This document shows, piece after piece, positions 1 to 35,802 of a stretch of DNA of 35,802 bases (its first letter is position 1; every line of letters begins with the position of its first letter). Origin of the DNA: Gammaproteobacteria bacterium (GTDB lineage: Bacteria; Pseudomonadota; Gammaproteobacteria; Xanthomonadales; Marinicellaceae); assembly GCA_024280395.1 (NCBI GenBank), contig JAJRQG010000156.1, forward strand, positions 1-35,802. Reading direction: 5' to 3'. The translations under genes were made by a program, and so were the position numbers. The notes beneath the pieces are model-generated. The model was given only the letters and a program-made list of their open reading frames with translations. It did no database searches and was not told the DNA's origin.

Positions 1-988
1 GGCCTGTTTTAAACAACATATACTGTAAACCTGCTTTTATTTCACTGATGCGGTCGTAACTGATGTTTTGAGAGCACCGTTGTACCAAGCACACATCTAA
101 ATGGTCTTGTAAGTTTTGTCCAACTCCTTTTAATTCATGTGATACTTTGATGTTGTGTTGTTCTAAATGTTGCGTTTCGCCGATGCCTGAAAGCATCAAC
201 AAGTGTGGAGAATTTAAAGCCCCTCCACTTAAAAGAACTTCATTAGAAGCATGGGCTTTTATTGTTTTGCCTTTTCTAATAACCTCAACACCTGTTGCCT
301 TGTTGTTTTTAACAATAATTTTTTGACAATAGCTTCTGGTCCAAACTGTTAAATTATCACGAGATTTTACTGGTGAGAGATAAGCCTGTGCAGATGAGCT
401 CCTACTGCCATTGTCTTGCGTGACTTGGTATAGCCCAAAACCACGTTGGTGCTTGCCGTTAAAATCACCAGTTAAGTCATAACCTTTTTGTTGGCAAGCC
501 GATAAAAAAGTATCGGTGAGAATATTGTGGTGTTTTAAGTCGCTGACTTGTAATGGACCAGAGTTTCCATGGTATTTGTTGGTAATTCTGTGATTGTTTT
601 CACTTTTGATAAAATAAGGTAGGACATCACCATAAGCCCAGCCATCATTGCCAAGAGACTGCCATAAATCATAATCCTTTTGGTGGCCTCGACAATAACA
701 CATGGCATTGATTGAGCTAGACCCTCCCAATACCTTGCCTCGTGGCCAGTACATTTTGCGGTTATTGAGATGGGGTTCTGGCTCTGTATTGTAGTTCCAG
801 TTTAAGAAATTTATATTGACCAGTTTTGCGATGCCTGCTGGCATGTGAATCAATGGATGCCAATCTTTAGAACCTGCTTCTATTAATAAAACTTGGCAAT
901 CTTTGTTGGCTGACAACCTATTGGCAAGAACGCAACCTGCTGATCCAGCTCCAATAATAATATAATCGAATTTATTTTTTGAAATCAT
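1..988 (-). CDS. GMC-family FAD-dependent oxidoreductase (choline dehydrogenase-like), C-terminus cut by window edge
   Basis: I translated this from an ATG at 988 reading leftward; 329 codons stay open to the window edge, so the C-terminal part (GMC proteins usually have about 530-560 residues) is missing. The N-terminus carries the FAD-binding dinucleotide motif IIIGAGSAGCVLANRLS (about residues 10-26), followed by an acidic ribose-binding end (LLIEAGS). Further on are the GMC signatures WPRGKVLGGSSSINAM and, later, SGGALNSPHLLMLSGIG, and then GVGQNLQDHLDV. The family oxidises alcohols such as choline with FAD in the cytoplasm. The substrate cannot be told from the sequence because the catalytic His/Asn end is outside the window. 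It is transcribed away from the small secreted gene at 1047. Confidence 0.93.
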   Translation of the reverse strand, partial: MISKNKFDYIIIGAGSAGCVLANRLSANKDCQVLLIEAGSKDWHPLIHMPAGIAKLVNINFLNWNYNTEPEPHLNNRKMYWPRGKVLGGSSSINAMCYCRGHQKDYDLWQSLGNDGWAYGDVLPYFIKSENNHRITNKYHGNSGPLQVSDLKHHNILTDTFLSACQQKGYDLTGDFNGKHQRGFGLYQVTQDNGSRSSSAQAYLSPVKSRDNLTVWTRSYCQKIIVKNNKATGVEVIRKGKTIKAHASNEVLLSGGALNSPHLLMLSGIGETQHLEQHNIKVSHELKGVGQNLQDHLDVCLVQRCSQNISYDRISEIKAGLQYMLFKTG

Positions 989-999
989 TTGTCAACCAA

Positions 1000-1028
1000 T
1001 TGTTTTAAACTGCGTTTAGGATTATAAC
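1000..1028 (+). promoter_or_regulatory. Possible sigma-70 promoter of the small secreted gene
   Basis: TTGTTT at 1000-1005 and TATAAC at 1023-1028 are separated by 17 bases. The -10 matches 5 of 6 consensus bases, the -35 only 3 of 6. A start a few bases downstream would leave a very short leader before the AGGAAA ribosome-binding site and ATG at 1047. Weak call. Confidence 0.25.
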
Positions 1029-1046
1029 TTAAACAGGAAATTAACC

Positions 1047-1298
1047 ATGTATAAACAATCATTAAAATCAACAATTTTGGCTTTGGCAATTATTTCAACA
1101 ATTTTATTGAGCACTAGCAGTTCTGTATTCGCAGGCCAGCCCAAGATGCAAGCAGCACTGGATGCTTTGAATGTGGCAGAAAGACAGCTTAAAAAAGGTT
1201 CTCGTGATAAAGGTGGTCACAGGGTAAAAGCTCTGGATTTGATTAGCCAGGCCAAGAAAGAAGTCAGGAAAGCCATGAAGTTTGATAGAAAGCATTGA
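1047..1298 (+). CDS. Small secreted basic protein with KGGHR motif, function unknown
   Basis: 83 residues. A classic signal peptide (KQSLK, a hydrophobic stretch, then SSSVFA) should be cleaved before GQPKMQ at about residue 30, leaving a periplasmic or secreted peptide of about 54 residues. The mature part is helical and strongly basic: a repeated Ala/Leu-rich heptad-like section (MQAALDALNVAERQLKK), then DKGGHRVKALDLISQAKKEV. I recall the KGGHR...A..LI..A pattern from small uncharacterised periplasmic proteins of proteobacteria, but no function is known to me. The ATG is preceded by AGGAAA at a good distance. It ends just before a bidirectional terminator shared with the convergent dsbA-like gene. 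Confidence 0.85.
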   Translation: MYKQSLKSTILALAIISTILLSTSSSVFAGQPKMQAALDALNVAERQLKKGSRDKGGHRVKALDLISQAKKEVRKAMKFDRKH

Positions 1299-1312
1299 TA
1301 TTTTATCCAATA

Positions 1313-1343
1313 AAAAGCCCTGAATTTTCAGGGCTTTTATTTT
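1313..1343. terminator. Bidirectional Rho-independent terminator
   Basis: An 11-bp perfect stem (AAAAGCCCTGA, 1313-1323, pairing with 1328-1338) closes a four-base loop. It has T-rich DNA on the right and A-rich DNA on the left, so it can end both the rightward small secreted gene (stop at 1298) and the leftward dsbA-like gene (stop at 1360). Confidence 0.9.
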
Positions 1344-1359
1344 GATTTTTTAGGAAGAT

Positions 1360-2079
1360 TTATTCAATTAGCCCCATTGATTTGGCTTCTTTTTCAATCA
1401 AAAAGTCCAAAATCTCCATAATTTCATCCCGATTTTTCCCTTTGGCGGCTTTGTATTTACCATTGACCACCAGTGTTGGAGTACTGGTTACTTGCATTTT
1501 GAAACCCATGCTGTCTGCTTTTCTGAGTTTTGAATCCAGTATAAAGGAATCTGAAGTGCTCAAAAATGCTTCTTTTTCAACACCGGTTGTGTCCGCATAC
1601 CACTGAGCGATGCTTTCAATGGTTCTCAAGGGTTTATGTTCTTTATGAAGTGCTTCAAACATTTGAGAGTGAGACTGTTCAGCTATACCCATTACTTCAG
1701 CTGTTAGGTAGGCTTGTTGGAAAATTGACCATCTGGGTTGAAAATTCATAGGAACCCGAACAAATTTTACATAATCAGGTTTGTTTTCTAACCATTTGTT
1801 TAGGTAAGGTTCAAAGGTATAACAATGGGGACAAGTGTAACCAAAAAATTCATATACCACTACTTGTTCACTGTTTCCTGTATCATAAGAGGTTGACAAG
1901 GTATTATAGTCACCACCTTCTACAAAGACCTGCCCATCACTGATTGAATCTATAGGAGCAGTTGTTTGTGAAGCTTCTTTTGTTGTTTCATTGTTATCTT
2001 GAGAACCTTGATTGTTGCAAGCCGTTACAAACAGTGTAAAGAAAACCACCAAAATAAAAAATTTTATAGATGCATTCAT
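1360..2079 (-). CDS. DsbA-family thiol:disulfide oxidoreductase, lipoprotein form
   Basis: 239 residues with a lipoprotein signal (FVTAC; lipid Cys at residue 21, followed by Asn, so no inner-membrane Asp+2 retention signal). A low-complexity linker follows, then a thioredoxin-fold DsbA domain with active site YTCPHCYTF (Cys83, Cys86) and a cis-proline loop TSTPTLVVNGKY. CPHC is the active site of E. coli DsbA, so oxidation of cell-envelope proteins is the expected role. It is the last of a leftward run with cytochrome c4 and two more DsbA paralogues; 17 bases separate it from the next one. GGAGC precedes the ATG. The lipid anchor is unusual for DsbA and may fix this copy to the outer membrane. 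Confidence 0.93.
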   Translation of the reverse strand: MNASIKFFILVVFFTLFVTACNNQGSQDNNETTKEASQTTAPIDSISDGQVFVEGGDYNTLSTSYDTGNSEQVVVYEFFGYTCPHCYTFEPYLNKWLENKPDYVKFVRVPMNFQPRWSIFQQAYLTAEVMGIAEQSHSQMFEALHKEHKPLRTIESIAQWYADTTGVEKEAFLSTSDSFILDSKLRKADSMGFKMQVTSTPTLVVNGKYKAAKGKNRDEIMEILDFLIEKEAKSMGLIE

Positions 2080-2096
2080 AAATTGAGCTCCATTTG

Positions 2097-2750
2097 TTAT
2101 TTAATTAAATCCATAGCAACGGCTTCTTGGTTGGACAAATAAGTCGCCAGTTTAAACAGTTCAGGAATGTTTCCCAGTACCTTTGTATTGGGTTTAAATT
2201 TACCATTAATTACCAAAGAAGGTGTTGAAGTAATTTGCATTTTCCCAGCCATTTTCATGGACTGACGAAGTTTAGAATCAATCATAAAGGAGTTGGCTGT
2301 TGCCAAAAAGGCTTTTTTATCAACATTGAATTTTTCTGCATACCAATCGGCAATTTGCTCTATGTTTCTAAAACGTTTGTGTTGCTTGTGAATGGCATCA
2401 AACATAGCTTGGTGTGTTTTTTCAATAAATCCCATGGTTTCTGCAGTGTAATAGGCCTGTGCATAAGGTTTCCAAGCAGGCGAAAAGACAACAGGAACCC
2501 TAACCAATTTAATGTGTTTGGGCAATTTTTTGTGCCAAGGCTTTATGTAAGGTTGAAAGTTAGAGCAATGTGGGCAGGTATATCCAAAAAATTCATAAAC
2601 CACGACTTGTCCGTCATTTCCTGTAGCATAAGGTGTTTCTAGTTCTGTATATTGTACACCTTTGGTATAGGCAACAGGGACTGGCGTATTGTTTTGGGCA
2701 AACACTGGTGAAAAACCAAATGTAAGCAACAACAAAAGAAATTTATTCAT
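2097..2750 (-). CDS. DsbA-family periplasmic thiol:disulfide oxidoreductase
   Basis: 217 residues from the ATG at 2750. A longer open frame begins at 2843 but would run into the end of the cytochrome gene and hide the signal peptide. The chosen ATG has GAGGA seven bases upstream and starts a good signal peptide (MNKFLLLLLTFGFSPVFAQ). Active site YTCPHCSNF (Cys59, Cys62), cis-proline loop TSTPSLVINGKF, and a C-terminus (EAVAMDLIK) shared with the two paralogues. Soluble periplasmic oxidase expected. It lies directly after cytochrome c4, the same order as cc4-dsbA in Pseudomonas, which makes this or the copy at 3516 the best candidate for the main DsbA. Confidence 0.94.
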   Translation of the reverse strand: MNKFLLLLLTFGFSPVFAQNNTPVPVAYTKGVQYTELETPYATGNDGQVVVYEFFGYTCPHCSNFQPYIKPWHKKLPKHIKLVRVPVVFSPAWKPYAQAYYTAETMGFIEKTHQAMFDAIHKQHKRFRNIEQIADWYAEKFNVDKKAFLATANSFMIDSKLRQSMKMAGKMQITSTPSLVINGKFKPNTKVLGNIPELFKLATYLSNQEAVAMDLIK

Positions 2751-2808
2751 GTGTAATCCTCGCTTATTGAGTAAATATTGACTGTAAAAAGAACATAAAG
2801 TTCCGGAA

Positions 2809-3420
2809 TTACTTAGAATAAAGTCCTTGCATATAGCTTGCAACGGCTTTTATTTCTTCGTCGGTTAGTTTGTTGGCCACTTCTGCCATGATTTTGCCAT
2901 TGGCATCATCATCTGCACCAGCAATTGCTCCTGCTCTAAAATCTTTTAAGCGTTGCTCGGTGTAGGCAGCGTGCTGTCCAGCGACAACAGGGTAACCTGA
3001 TAACGGATTGCCATTGCCTGCCATTCCATGACATGCCATACATGCAGGAATTTTTCTATCAGAAATCCCTCCTTGATACAGTGCTTTTCCTATAGCGATT
3101 AAGCTTTCGTCAGCAGAGCCGATAGTGGTTTTTTGAGTTGCAAAATAAGCACCTAAATTGGCCATATCTTCGTCATTAAGTCCTGCTACCATCCCGCCCA
3201 TAACAGTGGCTTTTCTGGTGCCTTTTTTGAAAAGAGACAATTGTCTGGCAGTATATAGTTCATGTTGACCTGCTAGTTTTGGCCAAATAGGAGTGACACT
3301 GTTGCCATCAGCACCGTGACATGCCACACATATGGCTGATTTGGCTTTTCCTAACTCCGCATCTCCAGCCATAACAAATGATGAACAGATTAAAGACAGT
3401 AATATAAAAACTTTTTTCAT
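2809..3420 (-). CDS. Diheme cytochrome c4-type protein
   Basis: 203 residues: signal peptide (ends FVMAG), then two class I cytochrome c domains with heme sites CVACH (Cys31, Cys34, His35) and CMACH (Cys127, Cys130, His131). Candidate axial methionines lie downstream of each (VMGGM near 74; KIMAEV near 178). The paired-domain length of about 185 mature residues is typical of cytochrome c4, a periplasmic electron carrier to terminal oxidases. It sits between DsbA-like genes in one leftward run. Cytochrome c maturation needs controlled thiol chemistry, so co-transcription with disulfide enzymes is sensible but not proof of a joint role. Confidence 0.95.
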   Translation of the reverse strand: MKKVFILLSLICSSFVMAGDAELGKAKSAICVACHGADGNSVTPIWPKLAGQHELYTARQLSLFKKGTRKATVMGGMVAGLNDEDMANLGAYFATQKTTIGSADESLIAIGKALYQGGISDRKIPACMACHGMAGNGNPLSGYPVVAGQHAAYTEQRLKDFRAGAIAGADDDANGKIMAEVANKLTDEEIKAVASYMQGLYSK

Positions 3421-3515
3421 AATTGATTCCGCTTTGAATATAAATGGTTAATTTCAATCGCCATTATAAATCCAAAAGGCTTTAAGCATAAAGCGAATAT
3501 TGTCCTAATCTGGTA

Positions 3516-4163
3516 TTATTTTATTAATCCCATGCTTTTTGCTTCTTGCTCAATCAGGTATTTGCTTAATTGAATTACTCCGTCATTTGAACCCAGAGCC
3601 GTTACATCAGGCATGTATTTGCCATTGATCACCAATTTAGGGGTGCTGGGAATTTGCATTTTAATCGCAATATTGTTGCCTTTCTTGATCATGCCATCAA
3701 CCATAAATGAATTGGCAGTTGATAAAAATTTTGCTTCATCAACTCCAAATTTTGAAGCGTACCAGTTGGCGACCTCATTAATTGAACGGAGTTTTTTATG
3801 CTGCTTGTGCAGTGCATCAAACATCGCTTGGTGTGATTGTTTCAAAATTCCCATAGATTGAGCCGTATAATAAGCCTGTGCAAATACTTTCCAAGAAGGA
3901 TTGAACCCAAGAGGTACTTGAATAATCTTGACATACTCGGGTAAGTTTTTGGTTAAATTGTGCATATAGGGCTGAAAACTTGCACAATGTGGACAGCGGT
4001 AACTGAAAAATTCATACACCACTACCTGCTTGTCATTTTCTGTATCAAAAAAAGGAGAAATCTTTTTATAATGTAAATCCTCAATATAAGGAGAGGTAAC
4101 AGAGTCGTTAGCAAAAGCCAGTGAAGCCATCATTAGCAAGACGAAAATAAATATTTGTTTCAT
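3516..4163 (-). CDS. DsbA-family periplasmic thiol:disulfide oxidoreductase, first gene of the run
   Basis: 215 residues with signal peptide (MKQIFIFVLLMMASLAFA), DsbA active site YRCPHCASF (Cys57, Cys60), cis-proline loop PSTPKLVINGKY, and the paralogue-shared end EAKSMGLIK. It is first in the leftward set and follows a good -10 box. The three copies align over their whole length, so they arose by duplication. Their divergence around the active site (YTF, SNF or ASF after CPHC; Tyr-Thr or Tyr-Arg before it) suggests they differ in partners or redox potential. The gap to cytochrome c4 is 95 bases, so a second promoter there is possible. Confidence 0.94.
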   Translation of the reverse strand: MKQIFIFVLLMMASLAFANDSVTSPYIEDLHYKKISPFFDTENDKQVVVYEFFSYRCPHCASFQPYMHNLTKNLPEYVKIIQVPLGFNPSWKVFAQAYYTAQSMGILKQSHQAMFDALHKQHKKLRSINEVANWYASKFGVDEAKFLSTANSFMVDGMIKKGNNIAIKMQIPSTPKLVINGKYMPDVTALGSNDGVIQLSKYLIEQEAKSMGLIK

Positions 4164-4195
4164 AAGATTTTTTACTATTTTAAAGAAGTCTAGAC

Positions 4196-4224
4196 ATTAT
4201 AACTTAAAAGTAGTTGCACAAAAA
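4196..4224 (-). promoter_or_regulatory. Probable promoter of the dsbA/cytochrome c4 run
   Basis: Reading leftward there is a perfect TATAAT (4201-4196) with a T-rich -35 (TTTTTG, 4224-4219) 17 bases upstream. It predicts a leader of about 26 bases before the ATG at 4163. The -35 is poor, so confidence rests on the -10 and the position. Confidence 0.4.
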
Positions 4225-4249
4225 AGGGCAATCAACAACTCTATTAACT

Positions 4250-4714
4250 ATGCGCATCAAACAATTGGCAAAAATATTCAAATCTCAACATGGTCGGCTA
4301 TATATCTGTGCCGTGGCGATCACCAGAAATCGCCAAGCCGCAGAAGACGCTGTTCACGATGCTGTAATCGCTGTAGCGCAAACAAGCAGCGATATAAAAG
4401 ACTTAAAAGCCTATCTGTTTTCAACGGTTAGAAACAAAGCCAAGTATGCTTGTGTTAAGAACAGTAAACAGCAGTCAAACCTTGAAGGCATTTTGCTGTG
4501 TGATGATACAACGCAACAACAAATTTTTTCTAGTCAGCTTTTCCAACAGTTAGAAAAACTACTGCCTGAACAACAAGAAACCATCATCATGAAAATTTTT
4601 GGTGGATTAACATTTAAAGAAATTGCCCTAGCGACCAATCAACCGTTAAACACTGTTGCCTCTTGGTATCGCCGTGGACTACAAACATTGAAGGAGAAAA
4701 TTAATGAACAATGA
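4250..4714 (+). CDS. Sigma-70 family (ECF-like) RNA polymerase sigma factor
   Basis: 154 residues from the ATG at 4250; the open frame extends to a TTG at 4214, but the extra 12 residues add nothing to the fold and neither start has a clear ribosome-binding site. Region 2 is seen at about residues 10-65 (RLYICAVAITRNRQAAEDAVHDA, then LKAYLFSTVRNKA). Region 4 covers about 95-150, with a helix-turn-helix ending FGGLTFKEIALATNQ / LNTVASWYRRGLQTLKEKI. The LLPEQQETIIMK lead-in is typical of sigma region 4. It overlaps the next gene by 11 bases, the usual layout of a sigma factor with its membrane regulator. Confidence 0.88.
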   Translation: MRIKQLAKIFKSQHGRLYICAVAITRNRQAAEDAVHDAVIAVAQTSSDIKDLKAYLFSTVRNKAKYACVKNSKQQSNLEGILLCDDTTQQQIFSSQLFQQLEKLLPEQQETIIMKIFGGLTFKEIALATNQPLNTVASWYRRGLQTLKEKINEQ

Positions 4715-5030
4715 TATTGAAAAAACACTGTCACAATTTAAGTTAAAACCACCCAGTGAAAGCTATTTTAAAAAGACTAGTAAGATACTAAAAACAAAAG
4801 CTGTTTCAGTGCCCCTATTTAATTGGAACTATTTATTGGCTTTTGGTTTGATGCTTTCAGTTGCCTTTAATTGGTATCAATTTCAACAACCCAAAATTAC
4901 TATCGCCCCAGAATCTTTGGTCGCCAACAACTCGTCTGCACAAAATTCACAAGGTGGATACTCTGTTATACAAGGCGCCATGGTTCCTTATGGAAGCCAG
5001 CGTGATCTCATCGTCTTATTGGAGAATTAA
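4704..5030 (+). CDS. Small single-pass membrane protein, probable anti-sigma factor
   Basis: 108 residues. A cytoplasmic N-terminus of about 40 residues (DIEKTLSQFKLKPPSESYFKKT) is followed by one membrane segment (about 44-62, LLAFGLMLSVAFNWYQF) and a short Ser/Asn/Gln-rich outer tail. There is no recognisable zinc-binding anti-sigma domain. The role is inferred from its small size, topology and the 11-base overlap with the sigma-factor gene, the commonest arrangement for ECF sigma/anti-sigma pairs. The next gene starts two bases after its stop, so all three are almost certainly co-transcribed. Confidence 0.7.
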   Translation: MNNDIEKTLSQFKLKPPSESYFKKTSKILKTKAVSVPLFNWNYLLAFGLMLSVAFNWYQFQQPKITIAPESLVANNSSAQNSQGGYSVIQGAMVPYGSQRDLIVLLEN

Positions 5031-5032
5031 TA

Positions 5033-5959
5033 ATGAATAAATTGATACTATTGCTGCTATTAACAACAAACAGTCTGTTGGCCAAAGAATCACTTAAGTT
5101 ATATGTAGATACAACCATGTATTTTGTTAGCAATGAAGCCTCAGTAAAAATCAAAAAAATTTCACAAATGAAAAAATATTATGGTGGTTTTAATGAAATC
5201 CATTCGTCTCATGAATGGAGGCTATATCCTGGCGGGGTTTGGAACATAGAAACAAGACTAAATGAACAAAACATTTTCAGTATTGTGTTTTGGATTAAAG
5301 ATAAAAACAAGCCAGAGATCAATAAGGATTTCAATGTTTCAACGTTGGAAATGACTACCTTTACATTATTGAAAACCAATAAGGGGGAACTAAAGATTAA
5401 CATTGTTCCAAAAATGATAGAAGAAGAATTGCAGCCCATTAAATTGGGAGCTGATAACTTTGGATTGAATCATTTTTGTTTAAGAAATTCTGCCATTATC
5501 GTAGATGATAACTTTTATGTTGGTAAGCTTACAGGCTTTGCCGAAAGGATAGAGTTACGGTTTCCCAATTTTTACGATATAGACATTTCACTTATACCAT
5601 TGCGTGATTGGAAGCAGATAGGCACATATAATAATGGAGAAATTAGCATTGACATGGATGAAAATCATATATTAACCTTATTAAATGTTGGAGTAGGTCC
5701 TTCGGGTTATCAAAAGGGCGGACCTTTTAAAGTTTATGGTGCAATGAAACCTCCTACTCACGATCGAAATGATTTATTAGAAGGTAAAGAAAAATATGGT
5801 TTTAAAGGCGTTTCAGCCCGAATAAAGAAAATTATTTCGAAAGCCAACCGAGAAAATAAATTTTCGATCATTGGTATAACCACTGGAAACGATAACAATA
5901 CCAGTAAGCACTTGAAAAGAACCATAGGCGATATTTTTTCTGATGAAGACTGTGGTTAA
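5033..5959 (+). CDS. Secreted protein of unknown function in the sigma-factor operon
   Basis: 308 residues. Signal peptide at the start (MNKLILLLLLTTNSLLA), then a protein rich in beta-type alternating sequence with no family I recognise. It has only two cysteines in the mature part (HFCLRN and the penultimate DEDCG), which could pair. The ATG follows GGAG at a proper distance and lies two bases after the stop of the putative anti-sigma gene, so this is the third gene of that operon. By position it may be a sensor, effector or main product of the system. The only support for a role is the linkage. Confidence 0.75.
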   Translation: MNKLILLLLLTTNSLLAKESLKLYVDTTMYFVSNEASVKIKKISQMKKYYGGFNEIHSSHEWRLYPGGVWNIETRLNEQNIFSIVFWIKDKNKPEINKDFNVSTLEMTTFTLLKTNKGELKINIVPKMIEEELQPIKLGADNFGLNHFCLRNSAIIVDDNFYVGKLTGFAERIELRFPNFYDIDISLIPLRDWKQIGTYNNGEISIDMDENHILTLLNVGVGPSGYQKGGPFKVYGAMKPPTHDRNDLLEGKEKYGFKGVSARIKKIISKANRENKFSIIGITTGNDNNTSKHLKRTIGDIFSDEDCG

Positions 5960-5968
5960 TAAGAAAGC

Positions 5969-5996
5969 TATAGAGGATTCAAAAGAACCCTCTATA
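5969..5996. terminator. Hairpin between convergent genes, probable terminator
   Basis: A 12-bp stem with one mismatch (TATAGAGGATTC against GAACCCTCTATA) around an AAAA loop sits between the stop at 5959 and the stop of the leftward gene at 6007. Flanking T-runs are short on both strands, so termination efficiency is uncertain. Confidence 0.5.
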
Positions 5997-6006
5997 AAAA
6001 CACCTT

Positions 6007-7596
6007 TTAAAATACCAAAAGTGATACAACTGAATCGGCAGATGATCCATCAGGATTGCTTACTCGGCAACTCAGTTGTGTCGTGGAGCCATTTTTCTGC
6101 CTACATATGGCTTTTCTAAAGAACAGGTTAGAAGTGGGATCGACATCTGTTTGTATGAATGAGTTGCCTATATCAAAGGGGAAAGTGATGGTACATTGGC
6201 CTATATAATTGGGCACGCTGTGGGTTACAAGCAAAACTCCTGAGTTTACATTGTTAAAGGACTGAAGAGTCGTTACTGCTGAAAACCCACAGAGAAATTT
6301 AAGTCCTGCTTTCGCAAAACCATGCGAGTTAATGTCTTGTTTGGGTTTACCCGTCAGTGTCAAATCACTGTTGAGTTTTACATCCCCAGCAACATATAAT
6401 CCATCTGTTGGCAGCTGTGCCAAACTTCCACTACCACCACCTATAGCTGTACCTCCATTGCCGGCAACAATCAATTTAGTTAAACCATTGACGTTGGCTT
6501 TGAGCGGGCTGCCGCCATCAAGAGTCAAAGTTGATACGGCAACATTGCTGTCACCTGTTACCTGCATTTTCCCATCAACATTTAGATCTGATCTCGCCAG
6601 TACGTTGCCTTGTACCACCAAGCCATTAATTTCCGGAGCTGAATTGCCCCCCAATGAAGTACCTCCATTGTTATAAATGCGCATTTTGGTTGCGTTATTG
6701 ATTTTGATTCGCAATGGGTTTTCAGCAGCGCCAGAATTTATTTGCAAAGCCGTTGAACCTGAAAAATCAGCAGACCCAATTGCCAAATTACCGTAAACTT
6801 TCATGTTGGATTTGGCCAACACGCTGCCTTCTATATTTAAACCATTGCCTGGCGCTAGGTCAGGACTACTGCCAATACTGGTTTTGCCTAATTGTACATT
6901 GCCTGCAACCCGTAAGCCATTAGTGGGAATCTGTCCATCATTGTAGTTTGCACCTACTCCAGCACCACCATTTTTACTAATCCTAAAGCGCGTACCAACT
7001 CCACCAACCAGTATCCGCAATGGTGATTCATTGACCTCTGACACAATTTGAAAAGTGTCTCCAGCAGAGGCAACTAAATTACCAATGATAACATCACCTA
7101 TGTACTGAACACCTCCAAAGTTTTCACTCCAATAAGGGCTTCCTGAGTTATCAATTCCTGCAACCCAATTGCTGCCGTCAAACTTTAAGACTTGTCCGGT
7201 TGTTGCTCCATTTGCCGCTAAAAAATCTGCCTGAATGGCATAAGGCGTGGCATTAATGCGCTGTTTAGGAGACATCGTGATATAACTGCCTGTAGAAGTA
7301 CCTTCGCGGACTTGTATTTTTAAAAACCAATCATCCCCAGTAAATGGTGCATCAGTAAAATCAAGTTCCATGGTAAAAATCCCATCGACGACTTCTACAT
7401 CAGCGATTTCTAAAGCTGAGCCAAAAAAACTACCACCTATTGCTTGGTTCCAAAGTTCCACTTTGAAATCATAAGTTCCGGTCACAGAGACGCCATTAAA
7501 CTGCAACTGCCCTTGATAACTAAAGCGTGATCCGACAGGAGCGCTTAATGTTGTTGTTGATATGATTAGTAAAATCACCATGGTTATTGTTTTCAT
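6007..7596 (-). CDS. Secreted fibre-like protein with internal repeats
   Basis: 529 residues with signal peptide (to about residue 19, LSAPVG). Residues about 25-125 form a head domain (FSYQGQLQFNGVSV ... GIFTMELDF ... MSPKQRINATPYA) that is clearly related to the head of the neighbouring 519-residue protein. Three repeats of about 45 residues follow at about 191-236, 292-335 and 363-410. They share SPLR/K, then NGGTxxG, then NGL/DGL.VxG.V, and are linked by further Asn/Gly-rich strands, as in trimeric tail-fibre and adhesin stalks. The C-terminal 100 residues have four cysteines and look globular. There is no outer-membrane anchor. Probable surface or secreted structural protein; function unknown. 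Last gene of the leftward cluster. Confidence 0.82.
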   Translation of the reverse strand: MKTITMVILLIISTTTLSAPVGSRFSYQGQLQFNGVSVTGTYDFKVELWNQAIGGSFFGSALEIADVEVVDGIFTMELDFTDAPFTGDDWFLKIQVREGTSTGSYITMSPKQRINATPYAIQADFLAANGATTGQVLKFDGSNWVAGIDNSGSPYWSENFGGVQYIGDVIIGNLVASAGDTFQIVSEVNESPLRILVGGVGTRFRISKNGGAGVGANYNDGQIPTNGLRVAGNVQLGKTSIGSSPDLAPGNGLNIEGSVLAKSNMKVYGNLAIGSADFSGSTALQINSGAAENPLRIKINNATKMRIYNNGGTSLGGNSAPEINGLVVQGNVLARSDLNVDGKMQVTGDSNVAVSTLTLDGGSPLKANVNGLTKLIVAGNGGTAIGGGSGSLAQLPTDGLYVAGDVKLNSDLTLTGKPKQDINSHGFAKAGLKFLCGFSAVTTLQSFNNVNSGVLLVTHSVPNYIGQCTITFPFDIGNSFIQTDVDPTSNLFFRKAICRQKNGSTTQLSCRVSNPDGSSADSVVSLLVF

Positions 7597-7608
7597 ATTT
7601 ATTGCTCC

Positions 7609-7890
7609 TTATTCAAAGCTGTCTTTAAAAATTGATTCGCCGGATTGGCCCGATTGTTGCCAAAAACCACTGGACAGTTTGTAATTGCCACCCTGTGATT
7701 TTTCTGTTACCACTTGGGCAATGCTGCCGGTTAGTTTGTAGCCGTTACCTAAACTGGTTTCCCCACCACTGGCGATAACATGTTGCTTGATTGAGTAACC
7801 ATTGCCAGCAATAGTTGAAGTCAATACAAAAGATAGGCCAAATAATATAATTAGCTGGCGAGTTATAGTTGTTATTGGTTTATTTTTCAT
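7609..7890 (-). CDS. Small secreted 'SIxQ' protein with C-terminal FKDSFE tag
   Basis: 93 residues. Basic N-terminus and hydrophobic segment ending near LTSTIAG (signal peptide). A short Gly-rich beta domain follows (SIKQHVIASGGETSLGNGYKLTGSIAQ, then GGNYKLSSGFWQQ). The protein ends IFKDSFE. It is homologous to the 96-residue protein at 9533: both have IKQ, GG, GN.Y, SI.Q and a terminal FKD.FE. I recall a similar 'GGxSxGGxYxLxGTIGQ' pattern from small secreted proteins in several phyla, of unknown function. It lies 12 bases before the 529-residue fibre protein, in the same order as the other pair. Confidence 0.78.
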   Translation of the reverse strand: MKNKPITTITRQLIILFGLSFVLTSTIAGNGYSIKQHVIASGGETSLGNGYKLTGSIAQVVTEKSQGGNYKLSSGFWQQSGQSGESIFKDSFE

Positions 7891-7930
7891 TTGTGTTGCT
7901 CTTTTAATCTAACTTTGCTTTTTTGTACAT

Positions 7931-9490
7931 TTACAAGTCTTCAAATAGAGAGCCTGCAACCCAGTCATAATCACCTGTAGCAACACGTTGTTTGCCACCG
8001 CTAATGGAAGAATAGCCTCCCCCAACAGTTAAATTTTGATATCCGCCACTGATACTGGATCTATTGCCATCGGCCATATTGCCTTGCCCACCACTAACAC
8101 TGGTAAAGTTTGCTCTGGCTTGGTTTGCGAGGCCACCACTAACGGTTGAGTATATGCCACTGGCTACATTGGCTTCTCCACCTATTGCACTGGATTGTGT
8201 GCCCGTAGCTTCATTTTTCCAACCACCTGCAACACTTGATTCTTGACCGCTTGCTATATTTTGATAACCGCCACTAATGCTTGAGGATGAACCGCTGGCA
8301 ATTCCACCAATGCCGCCACTGATTGCCGAATAACTGCCATTGGCATTGTTGTCCCGGCCTCCACTAACCACAGAACGACCTGAATTGGCATGATTTTGTA
8401 GTCCGCCAACAACTGCTGATGCATGTCCTGCGGTATCATTTTTAAACCCACTTAATATTGATGATGATTGGCCAACGGTTCTATCCGTACCATCACCCGT
8501 GGTGTTTTGATAACCACCTACCACAACTGAATAATTGGCATAGGCTTCATTTCCATCGGTTGGGCCTCCTGTATAACCACCTCCGACTACAACTGAATAT
8601 TTGCCACTTGCAGTGTTTCTTCTTCCTCCAGATATACTTGATGTTACGCCGCTAGCTTGGTTCGATTCGCCACCGCTAACACTGGCATTATCAGCTGTGG
8701 CATTGTTACCCAAACCACCGCTGACACTTGCAGAATCGCCAGAGGCAAAACCAAAACTACCACCACTAATACTGGCATAAGCACCACTGATGGTATTTTT
8801 CCAGCCAGCAACTAAGCCGCCATAATTGCTATAGCTGTTGTTTTTACCTACTACAAGATTATGCGAACCAGTGCGCAATTGTGTTCCTGTGTTTTCATTG
8901 TAACCAATCACTAAATTGCCTAGGCCATTTATAGTTGCATCGGTAGCACCCAGGCCGTTTTGTATATTTAAATTGGCACCACTTACGGTCATTTCTTGTC
9001 CGCTAACACTGATGAATTGTGTTTTTCCTTGTAAGGATGTAACAATTGTATCCAAGATATTAATTTGGTTTTGTAAGGTAGTTATTTGCCCAATCAAGGC
9101 CAAATCAGTTGAATCTAGCCCGTCCAGTTTATCCGCATTGTCGGCTGAAAATGAGTGAGGCACCGACATCAAAGCCTGCCTTGGGGATTGTGGGTCGCCA
9201 TCAATTGTAAGATTCACCCAAACATCACCTGAAAACAAATTGGCATCTAAGGGGTCGGTATTGCCCAAAACTACAGCAAACACACCATTGTTAACATTGA
9301 TACTTGTAAAACTTTCTTGCCAAAAAGCTGAGCCGTTTAGGGCGGCATCAAAAAAAGTAACAACAACGGACACATTGCCATTAACGGCAACACCATTGTT
9401 TGTCACGACTCCTTGATAAGTCATGGTAGGCGTCAAGGCATTGGCTTTTATAGCCACAATGCTGATCATAATTAATAGTATTTTTTTCAT
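7931..9490 (-). CDS. Secreted YadA-head-like repeat protein (beta-roll adhesin/fibre type)
   Basis: 519 residues from the ATG at 9490, which has GGAG eight bases upstream and opens a signal peptide (KKILLIMISIVAIKANA). The frame continues to 9520 without sense. Residues about 22-120 form the YQG head domain shared with the 529-residue neighbour. A short coiled coil follows (about 128-156, GQITTLQNQINILDTIVTSL). From about 190 to 510 come some twenty repeats of about 14 residues built on S.SGG..N.A.G, the left-handed beta-roll pattern of YadA-type trimeric autotransporter heads. The C-terminus (WVAGSLFEDL) lacks the YadA membrane anchor, so it is not a normal autotransporter. Likely a trimeric extracellular fibre; partner unknown. 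Confidence 0.85.
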   Translation of the reverse strand: MKKILLIMISIVAIKANALTPTMTYQGVVTNNGVAVNGNVSVVVTFFDAALNGSAFWQESFTSINVNNGVFAVVLGNTDPLDANLFSGDVWVNLTIDGDPQSPRQALMSVPHSFSADNADKLDGLDSTDLALIGQITTLQNQINILDTIVTSLQGKTQFISVSGQEMTVSGANLNIQNGLGATDATINGLGNLVIGYNENTGTQLRTGSHNLVVGKNNSYSNYGGLVAGWKNTISGAYASISGGSFGFASGDSASVSGGLGNNATADNASVSGGESNQASGVTSSISGGRRNTASGKYSVVVGGGYTGGPTDGNEAYANYSVVVGGYQNTTGDGTDRTVGQSSSILSGFKNDTAGHASAVVGGLQNHANSGRSVVSGGRDNNANGSYSAISGGIGGIASGSSSSISGGYQNIASGQESSVAGGWKNEATGTQSSAIGGEANVASGIYSTVSGGLANQARANFTSVSGGQGNMADGNRSSISGGYQNLTVGGGYSSISGGKQRVATGDYDWVAGSLFEDL

Positions 9491-9532
9491 TTTAAGTTCT
9501 CCAAATCTTTTTAAGTTCATTTCTTTCTTGTG

Positions 9533-9823
9533 CTACTCAAAGTCATCTTTAAATAATTCATTGTTACGTGGTGCAGCTAGAATTCCACCAATAAACTGTT
9601 GACCGCCACCAGTGGTAATATGTCCAGCATCAATCTGCCCAATTGAACTGATGACCACATAATTGTTGCCAGACATTTTTCCGCCTCCAGTTGAAAAGGT
9701 CTGTTTAATTAATGAGTTGCTATTAATTCCATTGGGTTTGTTTAGATTTGTTGCTTGTTTTTTTGCAAGACTAGCAACCGAGAAAAGAGCAGAAGCTATG
9801 AAAACCATCAACTTGATATTCAT
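9533..9823 (-). CDS. Small secreted 'SIGQ' protein with C-terminal FKDDFE tag
   Basis: 96 residues: signal peptide (MNIKLMVFIASALFSVASLA), a linker, then a Gly-rich domain (LIKQTFSTGGGKMSGNNYVVISSIGQ, GGGQQFIGG) and the end LFKDDFE. Homologous to the 93-residue protein at 7609. Its ATG overlaps the stop of the upstream gene as TAATG at 9823, so translation is coupled to it. The fibre gene at 9490 follows after 42 bases. Function unknown; the constant pairing with a fibre gene suggests a shared assembly or a structural cap. Confidence 0.78.
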   Translation of the reverse strand: MNIKLMVFIASALFSVASLAKKQATNLNKPNGINSNSLIKQTFSTGGGKMSGNNYVVISSIGQIDAGHITTGGGQQFIGGILAAPRNNELFKDDFE

Positions 9824-10575
9824 TATTGATTCTTTGCGCTGAACGCATCTCTGAAAAACAGATGAGTGAGTGAAACCAAAATCAATAACAGAATAAATAA
9901 TCCAGCAGAGTTAAACAATGGAACAGTTTGTACAGAATTTCCGGCAGCAGCACCCGCACTAATGCTATCAATGGCCAATAAACCACTGTTAAAAGGAGCA
10001 ACTCCAGTGCCAGTCACATAGAACAAAAAAGCCACTCGACCATTGCCGTTCACATTTACCGAATATTGTGTCCAAGTTTTGGGGTAACCATCAAGGTCTT
10101 GGTTGGGGTTGATGGACAACAGCTGCTGAAAATCGCCAAAATTATTGAGGCCTTTCGTGTTGAGAGGTTGTTGAGATTCACATGTGCCAGTGTTGATGTT
10201 GCCTGTTGGGCTATACATCACAAGCATACGTGTTAACTCATTGGCGTTGGTTTGACTGCGTGTATAAAAACTCAATTGTTCTATGTTTCCAATGTCTGGC
10301 ATGATAAGCCAACTGCATATAATATTGTTGCCAGTAGCGGTGGTGTTGGCGATATAGGAAGTAGGCGCGCCAGATTGAGCTGGAAAGATATTTTCTAACC
10401 CTTGAAACCAATTCACCTTGGTGGGTGAGTCAGATCGGTTATCGAAAACCCACCCATCTGTTTGTAAGTTGCCAACATTGTCAAAATTTTCAATGCTTTG
10501 AGCATATATAATGTTACTCAAGCTCAATAATGTTATCAAAAGAATAAACCTTTTTAGATCTGCCAACTGGTTCAT
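9823..10575 (-). CDS. Secreted beta-sandwich protein with IPTL-CTERM-like C-terminal sorting tail
   Basis: 250 residues. Signal peptide (FILLITLLSLSNIIYA) then QSIENFDNVGNLQTDGWVF, the opening typical of choice-of-anchor J / cleaved-adhesin type jelly-roll domains, up to about residue 208. The tail has the three-part sorting layout: a short proline-containing motif (QTVPLFNSAG), a hydrophobic segment (LFILLLILVSLTHLFF), and a charged end (RDAFSAKNQ). It resembles IPTL-CTERM tails though the final Arg cluster is weak. Such tails are held in the membrane and processed by exosortase-type enzymes; none is seen in this window. GGAG precedes the ATG. First gene of the leftward cluster and translationally coupled to the next. 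Confidence 0.78.
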   Translation of the reverse strand: MNQLADLKRFILLITLLSLSNIIYAQSIENFDNVGNLQTDGWVFDNRSDSPTKVNWFQGLENIFPAQSGAPTSYIANTTATGNNIICSWLIMPDIGNIEQLSFYTRSQTNANELTRMLVMYSPTGNINTGTCESQQPLNTKGLNNFGDFQQLLSINPNQDLDGYPKTWTQYSVNVNGNGRVAFLFYVTGTGVAPFNSGLLAIDSISAGAAAGNSVQTVPLFNSAGLFILLLILVSLTHLFFRDAFSAKNQ

Positions 10576-10693
10576 TAAATTTTCTCCGAAGTTGTTTTAA
10601 AATTTATAGCACCCAGTGTATTTATAATCGTTTGACTTTACAGGACATATACAAGACAATTAACAGACATTATCGAGAAAAAGCACCAAATAC

Positions 10694-13048
10694 ATGACCA
10701 ACCAAGCCAAAATAGAAACGGAACAAAAAAAAATCTATACTTTTCTCGATTTTGAAATCAACCCGAATTTGCGTGAAATACATCAAGTAAAAGCACCCTT
10801 GAAAATAAGCAAAAAAAGTTTTGACATTTTACTTTTGTTGATTGAAAAACAAGGAAATGTTGTGACCAAAGATGAAATCATAAATAGAGTATGGCCAAAT
10901 CAAATTGTTACAGATGCAGCGTTGAATAAACAGATTACTCGATTAAGAAACGATCTATCAATCAACCAATCGACAGAGCACCCCATTATTGAAACGGTTA
11001 GAGGTGTTGGAGTAAAATTAATACCAACAGTGCAGATAAAACCATTCAAAACACCATCGAGCACATCAAAAAAATCGCTCTGGTTAGCACCCATTATTGT
11101 TGTTTTATTGATGTATATAACAAACTATTATTTTCTCAGTAATCCACAGCGCCAAGAGCCTTTACCAACCACAAAAACGACAGAAAGCAAATCTTTCAAT
11201 ATAGTCTTGATGCCAGCTAAAAAAGCAGTTGATTGGTTGAATGTTGGTGGTTTAGGTTATCTTTCTACTCAACTACATCAACACCAAGAAATTCAGTCTA
11301 TTGGTCCTAAAATAAAATGGTTTGATCAAGGTGACAATCTTGCACGTGCCATTGATATATCCCAAAGGGAAGGGATAGATTTTGTGCTTACTGTTAATAA
11401 TTTGAAAAAAGACGAAGGTTATAAAACTGATTTATTGTTGAGAAATAAAGAAGGTATATTGGCGAAACAATCAATGCAAGCAGAGAGTTTGGCTGTATTG
11501 TTTGACAAAATTGATTCTTGGGTAACTCGACAATTAAAGATCACTGAAAAATTGTCCAAGGGAGAACTTAATAATTATCATCCAACTGATTTTGCATTAG
11601 AAAGTTACTTGAGAGGCCGAGAACTAGCATTGTATAAGAGTTATAGTAAAGCAACACTGTTATTTCAAACTGCAATCAATGAAGACCCTTTGTTTTTTAA
11701 AGCAAGACTGGCTTTAGCCGATGCAGAGTCGGAACTGGGAAACTATACAAAATCTTTGGCATTGATTGATGTGATGTTAAACCGCAAAGATTTTGATAAA
11801 AGATTGTTTAATCACCTGTATACAATAAAAGCCAAAAATTTAATGTTTTTAAACAAATACGATGAGGCGCATCAGGCACTTGATAAGTCTATACAAATTT
11901 CTAAACAGCTACATGATTATAGTACATTAGTAAGAGCAATGACTGTTAAAGTTGTGATTGATGCCAATACAAACAACATTAGCCAAAAAACAATAGACCT
12001 CTTACTAAAACAGTTAGAAATATTAAGAGAACACAAACCAGACCCCGGTTTAATTGCACTAGCAAGTTCAAACTTAGCCGGCATGTATCAAAATCTTGGG
12101 CAATTACAATCAGCCATAAAATATGCAAAAGTAGCAACTGACATGTATAACATCTTAAATGACGACCATGGAATTGTGTTTAGCAACACTGTTTTAGCGC
12201 GAATATACAACTCTATGGGGGATATTGGAAAAGCCTTGTTGGTGCTAGATAAAATAGATGCAACGTATCAAAAACTTGATGGGCTCCAAGTTCCTCGTCT
12301 GTATTTGCAATACAAAACAGAAAATCAAACCTATTTTGGATTAAAAAAAGAAGCACTAATAACCATTAATAAATTACAAAATTTAAGTCTAACTCATACA
12401 GATTTGACAGCTAAGGTCATTGCCCTAGCATTACTTGCAGACTTGAATATAATCTATGAAGATTATTCGGCGGCCAAATTAAATATTAAGCAACTGCTCG
12501 AAATAAATCAATCAAAACCTTCAGGATATGTTTCTGCCTATAAGAACATAATTTTTGCTTATGATTTATATATTTACGCTTTAACCGAAGAGTCAGATAA
12601 GGCCAGGGCCAAATTAAATGCTTATATCCAAGACAACCCAAGCTTTTCCAAAGGTTATAGCAAAGAGATTAAAAATATTGAAGCCATTATTTTGAACAAA
12701 GAAGGCTTCAAAACAGAAGCAGTGAAAATTTATCGTGAGTTAATGGACGAATATACTCAATCTAATCAAGCAATAAATACGCTTTATACAGGCTACAAAC
12801 TTTTAGACATCCAATGGCAAAACAATCGACAAGATTATATCAAGACCATGAATTATTTGGATGAAATTGCTATTTTTAAATATCCCATCCATAAATACAA
12901 AGCGCAATATTTAGCTGATAGAAAAGAGTACACCAGCGCTTATGTCATGATGGAAGGTTTAAAAAGTAAAGCCAATGAATTTTGGACCACTGATGATCAA
13001 ATTTTATTGGAACAATACCAAGAATTGGCCAAGAACAAAGGTCTCTAA
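10694..13048 (+). CDS. Membrane-bound winged-helix transcriptional regulator with TPR sensor domain (CadC-like)
   Basis: 784 residues. An OmpR/PhoB-type winged-helix DNA-binding domain (about 15-111: LKISKKSFDILLLLIEKQGNVV, then ALNKQITRLRNDL and TVRGVGVKL) is followed by one membrane segment (about 129-148). The rest, about 600 residues, is periplasmic: a mixed domain to about 290, then tetratricopeptide-like helical repeats (FKARLALADAESELGNY, IALASSNLAGMYQNLGQL, HGIVFSNTVLARIYNSMGDI). CadC/ToxR-type proteins bind DNA from the membrane in response to an outer signal. It is divergent from the secreted fibre cluster with a 118-base shared upstream region, so that cluster is its likeliest target; this is inference. 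Confidence 0.88.
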   Translation: MTNQAKIETEQKKIYTFLDFEINPNLREIHQVKAPLKISKKSFDILLLLIEKQGNVVTKDEIINRVWPNQIVTDAALNKQITRLRNDLSINQSTEHPIIETVRGVGVKLIPTVQIKPFKTPSSTSKKSLWLAPIIVVLLMYITNYYFLSNPQRQEPLPTTKTTESKSFNIVLMPAKKAVDWLNVGGLGYLSTQLHQHQEIQSIGPKIKWFDQGDNLARAIDISQREGIDFVLTVNNLKKDEGYKTDLLLRNKEGILAKQSMQAESLAVLFDKIDSWVTRQLKITEKLSKGELNNYHPTDFALESYLRGRELALYKSYSKATLLFQTAINEDPLFFKARLALADAESELGNYTKSLALIDVMLNRKDFDKRLFNHLYTIKAKNLMFLNKYDEAHQALDKSIQISKQLHDYSTLVRAMTVKVVIDANTNNISQKTIDLLLKQLEILREHKPDPGLIALASSNLAGMYQNLGQLQSAIKYAKVATDMYNILNDDHGIVFSNTVLARIYNSMGDIGKALLVLDKIDATYQKLDGLQVPRLYLQYKTENQTYFGLKKEALITINKLQNLSLTHTDLTAKVIALALLADLNIIYEDYSAAKLNIKQLLEINQSKPSGYVSAYKNIIFAYDLYIYALTEESDKARAKLNAYIQDNPSFSKGYSKEIKNIEAIILNKEGFKTEAVKIYRELMDEYTQSNQAINTLYTGYKLLDIQWQNNRQDYIKTMNYLDEIAIFKYPIHKYKAQYLADRKEYTSAYVMMEGLKSKANEFWTTDDQILLEQYQELAKNKGL

Positions 13049-13783
13049 TTACAATTCAAATATTTTTGGCCAGTTTTTACCAGTAATCCATATTTTTTTA
13101 GTGGATTTATCATAAGCAATGCCATTTAACACGCCTGGTTTGCGAAAAGAATTTTTCAGCAATTTGGGCAGATGATGTTTCTGGGTAATATTGCCTGTTT
13201 TTGGATCAATCACCACAATATAATCAATTCCATAAACATTGGCATAAATTTTTCCTTCAATCCACTCAAGCTCATTCAGCATATTGACAGGCTTACCATT
13301 AATGCTTACCTTGACACTGTACTCGACAGAAAAATCATCGGGATTAATAAATTGCAAAACATCAGTTCCATTGGATAGGATTAATTGCTTGCCATCGGTA
13401 GTCAGCCCCCATCCCTCTCCCTGATACTTGTGTGTCTTAATGGTTTCTAATGTTTGCTTGTTTATTTCAAAAGCAACACCTGCACGCCATGTCAGCATAA
13501 ACAATCGACCGCCTATTTCAGTAAGTCCTTCGGCAAAATATTTGCCATCAAATTTAACATGCTTGATAACCTTCTGAGTCGACAATTCCCAATGAATCAA
13601 TTGCGATTCACCAAATTGCCCACAAGACTCCCAAACCAACCCATCTTGAATGATTAATCCTTGGGTGTAGCATTTAGAAAAGTGTGGAAGACTTGTTCGT
13701 TCTTTTAAGGGTTGTGCCAAAGTAAGCGAAACGCCTAAAAAAAGAGAAGCCAGAAAAAGTATAAATTTTAAATTATATTGCAT
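13049..13783 (-). CDS. Glutaminyl-peptide cyclotransferase (plant-type glutaminyl cyclase family)
   Basis: 244 residues with signal peptide (FILFLASLFLGVSLTLA). The motifs fit the bacterial/plant beta-propeller glutaminyl cyclase family: CYTQGLIIQDGLVWESCGQFGES in two short parts, YFAEGLTEIGGRLFMLTWR, QGEGWGLTTDGK, MLNELEWIEGKIYANV, and the end GKNWPKIFEL. The family converts N-terminal glutamine to pyroglutamate on exported peptides. The mature enzyme would act in the periplasm. Its stop codon abuts the stop of the convergent regulator gene with no gap and no terminator. Exported proteins here whose mature end begins with Gln (for example QSIENF at 10575) are possible substrates. Confidence 0.88.
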   Translation of the reverse strand: MQYNLKFILFLASLFLGVSLTLAQPLKERTSLPHFSKCYTQGLIIQDGLVWESCGQFGESQLIHWELSTQKVIKHVKFDGKYFAEGLTEIGGRLFMLTWRAGVAFEINKQTLETIKTHKYQGEGWGLTTDGKQLILSNGTDVLQFINPDDFSVEYSVKVSINGKPVNMLNELEWIEGKIYANVYGIDYIVVIDPKTGNITQKHHLPKLLKNSFRKPGVLNGIAYDKSTKKIWITGKNWPKIFEL

Positions 13784-13957
13784 TTGAGCTTTATCCTAAT
13801 CAAGCAAGTATTCTAAATAAATCAAACCATTAGATGCAAGCAAAGGGTTAAAAGTTCAAGATTAATCATTGTTGCGGTGAATAAAAACGCTAATCAACGC
13901 AATTTATAAGGGGAATATTGTTGTTTCATGGGCTTTATGGTTTAATTGCTGCATATA

Positions 13958-15085
13958 ATGCGGAGATTAGTAATTTATATTTACCAGCAAAAGCAGTGGC
14001 CAAATTTCACATGGGATAATGAAGCATTGTTACCTGTACTAAGCGATGTGCGTTATCTGCAAGGAAAGTTAATAGGTAAAATGCAGTTTTTAGGCTTTGA
14101 TCTGCAAAATGAAGCACTGCTGAAAACTTTAACTCAGGAGGCCTTGAAAACATCTGAAATTGAAGGAGAGAGTTTAAATTTACAACAGATTCGTTCATCT
14201 GTGGCTCGAAAACTTGGTATAGAAATAGTAGGCCTAGTGCCCTCAAATAGAAATGTAGAAGGAGTGGTGGAAATGTTATTAGATGCCACTCAAAATTATC
14301 AAAGCACATTAAGCAGAGAAAGATTGTTTGGCTGGCATTCTGCTTTATTCCCAACAGGCAGTAGCGGCTTATTTAAAATCATCACAGGCGACTGGCGGGA
14401 TGATGCCAAAGGATCAATGCAGGTGGTGTCAGGAGTGGTTGGCAAAGAAAAAATCCACTATCAAGCACCCAAGGCCTCGGTTATAAACTCGGAAATGAAT
14501 CAGTTTTTATTTTGGCTCAATGCAAAATCCAGTGTTGACCCAGTTTTAAAAGCAGGTATTGCACACCTTTGGTTTATCAGCATTCATCCATTTGATGATG
14601 GCAATGGTAGAATCGCGCGAGCCATTACCGATAGCCAATTAGCAGATTCAGATGGAACATTTCAACGCTTTTATAGCATGTCCGCTCAAATTCAAAAACA
14701 AAGACAGGAATACTACAATATACTAGAACAAACCCAAAAAGGAGATATGGATATAACCAATTGGCTAAATTGGTTTCTAAACTGTTTACGAGGAGCCATT
14801 AATCTATCTAACCAGGAATTAGAAAGCACCATAAATAAACACAACTTTTGGAATAAAAATGCCAGCAATATTAACAATGAAAGACAGAAGTTTGTTTTAA
14901 GCATTCTGCTAGATGGCTTTAAAGGAAAAATAAATACTTCAAAATGGGCAAAGCTCACAAACTGCTCAAGTGATACCGCATTGAGAGATATACAAGACTT
15001 GGTTAAGAAAGGTATATTGATAAAAAAAGACAAGGGCGGAAGAAGCACAGCTTATGAATTAATAATGATAAATGATGAATGTTAA
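13958..15085 (+). CDS. Fic-family protein (AMPylation enzyme) with N-terminal inhibitory helix
   Basis: 375 residues from the ATG at 13958; the frame reaches a TTG at 13946. The Fic active-site loop HPFDDGNGRIAR lies at 210-221 with catalytic His210, so the ATP-using AMP-transfer site is intact. An inhibitory motif of the (S/T)xxxE(G/N) kind is present before the core (Thr65-Glu69-Gly70), which in class II Fic proteins blocks ATP until relieved. The N-terminus (WPNFTWDNEAL ... LQGKLIGKM) matches the extra domain common in such proteins. A C-terminal winged-helix-like part (NINNERQKFVLSIL ... KGILIKKDKGGRSTAYEL) suggests DNA binding or self-regulation. Target unknown. Overlaps the next gene by 14 bases. 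Confidence 0.92.
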   Translation: MRRLVIYIYQQKQWPNFTWDNEALLPVLSDVRYLQGKLIGKMQFLGFDLQNEALLKTLTQEALKTSEIEGESLNLQQIRSSVARKLGIEIVGLVPSNRNVEGVVEMLLDATQNYQSTLSRERLFGWHSALFPTGSSGLFKIITGDWRDDAKGSMQVVSGVVGKEKIHYQAPKASVINSEMNQFLFWLNAKSSVDPVLKAGIAHLWFISIHPFDDGNGRIARAITDSQLADSDGTFQRFYSMSAQIQKQRQEYYNILEQTQKGDMDITNWLNWFLNCLRGAINLSNQELESTINKHNFWNKNASNINNERQKFVLSILLDGFKGKINTSKWAKLTNCSSDTALRDIQDLVKKGILIKKDKGGRSTAYELIMINDEC

Positions 15086-15380
15086 TACAAAACGGTGGTG
15101 CTTTGGGTTCTTGGTTGTTTTTCTATTAATAGGTTGCAAGAATTATTATAATGACATGATTGATTGGACAGATAATATCCAACAAGGAACTACTATTACA
15201 ATAGTGAAGGACAACCAACCAAGTTATTTAACGATTGATCGGGAAAATCCAATTCAGATTAATCAATCAAAAAAGTATTTGATTACAAAAATTAAAGGCA
15301 ATAAATCAGATGTTTTAAGCATGAGTCACTATTTAGTCTTCATAAATGATCGCTACCAGTGGAGAGATTCAGTTAAATGA
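15072..15380 (+). CDS. Small predicted lipoprotein overlapping fic
   Basis: 102 residues. A lipoprotein signal (WCFGFLVVFLLIGC, lipid Cys at 22) is followed by a polar domain of about 80 residues (TTITIVKDNQPSYLTIDR ...). The start is an ATG-ATG pair at 15072/15075 inside the end of fic, so it is co-transcribed and probably translationally coupled. I do not recognise a family. A lipoprotein behind a cytoplasmic Fic enzyme is not an obvious antitoxin, and Fic already carries its own inhibitory motif. Confidence 0.65.
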   Translation: MMNVNTKRWCFGFLVVFLLIGCKNYYNDMIDWTDNIQQGTTITIVKDNQPSYLTIDRENPIQINQSKKYLITKIKGNKSDVLSMSHYLVFINDRYQWRDSVK

Positions 15381-15390
15381 GAGGTTTAAC

Positions 15391-15421
15391 CTTCATTATC
15401 TTCATGCCCTTCATGGTAAAA
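15391..15421. repeat. 31-base dispersed repeat, copy 1
   Basis: Matches 27 of 31 bases with 18892-18922. The shared core is TTCATGGTAAAA preceded by CTTCA-type steps about nine or ten bases apart. It lies between the small lipoprotein and engB. Confidence 0.6.
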
Positions 15422-15449
15422 AAACAAGCAACAAGCTAAAATAGCACCC

Positions 15450-16097
15450 ATGAAAAATCAAAAAAACATATTTGGACGCACGAAATTTTTAACCTCTGCC
15501 TACAAAGTATCGCAATTGCCCGATGACACGGGTTTGGAAATCGCCATAGCAGGACGCTCTAATGCAGGAAAATCAACCACATTAAACACACTGGTGGGCA
15601 ATAAGAAATTGGCCAAAGTCAGTAAAACTCCTGGCCGCACACAACTGCTTAACTGCTTTGATCTGGGCGATAATTTGCGCTTGGTTGATTTGCCAGGATA
15701 TGGTTATGCCAAAGTGCCAAAAAAAATAAAGGCCCATTGGCAACATGAAATAAACATATATTTGCAACAGCGCAAAAGTTTGATTGGCGTGGTCATTGTG
15801 ATGGATATTCGCCACCCATTAAAAGAATTTGATCGACAGTTTTTACACTGGGCTGATCAGTCTGGATTGTATTCTCATGTATTGTTGAACAAATCAGATA
15901 AATTTAAATCTGGTAAACGCAAGGCTGCCTTTTTAGAAGTAAAAAAAGAAATGGCCAATATTTCTCGCACCGCAACCATCCAAACTTTTTCTGGCTTAAA
16001 AAAAGAAGGCATAGAAGAATTGTCCAAGACCTTATTGTCTTGGTACAACGACCCCAGTGTTGCTGGTTTGGACAATGATATAGACGAAGAAGAATAA
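15450..16097 (+). CDS. engB: Ribosome biogenesis GTPase EngB/YsxC (YihA)
   Basis: 215 residues with the full TrmE-Era-EngA-EngB GTPase set: P-loop GRSNAGKST (35-43), switch I threonine in KTPGRTQLLN, G3 DLPGYGYAK, G4 NKSD, and a G5-like FSGLKKEG. EngB is essential in many bacteria for late large-subunit assembly. Length is normal, with an acidic C-terminal extension (DNDIDEEE). A TAAAAT box lies a few bases before the gene. In Pseudomonas engB stands divergent from cytochrome c4 and dsbA; here the same divergent order holds but about 11 kb of accessory genes lie between. Confidence 0.96.
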   Translation: MKNQKNIFGRTKFLTSAYKVSQLPDDTGLEIAIAGRSNAGKSTTLNTLVGNKKLAKVSKTPGRTQLLNCFDLGDNLRLVDLPGYGYAKVPKKIKAHWQHEINIYLQQRKSLIGVVIVMDIRHPLKEFDRQFLHWADQSGLYSHVLLNKSDKFKSGKRKAAFLEVKKEMANISRTATIQTFSGLKKEGIEELSKTLLSWYNDPSVAGLDNDIDEEE

Positions 16098-16105
16098 AAA
16101 CTCGT

Positions 16106-16171
16106 GTCATCCTCGCGTAGTCGGGGATCCAGCCCTAAATAATGATGGATTCCTTTTTTCAAGGGAATGAC
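16106..16171. repeat. Paired REP-like elements in inverted orientation
   Basis: Two 26-base arms (16106-16131 and 16146-16171) are imperfect inverted copies. Each starts GTCATxC at the outside and ends in TCCA toward the centre, with a 14-base spacer. The unit matches the widespread GTCATTCCCGCG...TCCA type of REP element. A third unit lies at 17291. Confidence 0.7.
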
Positions 16172-16203
16172 AAACAATAAACAGATATGACAATAATAAA
16201 TCA

Positions 16204-17283
16204 ATGACAACCAGATGCCTACAAGGAATGCTCACCATAGAAGCATTTATCGACCCTGATTCACAACCCAAGTTGGTTTTGACCCAAGATGAAATTAAAC
16301 AACTCAATCAACAAATTTCCAAAGAACTTCAGGTTATATTGCCCCATTTAGACGATTCTTCCTTTGCCATTGTTGGCGGTTTATATCAAAGCAGCGAACT
16401 GTTGCAACCCGGTTTTCCTATTCACTCCCAGCTTCGACAATATGCCCATGCCGCACTCAAAGGCGAAAACAATCGAAAAAACCAATTGCTGATTGGAGCC
16501 AATGAAGAAGGATTGCCCGAAGGCTTGGTTCATAACAATGAAGTACAAGTCACGCCATTGTTGCTCATGCCTTTTGTGGTGATTACCGATGATGAAGAAA
16601 CCAAGTCTGTCTTTGAAAAACAACTGATGCACAAAGGCATGGGTTCGCAAGAATTATTGATTCAACTACAAAACACACTGGGTGTAAAAATTCGCCACAG
16701 CAATTTCATGACCATTTTAGACTTGGCAGCCATGATGCACAACCACCTGCAAATGGCTGGCTTTGAACCCTTATGGAAAATACTCGAAGAAGCCATTTTC
16801 AACCAACATCCAGAAACCCGTGTCACAACCGTACAGCACAACGAATTTTATCTGTCCAAAAAAATAGTCTTCACGCCCTTTTTCTCCTACATCATGTGGA
16901 GCAATAATGGCCCTGGAAAAGACTTGGAGAACAAACAAGAAGCCTATTTGCACTACACCCAAGTACAAAGACAGCACGTCGCCACCCTAAAAGAACATGG
17001 ATTAGATGTCAGACAATTTATCCCCAACAAAGAAACCTGGCCAGCCAGCCAAGAACACATCTGTTTTGCCACCCTGGACCAAACTCGATTAACCGGCGAT
17101 TTCTACCATGAAATCATCAAACCCCTAGATAAAACCCAAACCCCAAAAATCGACAAAAACCAACACCCACAACTCGGCATGCTGTTCTATCAAGTCACCG
17201 ATGACAAAGACGGCTTAGAGTTTTATTATCCATTGACCAATGATGGTATTAAAGAAATTGACTCTCTTCTCCAACATTCTTAA
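16204..17283 (+). CDS. Conserved-looking cytoplasmic protein of unknown function (359 residues)
   Basis: No signal peptide or membrane segment. I do not recognise a family. Features worth noting: PLLLMPFVVITDDEE (about 118-132), a central segment with several His/Asn/Asp residues (IRHSNFMTILDLAAMMHNH), VFTPFFSYIMWSNNGPGKDLENK, and a C-terminal half rich in His, Gln and Lys. The start at 16204 lacks a ribosome-binding site; the next in-frame ATG at 16228 has AAGGA touching it, too close to work, so the start is open. The gene lies between engB and REP-like units on both sides. The long, well-kept reading frame and codon use argue that it is real. Confidence 0.75.
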   Translation: MTTRCLQGMLTIEAFIDPDSQPKLVLTQDEIKQLNQQISKELQVILPHLDDSSFAIVGGLYQSSELLQPGFPIHSQLRQYAHAALKGENNRKNQLLIGANEEGLPEGLVHNNEVQVTPLLLMPFVVITDDEETKSVFEKQLMHKGMGSQELLIQLQNTLGVKIRHSNFMTILDLAAMMHNHLQMAGFEPLWKILEEAIFNQHPETRVTTVQHNEFYLSKKIVFTPFFSYIMWSNNGPGKDLENKQEAYLHYTQVQRQHVATLKEHGLDVRQFIPNKETWPASQEHICFATLDQTRLTGDFYHEIIKPLDKTQTPKIDKNQHPQLGMLFYQVTDDKDGLEFYYPLTNDGIKEIDSLLQHS

Positions 17284-17290
17284 ACCAATC

Positions 17291-17316
17291 GTCATTCCCG
17301 CGAAGGCGGGACTCCA
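17291..17316. repeat. REP-like palindromic unit
   Basis: A 26-base unit of the same type as those at 16106-16171, with a 5-bp stem CCCGC-GAAG-GCGGG at its core. It lies 8 bases after the stop of the 359-residue gene and could also act as a transcript-stabilising hairpin. Confidence 0.75.
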
Positions 17317-17344
17317 TAAAACTCCTGATAATAACAAAAGATAA

Positions 17345-17375
17345 TCTCTCGCAGAGCTCGCGGAGAACGCAGAGA
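17345..17375. repeat. Short CTCGCAGAG/CTCTGCG-type repeat
   Basis: A stretch of alternating CTC-GCAGAG-CTCGCGGAG-AACGCAGAG motifs, each a variant of the same nine bases. I recall similar short intergenic repeats from many proteobacteria; it is single in this window. Confidence 0.4.
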
Positions 17376-17437
17376 AAAACCCAGCAGGCTTTAAAAAAAC
17401 ATGCTAGAATAGTTCTATTAAATTAATGGATTAAATC

Positions 17438-18256
17438 ATGGTCAAACACAGCAAAATAAAACTATTCAAAGGACAAAATGTTAGAACACACTGGGATGAT
17501 GATAAAGAACAGTGGCTTTTTTCTATTGTTGATGTTTGTACAATATTATCTGGAAGTATAAATCCACAGGCCTATTGGAGAAAATTAAAACAAAGATTGT
17601 TTAAAGAAGGCAATGAAACCGTGACAAATTGTCACGCTTTGAAAATGAAAGCCCAAGATGGAAAAATGCGGCTAACAGATGTTGCCAATACAGAACTGTT
17701 GTTACGCCTTATCCAATCCGTTCCATCCAAAAAAGCAGAACCATTCAAACAATGGTTGGCAAAAGTTGGTTCCGAAAGAATTGACGAAACCGATGACCCA
17801 GAGTTGGCTTTTGATCGTGCGATGAAATCCTATCTAGCCAAAGGTTATTCAAAACAATGGATAAATCAAAGGCTTAAAAGTATCGAGGTTAGAAAGGAGT
17901 TAACCGATGAATGGCAAGAACGTGGAATGAAAGAAGGGCTTGAATATGCAACCCTCTCCAATGAAATCAGCAAGGCATGGGCAGATAAAAACATCAAAGA
18001 ATACAAAAAACTTAAAGGCCTAAAAAAAGAAAACCTGAGAGACAATATGAGCAACTTAGAACTTGTTTTAAACATGCTAGCCGAAGCTTCAACCACAGAA
18101 ATCTCTAAACAAAAACAACCAGAAGGGCTGGATGCCAACAAAGATATTGCTAGAAAAGGCGGAAATGCCGCCAAACAAGCCCGGTTGGAAATTGAAAAAC
18201 AAACAGGTAGGTCGATAGTTACAAATCTGAATGCTAATAAATTAATAGAAGATTAA
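17438..18256 (+). CDS. BRO-N / DinD-like protein (phage antirepressor family)
   Basis: 272 residues. The N-terminal BRO-type DNA-binding domain (about 8-110) has WLFSIVDVCTILSGS, NPQAYWRKLKQRLFKEG and the family end TELLLRLIQSVPSKKAEPFKQWLA. A C-terminal domain follows (LTDEWQERGMKEGLEYATLSNEI, KGLKKENLRDNMSNLELVLNMLAE, then IARKGGNAAKQARLEIE and KQTGRSIV), as in the DinD / antirepressor-like proteins found across bacteria. These are DNA-associated proteins of mobile or damage-inducible genes; DinD of E. coli blocks RecA function, but whether this one does so is unknown. No LexA box is visible upstream to my eye. Four bases before a secreted hypothetical. Confidence 0.87.
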   Translation: MVKHSKIKLFKGQNVRTHWDDDKEQWLFSIVDVCTILSGSINPQAYWRKLKQRLFKEGNETVTNCHALKMKAQDGKMRLTDVANTELLLRLIQSVPSKKAEPFKQWLAKVGSERIDETDDPELAFDRAMKSYLAKGYSKQWINQRLKSIEVRKELTDEWQERGMKEGLEYATLSNEISKAWADKNIKEYKKLKGLKKENLRDNMSNLELVLNMLAEASTTEISKQKQPEGLDANKDIARKGGNAAKQARLEIEKQTGRSIVTNLNANKLIED

Positions 18257-18260
18257 AGAA

Positions 18261-18863
18261 ATGAAAACAATATTCATAGTACTTTTTACAATGATTGGAA
18301 ATGCCTGTTATGCTGAAGATAAAATATTAGAAGGCAATACCATTTTGCTCATAGAAGACAACTATTTAATGGTTGAATTTATGCCAAGTAAGAATTTGAA
18401 ATATGCTAAAAAGGAGCTTGATAGAATTTCAAAGTTTGGTAAAGAACACTTTGAGGGAACAGGTTATTCTGATGCAACAGAAATAACACAAAAACCCATA
18501 GCTACCATTGAGAGTAAAATTTCTAAAAAGGATGTAATAATTTTGTTGGAATCTGTTGGGCTAACAAGATACCCAAAATTAATGTATTTTGGCTTTAATG
18601 GGTTTACAGAAGTTACAAGCTCAAAAACCATTGTTTATGGGAGCTTAGAAAGCGGGATATTCCTTGATGTAGAGGGCAGCCTTATTAAAAATATTTGGTT
18701 TGATTCACAAAACTGGAAAGAAATTAACAAAACGAAAATTGCAGATGGTTTTAAAATACTTGCTGAAAAATATGATTTAATACTTATAGACTGGACTAAC
18801 GAGAAAATAATAGACTTAAATAATGATTCAGAAATAAAAAAATACCTCACTAATAGTAATTAA
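18261..18863 (+). CDS. Hypothetical secreted protein after the BRO-N gene
   Basis: 200 residues with a signal peptide (MKTIFIVLFTMIGNACYA). The mature part alternates beta-type and helical segments (ITQKPIATIESKISKKDVIILLESV, FDSQNWKEINKTKIADGF) with no family I recognise. The start lies four bases after the stop of the BRO-N gene, with AAAGAA as a weak binding site, so they are probably one transcript, although a secreted partner for a DNA-binding protein is odd. Very A/T- and Lys-rich, unlike the neighbouring uvrD, which suggests separate acquisition. Confidence 0.65.
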   Translation: MKTIFIVLFTMIGNACYAEDKILEGNTILLIEDNYLMVEFMPSKNLKYAKKELDRISKFGKEHFEGTGYSDATEITQKPIATIESKISKKDVIILLESVGLTRYPKLMYFGFNGFTEVTSSKTIVYGSLESGIFLDVEGSLIKNIWFDSQNWKEINKTKIADGFKILAEKYDLILIDWTNEKIIDLNNDSEIKKYLTNSN

Positions 18864-18865
18864 TA

Positions 18866-18895
18866 GAAGAAAGACTTTCAAAAAATTCTTTCTTC
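18866..18895 (+). terminator. Hairpin after the hypothetical gene, weak terminator candidate
   Basis: A 9-bp perfect stem (GAAGAAAGA with TCTTTCTTC) closes a 12-base loop starting three bases after the stop. The stem is A/T-rich and no T-run follows, so this is only a candidate. Confidence 0.3.
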
Positions 18896-18922
18896 AATAA
18901 CTTCAACCCCTTCATGGTAAAA
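18892..18922. repeat. 31-base dispersed repeat, copy 2
   Basis: Matches 15391-15421 at 27 of 31 bases, in the same orientation, again just before a conserved rightward gene (uvrD) and just after an accessory gene. Confidence 0.6.
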
Positions 18923-18971
18923 CACAGCCCTAATCATTTATAATTCATCATTAACCATTCATAATTAACAA

Positions 18972-21137
18972 ATGCTAAGCACTCACAAACTCTTAATCAA
19001 TCTAAACGAAGCACAAGCGGCAGCGGTGACTACCGATGCGCAGCATTCTTTGGTGTTAGCCGGTGCGGGCAGTGGTAAGACGCGGGTGTTGGTGTATCGG
19101 ATTGCTTGGTTGTTGGCGGCTGAAGGGATTTCTCCTTATGCAATCCTAGCGTTGACCTTTACCAATAAAGCGGCAGCAGAAATGCGCAATCGGGTGGCTG
19201 AGTTGTTGGATCAGCCAGCAAGAGGCATGTGGATTGGGACTTTTCATTCAATTGCACTGCGTTTGTTGACCATGCACCACAAAGAAGCAGGGTTGCCAAA
19301 AAACTTTCAGATATTGGATTCGGAGGATCAATACCGTTTGATTCGTCGGGTTATTTCGGATTTAGAATTGGATGAAAAACAATGGATTCCACGTTCGGTG
19401 CAGGCCTTTATCAACGACAAGAAAAATGACGGCATCAGAGCGGGTGAAATTGATGATTTTGGTGATGATAACTCTGCGACCTTAACTCAAATTTACCAAC
19501 ATTATGACGACCACTGTAATCGTGGCGGCTTGGTTGATTTTGCTGAAATGTTATTGCGAACGCATCAACTGCTCTTGAACAACCCACCATTGTTGGAACA
19601 TTACCAAGGGCGGTTTGGAGCGATATTGGTGGATGAGTTTCAAGACACCAATGAAATTCAATCAGCATTTATTCGTTTGTTGGCAGGAAGCAAAAACAAA
19701 GTAATGGTGGTGGGCGATGATGATCAATCCATTTATGCTTGGCGCGGTGCCAAGATTGATCATATTATTGGCTTTAAGGATCTGTATGCCAATGTGATTC
19801 AATACAAACTGGAGCAAAATTACCGTTCAACCAACAATATTTTGGAAGCGGCAAATGCTGTTATCAAAAACAACGCCAAGCGATTGGGCAAAGAGCTGTG
19901 GTCAGAACAGGGTGGTGGTGAACTGATCCAATACTATGGCGCTTATTCCGAATACGATGAAGCAGCATTTGTCGCTGAAGAAATTGAAAACATCATTGAC
20001 TCAGGTGTCGATGGTGATAAAATCGCGATTTTGTATCGCTCCAATATGCAATCTCGACTGTTGGAAGAAAACTTACTGAAACACAATATTGCTTATAAAG
20101 TGTACGGTGGGTTGCGATTTTTCGAACGGATGGAAATTAAAGACGTATTGGCTTATGTGCGACTCATTAACAATCGACACGATGATGTGGCTTTTGAACG
20201 GGTGATTAATACGCCAACCCGTGGTTTGGGCAATAAATCGGTTAACCAAATTCGCAATTGCGCGATGGTCAATCAAATCAGCCTGTTTTCTGCCTGTAAA
20301 GTTTTGTTAGAAAAAAGTGTGTTGGCAGCACGGGCAGCAGGCTCAGTGTCAGGGTTTATCAACATGATTGATGAATTTGATCACAACCACGATAAGGAAC
20401 AATTAAATCCCTTGTTTGATGATGTAATTGAACGCACTGGATTGCGTGATCATTACCAAAAAGAACCGCCAGAAAAAGCCTTGACCCGATTAGAAAATTT
20501 GGATGAATTACTCAATGCTGCCGAAACCTTTGTGAAACCCGAGGAAGACGATCAAATCGGCATGACTGCATTAGCCAGTTTTTTGGCGCAGGTTTCACTA
20601 GAAGCTGGCGAACGCGAATCAGACAAAGATGTGCCTTGTGTACAACTGATGACCTTGCATTCGGCCAAAGGATTGGAGTTTCCTACAGTCTTTTTGGTGG
20701 GTTTAGAACAGGGTTTATTCCCGCATCAAAACTCCATGGAAGATCCTGAAAAACTACAAGAAGAACGGCGCTTGTGTTACGTAGGCATCACCCGTGCCGA
20801 GCAGAAGCTCTATATGACTTATGCCACATCAAGAAGAATACGCGGCCGGACTCAAGGTTGCGCGCCTTCAAAATTCTTAAGAGAAGTACCCAATAAATTG
20901 GTTAATCAAATCCAGGGCAACGTTTTTACCACGCCAAGAAATACAATGTTTGCCAGTCAAGATAACTCAGCCTATTCACAATACAAAGCAGGAGTGCTGG
21001 TATCGCACAAAATATTTGGCGAAGGCATGGTATTAGAACTCTCTGGACACGGAGACTACACCCAAATCATGGTGGAGTTCACCCAACATGGCACCAAAAT
21101 ATTGGCCGCTAAGTTTGCTAAGTTGGATATTGTTTAA
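18972..21137 (+). CDS. uvrD: DNA helicase II UvrD (superfamily 1)
   Basis: 721 residues, almost the length of E. coli UvrD (720). Motif Q and Walker A are present at the N-terminus (LNEAQAAAV; AGAGSGKTR with Lys36), motif Ia (LALTFTNKAAAEM), motif II (LVDEFQDTNEIQ), motif III (VGDDDQSIYAWRGA), motif IV (LEQNYRST), motif V (LMTLHSAKGLEF) and motif VI (ERRLCYVGITRAEQKLYMTY). The C-terminal end (GEGMVLELSGHGDYTQIMVEF) is the Tudor-like domain that binds RNA polymerase in UvrD/PcrA. The enzyme unwinds DNA 3' to 5' in mismatch and excision repair. ATG at 18972 is the natural start; Rep is excluded by the UvrD-type C-terminus only tentatively. Confidence 0.95.
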   Translation: MLSTHKLLINLNEAQAAAVTTDAQHSLVLAGAGSGKTRVLVYRIAWLLAAEGISPYAILALTFTNKAAAEMRNRVAELLDQPARGMWIGTFHSIALRLLTMHHKEAGLPKNFQILDSEDQYRLIRRVISDLELDEKQWIPRSVQAFINDKKNDGIRAGEIDDFGDDNSATLTQIYQHYDDHCNRGGLVDFAEMLLRTHQLLLNNPPLLEHYQGRFGAILVDEFQDTNEIQSAFIRLLAGSKNKVMVVGDDDQSIYAWRGAKIDHIIGFKDLYANVIQYKLEQNYRSTNNILEAANAVIKNNAKRLGKELWSEQGGGELIQYYGAYSEYDEAAFVAEEIENIIDSGVDGDKIAILYRSNMQSRLLEENLLKHNIAYKVYGGLRFFERMEIKDVLAYVRLINNRHDDVAFERVINTPTRGLGNKSVNQIRNCAMVNQISLFSACKVLLEKSVLAARAAGSVSGFINMIDEFDHNHDKEQLNPLFDDVIERTGLRDHYQKEPPEKALTRLENLDELLNAAETFVKPEEDDQIGMTALASFLAQVSLEAGERESDKDVPCVQLMTLHSAKGLEFPTVFLVGLEQGLFPHQNSMEDPEKLQEERRLCYVGITRAEQKLYMTYATSRRIRGRTQGCAPSKFLREVPNKLVNQIQGNVFTTPRNTMFASQDNSAYSQYKAGVLVSHKIFGEGMVLELSGHGDYTQIMVEFTQHGTKILAAKFAKLDIV

Positions 21138-21212
21138 AGAAAATACACACCTTTACAATTCATTGAAACTATTTTAAGATGTAAAACCTTTAAAAATTAA
21201 TGGAGTAAACTC

Positions 21213-22085
21213 ATGAATTTAGAAATAAAACACCTGTTCTTTTTGGCTTTAACTTTTATGACGTTAAATGTATCTGCTGAGAAAGCAATATTAAAAGGCG
21301 GAACTTTTATTCCGGTTAGATTGGCACAAAATATTAATGGAAATATTAATAGTCAAGGAGAAACAATCTTCTTTGAAGTACTGGAAAATATAAAGGTTAA
21401 TGGCTTGATTGTTGTCGACAAAGGAACATTTGTAAAAGGTAAAATCACTAATGCAGAAAGTAGAAAAAGTTTAGGAAAAGCAGGAAAACTATCGTTAGAA
21501 GCGCGTAACCTCAATGCGGTTGATGGGAGTTTAATTGAAGTGGTTCGTGAGCCCATGAGCAGTGAGGGAAGGAAAAGAACTGGTGCGACGGTAGCTCATG
21601 TAATAATGTGGGGCCCACTTGGGTTGTTTGCCAAAGGAAGAGCAGCTAGAGTAATGCTTGATACAGAGTATGACATTGAAGTTAGATCAGATATTGAAAT
21701 TAATGTAGAAGAGAAAACTGTTCGAGAGCCTGTTAAAACAAGTTCTTTTGAAGCGTATTTTCCTAAGCACTCAGGAAAAATTAATTTTGCAAAAGGAAAA
21801 ATAGGGAAAGACTTTAAACTAAATATTAAATTGCCTGAAACGACCAATTTAGATAGAAGAAATATCAGCATTACAAGTGCTTTAGACTATAAGTTACCAA
21901 AGCCAATTTATCCTGTTGCACTTTCTTGGGACAAAAAACAGAGTGCTTTTGTAGTAGTTTTCCCTTTCAAGGAGATAGTTAAATATATTGCTCCTGGTAT
22001 AAGCAACATAACTGTGGAAGCGAATATAGATAACATTTCTTCAGTCGCAGAAACAACCCTTAAAACCAAATGGAAAATGAAATAA
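21213..22085 (+). CDS. Secreted beta-rich protein of unknown function
   Basis: 290 residues with a signal peptide (FFLALTFMTLNVSA). Residues about 25-165 form a domain of the type GGTFIPVRLAQNINGNINSQGE, then FEVLENIKVNGLIVVDKGTFVKGKITNAE, GKAGKLSLEARNLNAVDG, and VIMWGPLGLFAKGRAARV. I have seen the same pattern in many secreted bacterial proteins without a known role. The second half (180-290) is beta-rich, perhaps Ig-like. GGAG lies before the ATG. A terminator-like hairpin stands about 60 bases after the stop. Confidence 0.75.
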   Translation: MNLEIKHLFFLALTFMTLNVSAEKAILKGGTFIPVRLAQNINGNINSQGETIFFEVLENIKVNGLIVVDKGTFVKGKITNAESRKSLGKAGKLSLEARNLNAVDGSLIEVVREPMSSEGRKRTGATVAHVIMWGPLGLFAKGRAARVMLDTEYDIEVRSDIEINVEEKTVREPVKTSSFEAYFPKHSGKINFAKGKIGKDFKLNIKLPETTNLDRRNISITSALDYKLPKPIYPVALSWDKKQSAFVVVFPFKEIVKYIAPGISNITVEANIDNISSVAETTLKTKWKMK

Positions 22086-22143
22086 CTTTAATATTCAATT
22101 TTGCTTCTACTTTTAAAAGCGAATTGTTACTTATTTGATTATA

Positions 22144-22172
22144 GCGGTGGATGAATTCTTCGCCGTTTTTTT
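22144..22172 (+). terminator. Rho-independent terminator-like hairpin
   Basis: CGGTGGA pairs with TTCGCCG (with G-T pairs) around a seven-base loop and is followed by seven T. It lies within the longest intergenic stretch of the window (22086-22352) and would end the secreted-protein transcript. Confidence 0.55.
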
Positions 22173-22352
22173 AATATCCAATTTTTTTTTCTGATGAGTT
22201 TTCATTTGAGAATATTTTTCGAATGGTTCGTTTTTGTATGATTAATAAAGAAGGTGTGTATTGCGCATGTAATATAAATCGGAATAAATTGGATAATAAG
22301 CCTCAAACTCGTTAGTATATAAGCATGAGTATTGAAATCAGGGGAAAACCAA

Positions 22353-24329
22353 GTGACAGACAATAAAACTTTTGGGCACTACCAAGTGGTTGAAGAGCTT
22401 GGCAGAGGAGGCATGGGTGTTGTCTATAAGGCATGGGAGCCGACCTTGGATCGGTTTGTCGCGATTAAAGTGTTAGCAGATAATCTGGCTCACGATGAGA
22501 GTATTAAACAGCGGTTCATTCGGGAAGCCAAAGCCATGGCGACCATCAATCATCCCAATGTTATTCACATTCATACCATTGGTGAAGAAGACGGTCTGCC
22601 CTACTTTGCCATGGAGTTCATTCAAGGAAGTTCTTTAAGTGAAATTTTAAAACAAGGCAATGTTTTGTCTTTGCCTCATGCCAGAAACATCATATATCAG
22701 GCATGTAAAGGGTTGTTGGGCGCCCATAAAAAAGGGTTGATTCATCGTGATATTAAACCTGATAACTTAATGGTTACGGATGAAGGTTTGCTCAAAGTAG
22801 TAGATTTTGGCATAGCTTTGTCACACAATACTGAAGAAAAATTAACCAATACTGGAGAAATGGTGGGCACCCCCGGTTATGTTTCTCCTGAGGCTTATAT
22901 TGGACAACTTATAGACAAACGTGCCGACATTTTTTCCTTGGGAATTGTGTTTTATGAAATCTTGGCGGGCAGAGTCCCTTTTGAAAATGACAGTCCTTTG
23001 GGTTTGATGTTAGAGGTTGTTCAGGCAGAGATTTTAGATGTCAGAGAGGTAAATAAAAAAATTGACAAAAACACTTCAAAAATTTTGAAAAAAATGTTGG
23101 CAAAGTCACCAGATGAACGCTATCAAAATTGTGAACAAATCATTTCAGACCTAGGGAAAATAGAAGAAAACAAAGCCATTGAAACAATTTTAACTTCTTC
23201 GATCATTCTTGACCCACAAAACATTAAAAAGAATATTTCCAGTGATCATACCACTGTTAATTCTCTATCAAAAACCGAATTAAGCATTCAGAGTCCTGCT
23301 CCTCTAACTAAAAACATTCCTTTCATCGTCTTAACGTCAATTGTTTTTGTTCTGGGACTGGGGTGGTTTTTCATTAATCAAAAAACAAACAAAGAACCTA
23401 TTAAAGACAATGTAAATAGGATTTCAGAAAATGAAACCAACTCAAATAATATACCCAACTTGCAAAGAAAAAATGTTGCTAATACTCAGGCAATGGTTGA
23501 GTCAAATTTACCCGAAGATAAAAAACAAGAAAACAAAGACATCTCCAATTCGAAAAAGAGTGCTTTAGAAGAGTTTGTTCAAGAGTCCAAAGAAGAAAAA
23601 GCGGTAGTAAACACTGAAAGTCTTCGAGGGGTTTCCGGTAAAGAACTAACCAGTAAAAAAACAACCGCTGAAACGGTTCAGGCGAAAGAAGTTATTAAAA
23701 ACGCTGTAAGTAATCCACCACACAAAAAGCCCGGACTGGCAAAACAAAAAGCACCACAAAAAACCATTAAGCAACCAAAAAGAAAGACGGCAACTACCCC
23801 AACAAACACCAAAGTATCAAACCATGAAAATAATTCACCTTATCGATGCATAGAAATAAGTAAATTTGAAGTAGACAGAACCAACCACAAGACAAAGGCT
23901 CTAGAGCGGGCTGCTAAAATTCCTGACGAAGTATTAAAGCAGATACAATTTATTGCGGTGGGAGAGATAATTAGGGACCAGTATGGATTAAATGCGCTAG
24001 AGCCTGATGCAGAAAGGTGCCCCAATAATAATGGTTCTTTGTTATTGACAGGCAGAGTGACGGACTATAAAAAAGGCAATAAGGTGGCACGATATTTAGT
24101 CGGTTTTGGCGCAGGCAAGCAAAAGTTTCAAGTCGAATTAACTCTGAAAGAAAAAGCCAGTGAAAAAGTGTTGGCACAAGGGCGAGTGATAGATAGTAAA
24201 ATTGGAGGTTTATTGGGCGGATCTGCTGAAAAAGGTCAATATGATTTTGCCGAAAAAATCAGTGGATTTGTTAGAGAATCTATTGGCATTAAAGCTGATG
24301 TAATCCAGAAAACTAAGGAGCAAATTTAA
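22353..24329 (+). CDS. Transmembrane Ser/Thr protein kinase with DUF4410-like outer domain
   Basis: 658 residues from a GTG at 22353, eight bases after AGGGG; the frame runs on to a TTG at 22332, which lacks a site. The Hanks-type kinase domain spans about 9-270: glycine loop GRGGMGVVYKA, Lys39 in VAIK, HRDIKPDN with Asp133, DFG at 151-153, and GTPGYVSPE. A juxtamembrane linker and one membrane segment (about 322-342) follow, then a Lys/Asn/Thr-rich low-complexity stretch. From about 497 to the end is a compact domain (YRCIEISKFEVD ... LLTGRVTDYKKGNKVARYLVGFGAGKQKF ...) that looks like DUF4410. The outside domain probably senses a ligand or wall state. All catalytic residues are present, so it should be active. 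Confidence 0.92.
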   Translation: MTDNKTFGHYQVVEELGRGGMGVVYKAWEPTLDRFVAIKVLADNLAHDESIKQRFIREAKAMATINHPNVIHIHTIGEEDGLPYFAMEFIQGSSLSEILKQGNVLSLPHARNIIYQACKGLLGAHKKGLIHRDIKPDNLMVTDEGLLKVVDFGIALSHNTEEKLTNTGEMVGTPGYVSPEAYIGQLIDKRADIFSLGIVFYEILAGRVPFENDSPLGLMLEVVQAEILDVREVNKKIDKNTSKILKKMLAKSPDERYQNCEQIISDLGKIEENKAIETILTSSIILDPQNIKKNISSDHTTVNSLSKTELSIQSPAPLTKNIPFIVLTSIVFVLGLGWFFINQKTNKEPIKDNVNRISENETNSNNIPNLQRKNVANTQAMVESNLPEDKKQENKDISNSKKSALEEFVQESKEEKAVVNTESLRGVSGKELTSKKTTAETVQAKEVIKNAVSNPPHKKPGLAKQKAPQKTIKQPKRKTATTPTNTKVSNHENNSPYRCIEISKFEVDRTNHKTKALERAAKIPDEVLKQIQFIAVGEIIRDQYGLNALEPDAERCPNNNGSLLLTGRVTDYKKGNKVARYLVGFGAGKQKFQVELTLKEKASEKVLAQGRVIDSKIGGLLGGSAEKGQYDFAEKISGFVRESIGIKADVIQKTKEQI

Positions 24330-25209
24330 TAGAATCCTCGTGTTGAGACAAGAGTTCTACAATCTTTATTGTCGTTTGTTTAATATCGGAACGGGCAGCG
24401 TTGTGCGGCGTAATGGTGATGTCTTTTCTTGACCAAAACTCATGCTCTTGGGGCAAGGGTTCTTTTTGAAAAACATCTAGAACAGCGTGTTTTATCAAGC
24501 TTGTATCTAGAGCCCACAATAAGTCCTTTTCAACCAACTGTTGTCCTCGACCTACTTGGATTAATAAAGGTTTCTTTTGGCAATAGGAAAACCTTTGACT
24601 GTTTAGAATTCCCTTTGTCTTTTTGTTTAATGGCAACAAACACACCAGATAATCGCTGTTTTGCATCACCTGTTTCAAGCCTTCCTCCGCATGAAAACAA
24701 ATAATTGTTGGGTGACTCGATTGTTGAGTATATGCCATGACATGAAAACCAAGCTGAAGGCATTGTTTTGCCACAAATCCACCTATTTCACCCAGCCCAA
24801 TAAAACCAATGGTGGTTTGCACAGGCAAGTCATGAATTTTCCAGGTATGTGATTTTTGTTGTTGTCTGTATAGTTTAACTTGTCGAAAATCATCCAATAT
24901 ATAACTCAACACATACTGTGCCATTTGCTCTTTTAAACCGTTTGTTACAATTCGGTGTACAGAAATGTTTTTGGGCAAATCAGGGTCGTTTTGAATAAAA
25001 TCAACACCTGCACCCAATGAAGTGACCGCTTTTAAATTGGAAAATGTTTTTAAGAGGCCTTTGGGCTGTTTCCACAAGACGGCAAAAGTAACTGTTTCTG
25101 GATTTTTGATGTGTGGCCAGACTTGTATATTTAAGTCTGGCTGATTATTTTTTAATGCTTGAACTAACGAATCGGTATTTCTGTCGGTGATGACAAGAGC
25201 AATACTCAC
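24313..25209 (-). CDS. ghrA: Glyoxylate/hydroxypyruvate reductase A-type D-2-hydroxyacid dehydrogenase
   Basis: 298 residues starting at GTG 25209 (no other start fits). The NAD(P)-binding fold has GLGEIG at 138-143. Other marks are LLPLNKKTKGILN, the substrate Arg in VGRGQQLVEKD, the catalytic Glu in LDVFQKEPLP, and the catalytic His in TPHNAA. The short length and these motifs match GhrA, which reduces glyoxylate and hydroxypyruvate in the cytoplasm. Its 3' end overlaps the end of the convergent kinase gene by 17 bases. It starts seven bases after rppH ends, so the two form an operon. Confidence 0.88.
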   Translation of the reverse strand: MSIALVITDRNTDSLVQALKNNQPDLNIQVWPHIKNPETVTFAVLWKQPKGLLKTFSNLKAVTSLGAGVDFIQNDPDLPKNISVHRIVTNGLKEQMAQYVLSYILDDFRQVKLYRQQQKSHTWKIHDLPVQTTIGFIGLGEIGGFVAKQCLQLGFHVMAYTQQSSHPTIICFHAEEGLKQVMQNSDYLVCLLPLNKKTKGILNSQRFSYCQKKPLLIQVGRGQQLVEKDLLWALDTSLIKHAVLDVFQKEPLPQEHEFWSRKDITITPHNAARSDIKQTTIKIVELLSQHEDSIKFAP

Positions 25210-25216
25210 TGGAATA

Positions 25217-25690
25217 TTAAAGGCTTTTTAGGGGTTCTAGTAATTTAAGGGCCTTGATATAAACCCCTTTTTTAAACTTCACCACTTTATTGACTGGATA
25301 CCAAAAATTCACCCATTTCCACTCATCAAACTCAGGCGAGTCGGTGTGATCTAGGGAAAGATGAGATTCTTCTCCAATAAATTTTAGCAAGTACCATACT
25401 TGCTTTTGCCCAATACACAATGGCTTTGAGTGTCTTCTTTGAAACTTTTTAGGTAACTTATAACGCAACCAACCAGGCGTTGATCCCAGCAGTTCTACAT
25501 GTTCAGGTTTTAATCCGATTTCTTCATATAATTCACGGTACATGGCTTCTTCATTGGTTTCATCGGTGTTTATACCACCTTGAGGAAACTGCCAACCGTT
25601 GTCTTGATACCTTTTTGCAAAAAAAACTTTACCATTATCACCAAGCAAGATGATGCCCACATTTGGGCGATAACCATCTATATCAATCAT
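25217..25690 (-). CDS. rppH: RNA pyrophosphohydrolase RppH (Nudix)
   Basis: 157 residues. The N-terminus [24 protein letters not shown] and WQFPQGGI match RppH closely. The Nudix box runs from Gly38 to Leu60, with Glu44, Arg52, Glu53, Glu56 and Glu57 all in place. The middle has the RppH-typical [10 protein letters not shown] and the end the [10 protein letters not shown] type segment. RppH removes pyrophosphate from the 5' end of mRNAs, starting decay by RNase E. Family length is about 155-175. Leads a two-gene unit with ghrA. Confidence 0.95.
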
Positions 25691-25824
25691 AATTTTTCAA
25701 TGGGTCAATTTTAAAATTGGCCTCTAAATATATTTAAACTGTTTTTATTCTTTCAAATTTAACCAATCATTACAACAAAAATTACCCAATATGAATTTAT
25801 TTATTATTTTTCACTGGCTTATAC

Positions 25825-25853
25825 TTGCAGAAAGCCAACTAAGCCTTTAGTAT
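25825..25853 (+). promoter_or_regulatory. Possible sigma-70 promoter of the small lipoprotein gene
   Basis: TTGCAG (25825-25830) and TAGTAT (25848-25853) with a 17-base spacer, about 35 bases before the ATG at 25888, in the 197-base divergent gap between rppH and the lipoprotein gene. Confidence 0.35.
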
Positions 25854-25887
25854 ACGCCTACTAATTAATTCGTATAAAGGTAAATCA

Positions 25888-26196
25888 ATGAAAAAAATAA
25901 TTATTCTAGCGTTCATCAGCCTCTTCATGGTTGGTTGCGCATCAACTTCAGGTTCAAATAATAAACTTGCAAAAGCTGACGTATCCGATGGAGCTAAGAA
26001 TGTTTTAGCAGATAAGGACAGTGAAGAAAGAGTTATTTGTAAACAAGAAAGAAGAACAGGTTCTAATAGAATAACTACAATCTGTCGTTCGCAATCTGAG
26101 TTAGATTATCAAAGAGAACAAACTCAGAATGCTTTAAGAAGCAATCCTAGAATTGGCGGTGGTGCTTCAGGCGGCGGCGCTGCAGGGGATCGTTAA
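25888..26196 (+). CDS. Small conserved lipoprotein with CKQERRTGSNR motif
   Basis: 102 residues. Lipoprotein signal with Cys17 (FMVGCAST). The core VICKQERRTGSNRITTICRS, with two cysteines, is a pattern I recall from small uncharacterised envelope proteins in gammaproteobacteria and related groups. It ends in a Gly-rich tail (GGGASGGGAAGDR). AAAGG lies before the ATG. Single gene between a promoter candidate and a strong terminator. Function unknown; the paired Cys residues may form a disulfide. Confidence 0.8.
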   Translation: MKKIIILAFISLFMVGCASTSGSNNKLAKADVSDGAKNVLADKDSEERVICKQERRTGSNRITTICRSQSELDYQREQTQNALRSNPRIGGGASGGGAAGDR

Positions 26197-26223
26197 TTCT
26201 TTGTAGAAACAAGGTAAGAAACT

Positions 26224-26252
26224 AAAAAGCACATTTAATATGTGCTTTTTTT
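26224..26252 (+). terminator. Rho-independent terminator
   Basis: An 11-bp perfect stem (AAAAAGCACAT / ATGTGCTTTTT) with a five-base loop and a T-run lies 28 bases after the lipoprotein stop. The stem is symmetric with A-runs on the left and so could also serve the convergent PfkB kinase gene. Confidence 0.88.
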
Positions 26253-26279
26253 ATGGGCGAGCAAATCAAGAAACCCTTT

Positions 26280-27215
26280 CTAGATTGAATAACCAAATTC
26301 TTTTTTAAACAACTCATCAAACTCTTTTTTGCTAAAACTGTGATTTTGAGTTCCTGCATGTGCTATCTTGATACTACCAAGTAATGAGGCGATTCTGCCA
26401 GTGGTTTGCATATCTAGATTGTTCATTAAACCATACAATAACCCAGCTCTATAAGCGTCGCCACAACCTGTTGGATCAACAACTTTGGAGGCCTCAACCA
26501 CAGAGATGTGATAAACCGTACCATCGGTATATATTTCTGAACCTTTCTCACCACGGGTAACAATTAGCGCCTTTAAATGAGAGGCAATTTCCCTGGCATC
26601 CCAACCAGTACGCTCACATACCAATTCATATTCATAATCATTAACAGCCATCCAAGTGGCTTGAGAGATAAACTCTTTTAAATCATCCCCGTCAAATAAA
26701 GGCATGGCTTGACCAGGATCGAAAATAAAGGGAATACTTGCATCAACAAAACCTTTAGCGTGAGAAATCATGCCATCTCGTCCGTCTGGACCGACTATTC
26801 CGATACTGACTCCTTCGTGATCAGAAACTTTACACTCATGAGATTGACTCATCGCGCCGGGATGGAAGGCAGTGATTTGATTGTTGTCTTGGTCGGTTGT
26901 AATAAATGCTTGTGGAGTGAACATGTCATCTTTGACAATAATTCCATCTTGTGAGATGTCCATTGATTGCAGGTGCCCACCATAAGGTTCAAAATCTTGT
27001 CCGACAGTCCCCATAGGAATCGGGTTCCCACCGAGTAATTTTAAGTTATAGGCAATGTTGCCCGCTACTCCACCAAAATCACGTTTCATGCTTGGAACAA
27101 AAAATGAGACGTTAAGCTTGTGAATTTGGTCTGGTAAAATATGGTTAGCGAAGCTGTCTTCAAAGACCATAATGGTGTCATAGGCCAAAGACCCACAGAT
27201 TAATGCTTTATTCAT
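26280..27215 (-). CDS. PfkB-family carbohydrate/nucleoside kinase (adenosine kinase-like)
   Basis: 311 residues. The start is the family pattern ALICGSLAYDTIM, then FGGVAGNIAYNLKLLGG (first PfkB signature). Near the C-terminus is VVDPTGCGDAYRAGLLYG, the second signature with catalytic Asp in GCGD. The middle has VNDYEYE and LIVTRGEKGSEIY for nucleotide binding. The family phosphorylates sugars or nucleosides with ATP in the cytoplasm. Length and pattern are closest to bacterial adenosine kinase-like or ribokinase-like members; the exact substrate is not decided. AGGAAG precedes the ATG. It lies 19 bases after gatB in the same leftward run, so co-transcription is likely. Confidence 0.87.
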   Translation of the reverse strand: MNKALICGSLAYDTIMVFEDSFANHILPDQIHKLNVSFFVPSMKRDFGGVAGNIAYNLKLLGGNPIPMGTVGQDFEPYGGHLQSMDISQDGIIVKDDMFTPQAFITTDQDNNQITAFHPGAMSQSHECKVSDHEGVSIGIVGPDGRDGMISHAKGFVDASIPFIFDPGQAMPLFDGDDLKEFISQATWMAVNDYEYELVCERTGWDAREIASHLKALIVTRGEKGSEIYTDGTVYHISVVEASKVVDPTGCGDAYRAGLLYGLMNNLDMQTTGRIASLLGSIKIAHAGTQNHSFSKKEFDELFKKEFGYSI

Positions 27216-27233
27216 TGTATTCTTCCTAATATT

Positions 27234-28679
27234 TTATGATTTTTCTAATATGGTTTTAACTTGAGCAGGGTTTGCTCTGCCTTTTGTTTGTTTCATTACT
27301 TGACCGACAAAATAGTTAAACATTTTCATGTCACCCTCTTTATAAGCGGCAAATTGCGATTGATTGTTGTTGATGATCTCCTTGACGATGGTTTCTAATT
27401 CACCGCTGTCAGATACTTGTCCCAAGCCTTCTGTTTTAATAATTTCTTCTGCCAAAAGATTGGTTCCCCACATTTTTTCTATAATGGTTTTGGCAATTTT
27501 GTGTGAAATTTTACCTTCTGCCAATGCTTCTAACAGGCCAACAAATTGAGCCACATTGAGGTTATTGTCTTCGACTTTGACATCATTTGAATTTAACAAA
27601 GCACTGAACTCTCCCAGTAACATATTTGCAGCAGTTTTGGCTTTGGCTTGTTTGAGCGACTTGACTGTTTCATCAAAAAATTCAGCCAGAGATTTGTCTT
27701 GTGCAATGATTTTTGCATCATCTGGTTTAATTTCTAAACCTTGTGTATATCTAATAATTTTTGCTGCAGGAAATTCAGGAATATACTGTTTTTCGTTATC
27801 AATATAAGCCTGGTCAATGACCACTGGCAACAAATCTGGATCGGGAAAATAACGATAATCGTTGGCTTCTTCTTTGCTGCGCATCGGTCGGGTTTCATTT
27901 TTGTCGGAATCATAAAGCCTTGTTTCTTGAGTGACTTTGCCGCCAGATTCCAGCAATTTAATTTGACGTTTGATTTCAATATTGATGGCTTTTTCAACAA
28001 ACCGAAACGAGTTGATATTTTTTAGTTCGGTGCGTGTGCCCAGTTCATTTTGTCCAACTGGACGTATTGAAACATTGGCATCGCAACGAAACGAACCTTC
28101 TTGCAAGTTACCATCACATATTCCAAGATGTGTCACAATGCTGTGTATCTCTTTCATGTAAGTCACGGCTTCTTTGGCCGACGATAAGTCGGGTTCGGAA
28201 ACAATTTCTATCAAAGGTGTGCCGCAGCGGTTCAAATCAATGCCTGAAAACTCGGCATATTTATCGTGTACTGATTTTCCTGCATCTTCTTCAATGTGCG
28301 CACGATTGATTCTTATTATTTTATCGTTGCCATTTTTATCTTGGATGGTCAGTGTGCCATGTTCGACGATTGGATGGTTGAGCTGGGTAATTTGGTAACC
28401 TTTTGGTGAGTCTGGATAAAAATAGTTTTTTCTATCAAAGGTAGATTCTTTGGCAATCACTTTGGCACCAACCGCTAATCCAAAACGAATGGCATAACGC
28501 AATACCTTTTCATTAAAAACAGGCAGCGTCCCTGGCATTGCAGCTTCAAGCATACTAACATGTGAGTTGGGTGAAGCACCATAAGTGGTATCTGTTCCTG
28601 CGAACAACTTACTATTGGTTTTTAATTGGGTGTGGATTTCCAGACCTATCACGGTTTCCCATTGAGTACTATTATTCAT
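27234..28679 (-). CDS. gatB: Asp/Glu-tRNA amidotransferase subunit B
   Basis: 481 residues from the ATG at 28679, which has GGAGG six bases upstream; the frame runs to 28772 inside gatA, and an ATG at 28682 is three bases earlier with worse spacing. Marks: ETVIGLEIHTQLKT, FYPDSPKGYQITQ, DLNRCGTPLIEIVSEPD and RCDANVSIRP, all canonical GatB. The C-terminal part (about 335-481) is the YqeY-like tRNA-binding helical domain. GatCAB turns Glu-tRNA(Gln) and/or Asp-tRNA(Asn) into Gln- and Asn-tRNA using ammonia from GatA. It overlaps the end of gatA by 8 bases. Confidence 0.96.
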   Translation of the reverse strand: MNNSTQWETVIGLEIHTQLKTNSKLFAGTDTTYGASPNSHVSMLEAAMPGTLPVFNEKVLRYAIRFGLAVGAKVIAKESTFDRKNYFYPDSPKGYQITQLNHPIVEHGTLTIQDKNGNDKIIRINRAHIEEDAGKSVHDKYAEFSGIDLNRCGTPLIEIVSEPDLSSAKEAVTYMKEIHSIVTHLGICDGNLQEGSFRCDANVSIRPVGQNELGTRTELKNINSFRFVEKAINIEIKRQIKLLESGGKVTQETRLYDSDKNETRPMRSKEEANDYRYFPDPDLLPVVIDQAYIDNEKQYIPEFPAAKIIRYTQGLEIKPDDAKIIAQDKSLAEFFDETVKSLKQAKAKTAANMLLGEFSALLNSNDVKVEDNNLNVAQFVGLLEALAEGKISHKIAKTIIEKMWGTNLLAEEIIKTEGLGQVSDSGELETIVKEIINNNQSQFAAYKEGDMKMFNYFVGQVMKQTKGRANPAQVKTILEKS

Positions 28680-30123
28680 CATAACCCTCCGCAACCATTT
28701 TATGGAAGTTGGTGTCTTGTTGGTATTGGTGGGCAACATTAAGAATGGTCGATTCTTGTAAATTGTGTCCAATTAACTGTAGGCCAACGGGCAAATCATC
28801 AACCAAGCCAATAGGCATAGAAAGACAGGGTAGACCAGCAAGTGATGAAGGAATGGTATATATGTCTTCTTGATACATACTAACAGGATCCTTTTTTGTA
28901 TTAAATTTGAAAGCAGTTTCTGGTGACACAGGAGCGGCTATAATATCTACTTGAGCAAATGCTCTATCAAAATCTTGTGCAATTAATCGGCGAATCTTTT
29001 GAGCTTTTCGGTAGTACGCATCATAAAAACCAGCAGACAGTGCCCAGGTTCCAATCATGATGCGTCTTTTGACTTCTTCTCCAAAGCCTTCGCTGCGCGA
29101 GCGTACATATAGGTCATTCAAATCAACAGGATTCTCACATTGATGCCCGTAGCGAATGCCATCAAATCGGGATAAATTGGAAGAACACTCCGCTGGGGCA
29201 ATCACGTAATAAGCGGAAACCGCAAGGTGGGCAGTTGGCAATTCTATTTCCACCAGTTGCGCGCCCATGTCTTGTAATTTTGCAATGGCCTGTTCAGTGG
29301 CTTGTTTTATATCAGGACTCAAACCATCCATCCATTCAGTGACAATGCCGACTTTCAGGCCTTTAATTGACTGATTAAGGTTTTCACTGAAATCTTCTTT
29401 AGCCACTTGTGCTGAAGTGGAGTCTTTGGCATCAAATCCACACATTTCAGACAATACATAAGCACAATCTTCGGCACTTCTAGCAAAGACACCGGCTTGA
29501 TCAAGGCTTGAGGCAAAAGCCACCATACCATAGCGTGAAGCCCTACCATAACTGGGTTTGATTCCTGTGATTCCTGTTAAAGCAGCGGGTTGCCGAATAG
29601 AGCCGCCCGTATCTGTCCCAGTTGCAATTGGAGCCAAGCCTGCTGCAACAACTGCTGCTGAGCCACCTGATGATCCTCCTGGAACGCGATTTAAACCCCA
29701 GGGATTTTTAACTGCACCAAAATAAGAGTTTTCATTGGATGATCCCATGGCAAATTCATCCATGTTGGCTTTGGCCATTGTGATCATTCCTCTGTTGTTG
29801 AGGTTTTTAACAACCGTTGCATCATAAGGTGCAACAAAATTTTCCAACATGCGAGACCCACAAGTCGTGTTGACTCCTGTAGTGCAAAATAAGTCTTTAT
29901 GCACCAAAGGAATCCCTGTTAATAAATGGGCTTGTTTGTTGTCGATTAATGCCTGTGCTGCTTTTATTTGCTGATTGGCAGTTTCAGGAGTGTAATTAAT
30001 GATACAGTTTAAGTTCTCTGCATGGGTGTTTAATCGTTTCAGATAAATATCGTGTAGCTCTTGTACTGAAATAATTTTATTATGCAAAGCTTGGGAAATA
30101 GATTTTATGCCGCTTAGTTTCAT
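28672..30123 (-). CDS. gatA: Asp/Glu-tRNA amidotransferase subunit A
   Basis: 483 residues, normal for GatA. The amidase-signature triad is intact with family spacing: Lys76 in LVHKDLFC, Ser151 in the Gly/Ser-rich GGSSGGSAAVVAAG, and nucleophile Ser175 in DTGGSIRQPA. Others: the GITGIKPSYGRASRYGMVA loop and the late GLPCLSMPIG. GatA hydrolyses glutamine to supply ammonia to GatB. Placed between gatC (12 bases upstream) and gatB (8-base overlap). GGAC is a weak binding site for the ATG at 30123. Confidence 0.97.
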   Translation of the reverse strand: MKLSGIKSISQALHNKIISVQELHDIYLKRLNTHAENLNCIINYTPETANQQIKAAQALIDNKQAHLLTGIPLVHKDLFCTTGVNTTCGSRMLENFVAPYDATVVKNLNNRGMITMAKANMDEFAMGSSNENSYFGAVKNPWGLNRVPGGSSGGSAAVVAAGLAPIATGTDTGGSIRQPAALTGITGIKPSYGRASRYGMVAFASSLDQAGVFARSAEDCAYVLSEMCGFDAKDSTSAQVAKEDFSENLNQSIKGLKVGIVTEWMDGLSPDIKQATEQAIAKLQDMGAQLVEIELPTAHLAVSAYYVIAPAECSSNLSRFDGIRYGHQCENPVDLNDLYVRSRSEGFGEEVKRRIMIGTWALSAGFYDAYYRKAQKIRRLIAQDFDRAFAQVDIIAAPVSPETAFKFNTKKDPVSMYQEDIYTIPSSLAGLPCLSMPIGLVDDLPVGLQLIGHNLQESTILNVAHQYQQDTNFHKMVAEGYDE

Positions 30124-30135
30124 TTGTTTTAAGTC

Positions 30136-30423
30136 CTATTCAACAACCGTTGGTACTAAAAAATAATCTTCATCGGTTTGAGTGGCCATTGACAAGAGTT
30201 TTTCTTTAATGGAGGTTTCTGTTACTTCATCGGCTCTTAATCTTTGAACCGCATCCATGGGGTTGGCCATGGGTTTTGTGTTATCGGTATTGACTTCACT
30301 GATGTGATTGATCATCTCAACAATTGAGTCAAGTGAGGTGACAATGGCATCAATTTCAGACTCACTGACATGCAGTTTGGCAAGAACTGCAATTTGTTCG
30401 ACTTCTTTACGATTTATTAACAT
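30136..30423 (-). CDS. gatC: Asp/Glu-tRNA amidotransferase subunit C
   Basis: 95 residues of GatC type: LINRKEVEQIAVLAKLHVSE at the start, DSIVEMINHISEVNTDNTKPM in the middle and LRADEVTETSIKEKLLSMA, with the FLVPTVVE end. GatC clasps GatA and GatB together. It leads the gatC-gatA-gatB-pfkB run and stands divergent from mreB, an arrangement also present in Pseudomonas. Confidence 0.95.
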   Translation of the reverse strand: MLINRKEVEQIAVLAKLHVSESEIDAIVTSLDSIVEMINHISEVNTDNTKPMANPMDAVQRLRADEVTETSIKEKLLSMATQTDEDYFLVPTVVE

Positions 30424-30469
30424 AAAAACACTCTAGATAATATATAATTAGCGATTGTCGCCATTTTAA

Positions 30470-31579
<1,110 letters not shown>

Positions 31580-31617
31580 TCAATCATTTAAAATATTCGA
31601 GGAACGATTAATAGACA

Positions 31618-32496
31618 ATGTGGAGCCCCAACGATTCATCATTTTCTCAAAATTATGTGCTTCGTTTCTTATTGTTGGAAATCATTTGTGTTGTTTTAAT
31701 GGTGTTGGACCAGTCGGCTAAAATTGCAACACCCATTCGAGCAGTGGTATCAACCTTAACCTATCCCTTAATCAAGGCAATAGAATTACCTCAAAATGCT
31801 TATGAATTTATAAGTTCTTCGGTTTCTAATCAACAACAACTACTGGATCAAAACATTGAATTAAAGCAGCAACTGTCTCAAGCGAAAATTGATCTATTAC
31901 AACTTGAGGTTATCTCACAACAAAATATCGAGCTAAGACAATTGTTACAAGCCAAGCAACAATTGCCACTTAATACTACTGCGGCTTTTGTAATCAACAT
32001 CAATACGGGCGATAATGACCACCATTTCATCATTAATCAAGGTTTTAACCAAGGAGTAACCATAGGCCAAACGATTTTGGATTTAAATGGTGTTGCGGGA
32101 CAAGTAGATCTGGTTGACTTAGAAACTGCACATGTAATATTGATTACCAACGAAAACCATGCCTTGCCAGTGGAGTTCTTAAGAACAGGAATTCGTACAT
32201 TTGCTTATGGCACGGGGGATTTGAATTCATTGAGTCTTCCTGAAATACCACAAAGTACCAATGTGAAAACTGGTGATGTTTTGATTACCTCAGGTTATGG
32301 AGGGGTTTTTCCTAGAGGCCTAAAAGTAGGTGTTATCAACTCGATAAAAGAGTCAACAGACAGGTCGTATAAACAGGCAGAAGCACTGCCCAGTGCAAAT
32401 TTAAACCTGTTGAAACAAGTTCTATTGGTTTGGTCAGAAAGCAAAAATAATGCAATTGGCGTAGACAAAGCAGAGACAAAGGAACAAGCACCATGA
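31618..32496 (+). CDS. mreC: Rod-shape protein MreC
   Basis: 292 residues. Short cytoplasmic N-terminus, one membrane segment (FLLLEIICVVLMVLDQ, about 17-33), a coiled coil (about 62-115: QQQLLDQNIELKQQLSQAKIDLLQLEV) and the periplasmic double beta-barrel domain (VINQGFNQGVTIGQTILDLNGVAGQV; DVLITSGYGGVFPRGLKVGVI). MreC links MreB filaments to PBP2. The end overlaps mreD by 4 bases (ATGA). Confidence 0.95.
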   Translation: MWSPNDSSFSQNYVLRFLLLEIICVVLMVLDQSAKIATPIRAVVSTLTYPLIKAIELPQNAYEFISSSVSNQQQLLDQNIELKQQLSQAKIDLLQLEVISQQNIELRQLLQAKQQLPLNTTAAFVININTGDNDHHFIINQGFNQGVTIGQTILDLNGVAGQVDLVDLETAHVILITNENHALPVEFLRTGIRTFAYGTGDLNSLSLPEIPQSTNVKTGDVLITSGYGGVFPRGLKVGVINSIKESTDRSYKQAEALPSANLNLLKQVLLVWSESKNNAIGVDKAETKEQAP

Positions 32497-32963
32497 AACA
32501 TTATTCCAATAAACTGATACATATTTCAATTGTTTGTTGTTTGTTGTTGATGCTGATTCCATGGCAGGGTTGGTTCAAGATTATTCAACCTTATTGGCTG
32601 GCTTTGGCGATTATTTACTGGAGTATTGAAGCGCCCAAACAATGCGGGTTGTTCACCGCATTTTTTTACAGTATATTGTTGGATGTGTTGTATGGATCAT
32701 TGCTCGGAAAACATGGGTTTTCAATGGTTGCCATGGTGTTTTTAATCAGTAAAATTCATAAACGATTGAAGATGACTTCATTCTGGCAATTGACTTTGAT
32801 GGTTGGGGCTTTGCTATTAAATGATGTGTTTATTCGGACTGTTATTGATTGGTTGTCTTACAATAAAGCGGCATTCTCAATTAATTTATGGCCAGTATTA
32901 ACTTCCATTTTATTGTGGCCATGGTTTAAGTATACCCTCGATAGATTGCGCATGAAGATCTGA
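32493..32963 (+). CDS. mreD: Rod-shape protein MreD
   Basis: 156 residues, almost all membrane: about five hydrophobic segments (ISIVCCLLLMLIPWQGW; WLALAIIYWSIE; GLFTAFFYSILLDVLYGSLLGKHG; LTLMVGALLLNDVFIRTVIDW; WPVLTSILLWPWFKY). The segment LDVLYGSLLGKHGFSMVAM is typical of MreD. Inner-membrane partner of MreC. Coupled on both sides: 4-base overlap with mreC and TGATG overlap with mrdA. Confidence 0.93.
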   Translation: MKHYSNKLIHISIVCCLLLMLIPWQGWFKIIQPYWLALAIIYWSIEAPKQCGLFTAFFYSILLDVLYGSLLGKHGFSMVAMVFLISKIHKRLKMTSFWQLTLMVGALLLNDVFIRTVIDWLSYNKAAFSINLWPVLTSILLWPWFKYTLDRLRMKI

Positions 32964-34807
32964 TGCGGCACAAACTGAGACAAATTAAGAACCCACAACA
33001 AGAAAGCCGGATATTTAGAGCGAGGATAATGGCTTCAGTTTTTGTCGTATTGATAGCCATTGGCTTCATTTTTGCTCGCTTCTTCTACTTACAAGTAGTT
33101 CAGCATCAGGTTCTGTTGAAAAATTCTGAAAAAAATAGAATAAAAACTTCTTCTTTGGCGCCTGCAAGAGGCTTCATATATGATAGAAATGGAAAACTTC
33201 TGGTAGATAATATCCCCACTTATCGTTTATTGGCTATTCCAGAAAAGGTGGCAGATTTTGAAAATAATTTATTTAGGTTACAACCCTTTGTTGACTTAAG
33301 TAATGAACAAATAACTAAAATCATTCAGCAGGCAAAAGATAACCCGCCTTTTAAACCGATAACCATAAAAAGTAAATTAACAGAAGCTCAGCTTTCTGCA
33401 TTTATTGCCAGAAAGTATCAATTCATGGGGTTTACAGCTCAACCCTACTTAATCAGGCATTACATTTATACCGATATTTTAGCCCATGTTGTTGGTTATG
33501 TTGGACGAATAAATGATAAAGAGAAAGTCAAATTGGATAAAAGAGAATATTCTGGTACAGACTATATAGGAAAAAGTGGCCTAGAAAAATACCACGAAGA
33601 TATTTTACATGGTAAGCCTGGATCATTGATTGTCGAGACCAATGCGCGAGGTAAAGTATTAAGAACCATAAAACAAAACTTACCAACCAGCGGTGATGAT
33701 ATTACTTTAACCATTGATATAGATTTGCAAAAAACTGCTTATGAAGCACTTGGAGATTTAACAGGCTCAGTCATTGTCATTAATCCAGAAAATGGGGAAA
33801 TTCTGGCCATGGTTTCTAAACCAGGATTTGATCCAAATGATTTTGTTAATGGTATTTCGCATAAAAAATATTCTGCTCTGATTAACGCCCCAGAAAAACC
33901 TTTGTTCAATCGCAGCATAAAAGGAGGTTATGAGCCCGGTTCAACATTTAAACCTTATATGGCTTTAGCTGGATTGTATTACAAAGTAATTGATCTTAAT
34001 TACAGCATGTTCTCCAAAGGATACTACCAACTTCCAAATCAGGAGCGCAAATACCACGATTGGAAAAATGGAGGACATGGACAAATAAACATCAAACAAT
34101 CATTAACCCAGTCTGTTAACTCCTTTTATTTTTCCCTCGCAGTTAAATTGGGCATTGATAGAATTCATGATTTTATATCACAATTTAAGTTTGGAGTACG
34201 CTCTGGCATTGATTTAATGGGTGAAAAAAAAGGCTTATTGCCTTCTCGGGCATGGAAAAAAGCCACTAAAAATATAATTTGGTTTCCTGGAGAAACTGTT
34301 ATTACAGGTATTGGACAAGGTTTCCTTGTATCTACCCCCATTCAACTGGCTACTTCATTAAGTATTTTGGCGAATAGAGGGAAGTTTACCCAGCTGCATT
34401 TAGTTAAGCAAGATGGCATTGAAACCCAGCAAATCCCTTTAGATATTAAGCCTGAGTATTGGGAAATTGTACATCAGGGTATGATTGGTGTTATACATGA
34501 CAGAAAAGGATCTGCACGCGCTATAGCCAATAAAAATTACTTAACGGCTGGTAAAAGTGGCACATCGCAGGTGTATGGGAAAAAAGAAGAAGATATCTAT
34601 AATCGCAATCTAGAAATTCCCAAACACCTAAGAAACCATGCGCTATTTATTGCTTTTGCTCCTGCAGTTAATCCCAAAATAGCTATTGTGGTAGTCGCCG
34701 AACATGGTCAAAGTGGGTCAAAAGTGGCAGCTCCTATTGCCCAAAAAGTAATTGAAAAATACCTAATGGATATTTTAAAACTGCCGAAAAACAGGGGCAG
34801 AAAATGA
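32963..34807 (+). CDS. mrdA: Penicillin-binding protein 2 (elongasome transpeptidase)
   Basis: 614 residues. One membrane segment near the N-terminus (VFVVLIAIGFIFARFFYLQVV), the dimerisation/pedestal part from about 50 (APARGFIYDRNGKLLVDN), and the transpeptidase domain from about 260. The active-site motifs are intact: Ser327-Thr-Phe-Lys330 (GYEPGSTFKPY), Ser384-Val-Asn386, and Lys531-Ser-Gly. PBP2 crosslinks peptidoglycan strands made by RodA during elongation. Coupled to mreD by a TGATG overlap and to rodA by an ATGA overlap. Confidence 0.97.
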   Translation: MRHKLRQIKNPQQESRIFRARIMASVFVVLIAIGFIFARFFYLQVVQHQVLLKNSEKNRIKTSSLAPARGFIYDRNGKLLVDNIPTYRLLAIPEKVADFENNLFRLQPFVDLSNEQITKIIQQAKDNPPFKPITIKSKLTEAQLSAFIARKYQFMGFTAQPYLIRHYIYTDILAHVVGYVGRINDKEKVKLDKREYSGTDYIGKSGLEKYHEDILHGKPGSLIVETNARGKVLRTIKQNLPTSGDDITLTIDIDLQKTAYEALGDLTGSVIVINPENGEILAMVSKPGFDPNDFVNGISHKKYSALINAPEKPLFNRSIKGGYEPGSTFKPYMALAGLYYKVIDLNYSMFSKGYYQLPNQERKYHDWKNGGHGQINIKQSLTQSVNSFYFSLAVKLGIDRIHDFISQFKFGVRSGIDLMGEKKGLLPSRAWKKATKNIIWFPGETVITGIGQGFLVSTPIQLATSLSILANRGKFTQLHLVKQDGIETQQIPLDIKPEYWEIVHQGMIGVIHDRKGSARAIANKNYLTAGKSGTSQVYGKKEEDIYNRNLEIPKHLRNHALFIAFAPAVNPKIAIVVVAEHGQSGSKVAAPIAQKVIEKYLMDILKLPKNRGRK

Positions 34808-35802
34808 TTTATGGTAGCAAAATCCATCACAATAAACGCCATTATGTAGACTGGTGGATGCTAATACTAATCATTCTCTTGATGTGTTACGGTTTGGTCG
34901 TATTGTATTCGGCTGGAGGTTGGATATTGGTCCAAAAACAAATGGTTCGTTTGGCTTTGGGGATGGTGGTTATGTTATTGTTGGCACAGTTAAAACCAGA
35001 AAAACTGGCAGGTATTGCCCCTTGGTTATATTTAATTACCATCGCCCTGTTGTTGGCTGTATTGTTCTTTGGCTATGAATCAAAAGGAGCAAGGCGCTGG
35101 ATAAAATTGGGCATAAGGTTTCAACCCTCAGAGTTGTCAAAACTCACCATTCCATTGGTTTTAGCCTGGTTCTATCGCTATCGTATTTTGCCACCAGATT
35201 TAAAATCAATCTCAATCAGTTTGATTTTACTGCTTGTTCCAGTTGCTTTAATATTTAAACAACCCGACTTGGGCACTTCAATATTGGTTGCTGTGAGTGG
35301 GTTATTTGTATTGTTTTTGGCCGGACTTTCTTGGAAATATATTACTGGAGGCATTGTAGCTATTGCTTCTGTTGCTCCTTTGATGTGGATGTTCTTATTG
35401 AAGGATTACCAAAAACGCAGAGTATTGACTTTTCTCAACCCAGAAAGTGATGCTTTGGGCTCCAGCTGGAATATTATTCAATCCAAAATAGCAATTGGGT
35501 CCGGCGGTGTATTTGGCAAAGGCTGGCAAAGTGGCAGCCAGACACAATTGGATTTTTTACCCGAACATTCAACAGATTTTATTTTATCTGTACTGTCTGA
35601 AGAATTTGGTTTGTTCGGTGTAATTATCCTTCTCATTCTTTATTTGGCCATCATTTTTCGGGGTTTATATATCGCTCATCAGTCAAAGGATACCTTTAAT
35701 CGTTTATTTGCAGGGGCACTAACCTTAACTTTTTTTGTCTATGTATTTATCAATGCTGGTATGATAAGCGGATTGCTACCAGTTGTTGGTGTACCATTGC
35801 CA
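34804..35802 (+). CDS. rodA: Rod-shape peptidoglycan polymerase RodA, C-terminus cut by window edge
   Basis: I translated 333 codons from the ATG at 34804, all open to the last base; full RodA has about 370 residues, so only the end is missing. A SEDS-family protein: several membrane helices (LILIILLMCYGLVVLYSAGG, LYLITIALLLAVLFFG), then GARRWIKLGIRFQPSELSKL and IFKQPDLGTSI, where the Asp in QPDLGT is in the region known to hold the catalytic Asp, and FLPEHSTDFILSVLSEEFGLFG. It makes glycan strands in concert with PBP2. Last visible gene of the operon. Confidence 0.97.
   Translation, partial: MIYGSKIHHNKRHYVDWWMLILIILLMCYGLVVLYSAGGWILVQKQMVRLALGMVVMLLLAQLKPEKLAGIAPWLYLITIALLLAVLFFGYESKGARRWIKLGIRFQPSELSKLTIPLVLAWFYRYRILPPDLKSISISLILLLVPVALIFKQPDLGTSILVAVSGLFVLFLAGLSWKYITGGIVAIASVAPLMWMFLLKDYQKRRVLTFLNPESDALGSSWNIIQSKIAIGSGGVFGKGWQSGSQTQLDFLPEHSTDFILSVLSEEFGLFGVIILLILYLAIIFRGLYIAHQSKDTFNRLFAGALTLTFFVYVFINAGMISGLLPVVGVPLP

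Follow-up and report, generated by a model that had tools for sequence, protein, structure and literature searches.

The closest described counterparts of the proteins considered here are the mosaic adhesive trimer (MAT) fibres of Bdellovibrio, in which a conserved beta-rich domain of ~130 aa follows the signal peptide and stalks and tips are exchangeable, with many copies per genome (PMC10769870). MAT-type fibres take part in prey recognition by the predatory bacterium, and the conserved domain is reported to be without a PDB homologue (PMC10769870). In the parts of that paper considered here, the surface element for the MAT constant domain is described as still awaiting identification, and no partner protein of the fibres is named (PMC10769870).

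The window analyzed in the present study (35,802 nt of contig JAJRQG010000156.1 from a gammaproteobacterial genome) harbored four minus-strand genes, two encoding small proteins and two encoding long fibres, which are real, look like a single operon, and follow the gene order given in the initial annotation. The features of the locus are as follows.

9823..10575, minus strand: choice-of-anchor J domain protein, 250 aa, gene 1 of the apparent operon (NCBIfam NF038128, 84.4 bits, cut-off 30).
9533..9823, minus strand: small protein 2 (putative adaptor), 96 aa, with a signal-peptide-like start (by eye), repeat core, and C-terminal LFKDDFE tail.
7931..9520, minus strand: fibre 2, 529 aa, with a YQG (putative base) domain and a YadA-like beta-roll stalk of period 15, without the F-x-D-x-F-E tail.
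9131..9490, minus strand: YQG/MAT-like N-terminal domain of fibre 2 (profile A2, 110.3 bits, own sequence included in the profile).
7609..7890, minus strand: small protein 1 (putative adaptor), 93 aa, with a signal-peptide-like start (by eye), repeat core, and C-terminal IFKDSFE tail.
6007..7596, minus strand: fibre 1, 529 aa, with a YQG (putative base) domain, NGG-type stalk, and C-terminal tip, without the F-x-D-x-F-E tail.
7213..7596, minus strand: YQG/MAT-like N-terminal domain of fibre 1 (profile A2, 157.7 bits, own sequence included in the profile).
5968..5997, minus strand: terminator-like hairpin 3' of fibre 1, 13 pairs followed by a T-rich tail, a consensus match only.

Small protein 1 and fibre 1 constitute module 1, and small protein 2 and fibre 2 constitute module 2. 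In both modules the small gene ends 12 nt before the start of its own fibre, and a TAATG overlap joins the end of the 250-aa gene to the start of small gene 2 (9823). Terminator-like sites over the whole region showed no excess over shuffles. Small proteins 1 and 2 scored 95.1 and 77.6 bits against profile A1, respectively, with their own sequences included in the profile. As first proposed, the two fibres share an N-terminal domain (28% identity over 127 columns, E=6e-8) and the two small proteins are homologous (28% identity over 64 columns, E=0.003 alone, both within one profile family). The earlier length of 519 residues for fibre 2 holds if the protein begins at an internal ATG, whereas the full ORF encodes 529 aa. 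Both stalk repeats had to be corrected, as the YadA-type repeat of fibre 2, described as 14 residues long, has a measured period of 15, and the 45-residue NGGT period ascribed to fibre 1 is absent from its stalk, which has NGG motifs at residues 209, 310, and 380. The YQG domain, earlier called a head, is indeed common to both fibres but probably represents the cell-proximal base rather than a distal element.

The two-gene unit of small protein and YQG fibre is not confined to this locus. Across 41 genomes from the order of the window, a same-strand YQG fibre adjoined 127 of the 134 small genes (YQG domain ≤450 nt downstream, or fibre ORF end ≤600 nt upstream), and none of the 134 had a YQG domain on the opposite strand within 2 kb; profile A1 gave 135 small matches, of which 134 were recovered in the rescan and one with an internal stop was left out. 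Both genes occurred in 32 of these genomes, neither in eight, and the small gene only in one, which was 84% complete. About 71 of the 202 YQG domains (the sum of per-genome counts) lacked an adjacent small gene; several fibres per small gene were also found, with one small gene and four fibres on contig C66, so that more than one fibre may be served by a single small gene. In 12 genomes belonging to five other phyla, a YQG fibre lay within 5 kb of 33 out of 40 small genes counted genome-wide, against 0.28 expected, and the remaining seven had none nearby. A wider scan outside the order yielded 54 small-gene loci, the phylum labels of which derive in part from record titles, and 39 of them had a YQG fibre, two had a distant one, and one had one on the opposite strand. 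For some genomes in the phylum searches, only a portion of the candidates received a score, and the pattern scan for small proteins favours canonical ones because it was built on two peptide patterns. The linkage held for either gene order and extended over several phyla; at one locus (L242) the neighbour of the small gene is instead a tagged protein that lacks a YQG domain. The proposed unit of a small partner plus a variable fibre is therefore strongly supported by linkage, and small proteins free of fibres, which the initial annotation held would speak against it, are a minority only (7/134 in the order, one at a contig end, and 12/54 loci of the wider scan lacking a YQG domain, four of these close to the end of a contig).

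The suggestion of a tandem duplication as the local origin of the two modules was not supported, as the nearest relatives of each module, for small protein and fibre domain alike, lie in other genomes. In both halves, 98 of 102 modules lie nearer to module 1 than module 2 does, and 77 (small protein) and 18 (fibre domain) modules lie nearer to module 2 than module 1 does; in another genome of this genus, the syntenic locus (L192) combines one small gene with two fibres. Local duplication was rejected on the basis of these distances and the syntenic locus. Sequence comparison further indicates that the two halves of a module diverge jointly, with the nearest relatives of small protein and fibre domain agreeing in 38 of 103 pairs, where 7.6 were expected and 2000 re-pairings within genomes gave 18 at most; a test on tree distances was weak (the observed value was reached by 72 of 2000 null values), and co-inheritance of neighbours would lead to joint divergence too. 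Stalk exchange between fibres, also part of the earlier proposal, is plausible and gained some support from alike stalks behind divergent YQG domains: the fibre 2 stalk has 41.5% identity over 431 columns, a figure that repeats may inflate, to the stalk of a fibre on contig C86 of the same genome, the YQG domains having 27.8%, and six cases were found of stalk pairs with at least 50% identity over 120 aa and base domains below 36%.

The small protein consists of a conserved repeat core and a C-terminal tail that varies with lineage. In the order, the strict F-x-[DN]-x-F-E pattern ended 102 of 133 complete small proteins and none of the 127 complete paired fibre ORFs, and the sole tagged YQG protein (C19) had no small partner in its own 14-kb region. 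The same tail ended 34 other ORFs of these regions (35 unassigned minus one that is a small protein), whereas two scrambled patterns gave none. A YLPL-type tail was present at five of six Chloroflexota loci, and the corresponding pattern occurred at 28 sites in three of six Chloroflexota genomes and at none in the other three or the control; at locus L301 of this phylum, where the small protein is without the YLPL tail, the fibre seems to carry its own membrane anchor. In one Krumholzibacteriota genome (L316), the small protein ends in the T9SS type A domain TIGR04183 (34.5 bits, cut-off 23), a sorting domain detected in none of the other nine proteins scanned and in neither small protein of the window. 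In addition, the L324 small protein has FG-GAP repeats as its lineage tail, and a CPxxWxL[KR] tail scan covered 15 loci chosen by eye. The F-x-[DN]-x-F-E tails (Lysobacterales) and YLPL-type tails (some Chloroflexota) possibly represent sorting signals not yet described.

Long surface fibres whose tips are interchangeable seem to be produced by many bacteria, and the usual position of the small gene beside the fibre gene, together with a tail of the lineage's own type, suggests that the small protein is probably the fibre's clip on the cell. We thus consider it moderately likely that the two genes encode a two-component surface-fibre system in which the small protein is exported and anchors the base of the fibre. 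The fibre protein would be exported, as its signal peptide judged by eye suggests, and would presumably trimerise, with the invariant YQG domain as cell-proximal base and a stalk and tip varying among the copies. The small protein would likewise be exported and be kept at the surface by its tail, acting as the sorting or anchoring signal of the lineage, and its core may bind the YQG domain and so retain the fibre, perhaps also aiding assembly. The role of the fibre may be adhesive. This reading would also suggest a function for a core without a curated family match.

Structure prediction gave some indications of how the two parts might meet. The YQG domain of fibre 1 was modelled by AlphaFold with pLDDT of 83-96 (ten-residue blocks) and contains beta-strands in the model, whereas confidence for most of the small protein was low, with ten-residue means of 38-75 in one model and, in a second, of 48-60 except for a hairpin at 82-88 and leaving the signal peptide aside. 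Models of small protein plus YQG domain reached pTM of 0.62 and 0.65, for cognate pairs only and with contact between the two favoured because both were folded as one chain through the stop codon. In the two models, most VIA alignments to PDB sandwiches begin in the small-core strand, which weakly suggests that this strand may join the YQG beta-sandwich; the copper protein CrdA gave Z values of 8 to 9, which lie in the tool's common-arrangement range, and alignment starts alone were used. By sequence, no PDB match fell below E 0.02 (best 0.027 for the YQG profile and 0.56 for the small core), and Foldseek yielded no match below E 0.001 in the PDB and viral libraries.

The core has an internal period of 19 residues (20 in one alignment), which beats all 300 column shuffles in three overlapping alignments; a third repeat was seen by eye, and at a lag of 38 residues the score was 10.25, inside the shuffles. 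There were 38 in-frame pairs, of which 35 passed the filter, with A5 based on 34 joined rows and A8 on 32. A more specific and rather doubtful version of the anchor reading is that of a three-repeat adaptor, its repeats matching the chains of the trimer, that would clamp three YQG bases by adding one strand to each, while its tail, belonging to the sorting route of the lineage, would pass the fibre on to that route, in at least five phyla. If true, fibres would be interchangeable between lineages because the adaptor tail alone must change.

The small protein may instead be an assembly chaperone of the fibre, comparable to phage tail-fibre assembly proteins and absent from the finished fibre. 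Such a role would agree with the direct adjacency of the genes, one small gene per one to four fibres, and with the low predicted order of the small protein alone, but it appears unlikely given the lineage-specific tails, which in two lineages also occur on other ORFs or sites and in one are of T9SS type A, since a transient chaperone would need none, and given the lack of a PHROGs match in any of six proteins. The latter result, together with a tblastn search of the phage collection with a single YQG domain, which gave no match, also led to the rejection of a phage origin.

A still less probable explanation is that the small protein is itself a functional subunit (e.g., minor pilin-like or matrix) with which the fibre cooperates without direct binding, as a few small genes stand alone and the core of three proteins resembles the NCBIfam family 'CPR-type pilus protein PamT' at 13.2 to 20 bits. 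These scores are far below the curated cut-off of 240, and the pairing with YQG fibres is near-exclusive in the order; no paper on PamT turned up in the literature search, and no curated Pfam or NCBIfam family matched the small core over its cut-off in the proteins scanned. Equally improbable is that both genes are co-regulated or co-mobilised cargo with physically unconnected products, for which the numerous, partly clustered copies and the co-inheritance of neighbours would speak, but against which stand the linkage in both gene orders and several phyla, the complementary tails on the small protein and not on the fibre, and the absence of tblastn matches for one YQG domain in phages and for one small protein in the plasmid collection, the latter having led to the rejection of plasmid cargo.

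The initial annotation knew of no described system of this shape, which is right in part, since the fibres resemble those of Bdellovibrio, but for the partner the literature search, with most subscription papers beyond reach, yielded MAT papers and no title on the small partner or the F-x-D-x-F-E tail. Regarding other known systems, the L316 tail is like those of T9SS type A, whereas the tails of other lineages differ. The predicted small-core strand would work like donor-strand complementation in chaperone-usher pili, and Pfam detected no pilus chaperone or usher among 30 window proteins. The beta-roll stalk of fibre 2 is similar to that of the YadA/UspA1 trimeric autotransporters (UspA1_rep, 16.7 bits, below the cut-off of 27). 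Unlike in trimeric autotransporter adhesins, the constant part of the window fibres is N-terminal and retention is seemingly delegated to a second protein, and a C-terminal YadA anchor (type Vc) had no Pfam match up to E 1 in the two fibres. Compared with MAT fibres, the window fibres differ in scoring 25.5 (fibre 2) and 14.7 bits against NF053851 (Bdello_MAT_N, cut-off 60), a cut-off exceeded in none of 61 genomes of the order, and the family matched none of 14 control genomes. They are similar to MAT fibres in the conserved beta-rich domain of ~130 aa directly after the signal peptide, as judged by eye, and in combining one constant domain with mosaic stalks and tips. The small partner, tracking a MAT-related domain through several phyla with a tail that varies by lineage, is a testable candidate for the kind of surface element sought for MAT fibres.

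The minus strand from 10575 to 5968 looks like a single operon, in the order choice-of-anchor J protein (identified by its match to NF038128), small gene 2, fibre 2, small gene 1, fibre 1 and, downstream of fibre 1, a terminator-like hairpin of 13 pairs. Its four central open reading frames lie where the initial annotation had placed them:

9533-9823, minus strand, small gene 2
7931-9520, minus strand, fibre 2
7609-7890, minus strand, small gene 1
6007-7596, minus strand, fibre 1

The choice-of-anchor J gene runs into the start of small gene 2 (TAATG overlap), and each small gene is separated from its fibre by 12 nt. The N-terminal domain shared by the two fibres (YQG domain) was recovered with 28% identity over 127 columns (E=6e-8), and the likeness between the two small proteins was firmly joined via a profile; the stalk repeat periods of the initial annotation were off. 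No Pfam or NCBIfam model scored above cut-off on the small proteins or the shared fibre domain. The operon is adjoined by a divergent gene for a winged-helix regulator with TPR repeats (10694-13048), and convergent with it (4214-5959) are genes for an ECF sigma factor, for a small protein of membrane type (by eye) and for a probably exported protein of 308 aa that has no Pfam match. In addition, a Fic protein with a DUF4172 domain and a BRO-N domain protein are located near one another (13946-15085 and 17438-18256).

The window genome harbored 13 small genes and 21 YQG domains, with a YQG domain within 300 nt downstream of 12 of the 13 small genes and a fibre ORF ending 160 nt upstream of the remaining one. 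Beyond this domain, its fibres were highly diverse, with YadA-like rolls, repeated propeller-like motifs, and lectin-like and other tips (by eye). Among the 41 genomes of the order, small genes were detected in 33 (profile A1, of the small protein) and YQG domains in 32 (profile A2); both occurred in 32 genomes, neither in eight, and a small gene alone in one, which is 84% complete and whose small gene is cut by the contig end. Outside the window genome, the surroundings of all 122 places were retrieved and rescanned, and pairing was defined as a YQG domain within 450 nt downstream or a fibre ORF ending within 600 nt upstream. Of the 134 small genes, 99 had a YQG fibre downstream, 20 had the fibre first, eight had fibres on both sides and seven were unpaired; no opposite-strand YQG domain was found within 2 kb of any of the 134. 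The converse linkage was looser, with 131 of the 154 YQG domains in the retrieved regions paired (the 41 genomes hold 202 by table sum), and some arrays contained a single small gene with several fibres. One YQG domain (L060:6556-6945, contig C99 of genome G000) is interrupted by an in-frame TAG and is probably a pseudogene.

In an even phylum-wide draw the two profiles were rare (E 1e-5; 2 and 4 of 299 genomes, counting the window genome and one member of the order). When 84,980 species genomes were scanned by pattern for canonical small proteins, 54 loci emerged, assigned by record title to Planctomycetota (27), Gammaproteobacteria (11, several already in the order set), Chloroflexota (6), Verrucomicrobiota (5), Krumholzibacteriota (1), Acidobacteriota (1) and unnamed taxa (3). 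A same-strand YQG domain lay within 700 nt in 39 of these loci (a few being fragments, e.g., L320 and L321), further away in two and on the opposite strand in one; it was absent from 12, four of them close to a contig end. Twelve genomes were then drawn from these loci, three of them despite a YQG-less locus. Of their 40 small genes, 33 had a YQG domain on the same strand within 5 kb, compared with 0.28 expected by chance, and seven had none; the nearest YQG domain was in no case on the opposite strand. Since these genomes were chosen for holding a small gene, this figure tests pairing, not prevalence. In these genomes the fibre usually came first (30/33).

The two halves also diverged jointly. 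For 38 of 103 upstream pairs, the nearest small protein and the nearest YQG domain in another genome belonged to one and the same pair, compared with 7.6 expected when partners were shuffled within each genome (maximum 18 in 2000 shuffles), and identities of the two halves correlated at 0.392 (null maximum 0.283 in 1000). The tree-distance version was weaker, with 72 of 2000 null values reaching that observed, and joint inheritance alone could explain the joint divergence.

Tandem duplication, previously proposed for the window locus, was not borne out. The nearest relatives of module 1 (small gene 1 and fibre 1) were, for both halves, modules of genomes G009 and G002; those of module 2 came, again for both halves, from G007 and G008. 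With module 1 as the reference, 98 of 102 modules were nearer than module 2, for small protein and YQG domain alike; with module 2 as the reference, 77 (small protein) and 18 (YQG domain) were nearer than module 1. Moreover, a contig of a same-genus genome (L192) carries, in the same order, a choice-of-anchor-J-like gene, a small gene, a fibre-2-like gene, a fibre-1-like gene and a divergent regulator resembling that at 10694-13048 in the same place (first and last assigned by eye), without a second small gene. Given these nearest relatives and this layout, the window modules look like juxtaposed old paralogues, not a fresh duplication. As for the suggested stalk exchange, the fibre 2 stalk and that of a fibre on contig C86 of the window genome share 41.5% identity over 431 columns against 27.8% for their base domains, but repeats may inflate the stalk figure; stalks thus seem, from sequence, to move between fibres.

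In the small core the motif GG-x-Y-x-L-x-G-x-I recurs roughly every 19 residues (in three overlapping alignments the best lag was 19, 20 and 19), a periodicity exceeding all 300 column shuffles in each alignment. Three copies are visible by eye, the third short and not significant alone. The core matched the NCBIfam model "CPR-type pilus protein PamT" weakly (13.2 to 20 bits, cut-off 240; window 7609-7890, L293:4019-4306 and L324:3977-5056), and PamT is a possible distant relative. In two AlphaFold models with the small protein and YQG domain joined as one chain, which biases toward contact, the YQG sandwich was confident (ten-residue means mostly 83-98) and the small protein mostly uncertain, apart from one hairpin (82-88) in the second. 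Among the matches listed, most VIA alignments to PDB sandwiches started at residues 49-51 (first model) or 38-41 (second), in both cases the strand of small-protein repeat 2 (Y/F-x-L-x-G-[ST]-[IV]), suggesting that this strand may fill the first-strand place of the sandwich in a manner like donor-strand complementation.

The core is followed by a C-terminal tail that differs by lineage. In the order, F-x-[DN]-x-F-E ended 102 of 133 complete small proteins under a strict pattern (most others being degenerate versions by eye), none of 127 complete paired fibre ORFs and one of 12 complete unpaired YQG proteins. The latter (L059:4302-7562, contig C19 of G000) is a 1086-aa protein with an N-terminal YQG domain, a subtilase-like middle (by eye) and an MFKNGFE tail, and no small gene was found in its 14-kb region. 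In the retrieved regions the tail also ended 34 further ORFs that have neither the small core nor a YQG domain (two scrambled patterns, 0), located in G000 and related order genomes (e.g., L050:5615-7399, L051:10597-13041 and L162:3551-5284). The DNA pattern F-x-D-x-F-E-TAA had 16 sites in the window genome, three being small-gene ends (control 0). This tail may represent an undescribed sorting signal. In Chloroflexota, a YLPL-type tail occurred in 5/6 loci, and the corresponding DNA pattern (Y-L-P-L-[IVM]-x-(K, R or similar)-stop) matched 12, 3 and 13 sites in genomes G372, G373 and G374 (controls 0), three being small-gene ends by coordinates, and none in three other genomes, in two of which the small tails do not fit; it is possibly a lineage-wide C-terminal signal. 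Furthermore, of 15 loci picked by eye, mostly Phycisphaerae, 13 had a small protein terminating in CPxxWxL[KR]; as other tails, L316 had a T9SS type A domain, L324 had FG-GAP repeats and L314 had thrombospondin type 3 repeats, with weak dockerin matches under cut-off. Among the fibres scanned, none fitted its own lineage's tail pattern; one Chloroflexota fibre (L301) ends in an apparent membrane anchor (by eye), and its partner small protein is without YLPL.

On the best reading, the small protein would serve as an adaptor: once exported, it would bind the invariant fibre base, and its lineage-specific tail would keep the fibre at the surface; the main rival is that it acts as a chaperone. For the adaptor, the three core repeats, set against the presumed trimer, prompt the notion that each fibre may have a single adaptor. 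Among the titles listed in searches of an open-access library, none described this partner family. The match of the window fibres to the curated model of the mosaic adhesive trimer (MAT) fibres of Bdellovibrio was far under cut-off, and they are therefore not classed as members, but they would work like MAT fibres, for which the surface element is left open in the published description (PMC10769870).
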